DNA of 64,000 nt from Streptomyces sp. CG1 (lineage in GTDB: Bacteria; Actinomycetota; Actinomycetes; Streptomycetales; Streptomycetaceae): positions 6,813,501-6,877,500 of the forward strand of contig NZ_CP163518.1 of NCBI RefSeq assembly GCF_041080625.1, in the 5' to 3' direction. The position numbers and the translations under genes were made by a program. The notes beneath the pieces were generated by a model. That model was not told the origin of the DNA. It saw only the letters and a program-made list of their open reading frames with translations, and ran no database searches. Within the stretch, counting starts at the first letter, position 1. Every line of letters begins with the position of its first letter. Of the stretch, positions 1-64,000 are shown piece by piece.

Positions 1-883
1 GGAGCACGATCGGCTCGGTGGTCATCAGACCGCCGGCCGTGTGCTCCTCGTACGACATCAGGCGGCGCATGTCGGCCGCGTCGGCCGGCTGCATCAGGCT
101 CAGCAGCCGCTCCTTGTCGTCTTCGGGCAGCTCGGACAGCAGGTCGGCCGCGTCGTCGGGGTCCATGGCCTCCAGGACGTCCGCCGCGCGCTCCTCCTTC
201 AGCTTGCCGAGGATCTCGATCTGGTCGTCCTCCGGCAGCTCTTCGAGTACGTCGGCCAGGCGGTCGTCGTCGAGCGCCGCGGCGACCTCGGCGCGCCGCT
301 TGGCGGAGAGGTGGTGCAGGACGTTGGCGAGGTCGGCGGGGCGCAGCTGCTCGAAGGTGGCGAGCAGGCTCTCGGCGCCCTGCCCGTGTTCTTCGAGGGA
401 GAAGCCGGTGACGGCGGACCAGTCGGCGGTCAGCGTCTCACCCTTGGCCCGCCGGAAGGTGGTCGCCTTCTTCCCCTTGCGGACGAAGACGCGGTCGACT
501 TCCCAGTCCCGGCGGGCGGGCAGCTGCTGCACGGACACGTCGAGGACGGTGACCTCCTCGCCGGTCTCCACCAGCTTCACGCGCCGGTCCAGCAGCTCCC
601 CGAAGACCAGCCGCTCGGTGGGCCGCTGCTCGAAACGCCGGACGTTCATCACGCCGGTGGTGATGACCTGCCCGGACTCGACACCGGTGATCCGGGTCAT
701 GGGCAGGAAGATACGGCGCCGGGTCGTCAGTTCGACGACCAGCCCGAGCAGCCGCGGGGGCCTGCGGCCCACGCGCAGCATCACGACCAGATCGCGCACA
801 CGGCCCACCTGGTCGCCGTTCGGGTCGAAGACGGGGACCCCGGCGAGGTGCGAGACGAAGATCCGGGGGGCGCCGGCTGCCAT
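1..883 (-). CDS. MgtE N-terminal/CBS domain protein, 3' end cut by window edge
   Basis: At least 294 residues are visible; the C-terminus lies beyond the left edge. The first ~170 residues look like a PRC-barrel-type beta region, opening APRIFVSHLAGVPVFD and including VGRVRDLVVMLRVGRRPPRL. After that come about 120 residues of helical repeats typical of the MgtE intracellular N domain (LEELPEDDQIEILGKLKEER, then AMDPDDAADLLSELPEDDKE). A CBS domain seems to start at TAGGLMTTEPIVL. In MgtE channels the N and CBS domains sense Mg2+, but no membrane part is visible and the extra N-terminal domain is unlike a true MgtE channel, so this is probably a cytosolic Mg2+- or nucleotide-sensing relative. 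The ATG at 881-883 is preceded on the minus strand by a purine-rich AGCAGAGGAAG. It diverges from the lipoprotein gene at 1122. Confidence 0.85.
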   Translation of the reverse strand, partial: MAAGAPRIFVSHLAGVPVFDPNGDQVGRVRDLVVMLRVGRRPPRLLGLVVELTTRRRIFLPMTRITGVESGQVITTGVMNVRRFEQRPTERLVFGELLDRRVKLVETGEEVTVLDVSVQQLPARRDWEVDRVFVRKGKKATTFRRAKGETLTADWSAVTGFSLEEHGQGAESLLATFEQLRPADLANVLHHLSAKRRAEVAAALDDDRLADVLEELPEDDQIEILGKLKEERAADVLEAMDPDDAADLLSELPEDDKERLLSLMQPADAADMRRLMSYEEHTAGGLMTTEPIVL

Positions 884-1121
884 GGCTGTGCTTCCTCTGC
901 TGACGTGACCTGGGAATCGCCCCTTTCTGGGGTGTTCCGCTTTCTTTGTAAATAGATCGGTGAATTGCACGGATTTGCTCGCTCGGGTGCGCTTCAGGCT
1001 AGCCCTTACCGGTCGGATACGCCCTGGTGGGCGGTCCGGACGGACTGGCTCCGCCGTGCGGCCGAGGCACGGGTACGCTGCGGTACGCCGCTCAGGAACC
1101 CTCAGAAAGGCAGCGCTCTCT

Positions 1122-1865
1122 GTGACTGCGATTCTCCAGGGCCGTACCCGCCGGGCCGCGCGGGCGACCGCCCTGTGCGCACTGGCCGTGACCGGGGTGG
1201 CGGTGCTGACGGCGTGCGGGAGCGATGATCCGGACGCGGGGACCAACGGCGTGGGCAAGCTGACCGCCGGCAAGATCCAGGCGAAGACACAGGCGGCGGC
1301 CTCGTCGGCGTCGGCGGTACGGCTGTCCGGGACGGTCGTCACCAGCGGCCGCACGTACCAGCTGGACATGCAGCTCAAGGCCGGCGGCGGAACCGGCTCG
1401 GTGACCTCGAAGGGGGCGACCTTCAAGCTGCTGCGGGTCGGTGAGCAGCTGTACCTGAAGGCCGACGCGGACTTCTGGAACCAGGCCGGCGGCCAGGGCG
1501 GCGACGCGGCCGGCACGTTGAACGGCAAGTACGTGAAGGTGCCGCAGGGGGATCCCGCGTACAAGAAGTTCAGTGGCTTCACGGACAAGGACGTCCTCCT
1601 CGAGGGACTGCTCTCACTGCACGGCACGTTGGCGACGGACGGCCATCACGACGACTCGGGTACGCGCACCATCCGCATCACCGGCGACAAGGGCTCCGGC
1701 GGCAGCCTCGACGTGTCCCTGGAGGGCACCCCCTATCCGCTCCGCCTGGTCCGCGCCGGCGGAGCGGGCACGCTCAGCTTCTCCGACTGGGGCAAGGACT
1801 TCGCCGTGGCCGAGCCCGCACAGGATGAGACCGTCGACTACGGCAAGCAGCTGCCGGCGTCGTAG
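1122..1865 (+). CDS. LppX/LprG-like secreted lipoprotein
   Basis: 247 residues. The N-terminus is a textbook lipoprotein signal: an Arg-rich n-region (GRTRRAARA), a hydrophobic core (ALCALAVTGVAVLTA) and lipobox LTAC with the modified Cys near residue 32. The mature protein (AGKIQAKTQAAASSASAVRLSGTVVTSG, described in pieces: helix then beta-rich segments such as TYQLDMQLKAGGGTGSVT and LLRVGEQLYLKADADFW) resembles the LppX/LprAFG or LolA-like fold, which carries lipids or glycolipids in a hydrophobic cavity. That ligand role is inferred from the fold. The open frame extends upstream, but GTG at 1122 is chosen because it places the signal peptide at the N-terminus and has a GAAAGG ribosome site about 11 nt upstream. 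It stands alone between divergent and convergent neighbours. Confidence 0.82.
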   Translation: MTAILQGRTRRAARATALCALAVTGVAVLTACGSDDPDAGTNGVGKLTAGKIQAKTQAAASSASAVRLSGTVVTSGRTYQLDMQLKAGGGTGSVTSKGATFKLLRVGEQLYLKADADFWNQAGGQGGDAAGTLNGKYVKVPQGDPAYKKFSGFTDKDVLLEGLLSLHGTLATDGHHDDSGTRTIRITGDKGSGGSLDVSLEGTPYPLRLVRAGGAGTLSFSDWGKDFAVAEPAQDETVDYGKQLPAS

Positions 1866-1908
1866 CGGTACGTTTCTCCGCCCCCGTCTCCGGTCTCCGC
1901 CCCCGGCG

Positions 1909-2424
1909 TTACCGTGCCTTCCGGCGCTTCACCAGAAGCTTCGGCAGGCCCGCGGGCAGCGGTCTGCGGGTGGTCGCCGGAGTCGCGACCGGAGCCTTTG
2001 CCAGGCTGTCCGAAGGCAACGGAACCGCAGACCCCGCCGGAGCCAGGCGCAGCACCCGGCACTCGCGTGCCCAGCGGGCCGGCATCTGTTCGCCGTCGGG
2101 GGCGTTCAGGCGCTTGCCCTTCAGCTCGGCGACAGCCGCCTCCCACTCGGCCGAACCGGCGGGCAGCTCGGACACGGTCGCCGGGAACGTCACCAGCCGG
2201 CCGCCCTTGTCCTTGCTGCGCACGGTCACCTCGGCGGATCCCCCGTCGACCAGCCCCTCCAGCGGCTGCTCACCGGGGCCGTCCCCGACGAGGCACACCG
2301 CACCCTCGTGCCACACGTGCCACAGCGCACACGCGGCCGAGACACCGGCGCCCCTGACCCAGATGAGGCCGGACTTCTTCGCGGCCTCCTCGATGAGGGC
2401 CCGCTCGAGCAGCTCGCTTGTCAT
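1909..2424 (-). CDS. Conserved hypothetical, possible PNPOx-like split-barrel protein
   Basis: 171 residues, soluble, with no signal peptide. The body (SGLIWVRGAGVSAACALWH, GAVCLVGDGPGEQPL, GGSAEVTVRSKDKGGRLVTF) alternates beta strands as in pyridoxamine 5'-phosphate oxidase-like flavin or heme-binding split barrels, but I see no diagnostic ligand motif, so the fold call is tentative. The last 30 residues are Pro/Arg/Lys-rich and end in KLLVKRRKAR, a basic tail that could touch nucleic acid or membrane. It starts 25 bp beyond the stop of corA on the same strand, so the two may be transcribed together, corA first. Codon use is typical of the region, which supports a real gene. Confidence 0.65.
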   Translation of the reverse strand: MTSELLERALIEEAAKKSGLIWVRGAGVSAACALWHVWHEGAVCLVGDGPGEQPLEGLVDGGSAEVTVRSKDKGGRLVTFPATVSELPAGSAEWEAAVAELKGKRLNAPDGEQMPARWARECRVLRLAPAGSAVPLPSDSLAKAPVATPATTRRPLPAGLPKLLVKRRKAR

Positions 2425-2448
2425 GTGCCCAGCCTATCCAGCGCCTGC

Positions 2449-3573
2449 TCACAGCCAGCCGTTGCGCTTCAGCACCCGGTGGATGCCGACGCACATGGCG
2501 ATGGTGAGACTCAGGACGAGCGGGTAGCCGTACTTCCAGTGCAGCTCCGGCATGTGGTCGAAGTTCATGCCGTACACACCGGTCACCATCGTCGGTACGG
2601 CGATGATCGCGGCCCAGGCGGTGATCTTGCGCATGTCCTCGTTCTGCGCGACGGACGCCTGCGCCAGGTTGGCCTGGAGGATGGAGTTGAGGAGTTCGTC
2701 GAAGCCCAGCACCTGCTCCTGGACCCGGGCGAGGTGGTCGGCGACGTCCCGGAAGTACTTCTGGATGTCCGGGTCGATCAGCCGCATCGGCCGCTCGCTC
2801 AGCAGCTGCATCGGGCGCAGCAGGGGAGCCACCGCGCGCTTGAACTCCAGCACCTCACGCTTGAGTTGGTAGATCTGTGCCGAGTCCACACCACGGGACA
2901 CCCCGCCCTTGCGGCCCGGCGAGAAGACCTCGGTCTCCACGGCGTCGATGTCGTCCTGCACCGCGTCGGCGACCGCGATGTAGCCGTCCACCACATGGTC
3001 GGCGATGGCGTGCAGCACCACCGAGGGGCCCTTGGCGAGCAGCTCCGGGTCGTCCTGCAGGCGGTGCCTGAGGGCCCTGAGCGAGCCCTTGCCGCCGTGC
3101 CGGACGGTGATGAAGAAGTCCCGGCCGGTGAAGCACATCACCTCGCCGGTCTCGACCACCTCGCTGTTGGCGGTGAGCCGGTCGTGCTCGACGTAGTGGA
3201 TGGTCTTGAAGACGGTGAAGAGCGAGTCGTCGTACCGCTCCAGCTTGGGCCGCTGGTGAGCCTGCACCGCGTCCTCGACGGCCAAGGGGTGCAGCCCGAA
3301 CTCGCTCGCGATACCGGCGAATTCGGCCTCGTTCGGCTCGTGCAGCCCGATCCACACGAAGCCGCCGTCCCGGCGTACCCGCCGCATCGCCTCGTGCGGG
3401 CTGAGCGGCCTGGCGCTGTCGACGCGGGTGCCGTCGCGGTAGACGGCGCAGTCCACGACGGCCGAGGGCATGGCGGGGTCACGGGTGGTGTCGTACGACG
3501 CCGTGCTCGCGTTCTTGCGCGGCGAGACACGGGACGGACGGACCGCGGCGCGCAGGTCGCGGATCATCGACAT
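2449..3573 (-). CDS. corA: CorA-family magnesium/cobalt transporter
   Basis: 374 residues. A long acidic cytoplasmic N-terminal domain is followed by a stalk helix and two C-terminal membrane segments. The signature YGMNFD loop, which forms the CorA pore entrance, lies at the end of TM1 (ITAWAAIIAVPTMVTGVYGMNFD); TM2 is YPLVLSLTIAMCVGIH, ending in a basic KRNGWL tail. CorA homopentamers let Mg2+ (and Co2+ or Ni2+) enter down the membrane potential and are gated by cytosolic Mg2+. The frame is open upstream, but ATG at 3573 has an AAGGAG site 8-9 nt before it and gives a normal length. The leader contains a strong hairpin (see 3653-3688). No Mg2+-riboswitch consensus was recognised. The PNPOx-like gene follows after 24 bp. 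Confidence 0.93.
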   Translation of the reverse strand: MSMIRDLRAAVRPSRVSPRKNASTASYDTTRDPAMPSAVVDCAVYRDGTRVDSARPLSPHEAMRRVRRDGGFVWIGLHEPNEAEFAGIASEFGLHPLAVEDAVQAHQRPKLERYDDSLFTVFKTIHYVEHDRLTANSEVVETGEVMCFTGRDFFITVRHGGKGSLRALRHRLQDDPELLAKGPSVVLHAIADHVVDGYIAVADAVQDDIDAVETEVFSPGRKGGVSRGVDSAQIYQLKREVLEFKRAVAPLLRPMQLLSERPMRLIDPDIQKYFRDVADHLARVQEQVLGFDELLNSILQANLAQASVAQNEDMRKITAWAAIIAVPTMVTGVYGMNFDHMPELHWKYGYPLVLSLTIAMCVGIHRVLKRNGWL

Positions 3574-3652
3574 GGGCAGGCTCCTTCGCGACAGGCAACG
3601 AAAGACCGCACGGCAACGGGTGGAACTACCCGGAATGGGGACGTCCTGACAA

Positions 3653-3688
3653 GGGGTCTCCCCGCCCTCAAGGCAGGGGAAGGATGTT
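3653..3688 (+). repeat. Hairpin resembling the right end of an IS605/IS1341 (TnpB) element
   Basis: CCCC-GCC (3660-3666) pairs with GGC-A-GGGG (3672-3679) around a CTCAA loop, followed by AAGGATGTTTGG. TnpB-carrying IS200/IS605 elements commonly end in a C-rich/G-rich hairpin followed by GGAGGATGTCAA-like sequence, and this copy resembles that layout. No tnpA or tnpB is nearby, so if related it is a relic. Alternatively it is an ordinary hairpin in the corA leader. Confidence 0.35.
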
Positions 3689-3787
3689 TGGCACGTCCAC
3701 AAAGCGGGGAGCACCGCACCGTCGCGGTGGCGACTTCGCCACTGATGCAGAACTGATTCAGATCAGCGGATCGAGCGATCAGACAGA

Positions 3788-4010
3788 TCAGGCAAAGCGA
3801 AAAGAAGTGCTCTTCCGATGGGCGATACGCACGAAGAGGCGGCAGTCAGCCAGAGAGCGGCCAGTGACTGGATCAGCGGGCGGAAGAGCGAGTGGTACTG
3901 CACGGTCGACTTCGATCCATGACAGCCCCACCTCCTCCGGCCGGTCCCTCGTAAGGGAGTCTCGGTGTCGGGACTTGACAGACACGCTCCGCGTGCCGTC
4001 CCGAACCATC
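3788..4010 (-). other. Possible small ORF or leader upstream of corA
   Basis: On the minus strand an ATG at 4010 opens a 73-codon frame ending at 3788. Inside it, GGAGGAGG (about 3933-3940) lies at good spacing before ATG 3925 in a second frame (15 codons). The predicted products have no recognisable domain and ordinary-looking GC3 only in part. It could encode a leader peptide for downstream corA or be non-coding. Included because the ribosome site is unusually strong for a region without a gene. Confidence 0.25.
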
Positions 4011-4083
4011 GGCTCAGCGTAGCAGCCGCCCGAACTGCCAAGGCGCCGCTTTGCCCGCACCTGACGAGTTCTATGCTCGCGGC

Positions 4084-4668
4084 ATGGTTGATGTTCTTCC
4101 TCTGGTCGAGGCACGGTTGACCACCGCGCTGGGCGCACCGGACGCGCGCGCCGCCGTCACCTTCCTCGGCACGGACCGCATCGAGGTGCTCCGGTTCCAG
4201 GAGGGGGACGTCCTGCGGTACGCCACCCTCGGTATGTCCGCGCACCCGATGGCCGATCCCACCGCGGTGCTCGCCGACCCGGTCAAGGGCCCCCGTGCCG
4301 AGCTGGTCCTCTCCGTCCGCGCGGGCCTCGCCGACACCGACAAGGTGCTCCGTCCGCTCGCCGTGCTGGCGGCGTCCCCGCAGGTGGAGGGCCTGATCGT
4401 GGCCCCGGGCGCCTCCCTGGACGTCGGCGACCCGCTGTGGCCCGGCGCCCCCTTCAGCTCGGTCCTGGTGGGCGAGCCCGGCGGTCTGGTCGAGGACCTG
4501 GAGCTGGACGACCCGATGGAGCCCGTACGGTTCCTGCCGCTGCTGCCGATGACCCCGAACGAGGCCGCCTGGAAGCGGGTGCACGGTGCCCAGGCCCTCC
4601 AGGAGCGCTGGCTCGCGAACGGGACGGACCTGAGGGATCCCGCCCGCAAGTCCGTCCCGCTGGACTGA
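4084..4668 (+). CDS. Suppressor-of-fused (SUFU) domain protein
   Basis: 194 residues covering essentially one SUFU-like domain (early TFLGTDRIEVLRFQEGDVLR, then the ELVLSVRAG strand and LPLLPMTPNEAAWKRVHG near the C-terminus). Bacterial SUFU proteins are stand-alone proteins of unknown molecular role; in animals the domain binds GLI transcription factors, and in bacteria it recurs among toxin-immunity proteins. No toxin partner is adjacent, so immunity is only a formal possibility. ATG 4084 is preferred over the in-frame start at 4051, because a TATGCT -10-like box lies 6 bp upstream and would produce a leaderless mRNA, common in this genus. The downstream gene is on the same strand but about 290 bp away. 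Confidence 0.8.
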   Translation: MVDVLPLVEARLTTALGAPDARAAVTFLGTDRIEVLRFQEGDVLRYATLGMSAHPMADPTAVLADPVKGPRAELVLSVRAGLADTDKVLRPLAVLAASPQVEGLIVAPGASLDVGDPLWPGAPFSSVLVGEPGGLVEDLELDDPMEPVRFLPLLPMTPNEAAWKRVHGAQALQERWLANGTDLRDPARKSVPLD

Positions 4669-4957
4669 CCGCCGGGCGAGCGCCGGGCGAGCCCCGGCGT
4701 GAGCAAGCTCACCAAACCCCGGCCGTGATCGGTCAGTTGGCAAAGGCGCGGACGCCGTCCTGGGTGGCGTGCGACGACGGACGTGCCGGCCGAGGCCCAG
4801 ACCGCCTCGGGCTGTCACAGGAGGGCCATGTGTTCTCCCTCCAAAGCTAGTGCCGCTAATAAATGTAATGTGCATACACTTCGCCGCGGTCAGGGGTTCC
4901 GTCCGGACGGGTGATCGTCCTTGACGTGGACGAGCAGGGGTAGGACCGTGGAGCCCT

Positions 4958-5599
4958 ATGAGGGGCGAACCCAGTTGCCCGAGGTGCGGTGGCCGGGTCA
5001 GGGCGCCCGGTCTCTTCGCCGATTCGTGGCAGTGCGACGTGCACGGCACGGTGTATCCGCTGCAGCCCGTGATCCCGCCCAGTGTCGAAGCCCTCGGTGC
5101 CGTTGTGCACCGCACCCACGTCCCGGTGTGGATGCCCTGGCCACTGCCGGTCGGCTGGCTCTTCACGGGCGTGGCCTACGCGGGCGACGACCGCAGCGGT
5201 GGCCGTGCGACCGCCGTTGCCTGCTCCGGGCCCGGCCCGCTCGGCGGCCCCGGTGAACTCATCCTGGTCGCCGAGGAACTGGGCGTCGGCCTCGGCGCGC
5301 GGTACTCGGGCATCGACGGACCCGACCCGGGGCCGTACATGAACATCGAGAAGCCGCCCCAGGCCAAGGTCCTCGCCGCCGGCCGCCCGACCCCCCTCTG
5401 GCATGTCTACCGCACCCCCGACGACCGTGCGGTCTTCGCCGGCGAAGCGCTCGGCATGTGGCTCTGGGCGGTGATGTGGCCCGAGCAGTCCGGCCTGCTC
5501 ATGTACGACGAACTGGTCCTGACGGATCTGCGGGACGCGGGGGCGGAGCTGGATCTGGTGCCGTGCGGGGCGTTGTCGCCGCGCCTGCTTCGACCGTGA
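4958..5599 (+). CDS. DUF6758-like zinc-ribbon protein
   Basis: 213 residues. A short zinc ribbon opens the protein (CPRCGG, then CDVHG about 20 residues later), followed by a soluble domain with conserved aromatic and glycine motifs (WMPWPLPVGWLFTGVAY, GPGELILVAEELGVGLGARY, ALGMWLWAVMWPEQSGLLMYDE). This matches an actinobacterial conserved-hypothetical family that I recall as DUF6758; its biochemical role is unknown to me. ATG 4958 is chosen with a GTGGAG-like site just upstream; GTG 4948 is out of frame. An AT-rich tract at about 4855-4880 (CTAATAAATGTAATGTGCAT) is the likely promoter zone. Confidence 0.7.
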   Translation: MRGEPSCPRCGGRVRAPGLFADSWQCDVHGTVYPLQPVIPPSVEALGAVVHRTHVPVWMPWPLPVGWLFTGVAYAGDDRSGGRATAVACSGPGPLGGPGELILVAEELGVGLGARYSGIDGPDPGPYMNIEKPPQAKVLAAGRPTPLWHVYRTPDDRAVFAGEALGMWLWAVMWPEQSGLLMYDELVLTDLRDAGAELDLVPCGALSPRLLRP

Positions 5600-5629
5600 C
5601 GTCCACTGGGGTGCCGGGTTCTCGCCGTG

Positions 5630-5687
5630 GGCGGGTGCGGGTCCGTGGTGGGCCGGTCGCACCGTTCCTCGCGCCCCCAGGTGGGTT
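5630..5687 (+). repeat. Intergenic repeat family, copy A
   Basis: The GCGGGTGCGGGTCCGTGGTG block, a GGTCGCACCGTTCCTCGCGC core and a CCCCCAGGTGGG end align with copy B (13533-13609) and with the reverse complement of copy C (17387-17439). From memory, elements of this type (TGCGGGTGCGTnGTGGCTGG, then GTTCCCCGCGCCCCT) are scattered between genes in many Streptomyces chromosomes. The last segment can fold. Function unknown. Confidence 0.5.
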
Positions 5688-5787
5688 GCAGTAGGGGGTG
5701 CTCGGCAGGTTCGGGTGTGACAGGGAGGGTTGAAAACACCGCTATCCTTAGGTGTCCCCTTCCGTGTCGTCACCGTCTGGAGTTCGC

Positions 5788-6645
5788 GTGCGCATCGATC
5801 TGCACTGTCACTCCACGGCCTCCGACGGTACGGACACCCCCGCCGAGCTGGTGCGCAATGCCGCCGCTGCCGGGCTGGATGTCGTCGCGCTGACCGATCA
5901 TGACACCACCCGTGGGTACGCCGAGGCGATCGCCGCACTGCCCGAGGGGCTCACTCTGGTCACCGGCGCCGAGCTGTCCTGCCGTGTCGACGGGGTTTCC
6001 ATGCATCTGCTGGCCTACCTCTTCGACCCCGAGGAGCCCGCTCTGCTCGCCGAGCGCGAGCTGGTGCGGGACGACCGGGTGCCGCGGGCCCAGGGCATGA
6101 TCGCCAAACTGAACGCACTGGACGTGCCGGTCACCTGGGAGCAGGTCGAGCGGATCGCCGCCGGCGGTTCCGTGGGGCGCCCGCATGTCGCGACGGCGCT
6201 GGTCGAGCTGGGTGTCGTACCGACCGTGAGCGATGCGTTCACCGAGGACTGGCTGGCCGACGGCGGCCGGGCCTACGTGGAGAAGCACGAGACCGACCCC
6301 TTCGAGGCGATCCGGCTGGTCAAGAGCGCGGGTGGAGTCTGCGTGTTCGCGCACCCGGCCGCCGCCAAACGCGGTCGCACGGTCCCGGAGTCCCGGATCG
6401 CTGAGATGGCCGAGGCCGGCCTGGACGGCATCGAGGTCGATCACATGGACCACGACGCCGACGCGCGCGACCGGCTGCGGGGCCTGGCCAAGGAACTGGA
6501 TCTGCTGGTCACGGGTTCCTCCGACTATCACGGCAGCCGCAAGACCGTGTCCCTGGGCGCGTACACGACCGACCCCGAGGTGTACGGGGAGATCACGCGG
6601 CGGGCCACCGGGGCGTTCCCCGTCCCGGGCACCGGCGGAGCCTGA
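5788..6645 (+). CDS. PHP-domain metal-dependent phosphoesterase (TrpH/YciV-like)
   Basis: 285 residues. The PHP signature is clear: RIDLHCHSTASDG at the N-terminus, LTDHDTTRGY, the metal-ligand segment VTGAELSC, FAHPAAAKRG, and the final SSDYHGS (HxH, D-H, E, H and DxH ligands of a trinuclear site). Characterised members of this COG0613 group act as 3',5'-nucleotide bisphosphatases or 5'-3' exoribonucleases on short RNAs, so a role in RNA or pAp turnover is likely but inferred. GTG 5788 is preferred to the upstream in-frame ATG at 5752, because the PHP strand starts immediately and a CTGGAG site precedes it. The stop codon lies in the first unit of a 24-bp tandem repeat, and marC follows. Confidence 0.85.
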   Translation: MRIDLHCHSTASDGTDTPAELVRNAAAAGLDVVALTDHDTTRGYAEAIAALPEGLTLVTGAELSCRVDGVSMHLLAYLFDPEEPALLAERELVRDDRVPRAQGMIAKLNALDVPVTWEQVERIAAGGSVGRPHVATALVELGVVPTVSDAFTEDWLADGGRAYVEKHETDPFEAIRLVKSAGGVCVFAHPAAAKRGRTVPESRIAEMAEAGLDGIEVDHMDHDADARDRLRGLAKELDLLVTGSSDYHGSRKTVSLGAYTTDPEVYGEITRRATGAFPVPGTGGA

Positions 6646-6714
6646 GGCCGGACCGCCTCACCGACTTGAGGCCGGACTGCCTGACCTATGTGAGGCGGAC
6701 CGCCTCGCCCAGCC
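6643..6714 (+). repeat. Three tandem 24-bp units, each a small inverted repeat
   Basis: Units begin at 6643, 6667 and 6691 with TGAGGCCGGACCGCCTCA, TGAGGCCGGACTGCCTGA and TGAGGCGGACCGCCTCG, exactly 24 bp apart. Units 1 and 3 are palindromic (TGAGGC/GCCTCA and GAGGC/GCCTC), while unit 2 has diverged. The first unit supplies the TGA stop of the PHP gene. They sit between that gene and marC and may attenuate readthrough or bind a protein. Confidence 0.75.
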
Positions 6715-6751
6715 CGTACCCACCTCTTCCTGCAAGGCCTGCCGCACAATC

Positions 6752-7357
6752 ATGTTCGACGTCGCTGTCTTCGGTTCTCTGTTCCTGACCCTTTTCGTCA
6801 TCATGGATCCCCCCGGGATCACCCCGATCTTCCTCGCCCTCACCGCCGGCCGTCCGGCCAAGGTGCAGCGCCGCATGGCCTTCCAGGCCGTGTGCGTGGC
6901 GGGCGGGGTCATCGCCACGTTCGGCGTCCTGGGGCACCGGATCCTCGACTATCTGCACGTCTCCGTCCCCGCGCTGATGATCTCGGGCGGTCTGCTGCTT
7001 CTGCTGATCGCGCTGGACCTGCTCACCGGCAAGACCGATGAGCCCAAGCAGACCAAGGACGTGAACGTCGCGCTCGTCCCGCTGGGCATGCCGCTGCTGG
7101 CCGGGCCCGGTGCGATCGTGTCCGTGATCCTGGCCGTGCAGAAGGCCGGCAGCGTGTCCGCGCAGATCTCGGTGTGGTCCGCGATCCTCGCGATCCATGT
7201 CGTGCTGTGGCTGGTGATGCGTTACTCGCTGCTGATCATCCGGGTCATCAAGGACGGCGGTGTGGTGCTGGTGACGCGGCTCGCGGGCATGATGCTCTCC
7301 GCGATCGCCGTGCAGCAGATCGTCAACGGGATCACTCAGGTGATCCGGGGGAGCTGA
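6752..7357 (+). CDS. MarC-family integral membrane protein
   Basis: 201 residues, about six membrane segments, matching MarC-family length. The signature MDPPGITPIFLALT sits in the first segment pair, a second half-repeat PLGMPLLAGPGAIVSVIL follows the central loop, and the last helix ends in QQIVNGITQVIRG. MarC proteins are of unknown transport function; the old link with multiple antibiotic resistance was withdrawn. ATG 6752 begins directly with the first membrane helix. The 107 bp upstream carry the 24-bp triple repeat, so transcription may be continuous with the PHP gene but is probably modulated there. Confidence 0.88.
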   Translation: MFDVAVFGSLFLTLFVIMDPPGITPIFLALTAGRPAKVQRRMAFQAVCVAGGVIATFGVLGHRILDYLHVSVPALMISGGLLLLLIALDLLTGKTDEPKQTKDVNVALVPLGMPLLAGPGAIVSVILAVQKAGSVSAQISVWSAILAIHVVLWLVMRYSLLIIRVIKDGGVVLVTRLAGMMLSAIAVQQIVNGITQVIRGS

Positions 7358-7412
7358 GCCCTCGTCGGCTCGGCTCCCCCGGAAAGCTTGAGTGGCGTGC
7401 TACGCCCGAGCG

Positions 7413-7565
7413 TTACGAGGCCTTGGTCTCGGCCGGGCGGATCCACAGGCGCTGTCCGATGGCGGCGGCCTGCTGAACGATCCGGTTGACGGAGGCGGCG
7501 TCCACGACGGTGCTGTCCACGGCGGTGCCGTCGACCTCGTCGAGTCGCATGATTTCGAAGCGCAT
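7413..7565 (-). CDS. Small conserved hypothetical (50 aa)
   Basis: A 50-residue protein starting MRFEIMRLDEVDGTAVDS and ending IGQRLWIRPAETKAS, without signal peptide or membrane helix. ATG 7565 has an AAGGGAGA site 8 nt upstream, much better than the in-frame upstream ATG. It ends with TAA, rare in this high-GC context. From memory a near-identical small protein is annotated as hypothetical across Streptomyces; function unknown. It is convergent with marC and divergent from the NYN gene. Confidence 0.7.
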   Translation of the reverse strand: MRFEIMRLDEVDGTAVDSTVVDAASVNRIVQQAAAIGQRLWIRPAETKAS

Positions 7566-7705
7566 GGGCTTCTCCCTTCGTCTGGTCATCCTCCTGCGGA
7601 GAACTACTTGGTGTGACACCTCGTCTCTGTGGTGTCGTAGCTAGTCAACGCGCTGCATGTTACAAACATTCCCTACGCTAAAGAAATTTTTCGAACGCCT
7701 AATTA

Positions 7706-7717
7706 CCGACCGGTCGG
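7706..7717. promoter_or_regulatory. Perfect 12-bp palindrome, candidate operator
   Basis: CCGACCGGTCGG is self-complementary, and an imperfect second copy (GACCGACCGGGATCGGT) lies about 20 bp downstream. It sits in an AT-enriched stretch between the divergent small gene at 7565 and the NYN gene at 7783, the usual place for an operator. The regulator is unknown. Confidence 0.4.
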
Positions 7718-7782
7718 CACCTTGCGCGGGACCGACCGGGATCGGTTGTGTCCGCAGTGTGACCACCGGGACAATGGAGGCG

Positions 7783-8679
7783 ATGAACGACGACCTGGCG
7801 GCCCTGGGCGCCCGCATCGACCGCACGAACGAGCTGCTGGAACGCATGCTCGCCGAGGTGGCGAAGACGCCCTCCACCCACGCGATCTTCGTCGACGCGG
7901 GGTATCTGTACGCGGCCGCCGGCCGGCTGGTCGCCGGGACCGAGGACCGGCGGGCCTTCGACCTCGACGCCGAGGGCCTGATCGAGGCCCTCATCGACCG
8001 CGCCCGCTCGGTCTTCGCGGACAGCCGCCTGCTGCGCGTCTACTGGTACGACGGCGCCCGCCGCCGCATCCACACCGCCGAGCAGCAGACCATTGCCGAA
8101 CTGCCCGACGTCAAGGTCCGCCTGGGCAACCTCAACGCCAACAACCAGCAGAAGGGCGTCGATTCACTGATCCGCTCCGACCTGGAGTCCCTGGCCCGCC
8201 ATCGCGCCATCAGCGACGCGGCGCTCCTCGGCGGCGACGAGGACCTGGTCTCGGCGGTCGAGGCGGCGCAGGGGTACGGCGCCCGGGTCCACCTCTGGGG
8301 CATCGAGGCCCCCGAGGGCCGCAACCAGGCCGAGCCGCTGCTCTGGGAGGTCGACAGCCAGCGCACGCTCGACCTCGACTTCTTCAAGCCGTACGTCTCC
8401 CGCCGCACGGCCGCCGCCTACGACACCACAGCCGGCACCCGCCCCACCCGCGAGGACGTCCGCTTCGTCGGCGCCCAGATCGCGGCGAAATGGCTGGCCG
8501 CCCGAGGCCGCGAGACCCTGGCCGACCTTCTGCCCGGCCACCCCTACCTCCCCGGCTCCGTCGACCAGGACCTGCTGGTCGAGGCCGAGGGCCTGCTCCA
8601 GTACTCCCTGCGCGGCCAGGCAGACCTCCGCCGAGCCCTCAGGGACGGCTTCTGGGACCACTTGCAGGGCCAGTACTAG
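7783..8679 (+). CDS. NYN/PIN-like domain protein
   Basis: 298 residues. After a short predicted coiled coil (DDLAALGARIDRTNELLERM) comes a NYN domain: THAIFVDAGYLYAAAGR supplies the first acidic metal ligand, KGVDSLIRSDLESLA the central Asp residues, and ALLGGDEDLVSAVEAAQGYG the GGDxDL motif. NYN domains are PIN-like, Mg2+-dependent ribonuclease folds, so RNA or tRNA cleavage is the family-level expectation. The C-terminal ~90 residues (DVRFVGAQIAAKWLAARG to LRDGFWDHLQGQY) look like a helical OST-HTH/winged-helix accessory domain; that is tentative. Two closely spaced starts exist (7774 and 7783). The ATG at 7783 is used because family homology begins there, though GGAGG is only 2 nt before it, so 7774 remains possible. 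Confidence 0.8.
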   Translation: MNDDLAALGARIDRTNELLERMLAEVAKTPSTHAIFVDAGYLYAAAGRLVAGTEDRRAFDLDAEGLIEALIDRARSVFADSRLLRVYWYDGARRRIHTAEQQTIAELPDVKVRLGNLNANNQQKGVDSLIRSDLESLARHRAISDAALLGGDEDLVSAVEAAQGYGARVHLWGIEAPEGRNQAEPLLWEVDSQRTLDLDFFKPYVSRRTAAAYDTTAGTRPTREDVRFVGAQIAAKWLAARGRETLADLLPGHPYLPGSVDQDLLVEAEGLLQYSLRGQADLRRALRDGFWDHLQGQY

Positions 8680-8735
8680 GGCCCGCACTGACAAACCACC
8701 GTTGCCCGGAGCCGGCCTGATCCGCCGGACAGGCC

Positions 8736-9617
8736 CTAGCCCTCTGCGGTGGCGTCGTCCCAGAAGTCGGCGATCGCGCGGGCCGTGGGCAGGGGCTGGT
8801 CGGTGTTGGGGGAGTGTTCGGCGTCCTCGATCACCGTCCGCCGCGCCTTCAGCCGTACCGTCATGTCGTCCAGCAAGGGCAACGGCCAGGTGTCGTCCCG
8901 CGCGCCCGACAGGATGTGGAACGGCAGCGGTACGGCGGCCAGTTCCGCGACGCGGTCCGGTTCCGTGCACAACTGGCGCCCGGTGGCGAGGAGCTGGGCG
9001 GGCTTGGTGCCCAGCCAGCGGCGCCGCAGGTCGTCCCGGTCGTCGAGACCGCCGTCGAGCGTCGCCGTCTCGGTCTCCTCGGGCGTCTCCATCGCCCGCA
9101 TCGCGTCCCACACCTCCGCCATGCTCATCACCGCCAGCGCGTCCTGGAGCAGCTTCACGCGCTGCTGCTGGGGCTCCGAGATCCGCCCGGGTCCGGAGGC
9201 CATGAGGGTCAGCGAGCGAAAGGGCGCGTGGTCGAGCAGTACGGCCGCGCGTGAGATCTGCCCGCCGAGGGAGTGGCCCAGTAGATGCACCGGCTGCCCG
9301 AGCGCCTCGGCCTGCGCCAGCACGTCCCGCGCCAACTCCTCGCGCGCGTAAGCGGATTCGTCGGTCTCGGGTCCGTCCGACTCGTACTGCCCGCGCCCGT
9401 CCACGGCCACGGTCCGGTACCCGCGCTGCCCGAGCGGCACATGCAGTGGATTGAAGTCCTCCTTGCTCCCGGTGAACCCCGGCAGCAACAGCGCGACGCC
9501 CCGGGCCTCGACCCCGTCGGCCACGGGAGAGTCGATGACGGCGAACTCCCCACGTGCGCTGCGCAAGGAGTACGCACGGGCACCGGGGGGCGGGACAAAG
9601 GTGGCGGGCCTGCTCAT
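8736..9617 (-). CDS. Alpha/beta hydrolase
   Basis: 293 residues with the complete alpha/beta-hydrolase pattern: the oxyanion region LLLPGFTGSKEDF, a strand-loop VAVDGRGQYESDG, nucleophile elbow GHSLGGQ (Ser in GxSxG), an acidic residue in LSGARDDTWPLP and the catalytic His in EDAEHSPN near the C-terminus. The substrate cannot be inferred. The TAG stop shares an 8-bp inverted repeat (CTAGGGCC/GGCCCTAG) with the convergent NYN gene, possibly a joint termination signal. Upstream on the minus strand is the DEAD-box helicase gene, separated by a perfect 16-bp-stem terminator, so this gene probably has its own promoter. Confidence 0.82.
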   Translation of the reverse strand: MSRPATFVPPPGARAYSLRSARGEFAVIDSPVADGVEARGVALLLPGFTGSKEDFNPLHVPLGQRGYRTVAVDGRGQYESDGPETDESAYAREELARDVLAQAEALGQPVHLLGHSLGGQISRAAVLLDHAPFRSLTLMASGPGRISEPQQQRVKLLQDALAVMSMAEVWDAMRAMETPEETETATLDGGLDDRDDLRRRWLGTKPAQLLATGRQLCTEPDRVAELAAVPLPFHILSGARDDTWPLPLLDDMTVRLKARRTVIEDAEHSPNTDQPLPTARAIADFWDDATAEG

Positions 9618-9689
9618 GGGGAGAGGCTATCGGGCGGGGGAAGAGGGCAGGGAGGCGGGCCGTGTTGGGCTCTCTGTGTGCCGGACATG

Positions 9690-9726
9690 CGACGGCCCGG
9701 CCCACAGGGAGTGGGCCGGGCCGTCG
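9690..9726. terminator. Perfect 16-bp-stem hairpin after the helicase gene
   Basis: CGACGGCCCGGCCCAC (9690-9705) pairs with GTGGGCCGGGCCGTCG (9711-9726) around AGGGA. It lies 17 bp past the helicase stop on the minus strand. There is no U-tract, which is normal for Streptomyces terminators. Confidence 0.75.
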
Positions 9727-9742
9727 GTGGCGGGGTGCCGGA

Positions 9743-12349
9743 TCAGGCTTCGGTGACCTCGGCGGCCGCCGCTGCCTTGCGGGTACGGCGCCGCGGCTTG
9801 GCCTCCGGCTCCTCGGTGGCCTGCGCCGGGATCTCCGCACCGGCCGCCTCGGCGACGGCCTTACGGGTCCGCCGCACCTTGGGCACGGCAACCTCGGCGG
9901 TACCGTCCACCTCGGCGACGGCAGCGGCCGTCTTCCGGGTACGGCGCGGCTTCGCCTCGGCTTCCGGAGTCTCGGCGGTCACCGCGGCCGCTGCGGTCTT
10001 GCGCGTGCGGCGGGGCTTGACCTCGGCTTCGGGGGCCTCGGTCGGCTCCGGCGCGGTGGCAGCCGTCTTGCGCGTGCGGCGCGGCTTGGCCTCCGCGCCT
10101 TCGGCGGTGTCGACGGCGGCGCTGGCGGCCGTTTTCCGGGTGCGGCGGGGCTTGGCCTCGGCTTCCGGGGCCTCGGCGGTCGCCGTGGTCGCTGCCGTCT
10201 TGCGGGTGCGGCGCGGCTTGGCCTCGGTGGTCTCGGCCGTGTCCACTGCCGCCTCGGCGGCTGCCGCGGTCTTGCGCGTGCGGCGGGGCTTGGCCTCGGC
10301 TTCCGGGGCCTCGGCGGTCGCCGCGGTCGCTGCGGCCTTGCGGGTGCGGCGCGGCTTGGCCTCCGTGGCCTCGGCCGTGTCCACCGCGGCCTCGGCGGCC
10401 GCTGCCGTCTTGCGCGTGCGGCGCGACTTGGGCGCGGGGGCGGCTTCGTCCGTGTTCTCGGTGGACTTGGCGTTGTCGGCCGTCGCGACGGCCGTTTCCG
10501 CAGCGGGCGCCGCCGTCTTGCGCGTGCGACGGCGCGGCTTGGCCTCCGGTGCCTCCACCGTCGCGATGTCGGGAGCCGTCACGGTCTCCGCCACCGTCAC
10601 GATCGTCTCGGCCGCAGGCTCAGCCACGGTCTCGGCGACAGGCGCCGTCACCGTCGGTTCCGCCGACTTGCGGGTGCGGCGGCGGCGCGGCTTCTCCGGG
10701 GTCTCCAGCGCGACCGGGGCCTCCACCGTGTCCACCGTCTCGACGGCAGCGTCTGCGGTCTCGGTGGTCTCGGCGGCCGGCACCTGCTGCTCCGACACTC
10801 CGCTGCGCGTACGGCGACGGCGGCGCAGGGCGCGGGGTGCCGTCGGGGACTCCTCCGCGGGGCCGGACTCGGCGGCCGGTGCCGGAGCGGTCGTAGCGGC
10901 CGGGGCGTCGGTGGTGGCGTCCAGCGGAGCGCCACCGCGCGTGCGGCGGCGTCGGCGCGGGGTACGGGACGGACGCTCGCGCTCGGCCGGGGCGGCGTTG
11001 GACTCGGCGTGGCCGCCGCGCCCATTCCGGCCACCGCGACCGCGCGCACCGCGGCCACCGGTCTCGCCGAGGTCCTCCAGCTCCTCCGCCTGCAGACCCG
11101 CACGGGTCCGCTCCGAGCGCGGCAGGGTGCCCTTGGTGCCCGCGGGGATGCCGAGGTCGGAGAACAGGTGCGGGGACGACGAGTACGTCTCCACCGGGTC
11201 GTTGAAGTCCAGCTCCAGCGCCTTGTTGATCAGCTGCCAGCGCGGGATGTCGTCCCAGTCGACGAACGTGATCGCCGTACCCTTGGCGCCCGCGCGGCCC
11301 GTACGGCCGACCCGGTGCAGATACGTCTTCTCGTCCTCCGGGGACTGGTAGTTGATGACGTGGGTCACGCCCTCGACGTCGATGCCGCGCGCGGCGACAT
11401 CGGTGCAGACCAGGACGTCGACCTTGCCGTTGCGGAAGGCGCGCAGCGCCTGCTCGCGGGCGCCCTGCCCGAGGTCGCCGTGGACCGCGCCGGAGGCGAA
11501 CCCGCGGCGCTGCAGCTGCTCGGCGATGTCGGCGGCCGTACGCTTCGTACGGCAGAAGATCATCGCCAGTCCGCGGCCCTCGGCCTGCAGGATGCGGGCG
11601 ACCATCTCCGGCTTGTCCATGTTGTGCGCGCGGTAGACGAACTGCTTGATGTTCGCGACCGTCGCGCCCTCGTCGTCCGGCGCGGTGGCGCGGATGTGGG
11701 TGGGCCGGGACATGTAGCGGCGGGCGAGGCCGATGACCGCGCCCGGCATGGTCGCCGAGAACAGCATGGTCTGGCGCTTGACCGGCAGCATGTCGATGAT
11801 CTTCTCGACGTCGGGCAGGAAGCCCAGGTCGAGCATCTCGTCGGCCTCGTCGAGGACCAGGCACTTGACATGCTTCAGGTTCAGTTTCTTCTGGCCCGCG
11901 AGGTCGAGCAGCCGGCCCGGGGTGCCGACGACCACGTCGACGCCCTTCTTCAGGGTCTCCACCTGCGGCTCGTAGGCCCGGCCGCCGTAGATCGCGGTCA
12001 CCCGCACGTTACGGACCTTGCCGGCCGTCAGCAGGTCGTTGGTGACCTGGGTGCACAGCTCGCGCGTGGGGACGACGACGAGGGCCTGCGGGGCGTCCGT
12101 GAGGGCCTCGGGGGCGGCGCGTCCGGCCTCCACGTCGGCGGGGACGGTGACGCGCTCCAGGAGCGGAAGACCGAAGCCCAGCGTCTTGCCGGTGCCGGTC
12201 TTGGCCTGGCCGATGACATCCGTGCCGGACAGGGCGACGGGGAGCGTCATCTCCTGGATGGGGAAGGGATTGATGATGCCGACGGCCTCCAGGGCCTCGG
12301 CGGTCTCGGGGAGGATTCCGAGTTCTCGAAACGTCGTAGTCAGGGTCAT
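9743..12349 (-). CDS. DEAD-box RNA helicase with long RTRK-repeat tail
   Basis: 868 residues. The N-terminal ~410 form a complete DEAD-box core: Q motif (INPFPIQEMTLP), Walker A AKTGTGKT, PTREL, DEAD in LVLDEADEML, SAT in LFSATMP, ARGIDVEGV and HRVGRTGR. The remaining ~455 residues are low-complexity Ala/Glu/Thr-rich sequence carrying about twelve RTRK blocks (mostly KPRRTRKTAA), an Arg-rich disordered tail expected to bind RNA or promote condensates. Family roles are ribosome assembly, mRNA decay and cold adaptation. ATG 12349 is chosen; an in-frame ATG at 12391 would add 14 residues and has no better ribosome site. The gene has a ~400-bp upstream region shared with the divergent ferritin-like gene, and a strong hairpin follows the stop. 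Confidence 0.93.
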   Translation of the reverse strand: MTLTTTFRELGILPETAEALEAVGIINPFPIQEMTLPVALSGTDVIGQAKTGTGKTLGFGLPLLERVTVPADVEAGRAAPEALTDAPQALVVVPTRELCTQVTNDLLTAGKVRNVRVTAIYGGRAYEPQVETLKKGVDVVVGTPGRLLDLAGQKKLNLKHVKCLVLDEADEMLDLGFLPDVEKIIDMLPVKRQTMLFSATMPGAVIGLARRYMSRPTHIRATAPDDEGATVANIKQFVYRAHNMDKPEMVARILQAEGRGLAMIFCRTKRTAADIAEQLQRRGFASGAVHGDLGQGAREQALRAFRNGKVDVLVCTDVAARGIDVEGVTHVINYQSPEDEKTYLHRVGRTGRAGAKGTAITFVDWDDIPRWQLINKALELDFNDPVETYSSSPHLFSDLGIPAGTKGTLPRSERTRAGLQAEELEDLGETGGRGARGRGGRNGRGGHAESNAAPAERERPSRTPRRRRRTRGGAPLDATTDAPAATTAPAPAAESGPAEESPTAPRALRRRRRTRSGVSEQQVPAAETTETADAAVETVDTVEAPVALETPEKPRRRRTRKSAEPTVTAPVAETVAEPAAETIVTVAETVTAPDIATVEAPEAKPRRRTRKTAAPAAETAVATADNAKSTENTDEAAPAPKSRRTRKTAAAAEAAVDTAEATEAKPRRTRKAAATAATAEAPEAEAKPRRTRKTAAAAEAAVDTAETTEAKPRRTRKTAATTATAEAPEAEAKPRRTRKTAASAAVDTAEGAEAKPRRTRKTAATAPEPTEAPEAEVKPRRTRKTAAAAVTAETPEAEAKPRRTRKTAAAVAEVDGTAEVAVPKVRRTRKAVAEAAGAEIPAQATEEPEAKPRRRTRKAAAAAEVTEA
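9760..10700 (-). repeat. Degenerate repeats encoding the RTRK-rich helicase tail
   Basis: The plus strand shows recurring TTGCGNGTGCGGCGNGGCTT blocks spaced ~55-75 bp, each encoding KPRRTRK on the minus strand, separated by GCC/GTC/GAG-rich Ala-Glu-Thr spacers. Two neighbouring ~120-bp segments (around 10130-10280 and 10255-10400) are near-duplicates, pointing to tandem expansion by slippage or unequal exchange. Confidence 0.8.
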
Positions 12350-12752
12350 GCCTCTTCTGTGAACGCGGTGCGAGGCGAGCGCGGGGGTCATGACGGACCG
12401 TGCCGGGGACGTCGGCTGCCGTACGGGCGAACCACAGGGGCAAGCCGTAAAGCACGGGACCTCTGCCGACGCTCTAGCGCTCGTACCGCTGAGGGTCCCT
12501 CCGGTCGGCGTACGTACTGTGTCGTACGGCCAGGGAGGGCTGTCGGGTCGGAGCCGATCGGGCCACCGACCGGGCATCCTCATGCGTGCGCCCTGTCGGG
12601 AGACGTCGAATACCGTCGACGCACTCTGGCAGGCGCATTACCACCATACCCCGGATTCACGCACATGCGATGGCCGATTTGGTCACGTCATGGTGGTCAC
12701 ACTGATCCACCAGGGCCTTCCGGGGCCGCGCGAGCGGACTATTGTGCGGCTC
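12350..12752. other. Divergent control region between the helicase and ferritin-like genes
   Basis: About 400 bp with no assured gene. On the plus strand a TATTGT -10-like box ends 7 nt before ATG 12753, suggesting a leaderless transcript. On the minus strand the helicase has a potentially long 5' leader with an upstream GTG-initiated frame at 12455 (preceded by AGAGG) that overlaps the helicase start. Whether it is translated is unknown. Two TGGTCAC motifs occur at about 12678-12700. Confidence 0.5.
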
Positions 12753-13490
12753 ATGACTAGCTCTGACAAGCCTGAGAACGACTCCGCAGCGCCCACCGGC
12801 GTCGCCGCCCAGGACTGGGCGCAGGCCGCCGCCGACCCGCACTACCGTGCCGCCGTCGTGGACCTGCTCGGCGCGCTCGCGTACGGGGAGTTGGCGGCGT
12901 TCGAGCGGCTCGCGGAGGACGCGAAGCTCGCGCCGACCCTCGCGGACAAGGCGGAGCTGGCGAAGATGGCCTCGGCCGAGTTCCACCACTTCGAGCGGCT
13001 GCGGGACCGGCTGACGGAGATCGGCGAGGAGCCGACGGCCGCGATGGACCCGTTCGTCGCCGCGCTCGACGGCTTCCACAAGCAGACCGCGCCCTCGGAC
13101 TGGCTGGAGGGCCTGGTCAAGGCGTACGTCGGCGACTCGATCGCGAGCGACTTCTACCGGGAGGTCGCGGCCCGGCTCGACTCCGACACCCGGGAACTGG
13201 TTCTCGCCGTTCTCGACGACACCGGGCACGCCGAGTTCGCTGTGGAGAAGGTACGGGCCGCCATCGACGCCGACCCGCGCGTGGGCGGCCGGCTGGCGCT
13301 GTGGGCGCGGCGGCTGATGGGGGAAGCGCTGTCGCAGTCCCAGCGGGTGGTCGCCGACCGGGATGCGCTGTCGACGATGCTCGTGGGCGGGGTGGCCGAC
13401 GGGTTCGATCTCGCGGAGGTCGGGAGGATGTTCTCGCGGATCACTGAGGCGCACACCAAGCGGATGGCTGCGCTGGGCCTCGCGGCCTGA
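12753..13490 (+). CDS. Ferritin-like fold (MiaE-like) di-iron protein
   Basis: 245 residues, all-helical. The first half contains LAYGELAAFERLAEDAK and MASAEFHHFERLRDRL, giving the E, ExxH pattern of a di-iron four-helix bundle. A second pair is suggested by YREVAARLDSDTRELVLAVL and DDTGHAEFAVEKV. This resembles the ferritin-like family related to tRNA 2-methylthio-N6-isopentenyladenosine hydroxylase (MiaE), but substrate and redox activity are not proven by sequence. Actinobacteria usually annotate it only as a ferritin-like fold protein. The start ATG 12753 follows a -10-like TATTGT at leaderless spacing. It is divergent from the DEAD-box helicase, an arrangement I recall as conserved in Streptomyces. 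Confidence 0.8.
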   Translation: MTSSDKPENDSAAPTGVAAQDWAQAAADPHYRAAVVDLLGALAYGELAAFERLAEDAKLAPTLADKAELAKMASAEFHHFERLRDRLTEIGEEPTAAMDPFVAALDGFHKQTAPSDWLEGLVKAYVGDSIASDFYREVAARLDSDTRELVLAVLDDTGHAEFAVEKVRAAIDADPRVGGRLALWARRLMGEALSQSQRVVADRDALSTMLVGGVADGFDLAEVGRMFSRITEAHTKRMAALGLAA

Positions 13491-13532
13491 GAGCGGGTGC
13501 GCTCTGTGGGGGGTGGTTGCGGGGCGTTGCGC

Positions 13533-13609
13533 GGCTGCGGGAGCGTTGTGGCTGCTCGCGCCCACGCGGCGGAGCCGCATATCGAGCACAGCCCCGCGCC
13601 CCTTGGGGG
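13533..13609 (+). repeat. Intergenic repeat family, copy B
   Basis: GCTGCGGGAGCGTTGTGGCT, then CTCGCGCCCACGCGGCGGAG with a GCGGCGGAGCCGC hairpin, then AGCCCCGCGCCCCTTGGGGG. It aligns with copies A and C except for an inserted GCGGCGGAGCCGC arm, a variant I recall as common in Streptomyces spacers. It lies between convergent genes ending at 13490 and 13643. Confidence 0.55.
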
Positions 13610-13642
13610 TTGCTCCTCACGCCTCCTGCGAAGGCAGCCTTT

Positions 13643-13912
13643 CTACGCCGTCGCTGATCGTCGGCGCAGGCCCGCTGACGGGCGCAGGAGGAGGGACAGG
13701 GACGCTGCCGAGATCACCGCGGCGCCCAGGAGGCTCAGCCAGGCGGCGCCGGGGCCGAGGGCGGTGTGGGTGACGAAGTCGCCGAAGAGGGCGCCGGCCA
13801 CGCCTGTCGAGAGGACCAGCGGGCGTGCCGGAAGCCGGTGCGACAGGCGGTACACCGCCGCCCCGGCGAGGATCAGACCGAGCACTGCGGATCCGAGTGC
13901 TTCCAGGATCAT
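13643..13912 (-). CDS. Small two- or three-TM membrane protein
   Basis: 89 residues with hydrophobic segments MILEALGSAVLGLILAGAAV, ARPLVLSTGVAGALFGDFV and PGAAWLSLLGAAVISAASLSLL, followed by a basic tail LRPSAGLRRR. It looks like a three-segment membrane protein resembling small transglycosylase-associated or DUF-type membrane proteins, but no family motif is decisive. ATG 13912 has GGGAGGG upstream at usable spacing and starts directly at the first membrane segment. It is the last gene of a minus-strand series below the DUF3107 gene, but a terminator-like hairpin (14072-14106) lies between them. Confidence 0.65.
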   Translation of the reverse strand: MILEALGSAVLGLILAGAAVYRLSHRLPARPLVLSTGVAGALFGDFVTHTALGPGAAWLSLLGAAVISAASLSLLLRPSAGLRRRSATA

Positions 13913-14071
13913 GTCGGGGGTCCCTCCCACGGCCGGTCTGCCCAGATACGGTCGTAGCCCGTCATACCCGTGACCTGCGGAGCGCAACCCTCCAGTGTGG
14001 AGAAGTTGTGCGCCAGCTGTGTGCACAGCTCAGGCAGAAGCCTACGGAAGACTGGGCACCCGCCCCATGCG

Positions 14072-14106
14072 AAAGGGCCCGGCGGCACACAGCCACCGGG
14101 CCCTTT
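14072..14106. terminator. Hairpin downstream of the DUF3107 gene
   Basis: AAAGGGCCCGG (14072-14082) pairs with CCGGGCCCTTT (14096-14106), loop 13 nt with an inner GGC/GCC. T-rich flanks on both sides make it a possible bidirectional terminator; it follows the minus-strand stop at 14120 by 14 bp. Confidence 0.75.
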
Positions 14107-14119
14107 TCACTCCGTCGGC

Positions 14120-14347
14120 CTACAGCGCGCCGAACCCCACCTTGCGCACGGTCGGCTCGCCGATCTCCACGTACGCCAGGCGGTCGGTCGGCACCAGGAC
14201 CTTGCGGCCCTTCTCGTCCTCGAGGCTCAGCAGCTGCGTCTTGCCGGACAGGGCGTCGGACACCAGACGCTCGACCTCCTCGACGCTCTGACCGCTCTCC
14301 AGAACGATCTCGCGGGGCGCGTACTGCACGCCGATCTTGACCTCCAC
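14120..14347 (-). CDS. DUF3107 family protein
   Basis: 75 residues, the normal length for DUF3107, starting VEVKIGVQYAPREIVLES. It is a small alpha/beta protein with an acidic helix SVEEVERLVSDALSG and a conserved end VPTDRLAYVEIGEPTVRKVG. The family is restricted to actinobacteria and has no established function. GTG 14347 is chosen because a GGAGGG site lies 8 nt upstream; the longer frame to 14404 lacks one. It is followed by a strong hairpin and faces the TetR gene upstream on the same strand with about 145 bp between. Confidence 0.82.
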   Translation of the reverse strand: MEVKIGVQYAPREIVLESGQSVEEVERLVSDALSGKTQLLSLEDEKGRKVLVPTDRLAYVEIGEPTVRKVGFGAL

Positions 14348-14491
14348 GGCTTTGTCCCTCCGACGGTCACTGATGTGCGCGATCTTCCGCGCCGTACCCA
14401 GCACACATTAGTCCGGTGAGGGGACGTACACGCTCCGGGCCCGAACGCCGTCAGCGAACAGCGTGCGGGAACAAGCGGCCGGCCGTGGTGC

Positions 14492-15133
14492 TCAGTGGTG
14501 TTCGGTGCCGTGCAGCGGGAAGCCGGCGATGCCCCGCCAGGCCAGCGAGGCCAGCAGCTGCACCGCCTGGTCGCGCGGCACGCTGCGGTCGCTGTGCAGC
14601 CAGGAGCGGGCCACCACCTGGGCGAGACCGCCGAGGCCGGAGGCGAGCAGCATCGACTCCGCGCGTGACAGGCCGGTGTCCTCGGCGATGACCTCGCAGA
14701 TCGCCTCGGCGCAGTCGTTCGTGACCTTGTCGACGCGCTCGCGGACCGCGGGCTCGTTCGTCAGGTCCGACTCGAAGACCAGCCGGAAGGCGCCGCCGTC
14801 GTCCTCGACGTATGCGAAATAGGCGTCCATCGTGGCCCGGACGCGCTGCTTGTTGTCGGTCGTCGAGGCCAGCGCGCCCCGCACGGACTGGATCAGCGAC
14901 TCGCAGTGCTGGTCCAGCAGGGCCAGATACAGGTCGAGCTTGCCGGGGAAGTGCTGGTAGAGCACCGGCTTGCTCACGCCGGCCCGCTCGGCGATGTCGT
15001 CCATCGCCGCGGCGTGATAGCCCTGCGCGACGAAAACCTCCTGGGCCGCGCCCAGCAGCTGGTTCCGTCGGGCTCGGCGCGGCAGACGGGTGCCACGTGG
15101 GCGCGCCGCCTCAGTTTGCTCGATGGCTGTCAC
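14492..15133 (-). CDS. TetR-family transcriptional regulator
   Basis: 213 residues. The N-terminal DNA-binding domain is typical (AQEVFVAQGYHAAAMDDIAE, then RAGVSKPVLYQHFPGKLDLY, residues ~30-75), preceded by a basic arm RLPRRARRNQLL. The C-terminal ~135 residues form the helical ligand-binding and dimerisation domain and resemble the TetR_C group found in mycobacterial and streptomycete lipid-stress regulators. The ligand is unknown. GTG 15133 has GGGAGG 4-5 nt upstream; the frame stays open further upstream but codes for unlikely sequence. Target genes are not evident: neighbours are DUF3107 and a small acidic protein. The palindromes at 7706 and 15646 are possible but untested TetR-type sites. 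Confidence 0.88.
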   Translation of the reverse strand: MTAIEQTEAARPRGTRLPRRARRNQLLGAAQEVFVAQGYHAAAMDDIAERAGVSKPVLYQHFPGKLDLYLALLDQHCESLIQSVRGALASTTDNKQRVRATMDAYFAYVEDDGGAFRLVFESDLTNEPAVRERVDKVTNDCAEAICEVIAEDTGLSRAESMLLASGLGGLAQVVARSWLHSDRSVPRDQAVQLLASLAWRGIAGFPLHGTEHH

Positions 15134-15290
15134 GCCGCCTCCCAAAGTCGTCCATTTCGCGGTATCGGCCGCGCGGCCATCGTACTTTTCGGTAACCGTG
15201 GTGTGCGCGGTGCGAGCGCAGAATTTCACGTACCGGACGGTGGCGAAAGCGGCACCGGGCTCCGGGTACGGCCGCGGGACCGTGCCGGCG

Positions 15291-15515
15291 TCAGCGGTAG
15301 TCGTCCTCGTCGATGGAGACGACACGCGCCTGTTCGACCAGATCGGCCACGTTCGCGCGGTCCGGGTCCACGTCCGTCAGCGGGTCGTCGCGCTCCGGCG
15401 TGAGGTCGGCGTGCTGCTCGGCGGCGTCCACCTCGGGTGCCTCGACGTCGATGTCGGCCGGGTCGGTCTCCAGGTCGTCCTCGGCCGCGTCGGGCTCTGT
15501 GGGGTCATAGGCCAT
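15291..15515 (-). CDS. Small acidic conserved hypothetical protein
   Basis: 74 residues with about one third Asp/Glu (DAAEDDLETDPADIDVEAPE) and almost no hydrophobic core except a C-terminal NVADLVEQARVVSIDEDDYR. It is probably intrinsically disordered; the C-terminal segment may be a binding motif. The start ATG 15515 has an AAGGGAG site 7 nt upstream and typical codon use, so it is likely real. I recognise it only as a streptomycete conserved hypothetical. It diverges from the hydrolase at 15771; a perfect 16-bp palindrome lies in between. The TetR gene is downstream on the same strand, 157 bp away. Confidence 0.7.
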   Translation of the reverse strand: MAYDPTEPDAAEDDLETDPADIDVEAPEVDAAEQHADLTPERDDPLTDVDPDRANVADLVEQARVVSIDEDDYR

Positions 15516-15636
15516 GGTGGGCTCCCTTCCTACGAATGTCCCTGGAAGCAGCAGGGGTCACATACGGGTGCCCTCGGTACGAGCCTAGGAGACACCCCTC
15601 CCCTACGCCATGCCGTCTCGTCCGTTCGCTGCCCTT

Positions 15637-15666
15637 GTTCACCGATGAACACCGGTGTTCACCGAT
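15637..15666. promoter_or_regulatory. Phased operator-like repeats around a 16-bp palindrome
   Basis: GTTCACCGAT occurs at 15637-15646 and again at 15657-15666, exactly 20 bp apart. Between and overlapping them is TGAACACCGGTGTTCA (15646-15661), a perfect palindrome. More GTTCA-like half-sites follow (about 15690-15718). This is in the divergent spacer between the acidic protein and the hydrolase, a natural place for a dimeric repressor or activator. Confidence 0.55.
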
Positions 15667-15770
15667 CGCGTACGTTCCGCTCACAGTCGTCCGGTTCATC
15701 TGTCACTCTCGGTTCACTCTGTGACCGCGAACACACGAACCCCGGCGTGATCACCTCGTAACATTGCCGC

Positions 15771-16775
15771 ATGTCTTCGACCGAGTCGCCGTCCGTGCCG
15801 GCCGCCAGTGTGCTTCCGAAGGTGGCGCCCGTCCGGGTCGGTGAGGGCGAGCGGCTGCGGTCCGTGGGGCTGCCCGGGGTCACCCTGTCGGTCCGTTCCC
15901 GCCGTCCCGCGGGCGAGGGCCTGCCGCCCGCGCTGTACGTCCACGGGCTCGGCGGCTCCTCGCAGAACTGGTCGACGCTGATGGCCGAGCTGGACGGCGT
16001 CGTCGACAGCGAGGCGCTGGACCTGCCGGGCTTCGGCGACTCACCGCCGCCGGACGACGGGAACTACTCCGTCACCGGGCACGCGCGCGCGGTGATCCGC
16101 TATCTCGACGCGGCCGGCCGCGGCCCGGTCCACCTGCTCGGCAACTCGCTCGGCGGCGCGGTCACCACGCGCGTGGCCGCCGTACGGCCCGACCTCGTCC
16201 GTACGCTCACCCTCGTGTCGCCCGCCCTGCCGGAGCTGCGCATCCAGCGCACCGCGGCGCCGACCGCCCTGCTCGGCGTGCCCGGGGTCGCCGCCCTGTT
16301 CACCCGGCTCACCAGGGAGTGGACGGCCGAGCAGCGGGTGCGCGGGGTCATGGCGCTCTGCTACGGCGACCCCACGCGCGTGTCGCCCGAGGCGTTCCAG
16401 GACGCCGTCGAGGAGCTGGAGCGGCGGCTGCAGCTGCCGTACTTCTGGGACGCGATGGCCCGCTCCGCGCGCGGGATCGTCAACGCGTACACGCTCGGCG
16501 GACAGCACGGGCTGTGGCGCCAGGCCGAGCGGGTGCTCGCGCCGACCCTGCTCGTCTACGGCGGCCGCGACCAGCTCGTCGGCTTCCGCATGGCCGCCCG
16601 CGCCGCCCGCTCCTTCCGTGGCTCCCGCCTGCTGTCCCTGCCGGACGCCGGGCACGTGGCGATGATGGAGTACCCGGAGGTGGTGGCCACGGCGTTCCGT
16701 GAACTCCTCGCGGACCACGGGCAGTCGGGTACGGACGCCGAGGGCGCCGTCACCGTTCCCGGTGCGGGGAGCTGA
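15771..16775 (+). CDS. Alpha/beta hydrolase
   Basis: 334 residues. The conserved features are ALYVHGLGGSSQNW (oxyanion hole), LDLPGFGDSPPP, nucleophile elbow LLGNSLGGA, an acidic residue in LVYGGRDQLVGF and the catalytic His in DAGHVAMMEYP, as in esterase/epoxide-hydrolase-type enzymes. A ~30-residue N-terminal extension and a helical cap (TREWTAEQRVRGVMALCYGD) are present. The substrate is unknown. ATG 15771 follows a TAACAT -10-like box at about 6 nt, consistent with a leaderless mRNA controlled by the palindromic region upstream. The DUF3152 gene starts 7 bp after the stop, so the two are likely cotranscribed. Confidence 0.83.
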   Translation: MSSTESPSVPAASVLPKVAPVRVGEGERLRSVGLPGVTLSVRSRRPAGEGLPPALYVHGLGGSSQNWSTLMAELDGVVDSEALDLPGFGDSPPPDDGNYSVTGHARAVIRYLDAAGRGPVHLLGNSLGGAVTTRVAAVRPDLVRTLTLVSPALPELRIQRTAAPTALLGVPGVAALFTRLTREWTAEQRVRGVMALCYGDPTRVSPEAFQDAVEELERRLQLPYFWDAMARSARGIVNAYTLGGQHGLWRQAERVLAPTLLVYGGRDQLVGFRMAARAARSFRGSRLLSLPDAGHVAMMEYPEVVATAFRELLADHGQSGTDAEGAVTVPGAGS

Positions 16776-16782
16776 GGCCCGC

Positions 16783-18261
16783 GTGGGACGCCACAGCCGG
16801 CGGGGCCCGGCCCCCAAGGACGACTCCGCGGACATAACCGCCCACCGCAAACTCCAGCAGGACACCCGCCCGGGTGACGGCAGGAACGTTCCGGGGCAAG
16901 GGGGTGCGTCCGGGGCGCCGTACGGGGAAGGGGCGTACGGCGCTGCCGCGGCGCGGAGTGGGCAGCCGCTGTTGCCCGGGCAGCGGCAAGCGCCGATGGG
17001 CGGCACGCCGGCCCATGGCGTGCCGAGGCTTCCCGACGGGACTCCGGCGCACGGCGTGCCCCGGTTCCCCGACGGCACCCCCGCGCGCGGTGTGCCCCGT
17101 TTTCATGAGGGTGCTCCCGCTCGTGGTGGGCATCCCGAGCAGCGGGAAGCCGGTGGCGGCTGGGGTGAGTTCGCGGGGGCGGCCGGGCCCGGTGCCGTAC
17201 TTCCGCGGCAGCGGCCGGCGGAGCCGGGGGCAAGGCCCGGAGCCGGGCCTCGGCAGGAGTACCTCGACGCCTTCGCCGACGGGCGCGGCGGCCCGGCCGG
17301 GGCCGACGAGGACATCGACGTCTTCGCGCCCCGCAAGGCGGAGCCTCGCCCCGCCGAGGAGCGCCCGGCCGGCGCGCCGGAGGCAGGCGCCCCGGAAGGG
17401 GCGCGGGGAACCGCGCGAGCAACCACAGCGCACCCGCAGTCACGGGACGACGGATCCGCCTCCCAGGGAGCGCTTCGCGGCCGGACCCTCACGGGTATCG
17501 CCGCGGCCGCCGTCACCACCGTGCTCGCGGTGATCGTCGCCGGACAGGTGGCCAAGTCGCAGGACGCCGACGGCACGCAGTCGCGGTCCGCGTCCGACCA
17601 GGCGCGCGACGCGAGCCCCGAGGGCGGCCGGACCCCGTCCGCCTCGCCCGGCACGGTCGCGCTGTCGTACGAGCAGAAGATGGACCGGAAGTATCCGCTC
17701 AGCGTCACGCTGAAGGGCTCCGGGAAGTTCGACGCGGTGCCCGGTTTCGCCAAGGCGCCCGGCACCGGGCGGAAGTACACCTACCGCGTGGACGTCGAGC
17801 AGGGCATGGGTCTGGACGGCGAACTGTTCGCCGAGGCGGTGCAGAAGACCCTGAACGACGACCGCAGTTGGGCCCACGCGGGTGCCCGTACCTTCGAGCG
17901 GATCTCCTCCGGCAAGCCCGACTTCGTGATCACGCTGGCGAGCCCCGGTACGACCGCCCAGTGGTGCGCCAAGTCCGGGCTGGACACCACGGAGGACAAC
18001 GTCTCCTGTGACTCCGCCTCCACCGAACGAGTGATGATCAATGCATACAGGTGGGCCCAGGGCAGCGAGACATATGGGGACAAAATCTACCCCTACCGGC
18101 AGATGTTGATCAATCACGAGGTCGGCCACCGGCTCGGGTACGGCCATGTGAGCTGCCAGAAGAACGGCGAACTCGCTCCCGTCATGCAGCAGCAGACCAA
18201 GTTCCTCGACCATGACGGAATCCACTGTCTGCCCAACCCGTGGCCGTTTCCCACGAGTTGA
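16783..18261 (+). CDS. DUF3152 membrane-anchored metzincin-like protein
   Basis: 492 residues. The cytoplasmic N-terminal ~230 residues are disordered and contain a 12-residue tandem repeat (HGVPRFPDGTPA type, three copies). One membrane helix (LTGIAAAAVTTVLAVIVAGQ, ~residues 235-255) is followed by a Ser/Thr-rich linker and an extracytoplasmic DUF3152 domain. Near residue 445 it carries NHEVGHRLGYGHVSC, an HExxHxxGxxH zinc motif as in metzincin peptidases, so a secreted-side protease is likely though unproven. GTG 16783 is chosen as the first start after the upstream hydrolase stop (7-bp gap). Residues ~202-219 are encoded by a reversed copy of an intergenic repeat (copy C), an unusual origin for coding sequence. 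Confidence 0.82.
   Translation: MGRHSRRGPAPKDDSADITAHRKLQQDTRPGDGRNVPGQGGASGAPYGEGAYGAAAARSGQPLLPGQRQAPMGGTPAHGVPRLPDGTPAHGVPRFPDGTPARGVPRFHEGAPARGGHPEQREAGGGWGEFAGAAGPGAVLPRQRPAEPGARPGAGPRQEYLDAFADGRGGPAGADEDIDVFAPRKAEPRPAEERPAGAPEAGAPEGARGTARATTAHPQSRDDGSASQGALRGRTLTGIAAAAVTTVLAVIVAGQVAKSQDADGTQSRSASDQARDASPEGGRTPSASPGTVALSYEQKMDRKYPLSVTLKGSGKFDAVPGFAKAPGTGRKYTYRVDVEQGMGLDGELFAEAVQKTLNDDRSWAHAGARTFERISSGKPDFVITLASPGTTAQWCAKSGLDTTEDNVSCDSASTERVMINAYRWAQGSETYGDKIYPYRQMLINHEVGHRLGYGHVSCQKNGELAPVMQQQTKFLDHDGIHCLPNPWPFPTS
17014..17121 (+). repeat. Three 36-bp in-frame repeats in the DUF3152 gene
   Basis: Units at 17014, 17050 and 17086 encode HGVPRLPDGTPA, HGVPRFPDGTPA and RGVPRFHEGAPA. The divergence is mostly synonymous or conservative, suggesting older slippage kept in frame. 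Confidence 0.8.
17387..17439 (-). repeat. Intergenic repeat family, copy C, inside a coding sequence
   Basis: The reverse complement reads CTGCGGGTGCGCTGTGGTTG, then CTCGCGCGGTTCCCCGCGCC, then CCTTCCGGGGCGCC, aligning with copies A and B. Here it lies within the DUF3152 gene and is translated in the disordered region before the membrane helix. Confidence 0.6.
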
Positions 18262-18317
18262 CGGGCGCCGCTTACGTCACATTGACATGAGGCGCATGGT
18301 CGTTCATATTTCTGCGC

Positions 18318-18413
18318 ATGTGGTCTAGTCATGCCGTCCGTGAGAGCGCAGCCATCGAGCTGGCGCTCCTCGGTGTGACCGCACTCTGCGTGGCCGACAT
18401 TCACTGTCGCTGA
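18318..18413 (+). CDS. Putative 31-residue leader peptide of the peptide ABC operon
   Basis: ATG 18318 opens a 31-codon frame beginning MWSSHAVRESAAIELALLG and ending CVADIHCR, with two Cys and a His close to the C-terminus. The stop is followed at once by a small hairpin (ACGCCG/CGGCGT, 18413-18429) and 46 bp later by a perfect intrinsic terminator (18459-18483), after which the ABC operon begins at 18606. The layout is that of a ribosome-controlled attenuator, although no strong ribosome site precedes the ATG. A short overlapping frame from ATG 18296 (GAGG upstream) may initiate ribosomes first. The peptide itself is unrecognised; coding status is inferred. Confidence 0.45.
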   Translation: MWSSHAVRESAAIELALLGVTALCVADIHCR

Positions 18414-18458
18414 CGCCGCCTCCCGGCGTTTGCGTCGCGACTTTTCCTTTCTTCTCCG

Positions 18459-18483
18459 TCCGTGACCGTGGTCACGGATTTTT
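18459..18483 (+). terminator. Intrinsic terminator/attenuator before the ABC operon
   Basis: TCCGTGAC (18459-18466) pairs with GTCACGGA (18471-18478) around a CGTG loop and is followed by five T residues. It lies upstream of the operon, not after a long gene, so it probably attenuates leader transcription. The same 20 bp is also a near-perfect palindrome and could be an operator. Confidence 0.75.
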
Positions 18484-18605
18484 CGGCGACCCGGCGCCGG
18501 GGCCGACGTCTGCTCGCAGTCGTCTCACCCCTCGTCCACATGTCTCACTTTTCGAGAAGCCCTTGATCAGGGCCTCGATCATTTCCCCGAGAGGTCGTCA
18601 TTCCG

Positions 18606-20324
18606 ATGCGTCAACCGTCCGTCATAGCGCGCCGCGTGGCAGCGGCATCCGTCAGCCTGGTCGTGGCAGCGGGCGCCGCCGCCTGCGGCCCGAAGGACAA
18701 CGATGCCAAGGGCTCCGGTGGCGACTCCACGCCCCACAAGGGCGGCACCCTGACGGTGCTGAACTCCCAGCCGCAGACCGACTTCGACCCGGCCCGCCTC
18801 TACACCTCCGGCGGCGGAAACGTCCCTTCGCTGGTCTTCCGCACCCTCACCACGCGCAACCGCGAGAACGGCGCGGCCGGTTCCAAGGTCGTCCCCGACC
18901 TCGCCACCGACACCGGACGCCCCGACAAGGACGCGACCGTATGGACGTACACCTTGAAGAAGGGCCTCAAGTACGAGGACGGCACCCCGATCACCTCGGC
19001 CGACATCAAGTACGGCATCGAGCGCTCCTTCGCCCCCGAGCTGTCCGGCGGCGCGCCGTACCTGCGTGACTGGCTGGTCGGCGCCGCCGACTACCAGGGG
19101 CCGTACAAGGACAAGAAGGGGCTCTCGGCGATCGAGACGCCGGACGCGCGGACCATCGTCTTCCATCTGAACAAGCCCGAGGGCGAGTTCCCGTTCCTCG
19201 CCACCCAGACGCAGTTCACACCGGTGCCCAGGAGCAAGGACAACGGCACCAAGTACGAGGAGCACCCGATCTCGTCCGGCCCGTACAAGGTCGTCAAGAA
19301 CGAGAACGACGGCGAGCACGTGCTCCTCGCGCGCAACACGTACTGGTCGGCGGCCACCGACGCCGAGCGCAAGGCCTACCCGGACACCGTCGACGTCCGT
19401 TCCGGCCTCGACTCCTCCGTGATCAACCAGCGGTTGTCCGCGTCCCAGGGTGCGGACGCGGCCGCGGTCACCACGGACACCAACCTCGGACCGGCCGAAC
19501 TCGCCAAGGTCAGCGGCGACAAGGAACTCGCCGCGCGCGTGGGCACCGGCCACTTCGGCTACACGAACTACATCGCGTTCAACCCGACCGTGAAGCCGTT
19601 CGACAACCCGAAGGTGCGGGAGGCGATCGCCTACGCCGTCGACCGGTCCTCGGTGGTCAACGCGGCGGGCGGCAGCGCGCTCGCCGAGCCCGCCACCACG
19701 TTCCTGCCCCACCAGAAGTCCTTCGGCTACACGCCGTACGACCCGTTCCCGGCCGGCACCTCCGGCAACCCGGCCAAGGCCAGGGAGCTGCTCGCCCAGG
19801 CCGGTTACAAGAGCGGGCTCACCCTCACGCTGACCCACTCCAACGCCAAGGACTTCGAGACCAGCCCGGAGATCGCGACCGCCGTCCAGGACGCGCTCAA
19901 GAAGGCCGGGATCACGGTCAAGCTGCAGGGCCTGGAGGACAACGACTACCGGGACAAGATCCACAGTGTGAAGACCGAGCCCGGATTCTTCCTCGCGCAC
20001 TGGGGTGCCGACTGGCCCTCCGGCGGTCCCTTCCTGGCCCCGATCTTCGACGGCCGGCAGATCGTCAAGGATGGAGCCAACTTCAACACGGGCCTGCTCA
20101 ATGACAAGTCGGTCAATGACGAGATTGACGCGATCAACAAGTTGACCGACCTTGACACGGCCGCCCAGCGATGGGGTGCTCTGGACAAGAAGATCGGCGA
20201 GAAGGCCCTCGTCGTGCCGCTGTTCCACCCGGTCTACAAGCGTTTGTACGGCTCGGACGTCAAGAACATCGTCATCAGCGACTGGACCGGCGTGCTGGAC
20301 ATCTCCCAGGTCGCGGTGAAGTGA
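18606..20324 (+). CDS. ABC transporter family 5 substrate-binding lipoprotein
   Basis: 572 residues. The signal peptide has a twin-Arg-like n-region (IARRVAAASVSL) and a lipobox AAAC with the anchoring Cys at about residue 27. The SBP_bac_5 fold is evident: GGTLTVLNSQPQTDFDPA, TYTLKKGLKYEDGTPITSAD, the NPTVKPFDNPKVREAIAYAV hinge segment and, late, FFLAHWGADWPSGGPFLAPI. The family binds oligopeptides, dipeptides or related solutes outside the membrane for import. Its ligand is not deducible. ATG 18606 starts the operon SBP-DppC-DppB-ATPase with gaps of 4, -4 and -4 bp. Regulation probably involves the upstream leader ORF and terminator. Confidence 0.92.
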   Translation: MRQPSVIARRVAAASVSLVVAAGAAACGPKDNDAKGSGGDSTPHKGGTLTVLNSQPQTDFDPARLYTSGGGNVPSLVFRTLTTRNRENGAAGSKVVPDLATDTGRPDKDATVWTYTLKKGLKYEDGTPITSADIKYGIERSFAPELSGGAPYLRDWLVGAADYQGPYKDKKGLSAIETPDARTIVFHLNKPEGEFPFLATQTQFTPVPRSKDNGTKYEEHPISSGPYKVVKNENDGEHVLLARNTYWSAATDAERKAYPDTVDVRSGLDSSVINQRLSASQGADAAAVTTDTNLGPAELAKVSGDKELAARVGTGHFGYTNYIAFNPTVKPFDNPKVREAIAYAVDRSSVVNAAGGSALAEPATTFLPHQKSFGYTPYDPFPAGTSGNPAKARELLAQAGYKSGLTLTLTHSNAKDFETSPEIATAVQDALKKAGITVKLQGLEDNDYRDKIHSVKTEPGFFLAHWGADWPSGGPFLAPIFDGRQIVKDGANFNTGLLNDKSVNDEIDAINKLTDLDTAAQRWGALDKKIGEKALVVPLFHPVYKRLYGSDVKNIVISDWTGVLDISQVAVK

Positions 20325-20328
20325 CGCC

Positions 20329-21339
20329 GTGAGTGAGGCACTTGTCGCCGTCGAGACCGCCGGGGCGGACACCGCCGTCCCGGTGGTCTCGGGGGCACGT
20401 CAGTTCTGGCGGCGGCTGCGTGCGCAGCGCGCCGCCCTGGTCGCCGCGGCCGTCGTCGCGCTGCTCGTCCTGATCGCGCTCGCCGCGCCGCTGCTCACCG
20501 CGCTGGAGGGCCAGGACCCCACCACGTACCACCCGTCCCTGATCGACTCCGCGCGCGGGGGCGTGCCCATCGGCTCCTTCGGCGGTATCAGCGCCGACCA
20601 CTGGCTGGGCGTCGAACCGCAGACCGGACGCGACATGTTCGCCCGGCTGGTCTACGGGGCGCGGGTGTCGCTGGGGGTGGCGCTGGCGGCGACGGTGGTA
20701 CAGGTCGCCATCGGCGTCGCCGTCGGTGTGGCCTCCGCGCTCGGCAACCGATGGGTTGATCAACTGTTGAGCCGGGCAACGGACATCATCGTCGCGATGC
20801 CGCTGATGATCATGTCGTTGGCGTTGCTGGCGATCGTGCCGTCGAGCTTCCCGCGGCCCGTCCTGGTCACCCTTGTCATCGGCCTGATCGCCTGGGGCAC
20901 CGTCGCGAAGATCGTGCGGGCCCAGACCCTCTCGATGAAGGGCCTCGACTACGTCTTGGCGGCCCGCCTGAGCGGCTGGGGCGCCTGGCGGATCGCCCGC
21001 CGTGAACTGCTGCCCGGACTCGCCGCACCCGTCATCACCTATGCGGCGCTGCTCGTGCCCACGAACATCTCGGTCGAGGCGGCCCTGTCCTTCCTCGGCG
21101 TGGGCGTGAAGCCCCCGACACCCTCCTGGGGACAGATGCTCACCGCCGCCGACGTCTGGTACCAGGCCGCGCCGCAGTACCTGCTGCTCCCGGCCGGCGC
21201 TCTGTTCGTCACCGTCCTCGCCCTCACCGTCCTGGGCGACGGCGTGCGCACCGCCCTCGACCCGCGCGCCGCCTCGCGCCTTCGCGTCGGCACCGGTCGC
21301 AAGGAGTCCGCAGCGGGCGAGAAGGAGGCAACCGCATGA
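20329..21339 (+). CDS. ABC peptide-type permease (DppC-like)
   Basis: 336 residues. A cytoplasmic N-terminus is followed by TM1 (LVAAAVVALLVLIALAAPLL), a long external loop and the BPD-transport core of five more segments. The family-specific EAA loop is visible as VLAARLSGWGAWRIARRELL, where the ATPase docks, and LSFLGVGVKPPTPSWGQML is typical of DppC/OppC proteins. GTG 20329 lies 4 bp after the binding-protein stop. The gene overlaps the next permease by ATGA, so the two are translationally coupled. The usual order in this family is B then C; here C precedes B. Confidence 0.9.
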   Translation: MSEALVAVETAGADTAVPVVSGARQFWRRLRAQRAALVAAAVVALLVLIALAAPLLTALEGQDPTTYHPSLIDSARGGVPIGSFGGISADHWLGVEPQTGRDMFARLVYGARVSLGVALAATVVQVAIGVAVGVASALGNRWVDQLLSRATDIIVAMPLMIMSLALLAIVPSSFPRPVLVTLVIGLIAWGTVAKIVRAQTLSMKGLDYVLAARLSGWGAWRIARRELLPGLAAPVITYAALLVPTNISVEAALSFLGVGVKPPTPSWGQMLTAADVWYQAAPQYLLLPAGALFVTVLALTVLGDGVRTALDPRAASRLRVGTGRKESAAGEKEATA

Positions 21340-22334
21340 GCGGCTTCGGTGGATTCCTGCTGCGCCGGGCCGTGGGCACGGTGGTCACCCTGCTCGCCAT
21401 CTCGGTGATCGTCTACGTCGTCTTCTACGTCACCCCCGGCAACGTCGCCCAGATCACCTGCGGCCCGCGCTGCTCCCCGGAGCAGGTGCACCAGGTCGCC
21501 GCACAGCTGAGACTGGGTGACCCGCTCTACCTGCGCTACTGGCACTTCCTGCAGGGCCTCTTCATCGGCCAGGACTTCTCCACGGGCACCTCGGTGGAGC
21601 ACTGCGCGGCTCCCTGCCTGGGGCAGTCGTACCAGACCGGCCAGCAGGTCCTGGACATCATCCTGACCAAGCTGCCCGTCAGCCTGTCGCTCGTCCTCGG
21701 AGCCATGGTGCTGTGGCTGGTCCTCGGCGTCGGCACCGGTGTCCTGTCCGCGTGGCGGCGCGGCCGGATCTCCGAGCGGGTGCTGACCGCCGTCACCCTC
21801 GCGGGCACGGCCACGCCCGTCTTCGTCATCGGCCTCGTCCTGATGATCGTCGTCTGCGGCGAACTCCAGCTGCTGCCCTTCCCGGAGTACGTGAACTTCA
21901 CCGACGATCCGGAGCAGTGGGCCTGGAACCTGCTGCTGCCCTGGCTCTCCCTCGCGCTGATCGAGGCCGCCGCCTTCGCCCGCCTCACCAGGGCCGCCAT
22001 GCTGGAGACCCTGGCGGAGGACCATATCCGCACCTTCCGTGCGTACGGCGCCGGGGAGCGGTCCATCGTCGGCCGGCACGCGCTGCGCGGCGCCCTGGCG
22101 CCCGTCATCGCGCTGAACGCCAACAACGCCGGCTCCGCGGTCGGTGGTGCCGTCCTCACCGAGACCCTGTTCGGCATGCCCGGCATCGGCCAGGAGCTGG
22201 TGCACGCGGTGAAGGTCGTCGATCTGCCGGTGGTCGTCGGCGTGGTCCTGGTCATCGGTTTCTTCGTGGTCCTCGCCAACGCCGTCGCGGACGTCCTGTA
22301 CGCGGTGGCCGACCGACGGGTGGTGCTCGCATGA
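21336..22334 (+). CDS. ABC peptide-type permease (DppB-like)
   Basis: 332 residues. FLLRRAVGTVVTLLAISVIVY is the first membrane helix, as in DppB/OppB. The large periplasmic loop between TM1 and TM2 carries paired Cys (ITCGPRCSPE and HCAAPCLG) that could form external disulfides. The EAA motif appears as RTFRAYGAGERSIVGRHALR, and ETLFGMPGIGQELVHAVKV is the family C-terminal signature. It forms the heterodimeric channel with the DppC-like protein. Overlaps of 4 bp at both ends show tight translational coupling. Confidence 0.9.
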   Translation: MSGFGGFLLRRAVGTVVTLLAISVIVYVVFYVTPGNVAQITCGPRCSPEQVHQVAAQLRLGDPLYLRYWHFLQGLFIGQDFSTGTSVEHCAAPCLGQSYQTGQQVLDIILTKLPVSLSLVLGAMVLWLVLGVGTGVLSAWRRGRISERVLTAVTLAGTATPVFVIGLVLMIVVCGELQLLPFPEYVNFTDDPEQWAWNLLLPWLSLALIEAAAFARLTRAAMLETLAEDHIRTFRAYGAGERSIVGRHALRGALAPVIALNANNAGSAVGGAVLTETLFGMPGIGQELVHAVKVVDLPVVVGVVLVIGFFVVLANAVADVLYAVADRRVVLA

Positions 22335-23923
22335 GCCTGGTCGAAGTCACGGACCTGACAGTCGAGTTCGGCTCCCTGCGGGCCGTGGACGGACTCTCCT
22401 TCAGTCTGGCCAAGGGCGCCGCACTGGCCCTCGTCGGCGAGTCCGGCTCCGGCAAGTCCACGGTCGCGGGCGCCCTGCTGGGTCTGCACCGGGGCACGGG
22501 GGCCCGGGTCACCGGCTCGCTCCACGTGGCCGGCACGGACGTACACGCCGCTCCGGACGAGGAGTTGCGACGGCTGCGCGGTGCCAAGGCCGCCATGGTC
22601 TTCCAGGACCCGCTGTCCTCGCTCGACCCGTACTACGCGATCGGCGACCAGATCGCCGAGGTCTATCGTGTGCACACGCGCGTGCCGCGTCGTACCGCAC
22701 GCGCGCGTGCCGTGGAGGTGCTGGAGCGGGTTGGAATTCCGGACGCGGTACGGCGCTCCCGGTCCCGGCCGCACGAGTTCAGCGGCGGCATGCGCCAGCG
22801 CGCCCTCATCGCCATGGCGCTCGCCTGTGAGCCGGACCTGCTGATCGCCGACGAGCCGACCACCGCCCTCGACGTCACCGTCCAGGCGCAGATCCTGGAC
22901 CTGCTGCACACGCTGCGCGAGGAGACCGGCATGGGCCTGCTGCTCGTCACGCACGACGTGGGCGTCGCCGCCGAGAGCGTGGACGACCTTCTCGTGATGC
23001 GGCACGGCAGGGCCGTCGAGCACGGCTCCGTCGGCACGGTCCTCGCGGTGCCCGCCGAGGCGTACACCCGCGAACTCCTCGACGCCGTCCCGCGCGTGGA
23101 CGCCCGCCGTACCGGCTCCCAGGCCGCCGACGAGGTCGTGCTGGAGGCCACCGGACTGCGGCGTGAGTTCGGGCGCGGCAAGCGGGCGTTCGCGGCCGTG
23201 GACGACGTCTCGCTGACCGTCCGCCGGGGCGAGACCCTCGGTGTGGTCGGTGAGAGCGGCAGCGGCAAGACCACGCTCGGCCGGATGCTGGTCGGGCTGC
23301 TGGAGCCGACCGCCGGCGCGATCCGCTACGCGGACCGCCCGCACACCGGCGTGAACCCGGCCGTCCAGATGGTCTTCCAGGACCCCGTCTCCTCCCTCAA
23401 CCCCCGCCGCAGCGTGGGCGAGTCCATCGCCGACCCGCTACGCGCGCGTGGAGAACGCGATGAGCAGCGCATCCGGGGGCGCGTGACGGAACTGCTGGAG
23501 CGCGTGGGGCTCGACAGGGCGCACTACGACCGCTACCCGCACGAGTTCAGCGGCGGCCAGCGCCAGCGCATCGGCATCGCCCGGGCGCTCGCCGCCGAAC
23601 CGCGCGTCATCGTCTGCGACGAGCCGGTCTCCGCGCTCGACGTGACCACACAGGCCCAGGTGGTCGAGCTGCTCGGCGAACTCCAGCGGGAGCTCGGCCT
23701 CGCGCTGGTCTTCATCGCCCACGACCTCGCCGTCGTACGGCAGGTCAGCGACCGGGTCGCGGTGATGCGCCGGGGCCGGATCGTCGAGTACGGGCCGGCC
23801 GACGAGGTGTACGACAGCCCGCGCGAGCCGTACACCAGGCAGCTCCTGGCCGCCGTACCCGCGCTCGATCCGGAGCTGGCGGCCCAGCGGCGCGCGGCCC
23901 GGCGGGAGCCGGTCGTGGCGTAA
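22331..23923 (+). CDS. Fused two-domain peptide-type ABC ATPase (DppD-DppF-like)
   Basis: 530 residues, two complete ATPase halves. First half: Walker [11 protein letters not shown]-loop FQDPLSS, signature FSGGMRQR, Walker [10 protein letters not shown]-loop VTHD. Second half: [45 protein letters not shown] and IAHDLAVV. These are usually separate DppD and DppF subunits; here one chain carries both, a common variant in actinobacteria. It energises solute import through the two permeases. ATG 22331 overlaps the permease stop by 4 bp. The last gene of the operon, it is followed by a 15-bp-stem terminator. Confidence 0.92.
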
Positions 23924-24010
23924 CGTTTTGTGCTTGGTTGATCGCCGTATGAAGCCCTAGCGCGGCGGAACGCGACCCGCACGCGAAAGTTACGACCGTT
24001 CACCCCTTTT

Positions 24011-24044
24011 GGTGGTGCGACGGACAACCGTCCGTCGCACCACC
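24011..24044. terminator. Perfect 15-bp-stem terminator after the ABC operon
   Basis: GGTGGTGCGACGGAC (24011-24025) pairs with GTCCGTCGCACCACC (24030-24044) around AACC. It separates the ABC operon from the glycosyltransferase operon that starts at 24125. Confidence 0.85.
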
Positions 24045-24124
24045 GCCTTGTCCCCTTACGTTCGTCCCGCTGCGAGCCGCCGGGACAACGGTGGCTCCCC
24101 AGACGGGAGATCGGGGGTGCACAC

Positions 24125-25831
24125 GTGCGCATCGGAATACTTACGGAGGGTGGCTATCCGTATGTGAGCGGTGATGCCGGACTCTGGTGCGACCGGCTCG
24201 TGCGCGGGCTCGAGCAGCACGAGTTCGACATCTACGCGCTCAGTCGCAGCCGGCGCCAGGAGGAGGACGGCTGGGTCCCGCTCCCGCCGCAGGTCGACCG
24301 AGTACGGACGGCGCCGCTGTGGACGTCCGAGGACGACGGGGTCACGTACGGGCGGCGCGCGCGCCGGCGCTTCACCGAGTGCTACGGCGAACTCGTCGGG
24401 GCCATGTGCGCCGGGACCGGCGTCGACGCCGCCTCCGAGGGTGCGGCCACCGATCTGCCGGACCGTTTCGGCAGCGCGCTGTACGGACTCGCCGAACTCG
24501 CCCGAGAGCAGGGCGGACTCGTCGGCGCCCTGCGCTCGGACGCCGCTGTGCACGTCCTCGAACGCGCCTGTCGCGCCCCTGGCGCGCTGCGCACGGCGCA
24601 CGAGGCGCGCGTACCCGATCTGCTCACCGTCATCGCGCACCTCGAACGCGCCCTGCGCCCCCTCTCGCTCGACTGGTACGGCGACGACGGCCTCGGCGCG
24701 GCCGACCTCTGTCACGCCGCCGCCGGCGGCTCCGCCGCCCTGCCCGGGCTGCTCGCCCGGCACTTCTCCGACGTGCCGCTGCTCGTCACCGAGTACGGCG
24801 TACCGCTCCGCTCGCACTACCTGGCCCTCGGCCCGGACACCGCCGCCCCCGCCGTTCGTGCGCTGCTCGGCGCCTTCCAGGGCCGGCTCGCCGCGGAGGT
24901 CTACCGGCGGGCCGAGATCCTCACTCCCGGCAACGCCCACGCCCGCCGCTGGCAGGAACGGTGCGGCGCCGACCGGGCCCGCATCCGTACGGTCCATCCG
25001 GGCATGGACGCCGCCCGCTTCGCGGAGGCCGGCGAGGCCCCGGACCGCGCCGACCCGGACACGCTGATCTGGGTCGGGCGCGTCGAACCCGCCAAGGACC
25101 TCATCTCGCTGCTGCACGCCTTCGCCGAGGTCCGCAAGGAGGAGCCCAAGGCACGCCTCAGGATCGTCGGCGCGCCCTGCGGACCCGAGGGCGCGGCCTA
25201 CCTCGGCCACTGCCGGGCGCTCGCCGCACAGCTTTTCCCGGACGAGGCGGAGGGTGTGCACGCCGTCGGCGACAACCCGGTCTCCTTCGAGGAGATCGGC
25301 GGCCCGGAGGCCCCCACGCTGCCCGACGCGTACGCCGCCGGAGCGGTCGTCGTGCTGTCCAGCGTGGTCGAGGGCTTCCCGATCGGCCTCATCGAGGCCA
25401 TGTTCTGCGGCCGGGCCACGGTCTCCACCGATGTCGGCGCGGTGGTGGAGGTCATCGGGGGCACGGGACTCGTCGTGCCCCCGCGCAATCCGAGGGCGCT
25501 CGCGGAGGCGTGTTTGGCGCTGCTGCGCGACCCCGAGCGCCGTGAGCGCCTGGGCGCCGCCGCGCGCGCCCGCGCGCTCGAGCTGTTCACCGTCGAGCAG
25601 AACATCGCGGCATTTCACGGCATTTATCTGGAGATCGTCTCGCACTGTCCGGTCCGCCGGGTCGTCCTCGACGAGGCCGGCGCTCCTCTGCCGTTCGCCA
25701 CCCCCGCCGAGTCCCACGTCCCCGGCCGCTGGGCCGGCCCCACGGCCGGTGTCCTGCCCCGGACCGTCCCCGGCTGGGCCACGGCCACACCGGTACGCGC
25801 GACACCGCTGGCGGCTGCGGAGGGGGCGTGA
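24125..25831 (+). CDS. PelF-like GT4-family glycosyltransferase (DUF3492)
   Basis: 568 residues. The N-terminal ~270 residues (RIGILTEGGYPYVSGDAGLW onwards, with LVTEYGVPLRSHYL) match the DUF3492 module of PelF-type enzymes. The C-terminal half is a GT4 GT-B domain: LIWVGRVEPAKDLISLLHAF, the RIVGAPCG strand, and the donor-binding VLSSVVEGFPIGLIEAMFCG with the acidic ExxxxxE pattern. PelF from pseudomonads polymerises UDP-GlcNAc/GalNAc into the Pel polysaccharide, so a nucleotide-sugar polymerase or transferase is the best guess. GTG 24125 begins at the conserved TEGGYPY motif. It heads a five-gene operon, overlapping the next gene by GTGA. Confidence 0.82.
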   Translation: MRIGILTEGGYPYVSGDAGLWCDRLVRGLEQHEFDIYALSRSRRQEEDGWVPLPPQVDRVRTAPLWTSEDDGVTYGRRARRRFTECYGELVGAMCAGTGVDAASEGAATDLPDRFGSALYGLAELAREQGGLVGALRSDAAVHVLERACRAPGALRTAHEARVPDLLTVIAHLERALRPLSLDWYGDDGLGAADLCHAAAGGSAALPGLLARHFSDVPLLVTEYGVPLRSHYLALGPDTAAPAVRALLGAFQGRLAAEVYRRAEILTPGNAHARRWQERCGADRARIRTVHPGMDAARFAEAGEAPDRADPDTLIWVGRVEPAKDLISLLHAFAEVRKEEPKARLRIVGAPCGPEGAAYLGHCRALAAQLFPDEAEGVHAVGDNPVSFEEIGGPEAPTLPDAYAAGAVVVLSSVVEGFPIGLIEAMFCGRATVSTDVGAVVEVIGGTGLVVPPRNPRALAEACLALLRDPERRERLGAAARARALELFTVEQNIAAFHGIYLEIVSHCPVRRVVLDEAGAPLPFATPAESHVPGRWAGPTAGVLPRTVPGWATATPVRATPLAAAEGA

Positions 25832-27384
25832 TGAGCGAGCTGAGCGAATGGGGGGCACCGGGGAGGCTTGAAGGCTCGGATTCGGCCGCCCTGCCGGGGG
25901 CTTCGGGTGACGAAGGGCGCGCGGCGGGTGTGCTGGGCGGGCTGGACCGGCCCGGGACGCCCAGGGGGGCAGAACCCTGGGACTCACGGTCGGGGGAGTG
26001 GAACGAGCGAGGACGGGGTGGCGGCTGGGGCAGTGAGGAGGCACGGTCCGGCGAGACCTCGTCGGACCGCGCGGGCTCCTCCGCGCCGTCCGGCCCCGTG
26101 TCCGGTGCGGGTGACCCCACGGGTGTCGCTGACCGCCCCGGTCGGCCCGGCCCTGGACCGCTTGCGGCGAGCGTCGTGGCCCAGGCGGAACCGGACGACC
26201 CGAGGTCGCTCGACTCGCCTTTCGGAAACGGGGATTCGGATGGCCCGGAGTCGGGCAAGCGGCGCGTCGCCGCGCCCCGGCGGGGAGCCGGCGACCCCGT
26301 GAAGGCGCTGCTGCACCGGCACCGCGACCTGTGCGAGCGGGCCGTGGACCCCTTGGAGATCGCCGCCGGGCTCGAGGCGCAGGGCGTCACCGACCGGACC
26401 GCCGCCCGCTTCCGCCACCGCGACGTCTTCTCGCTCGCCGAGGAGCTGTACGCGCGCGTGCCGCGAGGCGGCGAGCAAGGCCCCAGGACCGAGCCCCTGC
26501 CCCCACCCCGCGTCCGCGCGGACTGGGTTCTGCTCACCCTCCTGCCCGGGGCCCTCGGCTCGGCCACTCTGGCTGGACTCCGCCTCACCCACGGCCACCC
26601 CCGCCTCCTGGTCGCCCTCGCGGGCGTCCTCGCCATTGCCCTGGCCACGCGTGCCGCGCTGCGCCGCGGTCCCCTGGCCGGCCCGGCCGGCACCGGCACA
26701 CACGTGTGGCGCACGGCGAACGGCACGCGCGCGTGCACCCTCTGGGTGCTCGGGTACGCCCTCCTCGGCGACGGTCTCCTCAAGGCCGCCGTGACGGGTG
26801 GCCCCGACGCCCTGCCGACCGGCGCCCCGCACGGCCCCTGGCCCACCGCCACCGCGCCCGCCCTGGGCCTCACGCTGGCCTGCGCCCCGGCCGCCTGGTG
26901 CGCCCATCTGCTCACCGCGGGCGCCCGCCGCAGGCTCGCCGGCAGCCGGGGTCTCCAGGACTTCACGGCCGCCGCCAAACCGTTGCTGTTCGGCACGTTC
27001 GCCCTGTTCCTGGGCGTGCTCGCCGCACTGCTCCTGGCGTGCGGCACCGTCCTGCGCGAGCCCGCGGCCTACCCGCAGACCCTCGCCCTGGGCGCGCTGC
27101 TGCTGCTCGCCCGCCTGCTCACCGTCCAACACCACCGGCACGCCCCGGCCGTGGTGCTCGGCGCCGCAGCGGTCACGGAGGCGGTGGCCGTCGCCCTGCC
27201 ACTGGCCGCGCGGCTGCCCGGCTGCGCGGTCCTGGCGGCCCCCGTACGGACCCTCGTGAACGCCTGGGGCGCGGCCGCCGTCCCGGCCCTCGTCTGCGGC
27301 GTCGCGGCGCTGGCCCTGCTGGTCCACGCAGGCCGCACCCTCACCCAGGCCTCGGCACACGCGCCCACGGGAGCCCCCGAGTGA
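25828..27384 (+). CDS. Polytopic membrane protein of the glycosyltransferase operon
   Basis: 518 residues. The first ~150 are Gly/Ser/Pro/Arg-rich and probably disordered. A cytoplasmic helical motif follows (ALLHRHRDLCERAVDPLEIA and DRTAARFRHRDVFSLAEELY), then about eight membrane segments from residue ~235 to the end (WVLLTLLPGALGSATLAGL, LWVLGYALLGDGLLKAAV, GTFALFLGVLAALLLACGTV, and others). The start GTG 25828 (or ATG 25831) overlaps the stop of the PelF-like gene, implying a shared function. PelG, the flippase partner of PelF, is also polytopic, so a transporter or flippase role is suggested by context but not by any motif I can point to. Confidence 0.75.
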   Translation: MMSELSEWGAPGRLEGSDSAALPGASGDEGRAAGVLGGLDRPGTPRGAEPWDSRSGEWNERGRGGGWGSEEARSGETSSDRAGSSAPSGPVSGAGDPTGVADRPGRPGPGPLAASVVAQAEPDDPRSLDSPFGNGDSDGPESGKRRVAAPRRGAGDPVKALLHRHRDLCERAVDPLEIAAGLEAQGVTDRTAARFRHRDVFSLAEELYARVPRGGEQGPRTEPLPPPRVRADWVLLTLLPGALGSATLAGLRLTHGHPRLLVALAGVLAIALATRAALRRGPLAGPAGTGTHVWRTANGTRACTLWVLGYALLGDGLLKAAVTGGPDALPTGAPHGPWPTATAPALGLTLACAPAAWCAHLLTAGARRRLAGSRGLQDFTAAAKPLLFGTFALFLGVLAALLLACGTVLREPAAYPQTLALGALLLLARLLTVQHHRHAPAVVLGAAAVTEAVAVALPLAARLPGCAVLAAPVRTLVNAWGAAAVPALVCGVAALALLVHAGRTLTQASAHAPTGAPE

Positions 27385-27451
27385 ACTTCCGCCACCGGCC
27401 CGAACCACCGCCGCAGGCGGTCGCACCACCCCTTTTGAAGGAGAAAGCCAG

Positions 27452-27874
27452 ATGACCACCTCCCGACCCGGAGCGTCCGGAGCCCCCGGAACCGCCGGCT
27501 CGTCCGCAGCTGCCGCAGCCGTGGGCGCAGGAGCCGCCGGGACCGCCGGAGCCGGAGTCCGGGGACTCACCGGATCCGCCGGCACCGTGAGAGCGGGCGG
27601 ACCCACCGCACCCTCCTGGCCCACGGTGCCCTCCCGGCGTACCGCACCCTCCTGGCCCACGGTGCCCTCCCGGCGTACCGCGGCCTCCTGGCCCACGGTG
27701 CCCTCCCGGCGCATCGCGGCCTCCGCGCTCCTCGACTCCGCCAGCCACAGTCACACCGGCCACACCAGTCACAGCAGCACCGGCCCCAACGATCACATCG
27801 GCCACATTGGCCATGCCAGCCACACCGGCCCCGCCCGTCACGCCAGTGCCCACACCCCGGGAGTCGCCCGATGA
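27452..27874 (+). CDS. Hypothetical low-complexity protein with repeats and a His-rich end
   Basis: 140 residues starting MTTSRPGASGAPGTAGSSAA. The first 50 are Ala/Gly-rich; residues 52-87 are three tandem 12-residue units (TAPSWPTVPSRR type); the last 45 are unusually rich in His and Ser (SHSHTGHTSHSSTG, DHIGHIGHASHTG). No domain or signal peptide is evident. The ribosome site AAGGAG is at ideal spacing and the stop overlaps the next start as ATGA, so it is likely translated. His clusters suggest metal binding, unproven. Some of the length may come from recent slippage of the 36-bp units. It could also be a poorly conserved linker gene of no essential role. Confidence 0.5.
   Translation: MTTSRPGASGAPGTAGSSAAAAAVGAGAAGTAGAGVRGLTGSAGTVRAGGPTAPSWPTVPSRRTAPSWPTVPSRRTAASWPTVPSRRIAASALLDSASHSHTGHTSHSSTGPNDHIGHIGHASHTGPARHASAHTPGVAR
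27605..27712 (+). repeat. Three 36-bp tandem repeats
   Basis: Units at 27605, 27641 and 27677, with cores of CCCTCCTGGCCCACGGTGCC then CTCCCGGCG; units 1 and 2 are identical, so the expansion is recent. In frame with the His-rich gene (12 codons per unit). Confidence 0.9.
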
Positions 27875-28830
27875 GGGTTCTGCTGATCGGAGCCAACGGA
27901 TACATCGGCCGTTTCGTCGCCGACCGCCTGCTCGCCGACCCGGCCGTCCAGCTCACCGCGCTCGGCCGCGGCGATGACGCCGACGTCCGCTTCGACCTCG
28001 CCACCGGCAGCCCCGGAGCGCTCACCCGCTTCCTGGACGCGGTGCACCCCGGGGTCGTGATCAACTGCGCGGGCGCCATCCGTGGCGGCGCCCGCGAACT
28101 CACCCGGCACAACACCGTGGCCGTCGCCACCGTCTGCGAGGCCCTGCGCCGCAGCGGCTGCGGCGCCCGTCTGGTGCAGATCGGGTGCAGTGCCGAGTAC
28201 GGGCCGAGCCAGCCCGGCTCCTCCACCGCCGAGGACGCCGTACCGCGCCCCGGTGGCCCGTACGGCGTCAGCAAGCTCGCCGCGACCGAACTGGTCCTCG
28301 GCTCCGGCCTGGACGCCGTAGTGCTGCGCGTCTTCTCGCCGGCCGGGCCCGGCACCCCGGCCGGCTCCCCGCTGGGCCGGCTCGCCGAGGCCATGCGGCG
28401 GGCCATGCAGTCCGGCGACGGCGAACTCAAACTCGGCGGCCTCGGCGTCCAGCGCGACTTCGTCGACGTACGCGACGTCGCGCGCGCCGTCCACGCCGCC
28501 TCGCTCTCCGCCGCCCAGGGCGTCATCAACATCGGTTCCGGACGCGCCGTGCGCCTGCGCGACGCCGCCGCCGTCCTCGCGCGCGTGGCCGGCTACGGCG
28601 GTGCCCTCCACGAGCTCGACGCCCCGCCCGGCCCGCTGCGCGGCGCCATCGGTCACCCCCGCGCCGACTCCGACCACGCGGCCCCGGTGGCGTACCCGTA
28701 CCCCGACGGCTGTGGCAGCTGGCAGCAAGCCGATGTGCGCACCGCGCGCGACCGGCTCGGCTGGCGGCCCCGCATCAACCTCGAAGAATCCCTGGCCGAC
28801 ATCTGGATGGAGGCGGCATGCCGCATCTGA
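27871..28830 (+). CDS. NAD(P)-dependent sugar epimerase/dehydratase (extended SDR)
   Basis: 319 residues. The Rossmann motif GANGYIGRF (GxxGxxG) is at residues ~7-15, a Ser in VQIGCSAEYG and Tyr/Lys in YGVSK form the SDR catalytic set, and GGLGVQRDFVDVRDVA plus GVINIGSGRAV are typical of nucleotide-sugar epimerases. In the operon, beside a PelF-like transferase and a spherulin-4 glycosidase, it could supply UDP-GalNAc or UDP-Gal, but specificity is inferred. ATG 27871 overlaps the previous stop by 4 bp. The next gene starts 13 bp inside its 3' end. Confidence 0.85.
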   Translation: MRVLLIGANGYIGRFVADRLLADPAVQLTALGRGDDADVRFDLATGSPGALTRFLDAVHPGVVINCAGAIRGGARELTRHNTVAVATVCEALRRSGCGARLVQIGCSAEYGPSQPGSSTAEDAVPRPGGPYGVSKLAATELVLGSGLDAVVLRVFSPAGPGTPAGSPLGRLAEAMRRAMQSGDGELKLGGLGVQRDFVDVRDVARAVHAASLSAAQGVINIGSGRAVRLRDAAAVLARVAGYGGALHELDAPPGPLRGAIGHPRADSDHAAPVAYPYPDGCGSWQQADVRTARDRLGWRPRINLEESLADIWMEAACRI

Positions 28831-29561
28831 CCAGCACCACAGCAGGCACCACGAGCACCGGTCTGCGCACCGCCCTCGGCATCCCCGGCTACGCCCACCC
28901 GCTCGTCGCCCCCGCCCAGTGGGCCGAACTCGCCCGCCCGGGCACCCCGCTGGACTGGGTGGTCCTCAACGTCGCCGGGGGCCCCGGCAGCCGCCCGGAC
29001 CCGCACTGCCTGGAAGCCGCGGGCCGGCTGCGCGGTGCGGGCACCCGTGTCCTCGGCCACCTGGACCTCACCCACGGCGCCCGCGCCTTCGGCGATCTGC
29101 TCTCCGACGCCCACCGCCACCTGGACTGGTACCGGGTCGACGGCTTCCTGCTGGACCGGTGCCCCACCGACCGCACCGCGCTGCACGAGGTCCGCCGTGC
29201 GGTCACCACGCTCCGGGCGATCAGTGACACCGCCCACATCGTCCTCGGCCACGGCAGTCACCCGCACCCCGGGTACGCGGAACACGCCGACCAGCTGGTG
29301 ACCTTCGCCGGCGCCTGGTCCGACTACCGCTGGTCGCAGGTCGCCGAGTGGACCGCCGACTATCCACCCGACCGCTTCTGCCACTTCGTGCACAGCGTGC
29401 CCCGCGGCCACCTGGAGGAGGCGCTGCGCATCGCACGCTGGCAGGGAGCGGCGACGATCTACTTCACCGACCGCACGGACCGCCGCGCCGACCCCTGGGA
29501 GACGATGCCCGGCTACTGGGACGAAATCGTCTCGCGTATCGGAACAGGTGTCTCGGAATGA
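28818..29561 (+). CDS. Spherulin-4 family TIM-barrel protein
   Basis: 247 residues. The pattern LGIPGYAHPLVAPAQWAELA, the beta strand DWVVLNVAGGPG, RVLGHLDLTHGARAF, and WYRVDGFLLDRCPTD with the Asp positions of a TIM-barrel glycosidase match spherulin-4 proteins (GH135-like). Fungal Sph3 of this family hydrolyses alpha-1,4 galactosamine polymer during biosynthesis. No signal peptide is visible, so the protein may act inside the cell or use an unknown exit. ATG 28818 has GGAGG at good spacing and overlaps the epimerase gene by 13 bp. Its final codons contain the -35 box of the moeZ promoter. Confidence 0.78.
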   Translation: MPHLTSTTAGTTSTGLRTALGIPGYAHPLVAPAQWAELARPGTPLDWVVLNVAGGPGSRPDPHCLEAAGRLRGAGTRVLGHLDLTHGARAFGDLLSDAHRHLDWYRVDGFLLDRCPTDRTALHEVRRAVTTLRAISDTAHIVLGHGSHPHPGYAEHADQLVTFAGAWSDYRWSQVAEWTADYPPDRFCHFVHSVPRGHLEEALRIARWQGAATIYFTDRTDRRADPWETMPGYWDEIVSRIGTGVSE

Positions 29562-29582
29562 AGAAGGCCGTGGCAGTGTTAC
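29555..29582 (+). promoter_or_regulatory. SigR-type promoter for moeZ
   Basis: GGAAT (29555-29559), an 18-nt spacer and GTTAC (29578-29582) match the SigR consensus GGAAT-N18/19-GTT. It overlaps the stop of the spherulin gene. The transcript would start at about 29589, giving a ~36-nt leader to the moeZ start. Confidence 0.7.
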
Positions 29583-29624
29583 GAGGAGAACAACCGTAGT
29601 GATTGACCGATCAACGGAGTCCCC

Positions 29625-30803
29625 GTGTCGCTGCCACCCCTGGTTGAGCCAGCTGCTGAGCTCACCGTAGACGAGGTCCGCAGGTACTCCCGCCACCTGA
29701 TCATCCCCGACGTCGGGATGGACGGGCAGAAGCGGCTGAAGAACGCCAAGGTGCTCTGTGTGGGCGCCGGCGGCCTGGGCTCGCCGGCGCTGATGTACCT
29801 GGCCGCCGCGGGCGTGGGCACCCTCGGCATCGTGGAGTTCGACGAGGTCGACGAGTCGAACCTGCAGCGCCAGATCATCCACAGCCAGTCCGACATCGGC
29901 CGGTCCAAGGCCGAGTCCGCCCGCGACTCGGTCAAGGGCATCAACCCGTACGTGAACGTGGTCCTTCACGAGGAACGGCTCGAAGCCGAGAACGTGATGG
30001 ACATCTTCAGCCAGTACGACCTGATCGTCGACGGCACGGACAACTTCGCGACCCGCTACCTGGTCAACGACGCCTGCGTGCTGCTGAACAAGCCGTACGT
30101 GTGGGGTTCGATCTACCGCTTCGACGGCCAGGCCTCCGTCTTCTGGTCCGAGCACGGCCCCTGCTACCGCTGCCTCTACCCGGAGCCCCCGCCCCCCGGC
30201 ATGGTCCCCTCCTGCGCCGAGGGCGGCGTCCTGGGCGTGCTGTGCGCGTCCATCGGCTCCATCCAGGTCAACGAGGCCATCAAGCTCCTCGCGGGCATCG
30301 GCGAGCCGCTGGTCGGCCGCCTGATGATCTACGACGCCCTGGAGATGCAGTACCGCCAGGTCAAGGTCCGCAAGGACCCGAACTGCGCGGTCTGCGGCGA
30401 GAACCCGACCGTCACCGAGCTCATCGACTACGAGGCCTTCTGCGGCGTCGTCTCCGAGGAGGCCCAGGAGGCGGCCGCCGGTTCGACGATCACTCCCAAG
30501 CAGCTCAAGGAGTGGATCGACGACGGCGAGAACATCGAGATCATCGACGTCCGCGAGCCGAACGAGTACGAGATCGTCTCCATCCCGGGCGCCAAGCTGA
30601 TCCCGAAGAACGAGTTCCTCATGGGCGCCGCCCTGCAGGGCCTCCCGCAGGACAAGAAGATCGTCCTGCATTGCAAGACGGGTGTCCGCAGTGCGGAAGT
30701 CCTCGCCGTCCTGAAGTCCGCGGGCTTCGCCGACGCCGTCCACGTGGGCGGCGGCGTGATCGGCTGGGTCAACCAGATCGAACCGCACAAGCCGGTGTAC
30801 TGA
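29625..30803 (+). CDS. moeZ: Adenylyltransferase/sulfurtransferase MoeZ
   Basis: 392 residues: an N-terminal ThiF/MoeB adenylyltransferase domain (GAGGLGSPALMYLAAAGVGT, Zn ligands in CYRC and CAVC) fused to a C-terminal rhodanese domain with active-site Cys in HCKTGVRS. MoeZ-type enzymes adenylate and thiocarboxylate small sulfur-carrier proteins for molybdopterin, cysteine (CysO route) and other sulfur products. GTG 29625 has GGAG at 6 nt. A promoter of SigR type precedes it, matching a role in sulfur metabolism under thiol stress. A hairpin with a 14-bp stem separates it from the convergent peptidase. Confidence 0.95.
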   Translation: MSLPPLVEPAAELTVDEVRRYSRHLIIPDVGMDGQKRLKNAKVLCVGAGGLGSPALMYLAAAGVGTLGIVEFDEVDESNLQRQIIHSQSDIGRSKAESARDSVKGINPYVNVVLHEERLEAENVMDIFSQYDLIVDGTDNFATRYLVNDACVLLNKPYVWGSIYRFDGQASVFWSEHGPCYRCLYPEPPPPGMVPSCAEGGVLGVLCASIGSIQVNEAIKLLAGIGEPLVGRLMIYDALEMQYRQVKVRKDPNCAVCGENPTVTELIDYEAFCGVVSEEAQEAAAGSTITPKQLKEWIDDGENIEIIDVREPNEYEIVSIPGAKLIPKNEFLMGAALQGLPQDKKIVLHCKTGVRSAEVLAVLKSAGFADAVHVGGGVIGWVNQIEPHKPVY

Positions 30804-30827
30804 GCCCGTTTCCCCGATGCGGGTGGC

Positions 30828-30862
30828 GGGGGCTTCGGGCGCGTACGGCGCCCGGAGCCCCC
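30828..30862. terminator. Bidirectional hairpin between moeZ and the TAP peptidase
   Basis: GGGGGCTTCGGGCG (30828-30841) pairs with CGCCCGGAGCCCCC (30849-30862), one G-U pair, loop of 7. It lies between two convergent stops. Confidence 0.8.
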
Positions 30863-30887
30863 GTCCGTTTAGAAGCTCCCGTGCGCC

Positions 30888-32432
30888 TCAGGAGCAGACC
30901 GTGCCGGTCTGCGGTTCCTTGCCGTCCAGCAGGTAGGCGTTGACCGCGCCCTGTACGCACTTGTCCTTGCTGTCGTACGCACCGTGCCCCTGGCCTTTGT
31001 ACGTCAGCTCCACGGCGACGCCCTTGCCGAGCGCCTCGACCATCTTTTGCGCGCCCTCGTACGGGGTGGCCGGGTCGCCGGTGTTGCCGACGACGAGGAT
31101 GGGCGCCGAGCCGGGTGCGCTGACGTCGGGATGATCGGCGGCGCCCGGCACGGCCCAGTCCGTACAGCTGATCATGCCCCAGGCCAGATAGTCCCCGAAC
31201 AGCGGGGAGGCGGCGCGGAACTCGGGCAGTTTGCGCTGGATGTCGTCGGCGGTGTACCGCGGCTTCTCGTCGGCGCAGTTGATGGCGGTGTTCGCCGCGG
31301 TGATGTTGCTGTACTCACCGTTCTCGCTGCGGCCGTTCATCGAGTCGGACAGCAGCATCAGGATCTTGCCGTCGCCCTCGTACGCCTGCTCCAGGCCCTC
31401 GGTGAGGTACTCCCAGAAATCCTTGGAGTACAGCGACTGCGCGATGCCGTTGGTCGCGGCGGTCTGGGTGAGCTGGCGCGGCGTGATGCCCGGGATCGGT
31501 TTCGTCTCCAGGTCGTTCAGGAGTTTCGCGATGCGGTCCTTCACGTCCTGCGCGGTGTTGCCGATCGGACACTCCGACGTCTTCGAGGTGCAGTCCGCGG
31601 CGAAGTTGTCGAGCGCGAGCTGAAAGCCCTTGGCCTGTCCGAGCGCGCTGTCCTCGGGGTTCTGTGTGGGGTCGACGACGGCGTCGAGCACGGCCCGGCC
31701 GACGTTCTTGGGGAACAAGTGGGCGTACACGCCGCCGAGTTCGGTGCCGTAGGAGATGCCGAAGTAGTGCAGCTTGTCGTCGCCGAGGACCTGGCGCATC
31801 AGGTCCATGTCGCGGGCCGCGTCCGTGGTCGCCACGTGCGGCAGGATCTGCCGGGAGTTCTTCTCACAGGCCGCGTTGAACTGCTTGGTGCGGTTCACCA
31901 GCGCGGTGCGCTCGGCGCTGTTGTCGGGGGTCGCGTCCTGCTGGAAGTACACGTCCAGCTGGGCGTCGCTCTCGCACTTCACCGGCGCGCTGCGCCCGAC
32001 CCCGCGCGGGTCGAAGCTGACCAGGTCGTAGCGGGCGCGCAGGGCGGCGTAGTCGTCACCGAACGCGGGCAGCGTGCTGACGCCGCTGCCGCCGGGCCCG
32101 CCGAAGTTGAACACCAGCGAGCCGATCCGCTTGCTCGCGGGGCCGCTGGCCTTGACGCGGATCAGGGCGATGCCGATGGTGTCGCCCTTCGGCTTGCCCC
32201 AGTCCAGAGGTGCCTTCATGGTCGCGCACTGCCAGGTGCCGCCGCCCGGCAGCGGAGAGGGGGCGGTGCCGCCGCCCTCCGCCTCGGACGGAGCCTGGCA
32301 GTCCTTCCAGTCCAGCTTCTGCGCCGAGAGATCGCCGTCCTTGGCACCGTCGCCGCATCCGGCCAGCGAGGCGGACAGCAGCAGGGCAGAGGTGGTCAGG
32401 GCGGCGGCGCGGAGCCGGGAGGGAATCGCCAT
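30888..32432 (-). CDS. Secreted TAP-type alpha/beta-hydrolase peptidase, lipoprotein
   Basis: 514 residues. Signal peptide with lipobox LAGC (Cys ~26). S33-type peptidase features: oxyanion segment FNFGGPGGSGVSTL, nucleophile elbow FGISYGTELGG, acidic and His residues in VGNTGDPATPYEGAQKM and YKGQGHGAYDSKD. The C-terminal TAP-like domain ends in a Cys-containing tail (CVQGAVNAYLLDG, TVCS) that can form disulfides. Homologues in Streptomyces include tripeptidyl aminopeptidases and SlpD/SlpE, so extracellular N-terminal tripeptide release from mature or secreted proteins is likely. ATG 32432 is preceded by AGGATGGGG. It is the 3' neighbour of the large flippase-like gene but 158 bp away. Confidence 0.88.
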   Translation of the reverse strand: MAIPSRLRAAALTTSALLLSASLAGCGDGAKDGDLSAQKLDWKDCQAPSEAEGGGTAPSPLPGGGTWQCATMKAPLDWGKPKGDTIGIALIRVKASGPASKRIGSLVFNFGGPGGSGVSTLPAFGDDYAALRARYDLVSFDPRGVGRSAPVKCESDAQLDVYFQQDATPDNSAERTALVNRTKQFNAACEKNSRQILPHVATTDAARDMDLMRQVLGDDKLHYFGISYGTELGGVYAHLFPKNVGRAVLDAVVDPTQNPEDSALGQAKGFQLALDNFAADCTSKTSECPIGNTAQDVKDRIAKLLNDLETKPIPGITPRQLTQTAATNGIAQSLYSKDFWEYLTEGLEQAYEGDGKILMLLSDSMNGRSENGEYSNITAANTAINCADEKPRYTADDIQRKLPEFRAASPLFGDYLAWGMISCTDWAVPGAADHPDVSAPGSAPILVVGNTGDPATPYEGAQKMVEALGKGVAVELTYKGQGHGAYDSKDKCVQGAVNAYLLDGKEPQTGTVCS

Positions 32433-32590
32433 GTCCCCATCCTGGGGGCGTGCACGCCGGTGCGCGCGGGGCGCGGGCCGTACGAGGTACGCGCACTGCC
32501 GTCATGACCAGGCGCGCGTCCCTGCTTTGACGAGGCGCGCACCCCCTGCCGTGACGAGGCGCGCACCCCCTGCCCGGAGGGCTCCCTCGC

Positions 32591-35401
32591 CTACAGGGCT
32601 CCCTTACGGGTGAGGTGGTTGAAGGCCAGCCAGCCCGGGAGCACCGGCAGCCACAGCGTCAGCAGGCGGTACAGCAGCACAGCCGGGGCCGCGACCTCCT
32701 TGGGGAGGCCGAAGGCGATCAGGCCGAGCGTGAGGCTCGCCTCCACCGCGCCCACGCCGCCCGGGGTGGGCGCCGCGGACCCGAGCGCGTTGCCGGCGAG
32801 GAAGACGACGGCGACGCTGGCGATGCTGAGCGAGGCCGTGCCGTGGCCGAACGCCCGGACGGAGGCGTCCAGGCACATCACGAAGCAGGCCGTCAGCAGG
32901 AGCATGCCGCCGATGCCGGTGACGAGCTTCTGCGGCCGCTGCAGCACATCGAGCATGCGTGGTACGACACCGGCGAACAGCGACCGCACGCGCGTGACGA
33001 CGAATTTCCGCAGGAACGGCACCGAGGTCACCACGAGCACCAGTACCGCCACCGTCAGCAGACCCGCGATGACCGTCCGGGACGGCGACAGCGACGGCGT
33101 CTTCTCGGTACCGGTCAGATAGCCGAAGGACAGCAGCATCAGGATGTGGCAGCCGAGCCCGAACAGCTGCGACGCGCCGACGCTCGCCACCGCGAGCCCG
33201 GCGCGCACGCCGGCGCGCTGCAGGAAGCGCGTGTTGAGGGCGACACCGCCGACCGCGGCAGGCGCCACGATCTTCACGAAGGACCCGGCGACCTGCGCCG
33301 CCGCCGTCCGAAGGAACGGCACCCGCTCCGGTACGAAGCCCAGCAGCGCCATCGCCGCGGCGACATAGCTGAGCGCGGAGAACGCCACCGCGGCGAGCAC
33401 CCAGCCCCACTGGGCCTGCGCGAACAGCGTGCCGAACTCGATGTGGGTGAGCTGCGTCAGCAGGTAGTACGCGCCGATCGCACCCGCGATGAAGCTGATG
33501 AGCGTGCGCGGCCGCACCCGCTCCAGCCGGGCCGGCTCCACGGGCGCCTGCGGCCTGATCCGCAGCACCTCGTGCCGGATCTGGGTGAGCAGATCCTCCT
33601 CGCGAGCCTCGTCGAGGGCTTCGTCCACGGCCCGCCGCTCCGCGCGCTGCTCGGCGCGGACCGTCTTCTTGTCGGGCTTCTCGAGGGCGGGCTCGCTGGT
33701 CCCGGCGGCCTCCTCCAGGCGGGCCTGCTTGGCCTGCCGGGACGCCCCCAGGACCGCTTCCCGTTCGCGTTGGGCGCGCTCCCGGGCCAAGCGGCGCAGC
33801 GTCGCGCGCGTGGAGCGCGTCAGCGCGATCGGCTGCAGCATCGGCAGACAGTCGGCGACCGCGTCGGGACCGAGCACGCCGACCGCCGAGGCCACCGCCC
33901 GCTCGGCGCCCACCCGCAGACCGAGCGTCGTGACCAGCTGCGCCACGTCCATGCGCAGCAGCAGCTCGCCGGCCGCGATCTCGCCACCGCGCAGCTCGGT
34001 GAGGATCACCCTGCCGGAACGATCCACCAGAATCGCGTCACCCGCGAGCCTGCGGTGCGCGATGCGCCGCGACTGCAGCGCCTGCACCTGGTGCCAGGTG
34101 TTGCGCAGCAGCTCGTCGGTGATCTCCGCATCGGCCAGCGAGTCCAGCGTGCGCCCGCCGGAGTGCTCGTAGACGAGCATGACGGCGTCGGGGCCGAGTT
34201 CGGACGTGGCGATCAGCTTGGGCGCGTTGGCGCCGGCCGCGATCGCCGCGTACGCCAGCAGCGCCTCCTGTTCCAGTGCCTGGCGCAGCGACTGCAGGCT
34301 GGAGCGGGTGGCGAAGCCGCGCAGGGTGAGATTGCGCCACGCGCGGTAGAAGAAGCCCTGGGCCTGCTGTTCCCGGTCCACGACCGTGACGTCCAGCGGC
34401 GGGCCGTCCTCCAGGGTGACGAAGTAGCGCCGGCCGCGGTCGCCGTTCTCCGACTCGACGGCCTCCTCGCGGCCCGCGCTGACGGGGTGGAAGCCGACGT
34501 GCCTGAGGCCCGCCATCAGCGTCTGCCCGGTGGGGCGGACGTTGGGAGAGCCGACCGCGTACAGCGTGCCGTAGGCGATGGTCCAGCCGATCAGCACCGT
34601 CAGGATGATCGAGAACGGGGTGGTGTAGCCCGTGACCAGCATCGAGAACGCGTCGAGCAGCAGCACCATCCACAGCACCGCGCGCCATCTGGGTCTGCGG
34701 GACATGCCGACGGCCGTCATATAGGCGATGACGGGGGCCAGATAGCCGTGTACGGGGTCGGTCAGGGCGTGGATGTCGCCCGGCGAGGGCTGGGTGAGCG
34801 CCTGCTGGATCGAGTCCGGTGCGGCCCGCGCGACCCACAGGTCGGTCGCCAGGGTCACTCCGTGGGCGAGGACGGCCGCGAGAACGCCGTCGGCGATGCG
34901 CAGCCCGTCCCGTTTGATCAGCCGCTCGATCGCGAAGGCGACCGGCACCAGCAGGATCGCGATGCTGGACGCCAGCCCCGCGATCTTGATGAGCAGGTCG
35001 GGGGCCTGCCCGGTGCCCTTGTTGATGTCCTGTTCGAGGCCCGAGGTGGTGCCGTGCGCGAATGCGGCGATCGCGAGCAGCACCACGATGGCGAGCAGGC
35101 CCACCAGGAGCCGCATGAGGTCGGAGGGGCGGTGCACGCGCGCGGGGAGCAGCGGTTCGTCGCCCTCCACGGCCTCGGCGTGCGGATCGTCGTCTGCGCC
35201 CGGACCGCGGTCGAGGGGCGTGTTCTCCGGGACGTGCGCCCCCTCGGTCTCGTCGTGGTCGTTCTCACGCGCGCGCACGCCCTTGTCCTGCTCTCGCGCG
35301 CGCGTGCCGTCACCCTTTGACGCGCCGTCGGCGGTGTCGGGGCGCGCGGCGGCGTCAGGGGTGCCCGCTCCGCCCTCGGGGTGCACGCCCTGCTGCTTCA
35401 T
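32591..35401 (-). CDS. Large membrane protein: kinase-like domain plus LPG-synthase/flippase-like domain
   Basis: 936 residues. An acidic disordered N-terminus (~residues 1-100) precedes about six membrane segments (LLVGLLAIVVLLAIAAFAHG onward). Next comes a degenerate kinase-like domain, with VMLVYEHSGGRTLDSLADA and AHRRLAGDAILVDRSGRVIL in place of the catalytic and metal loops. After a charged, Glu/Arg-rich linker, the C-terminal ~300 residues are the lysylphosphatidylglycerol-synthase/YbhN-type flippase domain (FVKIVAPAAVGGVALNTRF, APTPGGVGAVEASLTLGLIA). It may move a lipid-linked substrate with the kinase-like domain sensing or modifying it; that is inference. ATG 35401 is chosen over GTG 35425, which lacks a good ribosome site. 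Confidence 0.82.
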   Translation of the reverse strand: MKQQGVHPEGGAGTPDAAARPDTADGASKGDGTRAREQDKGVRARENDHDETEGAHVPENTPLDRGPGADDDPHAEAVEGDEPLLPARVHRPSDLMRLLVGLLAIVVLLAIAAFAHGTTSGLEQDINKGTGQAPDLLIKIAGLASSIAILLVPVAFAIERLIKRDGLRIADGVLAAVLAHGVTLATDLWVARAAPDSIQQALTQPSPGDIHALTDPVHGYLAPVIAYMTAVGMSRRPRWRAVLWMVLLLDAFSMLVTGYTTPFSIILTVLIGWTIAYGTLYAVGSPNVRPTGQTLMAGLRHVGFHPVSAGREEAVESENGDRGRRYFVTLEDGPPLDVTVVDREQQAQGFFYRAWRNLTLRGFATRSSLQSLRQALEQEALLAYAAIAAGANAPKLIATSELGPDAVMLVYEHSGGRTLDSLADAEITDELLRNTWHQVQALQSRRIAHRRLAGDAILVDRSGRVILTELRGGEIAAGELLLRMDVAQLVTTLGLRVGAERAVASAVGVLGPDAVADCLPMLQPIALTRSTRATLRRLARERAQREREAVLGASRQAKQARLEEAAGTSEPALEKPDKKTVRAEQRAERRAVDEALDEAREEDLLTQIRHEVLRIRPQAPVEPARLERVRPRTLISFIAGAIGAYYLLTQLTHIEFGTLFAQAQWGWVLAAVAFSALSYVAAAMALLGFVPERVPFLRTAAAQVAGSFVKIVAPAAVGGVALNTRFLQRAGVRAGLAVASVGASQLFGLGCHILMLLSFGYLTGTEKTPSLSPSRTVIAGLLTVAVLVLVVTSVPFLRKFVVTRVRSLFAGVVPRMLDVLQRPQKLVTGIGGMLLLTACFVMCLDASVRAFGHGTASLSIASVAVVFLAGNALGSAAPTPGGVGAVEASLTLGLIAFGLPKEVAAPAVLLYRLLTLWLPVLPGWLAFNHLTRKGAL

Positions 35402-35587
35402 GGTCTCTTCTTGGTCTCGTATCACCAGTCACCGCCCGCACGATGGTGGCATGCCCCACCGACACACGCGGGCATCAGGGTGCGGATGCGCGGGCGCACA
35501 GTCTGCCGGAAGCGCCGTCCCGGGGCGAGAGGGCCGTACCTCGCGGTCCGCGCCGCGATGTCGGTGGGGTGCGGCAGGATGGGACGA

Positions 35588-35974
35588 ATGAGCGAGCAGA
35601 GCCCCGCCGAGGACACCCGCGAGGAGTACGCGGACGCGCTGCCGGAGTACGCCGAGCGGGTCCTCGAGGCCGCGGAGCGGATTCCGCCGGGTCGGGTCAT
35701 GACGTACGGCGATGTCGCCGAGTGGCTCGAGGAAGGGGGACCGCGCCAGGTCGGCCGGGTGATGTCCCTGTACGGCGGCGCCGTCCCGTGGTGGCGGGTC
35801 GTACGCGCCGACGGGGTGCTGCTGCCCGGGCACGAGCTGAGCGCGCTCGACCACTACCGCGCGGAGGGCACGCCGCTGAAGGAGGCGGCCCGGAGCGCCG
35901 AGGGGCATCTGCCGCGACTCGACATGCGGCGGGCCCGTTGGGACGGCGGGGCGGGCACAGATGGTCACACCTGA
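35588..35974 (+). CDS. Alkyltransferase-like protein (ATL), MGMT family without the active Cys
   Basis: 128 residues, matching the DNA-binding fold of O6-alkylguanine transferases: IPPGRVMTYGDVAEWL, the helix-turn-helix-like RQVGRVMSLYGGAVPWWRVV and GHELSALDHYRAEG. The usual PCHR motif is PWWR here, so the alkyl-accepting Cys is absent, as in ATL proteins that flag O6-alkylguanine lesions for nucleotide excision repair. It sits just before the AdnAB genes, in a DNA-repair neighbourhood. ATG 35588 is used; ATG 35579 (three residues longer) is also possible. Confidence 0.85.
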   Translation: MSEQSPAEDTREEYADALPEYAERVLEAAERIPPGRVMTYGDVAEWLEEGGPRQVGRVMSLYGGAVPWWRVVRADGVLLPGHELSALDHYRAEGTPLKEAARSAEGHLPRLDMRRARWDGGAGTDGHT

Positions 35975-36230
35975 AAGCTTCCGCCATCGGATGCCGTCGG
36001 AGGGAGCCCGTAGCCCGTACGGGTGACATGGGGGACGTCCGTGGCATGACGTACGTTCGTGGGGTGTGGGACGCGCGTGGCGCGAGCGCCGCGAGGGAAG
36101 AAGTGGAAGCCCTGCTTCCGTCCGCTGGGGCGGCGTAGCGTCGCCTGCACGTGTCCCCCTCACCCCGCGGCCACCGTCACGCACGCGTGACCGCCCGCCC
36201 ACCAGCACAACCACAGGACCGGCCAACCAC

Positions 36231-39200
36231 GTGAGCTCCTCTTCCTCCACCAGGCGCCTGCCGCACCCCCCGGTGCGGCAGGGGGGCCGTGGCGCTTACC
36301 GACTGGTCCGTACCCCGCCGGCCGCCATGGCCCCCCCTCGTCTGGACGCGGCACAGCGCACCGTGGTTGACCACCGGAGCGGCCCCCTCCTCGTCCTCGC
36401 CGGTCCCGGCACCGGCAAGACCACCACGCTCGTCGAGTCCGTGGCCGCGCGGATAGCCCGGGGCGCCGACCCCGAGCGCATCCTGGTGCTGACGTTCAGC
36501 CGCAAGGCCGCCGTCGACCTGCGTGACCGCATGGCCCTGCGGATCGGCGCGGCCCGCGCGCCCTGGGCCACCACCTTCCACTCGTACTGCTACGCCCTGC
36601 TCCGTGCTCACCAGGACAGCGGCCTGTTCGCCGAGCCGCTGCGCCTGCTCTCCGGCCCCGAGCAGGACGTCGCCGTCCGCGGACTGCTCGCCGGACAGCC
36701 CGAGCTGGAGCGGCTCGGGCTGACCCATGTGCGCTGGCCCGACGAACTGCGCGCCTGCCTGACCACGCGCGGCTTCGCCGACGAGGTCCGCGCGGTCCTC
36801 GCCCGCAGCCGCGAGCTGGGCCTCGGCCCCGACGCGCTGGACGCCTTCGCCCGCCGTATCGGCCGCCCCGACTGGCGCGCCGCCGCCGCATTCCTCGCCG
36901 AGTACCTCGACGTGCTCGACCTGCAGGGCGTGATCGACTACGCGGAACTGGTCCACCGCGCCGTCCTGCTCGCCCGCCACCCCGAGACCGCCGCACGGCT
37001 CGCCGCCCGGTACGACGCCGTGTACGTCGACGAGTACCAGGACACCGACCCCGCCCAGGTACGGCTCCTGCACGCGCTGGCCGGCGGCGGACGCACCCTG
37101 GTCGCCTTCGGCGATCCGGACCAGTCGATCTACGCCTTCCGGGGCGCCGACGTGAACGGCATCCTCGACTTCCCGGCGGCCTTCCCGCGTGCGGACGGCC
37201 GCCCCGCCCCCGTCGAGGTGCTGCGTACCTCCCGCCGCTCCGGCGCCGCCCTGCTGACCGCCACCCGCCTGATCACCCAGCGCATGCCACTGCCCCGGCT
37301 GCCCGCCGACAAGGTCCGCGCCCACCGCGAGCCGGCCGCCGTACGGGCCGGGGGCCGCGTCGAGGTCTACACGTACCCGACGGCTGGTACAGAACTGGAC
37401 AACATCGCGGACATCCTGCGCCGCGCGCACCTGGAGGACGACGTCGCCTGGAGCGACATGGCCGTGCTGGTCCGGGCCGGATCCCGCACCCTGCCGACCC
37501 TCCGCCGCGCCCTCACCGCGGCCGGTGTCCCCGTGGACATCGACGGCGACGACCTGCCCCTGCGCCACGAACCGGCGGTGGCCCCCCTGCTGACGGCCCT
37601 GCGCGCGGTGGCCACGGCGGAGGCCGGGCGGCACGAGGGGAACCCCGCCGAATCCACCCCGGAGGGCGACTCGCCCGCAGCGGCGGACGACGCCGAAACC
37701 GAGGAGGGCGGGCTCGAAGAAGCCGAAGCTGCAACAGCCCGGGCCGGAGCGGAAGAAACCGGGGCCGAAGTAGCAGGGGCGCAGCGAGCCGCAGCCGTCG
37801 CCGAAGACACTGCCGAGCACCCCCCGGACCCCGCCTCCTGGCTCGACACCGAGACCGCGCTCACCCTGCTCGCCTCCCCACTCGCCGGCATGGACCCGGC
37901 CGATCTGCGCCGCCTCGGGCGCGCCCTGCGCGAGGACGAGCGGGCGGCGGGCAACGCGCTGCCGCCCCCCTCCGACGTACTGCTGGCACAGGCGCTCGCC
38001 GAGCCCGAGCGTCTGGCCGTACACGACCCCGCGTATGCGCGCGGAGCGCAGCGCCTCGGCGCCCTGCTCGGCAGGGCCCGCCGACGCCTGGCCGACGGCG
38101 GTACGGCCGAGGAGGCGCTGTGGGAGCTGTGGGAGGGCACACCGTGGCCCGCGCGCCTGGAGCGGGCCGCCCGGCGCGGCGGCGCTGCCGGTCGCAACGC
38201 CGACCGGGACCTGGACGCCGTGTGCGCGCTGTTCGCCACCGCCGCGCGCGCGGAGGAACGCACCGGAGGCCGCGGCACCCTGAACTTTCTGGAGGAGATC
38301 GAGGCAGAGGACATCGCCGCCGACACGCTCACGCGCCGCGCGGTGCGGCCGGACGCCGTCCACCTGATGACCGCCCACCGAGCCAAGGGCCTTCAGTGGC
38401 GGCTGGTCGTCGTCGCCGGCGTCCAGGAGGGCCTGTGGCCCGACCTGCGCCGCCGCGGCTCCCTCCTGGAGGCCGACCGCATCGGCCGGGACGGACTCGC
38501 CGAACCGCTCACTCCAGGGGCGCTGCTCGCCGAGGAGCGCCGCCTGTTCTACGTCGCCGCCACACGCGCGCGTGAACGCCTCGTCGTGACCGCCGTGAAG
38601 GCACCCGCCGACGACGGCGACCAGCCGTCCCGCTTCCTCACCGAACTCGGCGTCGAACCCCGGGACGTCACCGGCCGCCCCCGCCGCCCGCTGTCCGTGG
38701 CCGCGCTCGTCGCCGAGCTGCGCGCCACCACGGTCGACCCGCGCGTGTCCGCCGCCCTGCGGGAGGCCGCCGCCCGCCGGCTGGCCAGGCTCGCCGCCCT
38801 CGCCGACGAGGACGGCCGCCCGCTGGTGCCGTCCGCCCACCCCTACCGCTGGTGGGGCATGTACGACCCGACCGAGAGCAAGGTGCCGCTGCGCCACCGC
38901 GACCATCCGGTCGTGCTCTCCGGCAGCGCCCTCGACCAGCTGGCCAACACCTGTGCGCTCCAGTGGTTCCTCGGCCGCGAGGTGAAGGCCGACGCTCCGG
39001 CCACGACCGCGCAGGGCTTCGGCAACGTCGTCCACGTCCTCGCCGACGAGGTCGCCTCCGGCCGTACCCCGGCCGACCTCGACGTCCTGATGGAGCGGCT
39101 GGACTCGGTGTGGAACGCGCTCGCCTTCGACGCCCCCTGGAAGTCGCGGCAGGAGAAGGACAACGCGCGCGTGGCGCTCGAACGCTTCCTCAACTGGCAT

Positions 39201-39710
39201 GTACTGGATCGCGCCGGACGTACCCCGGTGGCGAGCGAGCAGGACTTCGACGTCACCCTCGAGGCGGGCGACTACCAGGTCCGCATCCGCGGCCAGATGG
39301 ACCGCGTGGAGGCGGACGGCGAGGGCCGCGCTTATGTGGTCGACTTCAAGACCGGCAAACAGGCGCCCAGCGCCGCCGAGGTGGCCCGTCATCCCCAGCT
39401 CGCCGTCTATCAGCTCGCCCTCCACGAGGGTGCCGTCGACGACGCCTTCGACGGCGTACGTCCCGAACCCGGCGGTGCGGAACTGGTGCACCTGAGGCAG
39501 GGCGCCGCCCAGCGCGACGGCGGCGACAGCCTGCCCAGGACGCAGAACCAGGAGCCGCTGTCGGGGGAGTGGGTCGGCGAGCTGCTGGCCACCGCCGCCG
39601 GCAAGGTCATCGACGAACGGTTCGCACCGAACACCGGCCAGCACTGCACGCACTGCGCGTTCCGCGCCTCGTGCAGTGCCCGGCCCGAGGGGCGGCACGT
39701 GGTCGAGTGA
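36231..39710 (+). CDS. adnA: AdnA-like helicase-nuclease subunit
   Basis: 1159 residues. N-terminal UvrD-type helicase: Walker A AGPGTGKTTT, VDEYQDTDPAQ, GDPDQSIYAFRGA and the late motifs LMTAHRAKGLQWRLVVV and FYVAATRARERL. C-terminal RecB-family nuclease: GQMDRVEADGEG, DFKTGKQAP and QLAVYQLAL. Cys residues in NTCALQW and HCTHCAFRASC fit the four-Cys iron-sulfur nuclease seen in AddB/AdnA-type subunits. An acidic Ala/Glu insertion (~residues 465-525) is unusually long. With the following gene it should form AdnAB, the mycobacterial-type dual-motor double-strand-break resection enzyme. GTG 36231 is the first start consistent with family N-termini. The A/B assignment rests on gene order and residue likeness. 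Confidence 0.88.
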   Translation: MSSSSSTRRLPHPPVRQGGRGAYRLVRTPPAAMAPPRLDAAQRTVVDHRSGPLLVLAGPGTGKTTTLVESVAARIARGADPERILVLTFSRKAAVDLRDRMALRIGAARAPWATTFHSYCYALLRAHQDSGLFAEPLRLLSGPEQDVAVRGLLAGQPELERLGLTHVRWPDELRACLTTRGFADEVRAVLARSRELGLGPDALDAFARRIGRPDWRAAAAFLAEYLDVLDLQGVIDYAELVHRAVLLARHPETAARLAARYDAVYVDEYQDTDPAQVRLLHALAGGGRTLVAFGDPDQSIYAFRGADVNGILDFPAAFPRADGRPAPVEVLRTSRRSGAALLTATRLITQRMPLPRLPADKVRAHREPAAVRAGGRVEVYTYPTAGTELDNIADILRRAHLEDDVAWSDMAVLVRAGSRTLPTLRRALTAAGVPVDIDGDDLPLRHEPAVAPLLTALRAVATAEAGRHEGNPAESTPEGDSPAAADDAETEEGGLEEAEAATARAGAEETGAEVAGAQRAAAVAEDTAEHPPDPASWLDTETALTLLASPLAGMDPADLRRLGRALREDERAAGNALPPPSDVLLAQALAEPERLAVHDPAYARGAQRLGALLGRARRRLADGGTAEEALWELWEGTPWPARLERAARRGGAAGRNADRDLDAVCALFATAARAEERTGGRGTLNFLEEIEAEDIAADTLTRRAVRPDAVHLMTAHRAKGLQWRLVVVAGVQEGLWPDLRRRGSLLEADRIGRDGLAEPLTPGALLAEERRLFYVAATRARERLVVTAVKAPADDGDQPSRFLTELGVEPRDVTGRPRRPLSVAALVAELRATTVDPRVSAALREAAARRLARLAALADEDGRPLVPSAHPYRWWGMYDPTESKVPLRHRDHPVVLSGSALDQLANTCALQWFLGREVKADAPATTAQGFGNVVHVLADEVASGRTPADLDVLMERLDSVWNALAFDAPWKSRQEKDNARVALERFLNWHVLDRAGRTPVASEQDFDVTLEAGDYQVRIRGQMDRVEADGEGRAYVVDFKTGKQAPSAAEVARHPQLAVYQLALHEGAVDDAFDGVRPEPGGAELVHLRQGAAQRDGGDSLPRTQNQEPLSGEWVGELLATAAGKVIDERFAPNTGQHCTHCAFRASCSARPEGRHVVE

Positions 39711-39824
39711 GCCACCGTCAGATGCGGGAGTGACGCATGGCACCACACGTGCTGACCTGCGTTTCTTCCTCCCCGGCGGCCGATCCGCGCTCGACTGTCA
39801 GTGCTCGCCACTAGCCTTTTCGAC

Positions 39825-42800
39825 ATGCCCGCCCGTATCACCGACCCCGAGCAGCTCAAAGAGCTCCTCGGTATCCCGTTCACCCCGGAGCAGACGGCCT
39901 GCATCATCGCGTCGCCCGCCCCGCAGGTGATCGTGGCCGGCGCCGGATCGGGCAAGACCACCGTGATGGCCGCCCGCGTGGTCTGGCTGGTCGGCACCGG
40001 CCAGGTCGCGCCCGAGCAGGTCCTGGGCCTGACCTTCACCAACAAAGCCGCCGGTGAGCTGGCCGAACGCGTCCGCAAGGCGCTGATCAAGGCCGGTGTC
40101 ACCGACCCCGATGTCATCGACCCGGACAACCCGCCCGGCGAGCCGGTCATCTCGACGTACCACGCCTTCGCCGGCCGCCTCCTCACCGACCACGGCCTGC
40201 GCCTCGGCCTGGAGCCCACCTCCCGGCTGCTCGCCGACGCCACCCGCTACCAGCTCGCCGCGCGCGTGCTGCGTGAGGCCCCGGGCCCCTACCCCGCGCT
40301 GACCCGCTCCTTCGCCGACCTCGTCAGCGATCTGCTCGCCCTCGACTCCGAACTCGCCGAACACCTCGTCGCCCCCGAGGACCTGCGCGCCTGGGACGCG
40401 GACCTGCTGCGCACCCTCCAGAGCGCCAAACTCACCAACGCCGATCTGCGCAAGGTGCCCGAGGCGGCCGCCGCCCGCCGTGAACTGGCCGACCTCGTGC
40501 GGCGCTACCGGACCGCCAAACGCGAACGCGACCTGCTCGACTTCGGCGACCAGATCGCCCTGTCCGCCCGGCTCGCCCGTATCCCCGAAGTGGGCCGGCT
40601 GCTGCGCGAGGACTTCCGCGTGGTGCTCCTGGACGAGTACCAGGACACCTCCGTGGCCCAACGCGTCCTGCTGGCAGGCCTGTTCGGCGGCGGTACGGGT
40701 CATCCGGTGACCGCCGTCGGCGACCCCTGCCAGGCCATCTACGGCTGGCGCGGCGCCTCCGTCGCCAACCTGGACGACTTCCCCGCGCACTTCGCGCACG
40801 CTGACGGCCGCCCCGCCACCCGGCAGGCGCTCAGCGAGAACCGCCGTAGCGGCGGCCGCCTCCTCGACCTCGCCAACGGCCTCGCCGAGCCGCTGCGCGC
40901 CCTGCACGCGGGCGTGGAGGCCCTGCGCCCCGCCCCCGGCGCCGAACACGACGGCACCGTCCGCTGCGCCCTGCTGCCCACCCACGCCGAGGAGATCGAC
41001 TGGATCGCCGACGCCCTCGCCCACCTCGTGCACACCGGCACGCCACCCGGCGAGATCGCCGTACTGTGCCGCACGGCGACCGACTTCGCCGAGATCCAGG
41101 GCGCCCTCGTGGCCCGGGACATCCCCGTCGAGGTGGTCGGCCTGTCCGGGCTGCTGCACCTGCCCGAGGTCGCCGACCTCGTCGCCGTCTGCGAGGTGCT
41201 CCAGGATCCCGGCGCGAACGCCTCCCTGGTACGTCTGCTGACCGGCCCGCGCTGGCGCATCGGCCCCCGTGACCTCGCCCTGCTGGGCCGCCGCGCCCGC
41301 CTGCTGGTCGTCCACGCGCGCGTGGACACCGACGACCCGGACCGCCGGCTCGCCGCGGCCGTCGAAGGGATCGACCCGGCCGAGGTGATATCGCTCGCGG
41401 ACGCCCTCGACACCTTCCTCGAAACACCCATGGACGGCGAGGGGGACGACGACGGGCTGCCGTTCTCGCCGGACGCGCGCGTGCGCTTCGCGCGCCTGGC
41501 CGCCGAACTGCGCGACCTGCGCCGCTCGCTGTCCGACCCGCTGATGGACGTACTGCACCGGGTCCTCGCCGTCACCGGCCTGGAGGTGGAGCTGTCGGCG
41601 TCCCCGCACGCCCTGGCCGCCCGCCGCCGCGAGACCCTGTCCAACTTCCTGGACGTCGCCGCCTCCTTCGCGGCGAGCGACGGCGAGGCCACCCTGCTCG
41701 CCTTCCTCGGCTTCCTGCGCACCGCCGCGCAGTACGAGAAGGGCCTCGACAACGCCCTGCCCGGCGGGGAGAACACCGTCAAGGTGCTCACCGCCCACAA
41801 GTCCAAGGGCCTGGAGTGGGACGTCGTGGCCGTGCCCGGGCTGGTCAAGGGCACGTTCCCCAGCGCACAGGGCCGCGAGAAGTGGACGGCGCAGGCCAAG
41901 GTGGTGCCGCACGCCCTGCGCGGCGACACGGACACGCTGCCCGACGCCGACAACTGGGACGCGCGCGGCATGAAGGCCTTCCACGAGGCCATGAAGGACC
42001 ACCAGCACACCGAGGAGCTCCGCCTCGGCTACGTCACCTTCACCCGCCCCCGCTCCCTGCTGCTCGGCTCCGGCCACTGGTGGGGTCCCAGCCAGAAGAA
42101 GCCGCGCGGCCCCTCCGACTTCCTCCGGGCCCTGTACGAGCACTGCGCCGCCGGACACGGTGAGATCGAGGCATGGGCCGAGGAACCCGCCGAGGACGAG
42201 GAGAACCCCGCCCTGCACAGGGCCGCCGCCGACCAGGTGTGGCCGCTCCCGCTGGACGACACCGCCCTGGCCCGCCGCCGCGCGGCCGCCGAGACCGTCC
42301 TCGCCCACCTGGAAACCCTCGCCGCCCAGGAAACCGGCCGGCCGCCGGCCGCCCACGACCCCGCCGCCCTCGACGATCCGGACTGGCCCCCGCCCCCGCA
42401 CGACGACCCCTACGGCGACGAGCCGTACGACGAGCACGGCGCGAACCTCCCGTACGACGAGGACCCCTTCGGAGACGAGGAACCGCCGTACGACGCGAAC
42501 GCCGTCGCCCTGCATGCCACCGCCCCGGACGCCCCCGCCGACCGGGACGCCTGGAGCACCGCCCGGCCCACGGTTCCGCACCAGGCACCCGCCCCGCACG
42601 ACCGCCCCGGCCCCGCCGAGCCGCAGCACCCCACCGACCTCACCCCCGAGGAGGCCCGCACCATCGCCTCCTGGGACCGTGACCTGGACGCGCTCACCGG
42701 AGAGCTGCTGCGCGCCCGGCAGGCCGTCACCGACGTCCCGCTGCCCGTCACGCTGACCGCGACCCAGCTGATGCGCCTGGCCGAGGACCCGGACGGGCTC

Positions 42801-43364
42801 GCGCAGGAACTCGCGCGCCCCATGCCACGCCCCCCGCAACCGGCCGCGCGCCGGGGCACCCGGTTCCACGCGTGGATGGAAGCCCGCTTCGAGGAACTGA
42901 CGCTGCCCCTGCTGGACCCGGACGAGCTGCCCGGCAGCGACGCCGAGATCGCCGACGAACACGACCTGGAGGCCCTGAAGGAGGCCTTCGAACGCAGCGA
43001 GTACGCCCGGCGCACCCCGTACCGGGTCGAGGCCCCCTTCCAGCTCACCCTCGCCGGCCGCGTCGTACGGGGCCGTATCGACGCCGTCTACCAGCACGGC
43101 CGCGGCGACGAGGTGACGTACGAGATCGTCGACTGGAAGACCAGCCGTACCCGCACCGCCGACCCGCTCCAGCTCGCCGTGTACCGGCTGGCCTGGGCCG
43201 AGCAGCAGGGCGTGCCGCCCGAGTCGGTCACGGCCGCCTTCCTGTACGTCCGCAGCGGCGAGGTCGTACGGCCGCCGGACCTGCCGGACCGGGCCGCCCT
43301 GGAACGGCTCCTCACGGCGGATGCCGGAACGGAAGACGCCGGAGTGGCACACCAGACATCCTGA
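39825..43364 (+). CDS. adnB: AdnB-like helicase-nuclease subunit
   Basis: 1179 residues. UvrD-type motor: VAGAGSGKTTVMAARVVWLV, LLDEYQDTSVAQ, GDPCQAIYGWRGAS, LTAHKSKGLEWDVVAV, and motif VI-like GYVTFTRPRSLLL. The C-terminal nuclease carries GTRFHAWMEARFEE, RVVRGRIDAVYQ, IVDWKTSRTRTADPLQLAVY, the catalytic DxK and QxxxY pattern. An acidic Asp/Glu/Tyr-rich insertion (~residues 865-905) precedes the nuclease. It pairs with the upstream subunit for DNA end processing in homologous recombination. ATG 39825 lies 7 bp after a TAGCCT -10-like box and has no ribosome site, so it may be translated leaderless although located just 114 bp behind adnA. Confidence 0.9.
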   Translation: MPARITDPEQLKELLGIPFTPEQTACIIASPAPQVIVAGAGSGKTTVMAARVVWLVGTGQVAPEQVLGLTFTNKAAGELAERVRKALIKAGVTDPDVIDPDNPPGEPVISTYHAFAGRLLTDHGLRLGLEPTSRLLADATRYQLAARVLREAPGPYPALTRSFADLVSDLLALDSELAEHLVAPEDLRAWDADLLRTLQSAKLTNADLRKVPEAAAARRELADLVRRYRTAKRERDLLDFGDQIALSARLARIPEVGRLLREDFRVVLLDEYQDTSVAQRVLLAGLFGGGTGHPVTAVGDPCQAIYGWRGASVANLDDFPAHFAHADGRPATRQALSENRRSGGRLLDLANGLAEPLRALHAGVEALRPAPGAEHDGTVRCALLPTHAEEIDWIADALAHLVHTGTPPGEIAVLCRTATDFAEIQGALVARDIPVEVVGLSGLLHLPEVADLVAVCEVLQDPGANASLVRLLTGPRWRIGPRDLALLGRRARLLVVHARVDTDDPDRRLAAAVEGIDPAEVISLADALDTFLETPMDGEGDDDGLPFSPDARVRFARLAAELRDLRRSLSDPLMDVLHRVLAVTGLEVELSASPHALAARRRETLSNFLDVAASFAASDGEATLLAFLGFLRTAAQYEKGLDNALPGGENTVKVLTAHKSKGLEWDVVAVPGLVKGTFPSAQGREKWTAQAKVVPHALRGDTDTLPDADNWDARGMKAFHEAMKDHQHTEELRLGYVTFTRPRSLLLGSGHWWGPSQKKPRGPSDFLRALYEHCAAGHGEIEAWAEEPAEDEENPALHRAAADQVWPLPLDDTALARRRAAAETVLAHLETLAAQETGRPPAAHDPAALDDPDWPPPPHDDPYGDEPYDEHGANLPYDEDPFGDEEPPYDANAVALHATAPDAPADRDAWSTARPTVPHQAPAPHDRPGPAEPQHPTDLTPEEARTIASWDRDLDALTGELLRARQAVTDVPLPVTLTATQLMRLAEDPDGLAQELARPMPRPPQPAARRGTRFHAWMEARFEELTLPLLDPDELPGSDAEIADEHDLEALKEAFERSEYARRTPYRVEAPFQLTLAGRVVRGRIDAVYQHGRGDEVTYEIVDWKTSRTRTADPLQLAVYRLAWAEQQGVPPESVTAAFLYVRSGEVVRPPDLPDRAALERLLTADAGTEDAGVAHQTS

Positions 43365-43417
43365 GTGTGACGAACCGCCCGCCGAGGTTGTCGGTGCGGG
43401 CCGATAGGCTCGTGAGC

Positions 43418-44821
43418 ATGAGCCAGACCCCGGACAGCGCCGTCCGCACGTACATCGAGCAGCATCGCGCCGCCTTCCTCGACGACCTCGCTGCATGGCT
43501 GCGCATCCCCTCCGTGTCGGCCCAGCCCGACCACGCACCCGATGTCCGGCTCAGCGCCGACTGGCTCGCCGCCAAGCTCGAGGAGGCCGGCTTCCCGACC
43601 GCCGAGGTCTGGCAGACCCCGGGCGCCCCGGCCGTCTTCGCCGAGTGGCCCTCCGCCGACCCCGAGGCGCCCACCGTCCTCGTCTACGGCCATCACGACG
43701 TGCAGCCCGCCGCCCGCGAGGACGGCTGGGACAGCGACCCGTTCGAGCCGGTCGTCCGTGGAAACCGCCTCTACGCGCGCGGGGCGGCCGACGACAAGGG
43801 CCAGGTGTTCTTCCACACACTCGGCGTCCGCGCCCACCTCGCCGCCACGGGCCGCACCGCCCCCGCGGTCAACCTGAAGCTGCTGATCGAGGGTGAGGAG
43901 GAGTCCGGCTCCCCGCACTTCCGTGCCCTGGTCGAGGAGCACGCGGCACGGCTCGCAGCCGACGCCGTGATCGTCTCCGACACCGGCATGTGGTCCGAGG
44001 ACACCCCGACCGTCTGCACCGGCATGCGCGGCCTCGCCGAGTGCGAGATCCGGCTGTACGGCCCCGACCAGGACATCCACTCCGGCTCCTTCGGCGGCGC
44101 CGTACCCAACCCGGCCACCGCGGCCGCCCGCCTGGTCGCCGCCCTGCACGACGAGCACGCGCGCGTGGCGATCCCCGGCTTCTACGACGGCATCGTGGAG
44201 CTGACCGACCGCGAGCGCGAACTGTTCGCCGAGCTGCCCTTCGACGAGGCGCGCTGGCTGCACACCGCCAAGTCCCACGCCCCCCACGGCGAGGCCGGAT
44301 ACAGCACCCTCGAACGCATCTGGGCCCGCCCGACCGCCGAGGTCAACGGCATCGGCGGTGGCTACCAGGGCCCGGGCAGCAAGACGATCATCCCGTCCTC
44401 GGCCATGGTGAAGCTGTCTTTCCGGATGGTCGCGGGCCAGGAGCCCGACCACATCGAGAAGGCCGTCTGCGGCTGGGCCGAGACGCAGCTGCCCGCCGGG
44501 ATCCGGCACGAGATCAGCTTCGGCGCGGCCACGCGCCCGTGCCTGACCCCGCTCGACCACCCCGCGCTGCAGTCCGTGGCCCGCGCCATGGGCCGCGCTT
44601 TCGAGAAACCGATCCGCTTCACCCGCGAGGGCGGCTCCGGACCCGCCGCCGACCTCCAGGAAGTCCTCGGCGCCCCCGTGCTCTTCCTCGGCATCTCCGT
44701 CCCCTCCGACGGCTGGCACGCCCCCGACGAAAAGGTCGAGCTGGACCTCCTCCTCAAGGGCGTCGAGACGAGCGCCTACCTGTGGGGTGACCTGGCCGAG
44801 CACTGGCGTCCCACGCCCTGA
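43418..44821 (+). CDS. M20-family dipeptidase
   Basis: 467 residues. Metal-binding motifs of the M20 clan: VYGHHDVQPA (His/Asp), ARGAADDKGQ (bridging Asp), IEGEEESGS (general base and metal Glu), and the late His in GWHAPDEKVELD. The dimerisation or lid domain is inserted in the middle (IRLYGPDQDIHSGSFGG). The family hydrolyses dipeptides or N-acyl amino acids using two Zn2+ ions. ATG 43418 begins MSQTPDSAVRTYIEQH, consistent with family N-termini. It lies 53 bp after adnB, probably by chance readthrough rather than shared function. Confidence 0.9.
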   Translation: MSQTPDSAVRTYIEQHRAAFLDDLAAWLRIPSVSAQPDHAPDVRLSADWLAAKLEEAGFPTAEVWQTPGAPAVFAEWPSADPEAPTVLVYGHHDVQPAAREDGWDSDPFEPVVRGNRLYARGAADDKGQVFFHTLGVRAHLAATGRTAPAVNLKLLIEGEEESGSPHFRALVEEHAARLAADAVIVSDTGMWSEDTPTVCTGMRGLAECEIRLYGPDQDIHSGSFGGAVPNPATAAARLVAALHDEHARVAIPGFYDGIVELTDRERELFAELPFDEARWLHTAKSHAPHGEAGYSTLERIWARPTAEVNGIGGGYQGPGSKTIIPSSAMVKLSFRMVAGQEPDHIEKAVCGWAETQLPAGIRHEISFGAATRPCLTPLDHPALQSVARAMGRAFEKPIRFTREGGSGPAADLQEVLGAPVLFLGISVPSDGWHAPDEKVELDLLLKGVETSAYLWGDLAEHWRPTP

Positions 44822-44893
44822 CCGGACCGCGCCGTACGTCCCGCCGAACCGCCCGCCGAACGAACCGCTGCACTGGGGGAGTTGGAAGCACCC

Positions 44894-45838
44894 GTGACCA
44901 CCTGGACCGACGACACAGCCGATCGACCCATCTCGCTGACCGCCCCGAGCGGCATCGACCGCGCCGCCCACCACCGGCTCGACGAGGCCTGGCTCGCGGC
45001 GGCGTGGAGCCACCCCACGACCCGCTGCTTCGTGGTCTCCGGCGGACAGGTGCTCATCGACGAGACACCGGACGGCCGGACCGAACTCGTCATGACGCCG
45101 TCCTTCGAGGCTCCGCTCACCGAAGCACACCGCTACTTCCTCGGTACCGACGACGAAGGCGTCAGCTACTTCGCGCTCCAGAAGGACTCGCTGCCGGGCC
45201 GTATCGACCAGTCCGCGCGCCCCGCCGGGCTGCGGGAGGCGGGTCTGCTGCTCTCGCCGCGCGACGCCGGCCTCATGGTGCACGCGGTCGGCCTGGAGAA
45301 CTGGCAGCGCACCCACCGCTTCTGCTCCCGCTGCGGCGAGCGCACGGTCATCGCCGCCGCCGGCCACATCCGCCGCTGCCCGGCCTGCGGCGCCGAGCAC
45401 TACCCGCGCACCGACCCGGCCGTGATCATGGCGGTGACCGACGCCGACGACCGCATCCTGCTCGGCCGCCAGGTCCACTGGCCCGAGGGCCGCTTCTCCA
45501 CACTCGCCGGCTTCGTCGAACCCGGCGAGTCCATCGAGCAGGCGGTGCGCCGCGAGGTGTCCGAGGAGGTCGGCGTGACCGTCGGCCCCGTGGAGTACGT
45601 GGCCAGCCAGCCCTGGCCGTTCCCGTCCAGCCTGATGCTCGGCTTCACCGCCCGCGCCACCTCCACCGAGATCGACGTCGACGGCGACGAGATCCACGAG
45701 GCCCGCTGGTTCTCCCGCGAGGAACTCCACGAGGCCTTCGAGTCCGGCGAGGTGCTGCCGCCCTACGGCATCTCCATCGCGGCCCGCCTGATCGAGATGT
45801 GGTACGGCAAGCCGCTGCCGACGCGCAGCTTCGTCTGA
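44894..45838 (+). CDS. nudC: NAD(+)/NADH pyrophosphatase NudC
   Basis: 314 residues. A four-Cys zinc ribbon (FCSRCGER and RRCPACGAEHYPRTDPA) precedes the Nudix box GFVEPGESIEQAVRREVSEE with VGV, and the SQPWPFPSSLMLGF motif specific to NudC follows. NudC hydrolyses NADH or NAD, and removes NAD caps from RNA 5' ends. GTG 44894 has GGAAG at 8 nt upstream. It begins 72 bp after the dipeptidase stop, and the methyltransferase starts 10 bp after its own stop, so this and the next gene are likely cotranscribed. Confidence 0.92.
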   Translation: MTTWTDDTADRPISLTAPSGIDRAAHHRLDEAWLAAAWSHPTTRCFVVSGGQVLIDETPDGRTELVMTPSFEAPLTEAHRYFLGTDDEGVSYFALQKDSLPGRIDQSARPAGLREAGLLLSPRDAGLMVHAVGLENWQRTHRFCSRCGERTVIAAAGHIRRCPACGAEHYPRTDPAVIMAVTDADDRILLGRQVHWPEGRFSTLAGFVEPGESIEQAVRREVSEEVGVTVGPVEYVASQPWPFPSSLMLGFTARATSTEIDVDGDEIHEARWFSREELHEAFESGEVLPPYGISIAARLIEMWYGKPLPTRSFV

Positions 45839-45848
45839 GGCGGCCGGG

Positions 45849-46463
45849 GTGGAGGACGACCCGTACTGGAACCACAACGTCCACTACCATCGGGCCGTGC
45901 TGGCCGCCGTACCCGACGGCTGCCGCACGGCCCTGGACGTCGGCTGCGGCGACGGCCTCCTCGCCCGCAAGCTCGCGACCAGAGCGGCGACGGTCACGGG
46001 CGTGGACCGCTCAGCGGAGATGATCCGCCAGGCCCGCACACGGCAGCCCGGGAACGTGTCCTTCGTGCAGGCCGACTACCTGGACGGCGCCGCGCTCCCG
46101 GAGGAGGCCTACGGCTTCGTCAGCGCGGTCGCCGTCGTCCATCACGCCCCCTTCGAGGACGCGATCAGCGCGCTGACCCGGCTGGTCGCACCCGGCGGCC
46201 GCCTGGTCGTGGTCGGGCTCGCGTACAACCGCACTCTGCTCGACTGGCTGATCAGCGGCTGCGGGCTGCCCGCGAGCAAGCTGCACGCACGACTGCGCGG
46301 CGGCAAGCGCGCCCCGGTCGGCATGCCCATGGAGGACTCGGCCATGCACTGGGCCCAGGTCCGCGCGGCCGCCCACCGCCTGCTGCCCGGCTGCCACTAC
46401 CGGCGCCGGCTGCTGTGGCGCTACGTCGTGGTCTGGGACAAGACACAGCGGGGCGGCCCCTGA
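45849..46463 (+). CDS. Class I SAM-dependent methyltransferase
   Basis: 204 residues. SAM-binding motif I is ALDVGCGDGLLARKLA, followed by the acidic loop GVDRSAEMIRQA, a VSFVQADYLDG motif and the product-side strand RLVVVGLAY. This resembles small-molecule methyltransferases of the UbiE type; the substrate is unknown. The C-terminal half (residues ~145-204) is basic. GTG 45849 follows nudC by only 10 bp. The TGA stop is inside the 19-bp stem of a perfect terminator. Confidence 0.85.
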   Translation: MEDDPYWNHNVHYHRAVLAAVPDGCRTALDVGCGDGLLARKLATRAATVTGVDRSAEMIRQARTRQPGNVSFVQADYLDGAALPEEAYGFVSAVAVVHHAPFEDAISALTRLVAPGGRLVVVGLAYNRTLLDWLISGCGLPASKLHARLRGGKRAPVGMPMEDSAMHWAQVRAAAHRLLPGCHYRRRLLWRYVVVWDKTQRGGP

Positions 46464-46486
46464 TCCCTCAGGGGCCGCCCCGCTGT
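46445..46486 (+). terminator. Perfect 19-bp-stem terminator after the methyltransferase
   Basis: ACAGCGGGGCGGCCCCTGA (46445-46463) pairs exactly with the arm at 46468-46486 around TCCC. The stem includes the methyltransferase stop codon. Confidence 0.88.
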
Positions 46487-46518
46487 GATCGCTCCGCGGA
46501 AACCCGCGGAGCGATCAC
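46485..46518 (-). terminator. Perfect 15-bp-stem terminator after the mycoredoxin
   Basis: GTGATCGCTCCGCGG (46485-46499) pairs with CCGCGGAGCGATCAC (46504-46518) around AAAC. The stem includes the mycoredoxin stop codon. It abuts the previous hairpin, giving two back-to-back terminators between convergent genes. Confidence 0.88.
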
Positions 46519-46757
46519 GCGCCGATCTTCTGCTTCACCTGGGCCAGCGAGGGGTTCGTCAGCGTCGAGCCGTCCGGGAAGAGCACGGTCGGAACCGTCT
46601 GGTTTCCGCCGTTCGCCTTCTCGACGAAAGCCGCGGACTCGGGGTCCTGCTCGATGTTGATCTCGGTGTAGCCGATGCCCTCACGGTCCAGCTGGCTCTT
46701 CAGCCGCCGGCAGTAGCCGCACCAAGTCGTGCTGTACATCGTCACAGTGCCCTGCAT
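46515..46757 (-). CDS. Mycoredoxin/glutaredoxin-like protein
   Basis: 80 residues, the normal size for a mycoredoxin-1. The active site is TTWCGYCRRLK (CxxC), the cis-Pro loop is TVPTVLFPDG, and the C-terminal helix ends SLAQVKQKIGA. Mycoredoxins reduce mycothiol mixed disulfides in actinobacteria. ATG 46757 is preceded by a promoter matching the SigR consensus (46802-46830), fitting induction by disulfide stress. The gene is divergent from uvrD2 and convergent with the methyltransferase. Confidence 0.9.
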   Translation of the reverse strand: MQGTVTMYSTTWCGYCRRLKSQLDREGIGYTEINIEQDPESAAFVEKANGGNQTVPTVLFPDGSTLTNPSLAQVKQKIGA

Positions 46758-46801
46758 GTCTCTCGCGCTCCTCAGGCAGCTCGGAAAAGTCGTCCGAGGA
46801 A

Positions 46802-46830
46802 GGAACGTACGACAGCCGTCCGCCATTCCC
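46802..46830 (-). promoter_or_regulatory. SigR-type promoter for the mycoredoxin gene
   Basis: Read on the minus strand: GGGAAT (46830-46825), an 18-nt spacer, then GTTCC (46806-46802), matching GGAAT-N18-GTT. The start would be near 46795, about 38 nt before the ATG. Confidence 0.75.
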
Positions 46831-46837
46831 GCCCGGG

Positions 46838-46903
46838 GTATCCACAGGCGCGGCTGTGACACCTGCCGCATTCATACGACTATCGATGCCCGCCTGTGGA
46901 CAA
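46838..46903. promoter_or_regulatory. Two DnaA-box-like sequences in the mycoredoxin/uvrD2 spacer
   Basis: TGTGGACAA (46895-46903) is the exact reverse complement of TTGTCCACA, the preferred streptomycete DnaA box; GTATCCACA (46838-46846) is a close match in the other orientation. They lie in the divergent promoter region of uvrD2. Confidence 0.35.
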
Positions 46904-46942
46904 CCGCCACGGCAGTCCCGGGCGACCTGGCAGCATGGCGGT

Positions 46943-49168
46943 GTGACAGCAGCAACGCACTCCACCCTCTTCCCGCAGGGCTCCGGCGGTTCTCCGTATG
47001 CGGCTCCGCCGACCGGGGCCGACGCGGTGCTCGAAGGGCTCGACCCCGAGCAGCGCGCGGTCGCCACCGCCCTGCGCGGCCCGGTGTGCGTCCTGGCAGG
47101 AGCGGGCACGGGCAAGACCCGGGCCATCACGCACCGCATCGCCTACGGAGTGCTCGCCGGCATCCTCCAGCCGTCCAGCGTGCTCGCCGTCACCTTCACC
47201 AACCGCGCCGCCGGAGAGATGCGGGGCCGGCTGCGCCAGCTCGGCGCCCACGGCGTCCAGGCCCGCACCTTCCACTCCGCCGCCCTGCGCCAGCTGCAGT
47301 ACTTCTGGCCGAAAGCGATCGGTGGCGGCATGCCCCGGCTCGTCGACCGCAAGATCCAGCTCGTCGCCGACGCGGCCGCAAGCCTGGGGACCCGGCTCGA
47401 CCGGGGCGAGCTGCGGGACGTCACCGCCGAGATCGAATGGTCCAAGGTCACCCAGACCATCCCCGCCGACTACGTGTACGCGGCTGCGAAGGCCGGCCGC
47501 GAGGCCCCGCGTGACCCGACCGAGATCGCCCACCTCTACGCGGCCTACGAAGACCTCAAACGCAACCGCGCGGTGATCGACTTCGAGGACGTCCTGCTGC
47601 TCACCGTCGCCATCCTGCAGGACCGGCACGACATCGCCGAACAGGTCCGCGCCCAGTACCAGCACTTCGTCGTCGACGAGTACCAGGACGTCAGCCCCCT
47701 GCAGCAGCGACTGCTCGAGCTGTGGCTCGGCGACCGCGACAGCCTGTGCGTCGTCGGTGACGCCAGCCAGACGATCTACTCGTTCACGGGAGCAACGCCC
47801 GACCATCTCCTCGACTTCCGCGCCCGGCACCCCGGCGCCACCGTCGTCAAACTCGTCCGTGACTACCGCTCCACCCCGCAGGTGGTCCGCCTCGCCAACG
47901 GCCTGCTCGCCCAGGCCCGTGGCCGCGCCGCCGACCACCGGCTGGAACTGGTCTCCCAGCGCGCCCCCGGCCCCGAGCCGGTCTACACCGAATACACCGA
48001 CGAGCCCGCCGAGGCCGAAGGCGCCGCCCGCCGCATCCGTGAGCTGATCGATGCGGGTGTTCCGGCCGCCGAGATCGCCGTCCTGTTCCGTACGAACGCC
48101 CAGTCCGAGACCTACGAGCAGGCCCTCGCCGACGCCGGCGTCCCCTACCAACTGCGCGGCGCCGAGCGCTTCTTCGACCGGCCCGAGGTGCGCAAGGCCG
48201 GCATCGCCCTGCGCGGCGCGGCCCGCTTCGGCGGCAACGACTCGCTGCTGGACGAGGCCGTGGACCTGCCCTCCCAGGTGCGTGCCGTGCTCTCCGGGGA
48301 GGGCTGGACCGCTCAACCCCCGGCCGGCTCCGGCGCCGTAAGAGAGCGCTGGGAGTCCCTCGCCGCCCTGGTCAACCTCGCCCACGACCTCGCCGCCGCC
48401 AGGCCCGCCGCCACCCTCGGCGACTTCGTGGCGGAACTCGACGAGCGGGCGAACGCCCAGCACGCCCCGACCGTCCAGGGCGTCACCCTCGCCTCCCTGC
48501 ACGCAGCCAAGGGCCTGGAGTGGGACGTCGTCTTCCTCGTCGGTATCGCCGAGGGCATGCTGCCCATCACCTACGCCAAGACCGACGAGCAGATCGAGGA
48601 GGAGCGCCGGCTCCTCTACGTCGGCGTCACCCGCGCGCGGGAACGGCTCCAGGTTTCCTGGGCCCTGTCCCGCTCACCGGGCGGCCGCCCCAACCGCCGG
48701 CCGAGCCGCTTCCTCGACGGACTGCGTCCCGGCACCACCGCCACCGTCGGCCGCACCGGCAGCATTGCCACCGGAGGCGTCGAGCGCGGGATCGGCGGGG
48801 GCAGCACCGCCGTCGTTCCCCGGCGCGCCCAGCGCACGCCCGCCCGCTGCCGGGTCTGCGGCCGCACGCTCACCGACGCGGGCGAGATGAAGCTGATGCG
48901 CTGTGAGGAGTGCCCGTCCGACATGGACGAAGGGCTCTACGAACGCCTGCGGGAGTGGCGGGCGGTTCAGGCCGCGCGCAGCGGACAGCCCGACTTCTGC
49001 GTCTTCACCGACCGCACCCTGATGGCCATCGCCGAGGCACGGCCGGAGAGCCCCGCCGAGCTCTCCCGCATCCCCGGCGTCCTCAGCCGCAAGCTGCGCA
49101 GTTACGGGACCGACGTTCTGGCCATCTGCGCAGGTCACGAGGTTGAGGAAGCCGATGAGGACGACTGA
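46943..49168 (+). CDS. uvrD2: UvrD2-type DNA helicase with tetracysteine and HRDC domains
   Basis: 741 residues. Helicase motifs: AGAGTGKTRAITHRIAYGVL, FVVDEYQDVSPLQQ, GDASQTIYSFTGA, KLVRDYRSTPQVV, LASLHAAKGLEWDVVFLVGI and LLYVGVTRARERL. After the motor come a four-Cys knuckle (CRVCGRTL and CEECPSD) and a C-terminal HRDC domain (FCVFTDRTLMAIAEARPESP to LSRIPGVLSRKLRSYG). This matches mycobacterial UvrD2, an essential 3'-to-5' helicase of SF1. GTG 46943 is chosen as the start giving the family N-terminus; the frame is open further upstream through the regulatory region. Its stop lies only ~13 bp before the AT-rich element of the wblC promoter. Confidence 0.92.
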   Translation: MTAATHSTLFPQGSGGSPYAAPPTGADAVLEGLDPEQRAVATALRGPVCVLAGAGTGKTRAITHRIAYGVLAGILQPSSVLAVTFTNRAAGEMRGRLRQLGAHGVQARTFHSAALRQLQYFWPKAIGGGMPRLVDRKIQLVADAAASLGTRLDRGELRDVTAEIEWSKVTQTIPADYVYAAAKAGREAPRDPTEIAHLYAAYEDLKRNRAVIDFEDVLLLTVAILQDRHDIAEQVRAQYQHFVVDEYQDVSPLQQRLLELWLGDRDSLCVVGDASQTIYSFTGATPDHLLDFRARHPGATVVKLVRDYRSTPQVVRLANGLLAQARGRAADHRLELVSQRAPGPEPVYTEYTDEPAEAEGAARRIRELIDAGVPAAEIAVLFRTNAQSETYEQALADAGVPYQLRGAERFFDRPEVRKAGIALRGAARFGGNDSLLDEAVDLPSQVRAVLSGEGWTAQPPAGSGAVRERWESLAALVNLAHDLAAARPAATLGDFVAELDERANAQHAPTVQGVTLASLHAAKGLEWDVVFLVGIAEGMLPITYAKTDEQIEEERRLLYVGVTRARERLQVSWALSRSPGGRPNRRPSRFLDGLRPGTTATVGRTGSIATGGVERGIGGGSTAVVPRRAQRTPARCRVCGRTLTDAGEMKLMRCEECPSDMDEGLYERLREWRAVQAARSGQPDFCVFTDRTLMAIAEARPESPAELSRIPGVLSRKLRSYGTDVLAICAGHEVEEADEDD

Positions 49169-49181
49169 TACGAACTCGTCG

Positions 49182-49221
49182 AAAAAATAGTTTGCGCATG
49201 CCCCAGCAATCCCCATAGGTT
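49182..49221 (+). promoter_or_regulatory. wblC promoter with AT-rich WhiB7-type element
   Basis: An AAAAAATA tract (49182-49189) lies just before TTGCGC (49192-49197, -35); with an 18-nt spacer, TAGGTT (49216-49221) is the -10. WhiB7/WblC-activated promoters have an AT-rich stretch immediately upstream of the -35, bound by the AT-hook, so autoactivation is expected. Confidence 0.65.
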
Positions 49222-49332
49222 CTAGGCACGGATGCAGCGGCCTTCTCCAAAGGCCCGACTCCGTGTTGTACTTGCATATCCGAACGGACTGGTTCACCCC
49301 AGTCCCCAAGACGCCGAGAGGAGGCGAGTCCA

Positions 49333-49653
49333 GTGATCAGCATCAACACCAGCACCATCAGCACGGCCAAACTGACCGATCGCTCGGCCGTCTCCCTGTG
49401 CATGCTCGGCGCCTCCCACCAGGGCACCGGTCTGTCCGGCATCCGTGCCGCCCGTCCGGCGTCCTCCCTTGCTCTCGCAGGCCTTCCCGTCCGTGAGCGC
49501 AATGAGCGACCGACCAAGGCACTGGAAGCGGTAGCGGCACAGGCGCAGGCCTATGCCTTTGCGGCGGCCGGTGCCGGATTCCGGAAGCAGACGACGCAGC
49601 ACCACCTGATGTGGGCCTTCCGTGGGCCAAAACCCTGGAGTGATCCAGCCTGA
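49333..49653 (+). CDS. Upstream ORF in the wblC leader (106 codons)
   Basis: GTG 49333 has a strong AGGAGG site 8 nt upstream, better than that of most genes here. The 106-residue product begins MISINTSTISTAKLTDRS and has no recognised domain. It ends 22 nt before the attenuator hairpin, so a ribosome stalled within or translating it could alter terminator folding. In mycobacterial whiB7 and S. coelicolor wblC, translation-inhibiting antibiotics relieve termination through a leader ORF; this matches that arrangement. The peptide itself may have no function. The C-terminal QTTQHHLMWAFRGPKPWSDP may be the sensing segment. Confidence 0.75.
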   Translation: MISINTSTISTAKLTDRSAVSLCMLGASHQGTGLSGIRAARPASSLALAGLPVRERNERPTKALEAVAAQAQAYAFAAAGAGFRKQTTQHHLMWAFRGPKPWSDPA

Positions 49654-49675
49654 TCCGATCAGGCCGGCGCCTTCA

Positions 49676-49716
49676 GGGCCGCGGAACCCCATCCGGGATC
49701 CGCGGCCCTTCTGTTT
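49676..49716 (+). terminator. Attenuator hairpin of the wblC leader
   Basis: GGGCCGCGGA (49676-49685) pairs with TCCGCGGCCC (49699-49708), loop containing ATCCGGGA, and is followed by TTCTGTTT. It lies between the upstream ORF and wblC, so it should reduce wblC transcription unless translation is perturbed. Confidence 0.85.
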
Positions 49717-49823
49717 GCCCCGAACGGGGACAGCGGAGCGAAGGGGCCTCGGGACGAAAAGAACCCGGTACCAAGCCGACACCCGGTCAACCGGCCGGAC
49801 CGACCAGACGAGGAAGACCAACC

Positions 49824-50192
49824 GTGCAACTCGAAGCGCACGCCCCGTCCGTACCGCCTTCACAGACGATCCCCCCGCCCGGCCTCACGGAGGACTCCAC
49901 CTTGACCCCCCTCACTGCGCTCACCGCGCTCGACGACGCCATCGAGAACCTCGGCGTACCCGTCCCCTGCCGCTCTTACGACCCGGAGGTCTTCTTCGCC
50001 GAGTCGCCGGCGGACGTCGAGTACGCCAAGTCCCTCTGCCGCACCTGCCCGCTGATCGAGGCCTGCCTCGCCGGGGCCAAGGAGCGGCGTGAGCCCTGGG
50101 GCGTCTGGGGCGGCGAGCTGTTCGTCCAGGGTGTCGTCGTCGCCCGGAAGCGGCCGCGTGGCCGCCCGCGGAAGAACCCGGTCACGGCATGA
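49824..50192 (+). CDS. wblC: WblC (WhiB7-type) iron-sulfur transcription factor
   Basis: 122 residues. The [4Fe-4S] ligands are in VPVPCRSYD and SLCRTCPLIEACLAG (C, CxxC, C), the beta-turn is GVWGGE, and the C-terminal AT-hook RGRPRKNP marks the WhiB7/WblC subfamily. The protein binds the primary sigma factor and activates intrinsic resistance genes (efflux, ribosome protection, rRNA methylation) when translation is inhibited. GTG 49824 has GAGGAAG upstream and matches S. coelicolor WblC from memory. Its leader of about 600 nt carries an upstream ORF and terminator. The next gene overlaps by 4 bp. Confidence 0.97.
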   Translation: MQLEAHAPSVPPSQTIPPPGLTEDSTLTPLTALTALDDAIENLGVPVPCRSYDPEVFFAESPADVEYAKSLCRTCPLIEACLAGAKERREPWGVWGGELFVQGVVVARKRPRGRPRKNPVTA

Positions 50193-50512
50193 ACACCGCA
50201 GGAACGATCGACCGCCCCCTCACGCACGACCCCAAGAAGCAGGCCCCGATGAAGCCGTCCACCAGCGAGCCCGCCGGCTCCGCGACCACAGACTTCACCA
50301 CCACCGGCGCGACCGAAGCGCGCCAGAACAGGACCCGAGAGATGCAACTCATGCAAGAAGCCCTGGCTCGTGCGCATATGCACGAGCGACTCCGTGACGC
50401 CGAGCGGGAACGCCGGGCCGTGCGCCTGGCGGTCGCCCAGCGGATGCAGCGCCGGGCCGAACGCGCCTCGCTGCGCGCCCGTCGCGCGCTCGCCATGGCA
50501 CTCATGCAGTAA
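50189..50512 (+). CDS. Conserved basic hypothetical protein coupled to wblC
   Basis: 107 residues. The first half is polar and probably disordered (TEPAGSATTDFTTTGATEA type composition); the second half is a long amphipathic, Arg/Met-rich helix (REMQLMQEALARAHMHERLR, VRLAVAQRMQRRAERASLRA). No family is recognised. ATG 50189 overlaps the wblC stop as ATGA, so it will share wblC regulation, and the helix could bind nucleic acid, the ribosome or another protein. A shorter product from ATG 50249 (MKPSTSEPAG) is possible. A hairpin at 50567-50602 ends the operon. Confidence 0.65.
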   Translation: MNTAGTIDRPLTHDPKKQAPMKPSTSEPAGSATTDFTTTGATEARQNRTREMQLMQEALARAHMHERLRDAERERRAVRLAVAQRMQRRAERASLRARRALAMALMQ

Positions 50513-50566
50513 CGATCACACCTGAGAAGCGCTGGCCTCCCGGCCCAGGGGGGCGAAGCCTTCTGC

Positions 50567-50602
50567 GCGGGGGCCGGTCCAGCCGAACGGACCGGTCCCC
50601 GC
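50567..50602 (+). terminator. Terminator after the wblC operon
   Basis: GCGGGGGCCGGTCC (50567-50580) pairs with GGACCGGTCCCCGC (50589-50602) with one mismatch and an 8-nt loop. Confidence 0.7.
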
Positions 50603-50650
50603 GGTGCGTTGCGCACGGCGATCCGCCGCCGACGGAGTTATCGTCACCGG

Positions 50651-50863
50651 GTGACGAGTCTTCCCGGAGGAAGTGATCAGGGCGGCTCCACCGCGGAGCG
50701 CCGCGTGCTGGTGTGCGCCCGCTGCGGCACCCCCGCCGACGAACCCCAGCCGGTCACCTGGACCTGCTCCGTGGAGAACGGCACCCGCCAGTACTTCTGC
50801 GACACCTGCTCCCGCGAGAACCTCCGCGCGATCGAGGGGCGCCTGGACTCGGCGTGGTGGTGA
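50651..50863 (+). CDS. Small zinc-ribbon protein
   Basis: 70 residues. Two CxxC pairs (VCARCGTPAD and FCDTCSREN) about 27 residues apart form a probable zinc ribbon; TWTCSVENGTRQYFC shows a further Cys. GTG 50651 begins VTSLPGGSDQGG and its codon use is normal. Family unknown to me, with a possible role in nucleic acid or protein binding. It is convergent with the AarF gene; the 80-bp spacer is a nearly pure C/T tract with G-quadruplex potential on the minus strand. Confidence 0.7.
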   Translation: MTSLPGGSDQGGSTAERRVLVCARCGTPADEPQPVTWTCSVENGTRQYFCDTCSRENLRAIEGRLDSAWW

Positions 50864-50874
50864 GCCCCTTCTCC

Positions 50875-50924
50875 GGGGGCCCTCCCCCCTCCCCTCCCCC
50901 CTCCCCTCCCCCCCGCCCTCCCCG
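50875..50924 (-). other. G-quadruplex-forming homopurine tract
   Basis: The plus strand is CTCCCCC/CTCCCC-type pyrimidine sequence over ~50 bp; the minus strand therefore has at least seven runs of three or more G separated by single A or C. It lies between two convergent genes and may act as a transcription or replication pause site. Confidence 0.7.
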
Positions 50925-50942
50925 TTTTCAAGGCACGCCGGA

Positions 50943-52313
50943 TCACGCCTCCGCGGCCGTCTCCTCCTCTGCCGGCTCGTCCCCCGGTACGAAGCCCGGT
51001 AGCCACTCCTCCAGTTCCTCGCGGAGCCGCACCGTGGCGCCCAGTTGGCACAGGACGCCGATCGTGCTCAGGGTCACTCGGTGGATCAGGAGGTAGGCCG
51101 GAGGCAGGTTGAGGCGTTTGCCCAGCTGGTAGGCGGGGGAGCGGGGGTCGGCGATGCGGGTGGCCTGGTTGCGCATCCAGGTCCGGGTGAAGGTGAACGC
51201 CTCGATCCGGGCCGGTTCGATGATCGGCAGCAGGTAGTCGAGTACCGCGTCCGGGTCCAGCTCTATGGACTCCTTCACGAATCCTTCCTCGCAGAGAAGT
51301 TCATAGACCGTCTCGGCTGCGCCGTCCAGGGTCATGCGGAGGGAGGTGCCGATCGGCAACGGCAGTCCGCCGGGCAGCCGGTCGACCGTGCCGAAGTCCA
51401 GGACGCCCAGGCGCCAGTCGTCCTCGCCGGCGGGGCCGCCGGGCAGCAGCCGGAAGTTGCCGGGATGCGGGTCGGCGTGCAGCAGGCCGGTGCGGGCCGG
51501 GCCCGAGAAGAGGAACCGGGCCAGCAGCTGGCCGGCGCGGTCGCGCTGCTCCGGAGTGCCGTCCGAGATCACCTCCGACAGCGGGATGCCGTCGATCCAC
51601 TCGGTCACCAGGACCTGCTCGCACTGATGGACCACCGCCGGGACCACCACGTCCGGGTCGTCCTTGAACTCCTCCGCGTGCGCGGACTGAGCCTGTGCCT
51701 CCAGTCCGTAGTCCAGCTCCTCGGAGACGCGGTCCTTCAGCTCGGCGATGAGCGGCTTGATGTCCATGCCGGGAATCAGCGGCCCCAACAGACGGGCGAA
51801 GCGGCTCAGTTGGCCCAAGTCGGAGAGCAGAGCCTCGCCGGCGCCCGGGTACTGCACCTTGACCGCCACCTCGCGGCCGTCGTGCCACACGGCCCGGTGT
51901 ACCTGCCCGATCGAGGCCGCGGCGGCCGGCTTGTCCTCGAACTCCTCGAACAGATCGTGCCAGTTCGGACCCAGCCGCTCCTCGAGCACCGCGTGCACCG
52001 TGCGGGTCGGCATCGGCGGCGCCGCCTCCTGCAGCTTGGTGAGGGCCGCGCGGTAGGGCCCCGCGACCTCCTCGGGCAGCGCGGACTCGAAGACGGACAT
52101 TGCCTGCCCGAACTTCATCGCACCGCCCTTCAGCTCGCCGAGCACCTTGAACAGCTGCTCCGCCGTGCGCTGTTGCAGCTCCCTGCCGACGATCTCCGCG
52201 GACTCGCCCACGATCCGCTTGCCCAGCCCCCAGGTCGCCCGGCCGGCGAAGCCGAGCGGGAGCGCGGCGAGCTTGGCGGTACGGGTGACCGCCTTCCGGG
52301 GAAGATCAGACAT
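50943..52313 (-). CDS. ABC1/AarF-type atypical kinase
   Basis: 456 residues. The ABC1/UbiB family signatures are present: an Ala-rich loop AAASIGQVHRA in place of the Gly-rich loop, VAVKVQYPG (the ATP-binding Lys), GLLHADPHPGNFRLLP (catalytic loop) and LGVLDFGTVDRLPGG (DFG). UbiB-type proteins in other bacteria assist quinone or lipid transport; the actinobacterial members are uncharacterised. ATG 52313 has GGAGG at 4 nt. It overlaps the upstream ThiF gene by 8 bp, so the two are translated together. Confidence 0.88.
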   Translation of the reverse strand: MSDLPRKAVTRTAKLAALPLGFAGRATWGLGKRIVGESAEIVGRELQQRTAEQLFKVLGELKGGAMKFGQAMSVFESALPEEVAGPYRAALTKLQEAAPPMPTRTVHAVLEERLGPNWHDLFEEFEDKPAAAASIGQVHRAVWHDGREVAVKVQYPGAGEALLSDLGQLSRFARLLGPLIPGMDIKPLIAELKDRVSEELDYGLEAQAQSAHAEEFKDDPDVVVPAVVHQCEQVLVTEWIDGIPLSEVISDGTPEQRDRAGQLLARFLFSGPARTGLLHADPHPGNFRLLPGGPAGEDDWRLGVLDFGTVDRLPGGLPLPIGTSLRMTLDGAAETVYELLCEEGFVKESIELDPDAVLDYLLPIIEPARIEAFTFTRTWMRNQATRIADPRSPAYQLGKRLNLPPAYLLIHRVTLSTIGVLCQLGATVRLREELEEWLPGFVPGDEPAEEETAAEA

Positions 52314-53538
52314 GCGCCCTCCAAGTCCCAGTCGGCCGCGCCGCGCCCGCGTTGCGTCGCTCCGCCGACGGCCGTTGCACCGCCATTGTCTCGCGCGGTT
52401 CGCCGTCGGTTGAGGAGTGCTCCGGTTTGGCTTTCTCAGCCGATGCTTTACCTCTCTCCGCCGCCTCGCATCCGCATGCCGGATGCGGCCGGACCGGTCG
52501 GGCACGCCAGTCCAGTCCGGGCATGGACACCTCCCAGCGAGTGCCCGCGCTGGACGGTGACTGCCCGTCGAGGAAGGCCAGCGCATGCGCCGCGGCCAGG
52601 CCGGCGACGGCCGTGGCCAGCGTCAGATCGCAGGCCCCGACCCGGCGGGCCCTGGGGCACCGCCACTGGGCGGCGAGCCGCGGCCAGGCCGGGTCCCGGT
52701 CCCCGCGGTCGAGATGCAGACAACCGGCGCACCCCGACTCGCCGGGCAGGACGAGTGGACCGACGACACCGGTGCCCTCCACGACACCTGCGTACAGATG
52801 CGGCGTTCCGGAGGCCATGAACGGCTCGGCGTCGGCCGGGTCGGGTGCGTGCACGGTCACGTCGTCCCGGGGCGTGAGGATGACCAGGGAGAGCCCGGCG
52901 TCCTGGGCGCCGGTTCCGGGTGAGTGGGCGTGGCGTGGTGGGCGGTCGGGGGCCGCGCGGCGCACGGCGGACCGCGCCGCCGCGTCCCGGCGCTCGCCGA
53001 TCGACTCGGCCGGCAGTCCACCCGGCGTCACGTCCCACGGCTCCACGCGTCCCACGTCGCGCACATCGACCTCGCCGACTCCGGCGCCCGACAACACCGA
53101 TGCCAGCACGGCGCCGACCCGCCCCGCGCCGTGCACTCGCACGCGTAGCGCCCGGCGGGCCGCGAGCCCGGCGAGCGCGCGGCCCGGCTCGGCCGTGGTC
53201 AGGGACAGCGCGGCGAGATCGGGGCGCAGCCGCCGCAGGACGTGTTCCTTCGCGCGCAGCGCGTCCGCGGCCGGTCCGCCGCCGCGCGCGTCGTCGACCA
53301 GGCCCGCGCGGGTCAGCTGCTCCAGCAGGGTGTCGACCTGGCCGGCCGGCAGGTCCATGCGGCGGCCCTCCTCGCGCAGCAGCGGCAGCCCGCGCGTGCC
53401 GTTGAGCAGATCCAGGAAGCCACGCGTCGCCGGGTCCATCGGTCCGAGCGTCAGCGCGTGCGCCGGGGTCATCCCGAACTGCACGGTGTCGCGATCACGC
53501 CAGCCGCGCCGCAGCGCGGGTTTCATCACCGGATGCAT
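52306..53538 (-). CDS. ThiF/HesA-family adenylyltransferase-like protein
   Basis: 410 residues. After a ~100-residue N-terminal winged-helix-like region (LLREEGRRMDLPAGQVDTLL) comes the Rossmann motif VHGAGRVGAVLASVLSGAGV and a sugar-phosphate-binding Asp in VRDVGRVEPWD. Cys pairs (SGCAGCLH and HPACGCE) are Zn-ligand candidates. The Arg/Lys finger and Mg2+ motif of E1-like enzymes are not obvious, so activity is uncertain. ATG 53538 is preceded by GGGGGAC. Paired with the AarF kinase-like gene by an 8-bp overlap, it may act on a common small protein or lipid pathway, not identified. Confidence 0.72.
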   Translation of the reverse strand: MHPVMKPALRRGWRDRDTVQFGMTPAHALTLGPMDPATRGFLDLLNGTRGLPLLREEGRRMDLPAGQVDTLLEQLTRAGLVDDARGGGPAADALRAKEHVLRRLRPDLAALSLTTAEPGRALAGLAARRALRVRVHGAGRVGAVLASVLSGAGVGEVDVRDVGRVEPWDVTPGGLPAESIGERRDAAARSAVRRAAPDRPPRHAHSPGTGAQDAGLSLVILTPRDDVTVHAPDPADAEPFMASGTPHLYAGVVEGTGVVGPLVLPGESGCAGCLHLDRGDRDPAWPRLAAQWRCPRARRVGACDLTLATAVAGLAAAHALAFLDGQSPSSAGTRWEVSMPGLDWRARPVRPHPACGCEAAERGKASAEKAKPEHSSTDGEPRETMAVQRPSAERRNAGAARPTGTWRAHV

Positions 53539-53913
53539 GACTGTCCCCCGTATCCGTTGAGAGCATCCCGGAACATCTCGTCGCCGGTGGAGCCGGTCGC
53601 GCTCCGCCGACGCCTGCCAGCATGCCGTGCCCGCCGCTCCGGCGCCGGGAGTTATCCACAGGCCAGGGGTGTTTGTCATACAAATTTGCCGGACAAATCA
53701 GGTCAGATCGTCCGAGATGGGCAGTGTCAGCCGGTCGAGCGTAGCCGCGCAAACCGGTCGGGCAGGACCGTGCAACACGGTCGACCGGAGTCGCTTAAAC
53801 CGGATGTGCCGATCAGTCGTAGGAATCATAGGAATCAAACGCATGGTGGGGGATCGGCATCGAACCGTTCCGGAGCCGGGACTTTGGCCATGCCCAGCGG
53901 GTAACGTCGGGGC
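53539..53913. other. Divergent spacer between the ThiF and YgjP genes
   Basis: About 375 bp, less GC-rich than its neighbours. It contains a consensus DnaA box TTATCCACA (53651-53659), the AT-rich pair CATACAAATTTG and GGACAAATC, and a minus-strand frame of 48 codons (53698-53844, starting MRLIPMIPTTD) without a ribosome site and with poor GC3. Nothing else is recognised. Confidence 0.5.
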
Positions 53914-54510
53914 GTGCCCGCCGACCCACTGCACCGCGCCGGAAAGCCACAGCGCAGCACGACGAGCCAGCCGCCCGGCGGCTCGGGGGCGAGCGCGATC
54001 GAGGTCCGCAGGAGTTCCCGGCGCCGCCGGACGGTCTCCGCGTACCGCGAGGGCGATCGCACCGTCGTACTGATCCCCGCCAGGATGTCGAAGGCGGAGG
54101 AACAGCGCTGGATCACCGTCATGCTCGACAAACTCGCTGCCCAGGAGAGCAAGCGAGTGCTCGGCGACGCCGAGCTGGCCGAGCGCGCCGAGCGGCTGTC
54201 GGAGCAGTACTTCGACGGCCGGGCGCGGCCCGCCTCCGTGCGCTGGGTCACCAACCAGAACACCCGCTGGGGTTCGTGCACTCCGGCCGAGGGCAGCATC
54301 CGGCTCTCGCACCGGCTGCAGGGGATGCCCGAGTACGTCGTCGACTACGTCCTCTGCCACGAGCTGGCCCATCTGCTGGTCCCCGGTCACGGGCCCGACT
54401 TCTGGCGGCTGTTGGAGGCGTACCCGCGTACCGAGCGGGCCCGCGGGTATCTCGAAGGGGTCGTCGCCGCGGAACGGCTGCCGCATCTGCCCGGAGCACG
54501 CGGGGAGTGA
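53914..54510 (+). CDS. YgjP-like (M48/SprT-type) zinc metallopeptidase
   Basis: 198 residues. The zinc site is LCHELAHLLVPGHGPDFWRL (HExxH plus a third His), preceded by the family signature NQNTRWGSCTPAEGSIRLS. YgjP-like proteins are small cytoplasmic peptidases related to SprT, of unknown substrate. The N-terminal ~35 residues are basic and disordered (IEVRRSSRRRRTVSA). GTG 53914 is chosen; family homology begins at about residue 29. It precedes the TerD-AIM24 operon with a 129-bp gap. Confidence 0.85.
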   Translation: MPADPLHRAGKPQRSTTSQPPGGSGASAIEVRRSSRRRRTVSAYREGDRTVVLIPARMSKAEEQRWITVMLDKLAAQESKRVLGDAELAERAERLSEQYFDGRARPASVRWVTNQNTRWGSCTPAEGSIRLSHRLQGMPEYVVDYVLCHELAHLLVPGHGPDFWRLLEAYPRTERARGYLEGVVAAERLPHLPGARGE

Positions 54511-54639
54511 GCCGGGCGCCGTCCGTCCGCCTCCGGGTGCGGTTGTGTACCGGGTCTGTACCGGCCGCGTCCGGTGTCGGATCCAGCCGCTAGCCTGGCG
54601 CGACGCACTCACATTCGGGATGGGGGACGGTCGTAACGC

Positions 54640-56454
54640 ATGGCCAGGGAATTCCAACGCGGCCACAAGGCCAGGATCAGTGACCTCACGGCGGGCACGG
54701 ATCTGTACGTAGGCGTGCAGATCTCCGCCCCCGGGCTGACCTTCGACATCAGCTGCTTCGGGCTGGACGCCGACGAGCGCCTCTCGGACGACCGGTACTT
54801 CGTCTTCTTCAACCAGCCGAAGTCGCCCGAGGAGTCCCTGCAGTTGCTGGGTGCCCAGGCGGGTGACACGGAGTCGTTCCGGGTCACGCTGGACCGGATC
54901 CCGTCGAACATCCGCAAGCTGTCCTTCACGGCGACTATCGACGGCGCCGGGCAGATGGCGCAGATCGCCCCCGGTTATCTGCGCATCGTGGCGGGTGGCG
55001 AGGAGGTCGCGCGGTACTCCTTCAACGGCGCGGAGTTCTCCACCGAGCGGGCTGTGATGCTCGGTGACATCTACTTCAAGGACGTGTGGCGGTTCGCCGC
55101 CGTCGGACAGGGCTTCGACGGCGGCCTGGAGGCGCTGCTGAAGAACTTCGGCGGCGAGGTGCTGGAGGAGGAGGCGCCCGCCGCCCCGCAGCAGCCGCAG
55201 CCCGCCGCCGCCCCCGGCTTCGCCCCGCCCGCCCAGGCCACGGCCCCGCCCGCATTCGCCGCCCCTGCCGCGCCGCCCCCGGCTCCCGCGCCCGCCCCGG
55301 CCCCTGCGCACGCCCAGGTGCCGCAGCCCGCCGCCGGCCAGGGTTTCGCACAGCCCGTCGGCGGCACGCCTCCGCAGGGCTTCACACCGCCCGTCGGCGG
55401 CACGCCTCTGCAAGGGTTCACGCCGCAGCCGGGCGCCACACCTCCGCAGGGCTTCAGGCCGCAGCCCGGCCAGACCCCGCCCGGCCAGACCCCGGCCCCG
55501 GCACCGGCGCCCGCGCCGAACGTGCACGCCGCGCCGACGGTCATCGCCCCCCTGACCCCGCCCGCCGGCGGCACCGTCCATCCGCCCGCCCCGGCCCCCG
55601 CGCCCTACGGCCGGCCGCCCCAGCAGCAGCCCTACGGCGGTCAGCCGACCGCGCCGATGCCCCCGGGCTACGGCCAGCAGCCGCCCTCCTACGGCGGCCA
55701 CCCCACCGCGCCCATGCCGCCGCCCGGCTACGGTCAGGTGCCCGGCCGGCAGCCCGCCGGCTACGGAATACCGCAGGGCGCCCCCCAGGGCGGCGCGGGC
55801 GTGTCCGTCGCACTGCAGAAGTTCAAGGAGACGCCCACCGGGCAGCGCTGGACGCTGCAGAACAAGAAGCTCATCCGCGTCGACCTCGGCATCGGCGGGC
55901 AGCCCGTGCTGGCCCGGCAGGGCAGCATGGTGCTCTACCAGGGCAAGGTCGACTTCGGCTACAAGGGCGCCGGGTTCGCCGGGCGGATCGTGGGCCATGC
56001 GACCGGCCAGGAGATGCAGCTGATGCGCTGCACGGGCAACGGCCAGGTGTTCCTCGCAGAGAACTCCACCCACCTGCACCCCGTCGAGCTGCAGGGCGAC
56101 GCGATCTGCGTGTCCGCGGAGAACGTCCTCGCCTTCGACGAGAGCCTGCAGTACGAGGTCCGCCGCATCGAGGGCCACGGCATCCCCGGTGGCGCGCTGT
56201 TCACCATGCAGTTCCAGGGCACCGGCACGATCGTCGTCAAGACGCACGGCACGCCCGTGGTCCTGCCGGTCACGCCGACCACCTTCGCCGACTGCAACGC
56301 CGTCGTCGCCTGGTCGGCCGCCTCCCAGGTGATCGTCTCCAGCCAGGTCCGCATGCGCCGCAACGCCTACCCGGGCGACACCGGCGAGAGCGTCAACCTC
56401 CAGTTCCGGGGCGCGCCCGGCAACTTCATCGTCGTCCAGCCGTACGAGGTCTGA
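54640..56454 (+). CDS. TerD-AIM24 fusion protein
   Basis: 604 residues in three parts. Residues 1-180 are a TerD domain (SAPGLTFDISCFGLDADERL, DDRYFVFFNQPKSPE), a calcium-binding beta-sandwich of the stress/tellurite family; residues ~180-385 are a Pro/Gln/Ala linker with repeats (TPPQGFTPPVGGT); residues ~390-604 are an AIM24 domain (LARQGSMVLYQGKVDFGYKG, MQFQGTGTIVVKT). TerD proteins act in stress and phage-related responses; AIM24 is a beta-rich domain of unknown function. ATG 54640 follows a GATGGGGGACGG-like purine site. The next two genes encode AIM24 proteins only, 11 and 17 bp away. Confidence 0.88.
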   Translation: MAREFQRGHKARISDLTAGTDLYVGVQISAPGLTFDISCFGLDADERLSDDRYFVFFNQPKSPEESLQLLGAQAGDTESFRVTLDRIPSNIRKLSFTATIDGAGQMAQIAPGYLRIVAGGEEVARYSFNGAEFSTERAVMLGDIYFKDVWRFAAVGQGFDGGLEALLKNFGGEVLEEEAPAAPQQPQPAAAPGFAPPAQATAPPAFAAPAAPPPAPAPAPAPAHAQVPQPAAGQGFAQPVGGTPPQGFTPPVGGTPLQGFTPQPGATPPQGFRPQPGQTPPGQTPAPAPAPAPNVHAAPTVIAPLTPPAGGTVHPPAPAPAPYGRPPQQQPYGGQPTAPMPPGYGQQPPSYGGHPTAPMPPPGYGQVPGRQPAGYGIPQGAPQGGAGVSVALQKFKETPTGQRWTLQNKKLIRVDLGIGGQPVLARQGSMVLYQGKVDFGYKGAGFAGRIVGHATGQEMQLMRCTGNGQVFLAENSTHLHPVELQGDAICVSAENVLAFDESLQYEVRRIEGHGIPGGALFTMQFQGTGTIVVKTHGTPVVLPVTPTTFADCNAVVAWSAASQVIVSSQVRMRRNAYPGDTGESVNLQFRGAPGNFIVVQPYEV

Positions 56455-56465
56455 GGGAGCCCGTC

Positions 56466-57146
56466 ATGAACCAGCCGCTCGCGGGCTACGCTCCCGCACC
56501 CGTCACCGCCCGCATGGAGAACCACGGCAAGCACATGCTGAAGGTCGCCATGCAGACGGGAAACGACCTCCTCGCGCGCGTGGGCTCGATGGTCGCTTAC
56601 GAAGGCTTCGTCCAGTACGAGCCCAATCCGCCGGCCGTCCGCCAGATCGCCCGCGACTGGATCACCGGCGAGGGCGTCCCGCTGATGAAGTGCAGCGGCG
56701 ACGGACTGCTCTACCTCGCCGACTACGGCGCGAACGTCGTCGTGATCAACCTCAACGGCGACGGCATCTCCGTCAACGCCACCAACCTGCTCGCTTTCGA
56801 CGCCCACCTCAGCTGGGGCGTCGAGCGTGTGAAGGGGCTCGCCAAGTTCGCCGGGCAGGGCCTGTGGAACACCAGGATCTCCGGGCAGGGCTGGGTCGCG
56901 CTGACCTCCCGCGGCGAGCCGATCGTCGTCGACTGCGGCGGCGGCGAGAACGAGACGTATGTCGACCCGGACGCGCTCGTCGCCTGGTCGCCGAACCTGA
57001 AGGTCAAGGGCAAGCGCAGCTTCAAGGCGCAGGCGCTGATCGGCCGGGGCAGCGGTGAGGCCTACCAGATGGCCTTCTCCGGCCAGGGCATCGTCGTCGT
57101 CCAGCCCAGCGAGGACAGCACCGACCGCATCCGGATCCGGGGCTGA
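56466..57146 (+). CDS. AIM24-family protein
   Basis: 226 residues, essentially one AIM24 domain (DLLARVGSMVAYEGFVQYEP, LMKCSGDGLLYLADYGANVV, VDPDALVAWSPNLKVKGKRS). The family is named after a mitochondrial altered-inheritance protein and forms a trimeric beta-rich fold; no enzymatic activity is known. ATG 56466 lies 11 bp after the fusion gene stop. Divergence from its two paralogues in the operon suggests a hetero-oligomer rather than redundancy. Confidence 0.85.
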   Translation: MNQPLAGYAPAPVTARMENHGKHMLKVAMQTGNDLLARVGSMVAYEGFVQYEPNPPAVRQIARDWITGEGVPLMKCSGDGLLYLADYGANVVVINLNGDGISVNATNLLAFDAHLSWGVERVKGLAKFAGQGLWNTRISGQGWVALTSRGEPIVVDCGGGENETYVDPDALVAWSPNLKVKGKRSFKAQALIGRGSGEAYQMAFSGQGIVVVQPSEDSTDRIRIRG

Positions 57147-57163
57147 GGGGGAGTCAGAACGTC

Positions 57164-57919
57164 ATGCAGAGCCCGCTTTTCGCGCACAACGACCTCCAGA
57201 CGCAGGAGCGTTGGAGCCTGCAGAACTCGCAGTTGCTCCGTGTCACCCTGGAAGGTCACGACGACATCCTCGCCCGCAAGGGCAGCATGGTCGCCTACCA
57301 GGGCCTGGTCGAGTTCGACGCCGAGTACCGCAGCAACAACCAGGCACGCGCCCAGGCGTACACCGGTGAGGGCCTGGACCTGATGCGCTGTCACGGGCAG
57401 GGCACGGTGTATCTCGCCAACCTCGCCCAGCACGTGCACGTCATGGACGTGGAGCAGGACGGGCTGACCGTCGACAGTTCCTACGTCCTCGCCATGGACT
57501 CCTCGCTGCACTACGAGGTCATCGCCGTCGACAGCCTCTACGGCATCGCCGGCTCCGGGAAGTACCAGCTGAACATCACCGGGCGGGGCCGGGTCGCCCT
57601 GATGACCTCGGGCGCGCCGCTGCTGATGCAGGTCACGCCCGACAAGTACGTCAACTGCGACGCCGACGCGATCGTCGCCTGGTCCACGGGCCTGCGCGTG
57701 CAGATGCAGGCCCAGACGCACTCCTCCGGGGTGTGGCGCCGGCGCGGGAACACCGGTGAGGGCTGGGAGCTGAGCTTCATGGGGTCCGGGTTCGCGCTCG
57801 TCCAGCCCAGTGAGCTGCTGCCGCCGCAGAACGCGGTGATCGGGCAGGGCCTCGCCGCGCAGTTCGGCATGGGCCAGCACGGGGCACGCGGACAGAACCA
57901 GGGGAACGTCTGGAGCTGA
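57164..57919 (+). CDS. AIM24-family protein
   Basis: 251 residues with the AIM24 pattern (DILARKGSMVAYQGLVEFDA, LMRCHGQGTVYLANLAQHVH, MGSGFALVQPSELLPPQ). Third AIM24 copy of the operon. ATG 57164 begins 17 bp after the second gene's stop. The C-terminus is Gly/Gln-rich (GLAAQFGMGQHGARGQNQGN). It ends before a 17-bp-stem terminator shared with the convergent NUDIX gene. Confidence 0.85.
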   Translation: MQSPLFAHNDLQTQERWSLQNSQLLRVTLEGHDDILARKGSMVAYQGLVEFDAEYRSNNQARAQAYTGEGLDLMRCHGQGTVYLANLAQHVHVMDVEQDGLTVDSSYVLAMDSSLHYEVIAVDSLYGIAGSGKYQLNITGRGRVALMTSGAPLLMQVTPDKYVNCDADAIVAWSTGLRVQMQAQTHSSGVWRRRGNTGEGWELSFMGSGFALVQPSELLPPQNAVIGQGLAAQFGMGQHGARGQNQGNVWS

Positions 57920-57944
57920 GTCCGGGTTCTGAGTCCGGAAAGCA

Positions 57945-57984
57945 AACGTAAGGGGCGACCGTCCCGGCGGTCGCCCCTTACGTT
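57945..57984. terminator. Perfect 17-bp-stem bidirectional terminator
   Basis: AACGTAAGGGGCGACCG (57945-57961) pairs with the arm at 57968-57984, loop TCCCGG. It separates the AIM24 operon from the convergent NUDIX gene. Confidence 0.85.
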
Positions 57985-58000
57985 CACAGCCCCTGCGCGT

Positions 58001-58516
58001 TCACAGCCTCGCGCGGGTCGCGTCCAGCAGTCGTACGACCGACTCGTCCGCCACCTCGGCCACCTCGTCGTAGGCGAACCAGCGCAGGTCGAGGGACTCG
58101 TCGCTGATCGCCTCCACGGCGCCGCGCGGTGCGACAGCGGCGTACTGCACGTCCAGGTGCCAGGCGCAGGGTGTGTGATGGCGGTCCAGGCGCACCGGCC
58201 CGCCGGGCAGCAGGCTCAGCTCCGCGATGCCCGACTCCTCCGTCGCCTCACGCAGGGCGGCATCCGCCAGTGCGGCGTCGGCCGGTTCGCAGTGGCCGCC
58301 CATCTGCAGCCACATCCGCAACTTCTTGTGGAGGGTCAGCAGCACCCGCCCGCGCGTCGGGTCGATCACCAGAGCGCTCGCCGTGATGTGTCCGTCCTCG
58401 CAGGCCTTCCACATGCCGTCCGGGTGCGCTGCCAGATGCTCCAGGTAGGCCTGGCGCAGGGCTTCCTGGTCCTCGTACCCCTTCAGTACGAGGACCGCGT
58501 CGTCGTACAGGCTCAC
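58001..58516 (-). CDS. NUDIX hydrolase
   Basis: 171 residues. The Nudix box is GGHCEPADAALADAALREAT with EESG following, a close GX5EX7REUXEEXG match shifted by an HCEPADA start seen in a known actinobacterial subgroup. The N-terminus is MutT-like alpha/beta (SALVIDPTRGRVLLTLHKKL). Substrate unknown. GTG 58516 overlaps the metalloprotease stop by 4 bp (GTGA), so it is translationally coupled to that gene. Confidence 0.85.
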   Translation of the reverse strand: MSLYDDAVLVLKGYEDQEALRQAYLEHLAAHPDGMWKACEDGHITASALVIDPTRGRVLLTLHKKLRMWLQMGGHCEPADAALADAALREATEESGIAELSLLPGGPVRLDRHHTPCAWHLDVQYAAVAPRGAVEAISDESLDLRWFAYDEVAEVADESVVRLLDATRARL

Positions 58517-59970
58517 TCGGCGTCGTCGTCCTTGGTGTCGTCGTCCTTCTTGTGCAGGTCCGGCTTGTGCAGGTCGGGCTTGCCCGCAGAACCGCCCGCC
58601 GCCTCGCCGAGCATCTTGTCCAGCTCGGAGAAGTCCAGCTGCTCGCGGTGGACGAAGCCGTCCGGGTCGTCCAGGTCGCCGGCCGTCGGCAGCATGTCCG
58701 GGTGAGCCCACAGGCCGTCCCGGCCGTCGACACCGCGCGCGTCGGTGAGCGAGGCCCACAGGCGGGAGGCGTCGCGCAGCCGGCGTGGGCGCAGCTCCAG
58801 GCCGATCAGCGTGGCGAACGTCTGCTCCGCGGGACCGCCCGTGGCACGGCGGCGGCGCAGGGTCTCGCGCAGCGCGTCGGCGGACGCCAGACGCGGCTTC
58901 GCGGCCGCGTGGACCACCGCGTCCACCCAGCCCTCGACGAGCGCCAGAGCGGTCTCCAGACGGGCCAGGGCGGCCTTCTGCTCGGGCGTGTCCTCCGGCT
59001 GGAACATGCCCTGCTGGAGGGCGTCCTGCAGCTGCTCGGGGTTCTGCGGGTCGAACTGGCCGACCACGTCCTCCAGCTTGGCCGTGTCGACCTTGATCCC
59101 GCGCGCGTACCCGTCGACCGCGCCGAACAGGTGCGAGCGCAGCCACGGCACATGCGCGAACAGGCGCTGGTGGGCCGCCTCGCGCAGGGCCAGGTAGAGC
59201 CGCACCTCCTCCTGGGGCACGCCGAGGTCCTTGCCGAAGGCCTCCACGTTGGCCGGGAGCAGCGCGGCCTTGCCGGCCGGGCCGAGCGGCAGGCCGATGT
59301 CGGTCGAGCCGACGACCTCGCCCGCGAGCACGCCCACGGCCTGCCCGATCTGCGTGCCGAACATGGCGCCGCCCATCGAGCGCATCATGCCGATCAGCGG
59401 GCCCGCCATGGCCTGCATCTCCTCCGGCAGGACGTCGCCCATGGCCGCGCCGACCCGCTCGGCGACCGGGTCGACCAGCTCCTGCCAGGCGGGCAGGGTC
59501 GCCTCGACCCACTCCGCGCGGGACCAGGCCACCGCCGAGGCGGATCCCGACGGCAGGGACGTCGCGTCGTCCAGCCACAGGTCGGCCAGGCGGACGGCCT
59601 CGTCGACCGCCTTGCGCTCGGCCGGGCCGACGCTGGCGTCCTTCGTGCCGTCCGGGGTGCCCTGGGCGACCGTCTGGCGGGCGATCTGCTTGGCCATGTC
59701 CCAGTTCACCGGACCGCCCTCGTAGGAGAGCATCTGGCCCAGCTGCTGGAACGCGGCGCCCAGGTCGGTGGGGTTCAGGGACCCGAACATGGCTGCGAGC
59801 GGATTGTCGGCGCCGGGGCCGCCAAAGCCTCCGGCTCCGGGCAGGCCGCCGAAGCCGAACGGGTTGACCGGTCCCTGCTCACCACCGCTCTGCTGGTCCT
59901 TCTTCTTGCCCTCGTCGCCGTCCTCCGGCTCCTCCGGCGGAAGGCCGAAACCGAATGGGGTGTCACTCAC
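58513..59970 (-). CDS. DUF2342 zinc-dependent metalloprotease-like protein
   Basis: 485 residues. The first ~70 are Gly/Pro/Lys-rich (PEDGDEGKKKDQQSGGEQG). The domain then runs through helix-rich sequence to LALREAAHQRLFAHVPWLRS, a zinc-motif variant (EAAHQRLF) typical of the actinobacterial DUF2342/coenzyme F420-type hydrolase family, and on to a disordered acidic C-terminus (KKDDDTKDDDAE). The family is annotated as a zinc-dependent metalloprotease, but the substrate is unknown. GTG 59970 has GAGGAA at 5-6 nt. The NUDIX gene follows with a 4-bp overlap, and the SDR gene diverges upstream. Confidence 0.83.
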   Translation of the reverse strand: MSDTPFGFGLPPEEPEDGDEGKKKDQQSGGEQGPVNPFGFGGLPGAGGFGGPGADNPLAAMFGSLNPTDLGAAFQQLGQMLSYEGGPVNWDMAKQIARQTVAQGTPDGTKDASVGPAERKAVDEAVRLADLWLDDATSLPSGSASAVAWSRAEWVEATLPAWQELVDPVAERVGAAMGDVLPEEMQAMAGPLIGMMRSMGGAMFGTQIGQAVGVLAGEVVGSTDIGLPLGPAGKAALLPANVEAFGKDLGVPQEEVRLYLALREAAHQRLFAHVPWLRSHLFGAVDGYARGIKVDTAKLEDVVGQFDPQNPEQLQDALQQGMFQPEDTPEQKAALARLETALALVEGWVDAVVHAAAKPRLASADALRETLRRRRATGGPAEQTFATLIGLELRPRRLRDASRLWASLTDARGVDGRDGLWAHPDMLPTAGDLDDPDGFVHREQLDFSELDKMLGEAAGGSAGKPDLHKPDLHKKDDDTKDDDAE

Positions 59971-60161
59971 GGGATTCCTCGGCTGGTAAGGCCGCCGGTT
60001 CTCTCCGGCGGCGCGGCTGCCCGACAACACCACCCAGCGTAGACACCCGGACCCGATCGGGCCTCGGTGCTTCGCCCACAGCAGGCCTGCGGCAGGATGG
60101 ATACACCTGGTACGTACGCGTCACTCGCGCTCGTATTGAAGACAACCGCTGGAGACGCCCG

Positions 60162-61274
60162 GTGAGTTCCCCAGATCCACAGGTTCGCGCAGCGCGAAAC
60201 CCCTCAGCCTCCTCCGCCGTGCGCGGACCCGTCGTCGCGGTCACCGGCGCCGCCGGCGGGGTCGGCGCCCTGCTCACCGAGCGGCTCGCCGCCTCCGAGG
60301 AGATCAAGCAGGTCGTCGCCATCGACGAGCGGCGCGGGGAGTGCGCGGCCGCCACCTGGCACATCCTCGACGTGCGCGATCCCGCCATCGCGGACAAGCT
60401 GCGGGGCGCCGACGTGGTCGTCCACCTCGCGCTCGACCTGGATCTGGAGACCGATCCGGCGGCTCGCACCGCTTACAACGTCCGGGGGACCCAGACCGTC
60501 CTCACGGCCGCCGCGGCGGCCGGCGTGCACCGGGTCGTGCTGTGCACCTCGGCGATGGTCTACGGCGCGCTGCCGGACAACGAGCTGCCCCTTTCGGAGG
60601 ACGCCGAGCTGCGTGCGACCGCCGAGGCCACCGGGGTCGGGGATTTGCTGGAGATCGAGCGGCTGGCGCGCCGGGCGCCACGGGCGCATCCGGGGCTGAA
60701 CGTCACCGTCGTACGGCCCGCCGTGCTGGTCGGCGGCACGGACACCGCGTTGACCCGCTATTTCGAGTCGCCGCGGCTGCTCGTCGTCGCCGGGTCGCGG
60801 CCCGCGTGGCAGTTCTGCCACGTCGAGGACCTGTGCAGTGCGCTGGAGTACGCCGTCCTGGAGAAGGTCGACGGGGAACTGTCCGTGGGCTGCGACGGGT
60901 GGCTGGAACAGGAGGAGGTCGAGGAGCTGAGCGGGATCCGGCGGATGGAGCTGCCCTCGGCGGTCGCGCTGGGCGCGGCGGCCCGGCTGCACCGGATCGG
61001 GCTCACGCCGTCTCCGGCCGGCGATCTGGCGTACACGATGTATCCCTGGGTGGTCAGCGGGAGCCGGCTGCACGACGCCGGATGGCGGCCGCGGTGGACC
61101 AACGAGGAGGTGCTGGCGGAGCTGCTGGAGGAGGCTTCCGGGCGGCACACGGTCGCCGGGCGGCGGCTCGGCCGCAAGGACGCCACGGCCGCGGGTGCCG
61201 CCGGGGCGACGGTCGCTCTGCTGGGCGCCGCCGCTGTCGTACGGCGGGCCCGGAAGGCCCGGCGGCGCGTGTGA
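60162..61274 (+). CDS. NAD-dependent epimerase/SDR-like protein
   Basis: 370 residues. The Rossmann start is VAVTGAAGGVGALLTERLAA (GxxGxxG); further SDR features are VVHLALDLDLETDPA, VLCTSAMVYGALPD and WQFCHVEDLCSALEY. The Tyr/Lys pair of a catalytic SDR is not evident (the expected YxxxK position is replaced), so it may be a non-catalytic relative. A hydrophobic C-terminal helix (ATAAGAAGATVALLGAAAVV) and a basic end RRARKARRR suggest membrane tethering. GTG 60162 has GGAG 7 nt upstream. It is divergent from the DUF2342 gene. Confidence 0.8.
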   Translation: MSSPDPQVRAARNPSASSAVRGPVVAVTGAAGGVGALLTERLAASEEIKQVVAIDERRGECAAATWHILDVRDPAIADKLRGADVVVHLALDLDLETDPAARTAYNVRGTQTVLTAAAAAGVHRVVLCTSAMVYGALPDNELPLSEDAELRATAEATGVGDLLEIERLARRAPRAHPGLNVTVVRPAVLVGGTDTALTRYFESPRLLVVAGSRPAWQFCHVEDLCSALEYAVLEKVDGELSVGCDGWLEQEEVEELSGIRRMELPSAVALGAAARLHRIGLTPSPAGDLAYTMYPWVVSGSRLHDAGWRPRWTNEEVLAELLEEASGRHTVAGRRLGRKDATAAGAAGATVALLGAAAVVRRARKARRRV

Positions 61275-61401
61275 GGGCGCCCGGGCGGTCTGGGATCGCC
61301 CGTCGGCGCACCGACGTCGTACGAGCCTCCAAAACGCTCCACGCGCATGCCTGGTGAATCTCGTATTCCCCGGTGTCACAGGCGTGCGGCACGATGGGGG
61401 T

Positions 61402-61860
61402 ATGGCACAGGCGAACGAGCACCCCGGTGAGCAGGCGGCGCAGGATCCCATCAAGCTGATCGGGGTCCGGGAGACCGCGCTCTCCGTGGACGAGGTGTTC
61501 CAGGCGGTCGGGGACGACGCGGCCGGGGGTGTCGCACTGTTCGTGGGGACCGTGCGGAACCACGACGGGGGAGCGGACGTGGACGCCCTCGGGTACTCCT
61601 GCCACCCCAGTGCCGAGGCCGAGATGCGGCGGATCGCCGAGAAGGTCGTCGCCGAGTATCCGGTGCGGGCGCTGGCCGCCGTGCACCGGGTGGGAGACCT
61701 GCGGGTCGGGGATCTCGCCGTGGTCGTCGGCGTGGCCTGTCCGCACCGGGCCGAGGCCTTCGACGCCTGCCGCAAGCTGATCGACGACCTCAAGCACGAG
61801 GTGCCGATCTGGAAGCACCAGAAGTTCTCCGATGGCACCGGTGAATGGGTCGGCGCGTAG
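61402..61860 (+). CDS. moaE: Molybdopterin synthase large subunit MoaE
   Basis: 152 residues. Typical MoaE motifs: GGVALFVGTVRNHDGG, the YSCHPSAEAEMRRI region, AAVHRVGDLRVGDLAVVVGV and the active-site Lys set KHEVPIWKHQKFSDGTGEW. MoaE uses the thiocarboxylated MoaD to insert sulfur into precursor Z, making molybdopterin. It may depend on moeZ 31 kb upstream for MoaD activation. No moaD is seen nearby. ATG 61402 follows a GGGGG-type purine site. Its stop codon lies inside the first copy of a 53-bp tandem duplication. Confidence 0.92.
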   Translation: MAQANEHPGEQAAQDPIKLIGVRETALSVDEVFQAVGDDAAGGVALFVGTVRNHDGGADVDALGYSCHPSAEAEMRRIAEKVVAEYPVRALAAVHRVGDLRVGDLAVVVGVACPHRAEAFDACRKLIDDLKHEVPIWKHQKFSDGTGEWVGA

Positions 61861-61952
61861 CGCCGTCGTTGAGGGGTGGTGGCCGGGTGACGGGAGGGCG
61901 GGTCGGCGCGTAGCGCCGTCGTTGAGGGGTGGTGGCCGGGTGACGGGAGGGC
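61847..61952 (+). repeat. Exact 53-bp tandem duplication across the moaE stop
   Basis: Copy 1 (61847-61899) and copy 2 (61900-61952) are identical. Copy 1 carries the moaE stop TAG; each copy contains a CGGCGCGTAGCGCCG hairpin (6-bp stem). A partial third start (GGGTCGG) follows. No longer repeat or ORF is affected. Confidence 0.9.
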
Positions 61953-62106
61953 GGGTCGGGGCCTGCTGAGGGCGGCACCGGCGGTCACCCGGAGCACCCC
62001 CGCCCCTCCGGTTGCGTAACCGGCCCCCTGGCGTGAGCGTTGTCAGTGCGGATGGTTAATCTGCTGATCAGTCAGTTGCGGACGCTCACGGCGTTGGGAG
62101 GTCGGC

Positions 62107-62280
62107 ATGGGGGCGCTTGTCTGGCTGCTCATTCCGCTTGTGGCTGCGATCGGTGGCGGCCTGTGGGGCAGTTGGGCCAACAGGACCCGCAGAGTGCGCG
62201 GCGACGGCCCCGAGCTGGACGGCTATGCCCGGTTCCGTGAGGCCATGGAGAAGTCCCACACGGGGGTCGGCGGCGCGTGA
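62107..62280 (+). CDS. Small membrane protein (57 aa)
   Basis: 57 residues, with one N-terminal membrane segment (MGALVWLLIPLVAAIGGGLW) and a basic-to-acidic cytoplasmic tail (NRTRRVRGDGPELDGYARFR). ATG 62107 has a GGGAGG site 6 nt upstream, and the frame shows GC3 typical of the region. Very short membrane proteins in this place next to ylbL-type genes are common in Streptomyces, but no function is recognised. It is 49 bp before the PDZ-Lon gene on the same strand, so it is probably cotranscribed. Confidence 0.65.
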   Translation: MGALVWLLIPLVAAIGGGLWGSWANRTRRVRGDGPELDGYARFREAMEKSHTGVGGA

Positions 62281-62329
62281 CGGGGTGCCCTGACGGTGCG
62301 CTGACAGAGGCGTCCCGTACTGTCGTGGC

Positions 62330-63427
62330 ATGCCACGCCGCACCGCGACGATGCTCGCCTCCACCCTGATGCTGATCGCGCTCCTGTGCGCCGGAGTGCT
62401 CATCCCCGTGCCGTACGCGGAGATGTCCCCCGGCCCGACCGTGAACACGCTGGGGAACCACGACGGCGCGCCGGTGCTGCAGATCACCGGGCACAAGACG
62501 TACCCGACCGACGGCCACCTGAACATGACGACCGTCCGGGTGACCAGCGCGGACTTCCGGATGAACCTGGTGGAGGCGATCTACGGCTGGCTGGACCACG
62601 ACACCAAGGTGGTCCCGCACGACACGCTCTACCCGAACGGCACGACGGAGCAGCAGTCCTCGCAGCAGAACGCCGAGGAATTCAGCCAGTCGCAGGAGAG
62701 CGCCAAGGTCTCCGCCCTGAAGGAGCTGGGCGTCCCGGTGAAGTCCTGGGTGATCGTCTCCACGGTGGTCAAGGACTCGCCGGCCGAGGGCAGGCTGCAC
62801 GCCGGTGACGTGATCAAGGCCGTCGACGGTACGGCCGTGACGCAGCCCGCCGACGTCGCCAAGTTCGTCACCCGGCACAAGGCCGGTCAGAACGTCGTCT
62901 TCACGGTCGTCCCCGCCAAGGAGCAGGCCGCCGCCGAGAAGGCGCACAGGGCGGCGACGAAGACCCAGGACGTCACCATCACCACGACCACCTCCGAGGA
63001 CAGCGGCGCCAAGCGCGCCATCGTCGGGATCTCCGCCGGGACCGACCACACCTTCCCGTTCAACATCGACATCAAGCTGGCCGACGTCGGCGGGCCGAGC
63101 GCCGGTCTGATGTTCGCCCTCGGCATCTACGACAAGCTGACCCCGGGCAGTCTGACCGGCGGCAAGTTCATCGCCGGCACCGGCACCATCGACGACAACG
63201 GCACCGTCGGGCCGATCGGCGGCATCGAGATGAAGACCGTCGGCGCGCGCGAGAAGGGCGCCCAGTACTTCCTGACGCCGGCCGACAACTGCGCGGCCGC
63301 CGCCAAGGACACCCCGAGCGGGCTCACGCTGGTGAAGGTCAAGACGATGGGGGACGCGCTGGACGCGCTGAAGGACATCCGCACCGGGAACACCTCGGCG
63401 CTGCCCCAGTGCACCACCAAGGGCTGA
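62330..63427 (+). CDS. YlbL/SdrC-type PDZ-Lon protease
   Basis: 365 residues. A single N-terminal membrane helix (TMLASTLMLIALLCAGVLIP) anchors an extracytoplasmic domain: a PDZ domain (~residues 130-200, VVKDSPAEGRLHAGDVIKAV) and a C-terminal Lon-type S16 proteolytic domain with the Ser-Lys dyad (GGPSAGLMFALGI and GGIEMKTVGAREKG). YlbL of Bacillus degrades membrane or division-inhibitor proteins, so turnover of membrane-associated targets is likely. ATG 62330 is the first in-frame start. A complex GC-rich hairpin (63430-63470) follows. Confidence 0.88.
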   Translation: MPRRTATMLASTLMLIALLCAGVLIPVPYAEMSPGPTVNTLGNHDGAPVLQITGHKTYPTDGHLNMTTVRVTSADFRMNLVEAIYGWLDHDTKVVPHDTLYPNGTTEQQSSQQNAEEFSQSQESAKVSALKELGVPVKSWVIVSTVVKDSPAEGRLHAGDVIKAVDGTAVTQPADVAKFVTRHKAGQNVVFTVVPAKEQAAAEKAHRAATKTQDVTITTTTSEDSGAKRAIVGISAGTDHTFPFNIDIKLADVGGPSAGLMFALGIYDKLTPGSLTGGKFIAGTGTIDDNGTVGPIGGIEMKTVGAREKGAQYFLTPADNCAAAAKDTPSGLTLVKVKTMGDALDALKDIRTGNTSALPQCTTKG

Positions 63428-63429
63428 GC

Positions 63430-63470
63430 TGCCCCTGACACGGCGGGGGGCGCCCCCCGAGGCAGGGGCG
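63430..63470. terminator. Nested hairpin between ylbL-like and PPA1309-like genes
   Basis: GCCCCTG (63431-63437) pairs with CAGGGGC (63463-63469), enclosing GGGGGG/CCCCCC (63445-63458). It separates convergent genes. Confidence 0.65.
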
Positions 63471-63548
63471 CCCTCGTCGTCGTACCGGGAAGGACGCCGG
63501 AAGCGAGGACACCGGGGGCGTGACGGGGACGTCACAGGGTCGGCGGGG

Positions 63549-64000
63549 TCAGTCCTCGAAGGTCGCCGCCAGGGCCTCCGCCAGGCCCGGCACCAGGTCG
63601 GGGCCGGTCAGGACCTCCGTCGGGGAGTCCTTCTCGCGCAGCCGCACCGCCGACTCACGGCCGCCGCCGCGCAGCACCGCGACCGTCATGCGCACCTCCT
63701 GGCGCTCGGGGTGCTCGGCCACCCACCGGGTCAGCTTGGCCTCGCTCAGGTTCTGCGGGACCTGCGCCTCGGCGGACGGCGGCAGCATCAGGCGCTCCAC
63801 CGAGAGCGCGCAGCCGGCTACGGCGTCGGGCCAGGCGATGGTGCCGAGGAACTCGTCCAGCGGCTTGCCGGACGGAAGCTCGTCCTGCTCGATCGGGGTG
63901 AGACCGGTGGACTCGGGCGCGTCCTCCAGGCCCAGCTGGGCCGCGAGCGCGGGTTCCTGAGCCTGCAGCCGTGCGGTGTCGACAAGGGCGAAGAGGCGGG
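63549..64000 (-). CDS. PPA1309-family protein, 5' end cut by window edge
   Basis: The last ~150 residues are visible and read in frame to the right edge; the N-terminus is missing. The segment RLFALVDTARLQAQEPALAA, then PIEQDELPSGKPLDEFLGTI and the conserved WPDAVAGCALSVERLMLPPS, matches the actinobacterial PPA1309 family of unknown function. The C-terminus LVPGLAEALAATFED is normal. Cotranscription with upstream genes beyond the window cannot be judged. Confidence 0.8.
   Translation of the reverse strand, partial: RLFALVDTARLQAQEPALAAQLGLEDAPESTGLTPIEQDELPSGKPLDEFLGTIAWPDAVAGCALSVERLMLPPSAEAQVPQNLSEAKLTRWVAEHPERQEVRMTVAVLRGGGRESAVRLREKDSPTEVLTGPDLVPGLAEALAATFED

Follow-up and report, generated by a model that had tools for sequence, protein, structure and literature searches.

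Several systems close to the locus reported here have been described. For mycobacterial cys operons, earlier work predicted candidate cysteine leaders that lack obvious terminators and suggested Rho (available portion of PMC1262725), and leaderless Cys-rich uORFs were proposed as attenuators (available portion of PMC4633059). In their accessible parts, PMC13236596 and PMC9094748 describe mycobacterial Cys-rich sORFs as cysteine-responsive regulators, both citing Canestrari 2020, which the former cites as showing that cysteine genes are controlled by translation attenuation in M. smegmatis. As far as the available part of PMC8079986 goes, most of the S. lividans leader peptides (leuL, trpL, ilvL, metL, and others) are leaderless, they precede amino-acid genes, and some are accompanied by terminators, features that recall our locus; however, none of the eight was called a cysteine leader by the authors. 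In the same part of that paper, the metL leader is presented as a methionine leader, although it has three Cys close to its C-terminus, where it ends in GARCMCRRMCAF.

We analysed a 64,000-nucleotide stretch of the Streptomyces sp. CG1 genome (the window), in which a leader ORF of 31 codons occupies positions 18318-18413; this and all other features of the window given below lie on the forward strand. Its translation, MWSSHAVRESAAIELALLGVTALCVADIHCR, matched the NCBIfam profile NF042937 ("Ms4533A family Cys-rich leader peptide", leader_Ms4533A) with 51.5 bits against a curated cut-off of 31 and over profile positions 1-30 of 30, and the profile search found it to be the sole match above the cut-off in the host genome. 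The ORF, with Cys and His near its C-terminus, had been called correctly in a preliminary description of this DNA; that description had placed the peptide in no recognised leader family, a view which the profile match overturns. In the translation, the Cys residues near the C-terminus are the putative sensor Cys (residue 30 of 31, codon UGU at 18405-18407) and one Cys six residues before it.

Like the leader_Ms4533A family at large, the host leader is a short ORF before an importer operon with Cys near its stop codon, and it matches the whole profile above the cut-off. However, the family pattern is a sulfate ABC operon and a Cys run, whereas the host has a peptide-type importer (SBP_bac_5) and one sensor Cys. 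The mycobacterial polycysteine leaderless sORF attenuators are likewise short ORFs with Cys codons at their end, located before sulfur-supply genes, but the host leader carries no run of consecutive Cys codons before its stop and ends in VADIHCR; the sulfate-type members of the family end in VADVCCCC or VADVACCR. A trp-type attenuator shares with the host an intrinsic terminator between leader and operon (18458-18483, lineage-specific in the host), but it uses tandem regulatory codons, which the host, with its single UGU, does not have. Systems of this kind are already known; what we add is the association with a peptide-type importer across Streptomyces, the reliance on one UGU that does not vary, and one case before a sulfatase gene. 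Among the titles listed by literature searches, none dealt with the Streptomyces member, its importer link, the invariant UGU, or the sulfatase case.

The leader lies directly 5' of an ABC operon, from which it is separated by a UTR of 192 nt, in agreement with the earlier placement of these elements within 300 bp of the first ABC gene (18606). The operon encodes a lipoprotein substrate-binding protein (SBP; 18606-20324, SBP_bac_5 by Pfam), an ABC permease of the OppC/DppC/NikC type (20329-21339), a second permease of the OppB/DppB/NikB type (21336-22334), and a fused double ATPase of the peptide/nickel transporter type (22331-23923; ABC_tran and oligo_HPY). The Shine-Dalgarno (SD) sequence of the first gene is GAGAGG at 18589-18594, and similar sites were seen in relatives. 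In NCBIfam, the SBP and both permeases reached peptide and nickel models only below the cut-offs, and the ATPase passed one dipeptide and two nickel models (NF008453 and the NikD and NikE models). The closest solved relative of the SBP was 2wok (E 6.1e-80), an oligopeptide-binding protein of clavulanic acid biosynthesis, and the SBP was 97% identical to a protein in a Streptomyces record. Neither the NCBIfam and Pfam matches nor 2wok tell the cargo of the importer.

Upstream of the leader, TTGACA (18282-18287) and CATATT (18305-18310), separated by a 17-nt spacer, form the only sigma-70-type match that the promoter scan found within 17000-25000, and this promoter was also present in the upstream consensus of 186 sequences. 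The -10 box is 7 nt from the leader ATG, so the leader mRNA is expected to be leaderless. TTGAC occurred at most 45 nt upstream of 175 of 194 distinct Streptomyces-type leaders, compared to 1 of 22 others, and 155 of the 194 had a -10-like hexamer (any of six that we chose ourselves) 7 nt upstream of the leader start. Neither this promoter nor the known-family match had figured in the preliminary description.

The distribution of the leader was then compared with that of the operon. Among 100 genomes, the host included, NF042937 matched in 47 (45 above the cut-off), and SBP orthologues, taken as proteins with at least 53% identity and a score of 617 bits or more (against 424 bits for the next best match), were likewise present in 47. 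A search for such ORFs before homologous operons had been proposed earlier; it placed a leader just upstream in all 47 SBP-orthologue genomes, 46 via NF042937 and one (G068) via a custom HMM trained on the first 47 leaders. The 53 SBP-less genomes held one leader, in G078, located before a sulfate ABC operon. The reading frame, whose conservation the preliminary description had named as a test, is kept together with the promoter and the position in Streptomyces and two other genera of the order. Of 275 loci found, the best 80, all named, were kept, and each of them had a leader. In a sample of 295 genomes of the host genus, 144 had an NF042937 match (140 above the cut-off); evenly drawn samples gave 40 of 394 genomes for the class (36 above) and 13 of 396 for the phylum (11 above).

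The spacing between leader and SBP gene ranged from 94 to 313 nt (median 184.5). Counting repeats, 242 of 244 Streptomyces-type loci carried an SBP_bac_5 gene at most 500 nt from the leader; no SBP match lay that close in L253 or L266, and L265 had no leader. The leader of L266 (G684) is degenerate, ends in VADILRN without the sensor Cys, and is outside the 188-sequence set used below. After 9 of 267 loci without a detected SBP start were left out, the remaining 258 gave 188 distinct Streptomyces-type and 21 distinct sulfate-type leader-plus-UTR sequences. The groups named MW (that of the host), LC-VAD, and other were defined by peptide motif and not by a species tree. A DUF3152 gene upstream, matched over more than half its length, was present in just 4 of 70 loci, and we therefore make no claim on the upstream gene order.

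The sensor codon was UGU in 188/188 distinct Streptomyces-type and 19/21 sulfate-type sequences. The Cys codons upstream of it were UGC in 150 of 156 cases, and nine ORFs of the window used UGC 29 times and UGU 8 times. The upstream leader Cys was conserved in 143/188 sequences only. Across the last 18 codons of 175 leaders, the mean fraction of non-consensus bases was 0.078 at the first, 0.058 at the second, and 0.110 at the third codon position; in the VADI codons, Val and Ile varied chiefly at the third base (0.26 and 0.41), and Ala and Asp hardly varied. V, D, and the sensor C were invariant across 23 diverse members. In the predicted fold of the host group, the sensor UGU has a possible pairing partner in the ACA of the Asp-Ile codons before it, which could explain the UGU preference. 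Since the sulfate-type leaders also prefer UGU and no UGU-ACA helix is evident in them by eye, slower decoding of UGU may be an alternative cause.

The 23 loci outside the Streptomyces type represent 22 distinct places, L018 and L055 being identical. A sulfate-binding protein homologue was next to the leader in 22 of these loci, i.e. in 21 of the distinct places, and in one sulfate-type operon the SBP, CysT, CysW, and ATPase of a sulfate ABC transporter were all identified above the cut-offs (NCBIfam; Pfam). All the sulfate-type loci came from one genome family (f6), which we guess from its name to be the mycobacteria. In the remaining place (L280 of G245, about 1445-4026), a leader of 29.9 bits, just under the cut-off, precedes a sulfatase gene (PF00884, E 7.6e-63), and it was the only match among 35 genomes of its family. 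Since two of the three kinds of neighbour are plainly sulfur-related, the importer of the host probably supplies cysteine or sulfur, which this sequence comparison suggests and does not prove.

Taken together, we consider it very likely that this Ms4533A-family leader is a cysteine attenuator sensed by ribosomes on a leaderless mRNA and placed before a peptide-type ABC importer. The leader-peptide attenuator of an ABC operon put forward in the preliminary description thereby stands as the best reading; attenuation of the operon is suggested by the leader family and the comparative pattern, and cysteine as the signal by the family and the sulfur genes behind its other members. Transcription would begin at about the leader ATG, and ribosomes would translate the leader immediately. 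With ample Cys-tRNA they would complete the leader and depart, and expression of the operon would be low. With scarce Cys-tRNA a ribosome would halt at the lone UGU, two codons ahead of the stop, and cover the stop-codon hairpin, by which attenuation would be relieved and the operon expressed. More than one sensor codon would be expected if starvation is to be sensed, and this counts against our explanation.

Alternatively, the small ORF may be translated without sensing cysteine at all, its role lying in the peptide itself or in the passage of ribosomes. The conservation of the peptide (VAD-I/V-x-C) goes beyond the needs of codon counting and speaks for this reading, but coupling by reinitiation is unlikely over 94-313 nt, the family precedes unrelated sulfur genes, and the UGU is invariant; we regard it as quite improbable.

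Stable folds were observed at the leader in part of the relatives. In the host, the hairpin within the leader ORF (18328-18379) had -25.3 kcal/mol (z -2.58; stability equalled in 2 of 200 shuffles), and that spanning the Arg and stop codons and part of the sensor Cys codon (18406-18441) had -22.3 kcal/mol (z -5.40; equalled in 0 of 200). The small hairpin noted earlier at the stop codon is thus present, but it is larger than had been stated. The ORF-hairpin segment reached z <= -2 in 36/45 LC-VAD, 34/54 other Streptomyces-type, and 6/13 sulfate-type sequences, and the stop-hairpin segment in 33/45 LC-VAD and 9/16 sulfate-type sequences; in the other Streptomyces-type sequences the stop hairpin (12/54) was no better than a control segment (13/53). 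The median z of control segments in the UTR was -0.85 to 0.19.

When substitutions were redistributed on the tree, none of 50721 pairs was significant in 112 of the 117 LC-VAD sequences, nor was any pair in 179 leader ORFs, the ORF hairpin included; therefore, no covariation is claimed. In a partner-shuffle test of the stop hairpin, 0/1000 shuffles reached the observed value with 138 testable Streptomyces-type sequences (49 not testable), a result that is suggestive only, and 732/1000 did so with 14 sulfate-type sequences (7 not testable). The corresponding values were 35/1000 in the 85% set (39 testable, 36 not), 100/1000 in the 80% set (22 testable, 29 not), and 152/1000 in the 75% set (12 testable, 26 not). 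For 149 sequences of leader and 50 further nt (three leaders being left out for length), RNAalifold gave only two pairs because the alignment past the stop codon is gap-filled. No Rfam family was found in the window at gathering thresholds.

How the operon would be switched off in the host can be pictured at the SD. Stalled ribosomes in the 2020 study of Canestrari reportedly free the RBS. In the host group, the stop hairpin would form when no ribosome stalls, and a UTR block at 18484-18502, conserved in 52 MW-group sequences, would be left free to mask the SD; were a ribosome to stall, the 3' arm of this hairpin would hold the block and the SD would be unmasked. In the predicted MW-group fold, the 3' arm (18422-18437) can pair with 18484-18501 at a probability of about 0.3. 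The sequence also shows complementarity between 18485-18491 and the SD flank (18593-18599), a pairing that is not among the listed pairs of the predicted fold. However, the MW consensus fold pairs 18431-18442, likewise in the 3' arm, with the SD flank and the start codon at a probability of about 0.5, which would mask both during the stall and argues against a simple switch. Because the predicted consensus fold favours this opposite effect, we give SD masking somewhat less than an even chance of being the off switch in the host, and the terminator and Rho, treated below, a slightly lower one each.

With the stall site blocked, the predicted cost of opening the SD fell by more than 0.5 kcal/mol in 6/11 MW (2 higher), 7/34 other LC-VAD (10 higher), 14/54 other (7 higher), and 9/16 sulfate-type sequences (2 higher). 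However, a control block 75 nt further on gave an equal or greater mean drop in the MW and sulfate-type groups. Own SD/UTR duplexes were not clearly better than swapped ones, since 255, 1368, and 220 of 2000 permutations were as good in the three groups. These folding tests are unspecific and neither confirm nor exclude masking. Among LC-VAD UTRs with the SD flank GGTCGTC, G[AG]CGACC was present upstream in 84/105, compared to 3/12 without the flank, a comparison confounded by relatedness.

The leader ribosome may alternatively decide whether RNA polymerase halts at an intrinsic terminator, a form of the cysteine attenuator in which control is transcriptional. The terminator 18459-18483 with T5 in the preliminary description is real: fold and UTR scan place a terminator-like element at 18458-18483, with a 9-pair hairpin at 18458-18479 that closes a CGUG loop (-13.9 kcal/mol, z -2.36; stability reached or exceeded in 5 of 200 shuffles) and T5 at 18479-18483, the first T of which can pair with G18458. 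A standard terminator scan listed none within 17000-25000, where 2.2 were expected by chance on both strands, and it apparently misses this one because the stem takes up one T; our own scan detected it. Terminator-like elements were found in 31/52 MW and 23/66 remaining LC-VAD UTRs, compared to 2.7% and 5.8% of their base-shuffled versions, but in 1/70 other Streptomyces-type and 0/21 sulfate-type UTRs; the element is largely LC-VAD-specific and is not the conserved core. Moreover, the terminator and the stop hairpin occupy separate stretches, and the predicted folds of the host and MW sequences contain no antiterminator that clearly competes with the terminator and would be freed by a ribosome at the sensor codon. 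We therefore hold transcription attenuation of this kind to be rather unlikely. In the non-LC-VAD Streptomyces-type UTRs, e.g. L031, a long-loop hairpin GCCGCGCC...GGCGCGGC followed by ATTTC recurs by eye and is possibly a different terminator.

Rho could perform the same task by loading on the C-rich UTR once the leader ribosome departs, a stalled ribosome hindering it. This form of the attenuator was proposed earlier for the mycobacterial cys leaders (available portion of PMC1262725), and it fits the composition of the UTRs. C exceeded G in 188/188 Streptomyces-type UTRs (mean C 0.415, G 0.257), and the C-G skew of the UTR stood at the median 95th percentile of same-strand windows per locus (77 loci, minimum 71st), control windows that were mostly coding DNA. 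However, C-rich leaders are not specific to Rho, and we judge its involvement unlikely.

A broader and only tentative reading is that one ancestral cysteine-sensing leader was set before unrelated sulfur-supply systems (sulfate ABC, peptide-type ABC, and sulfatase) of different actinobacteria, and that the Streptomyces version senses via one invariant UGU and the conserved nascent peptide VAD-I/V-x-C, which would make it resemble an arrest peptide more than a polycysteine counter. If this is true, the orphan importer would be a sulfur importer of the cysteine or glutathione type. The analysis provides a testable function for an ABC importer whose leader was matched in the 144 sampled genomes of the genus mentioned above, and it suggests that one sensor may be common to unrelated sulfur-supply systems. 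The invariant single UGU offers a clean handle on how one codon reports the cysteine supply.

Two further features were observed in the UTRs and leaders. The host UTR carries two GTCTCA repeats (18522-18527 and 18542-18547) that are conserved in relatives. GTCTCA occurred in 173 copies in 109 of 188 distinct UTRs, compared to 5 copies in shuffles, and TGAGAC was present only twice; GTCTC[AG] was found at least two times in 104/117 LC-VAD UTRs and in 1/71 others. In two genomes of another family, related leaders end in VSDVLCHWR (L293, G109) and VSDVLCSWR (L294, G087), and the leader of G087 is followed by a 98-aa ORF without assigned function.
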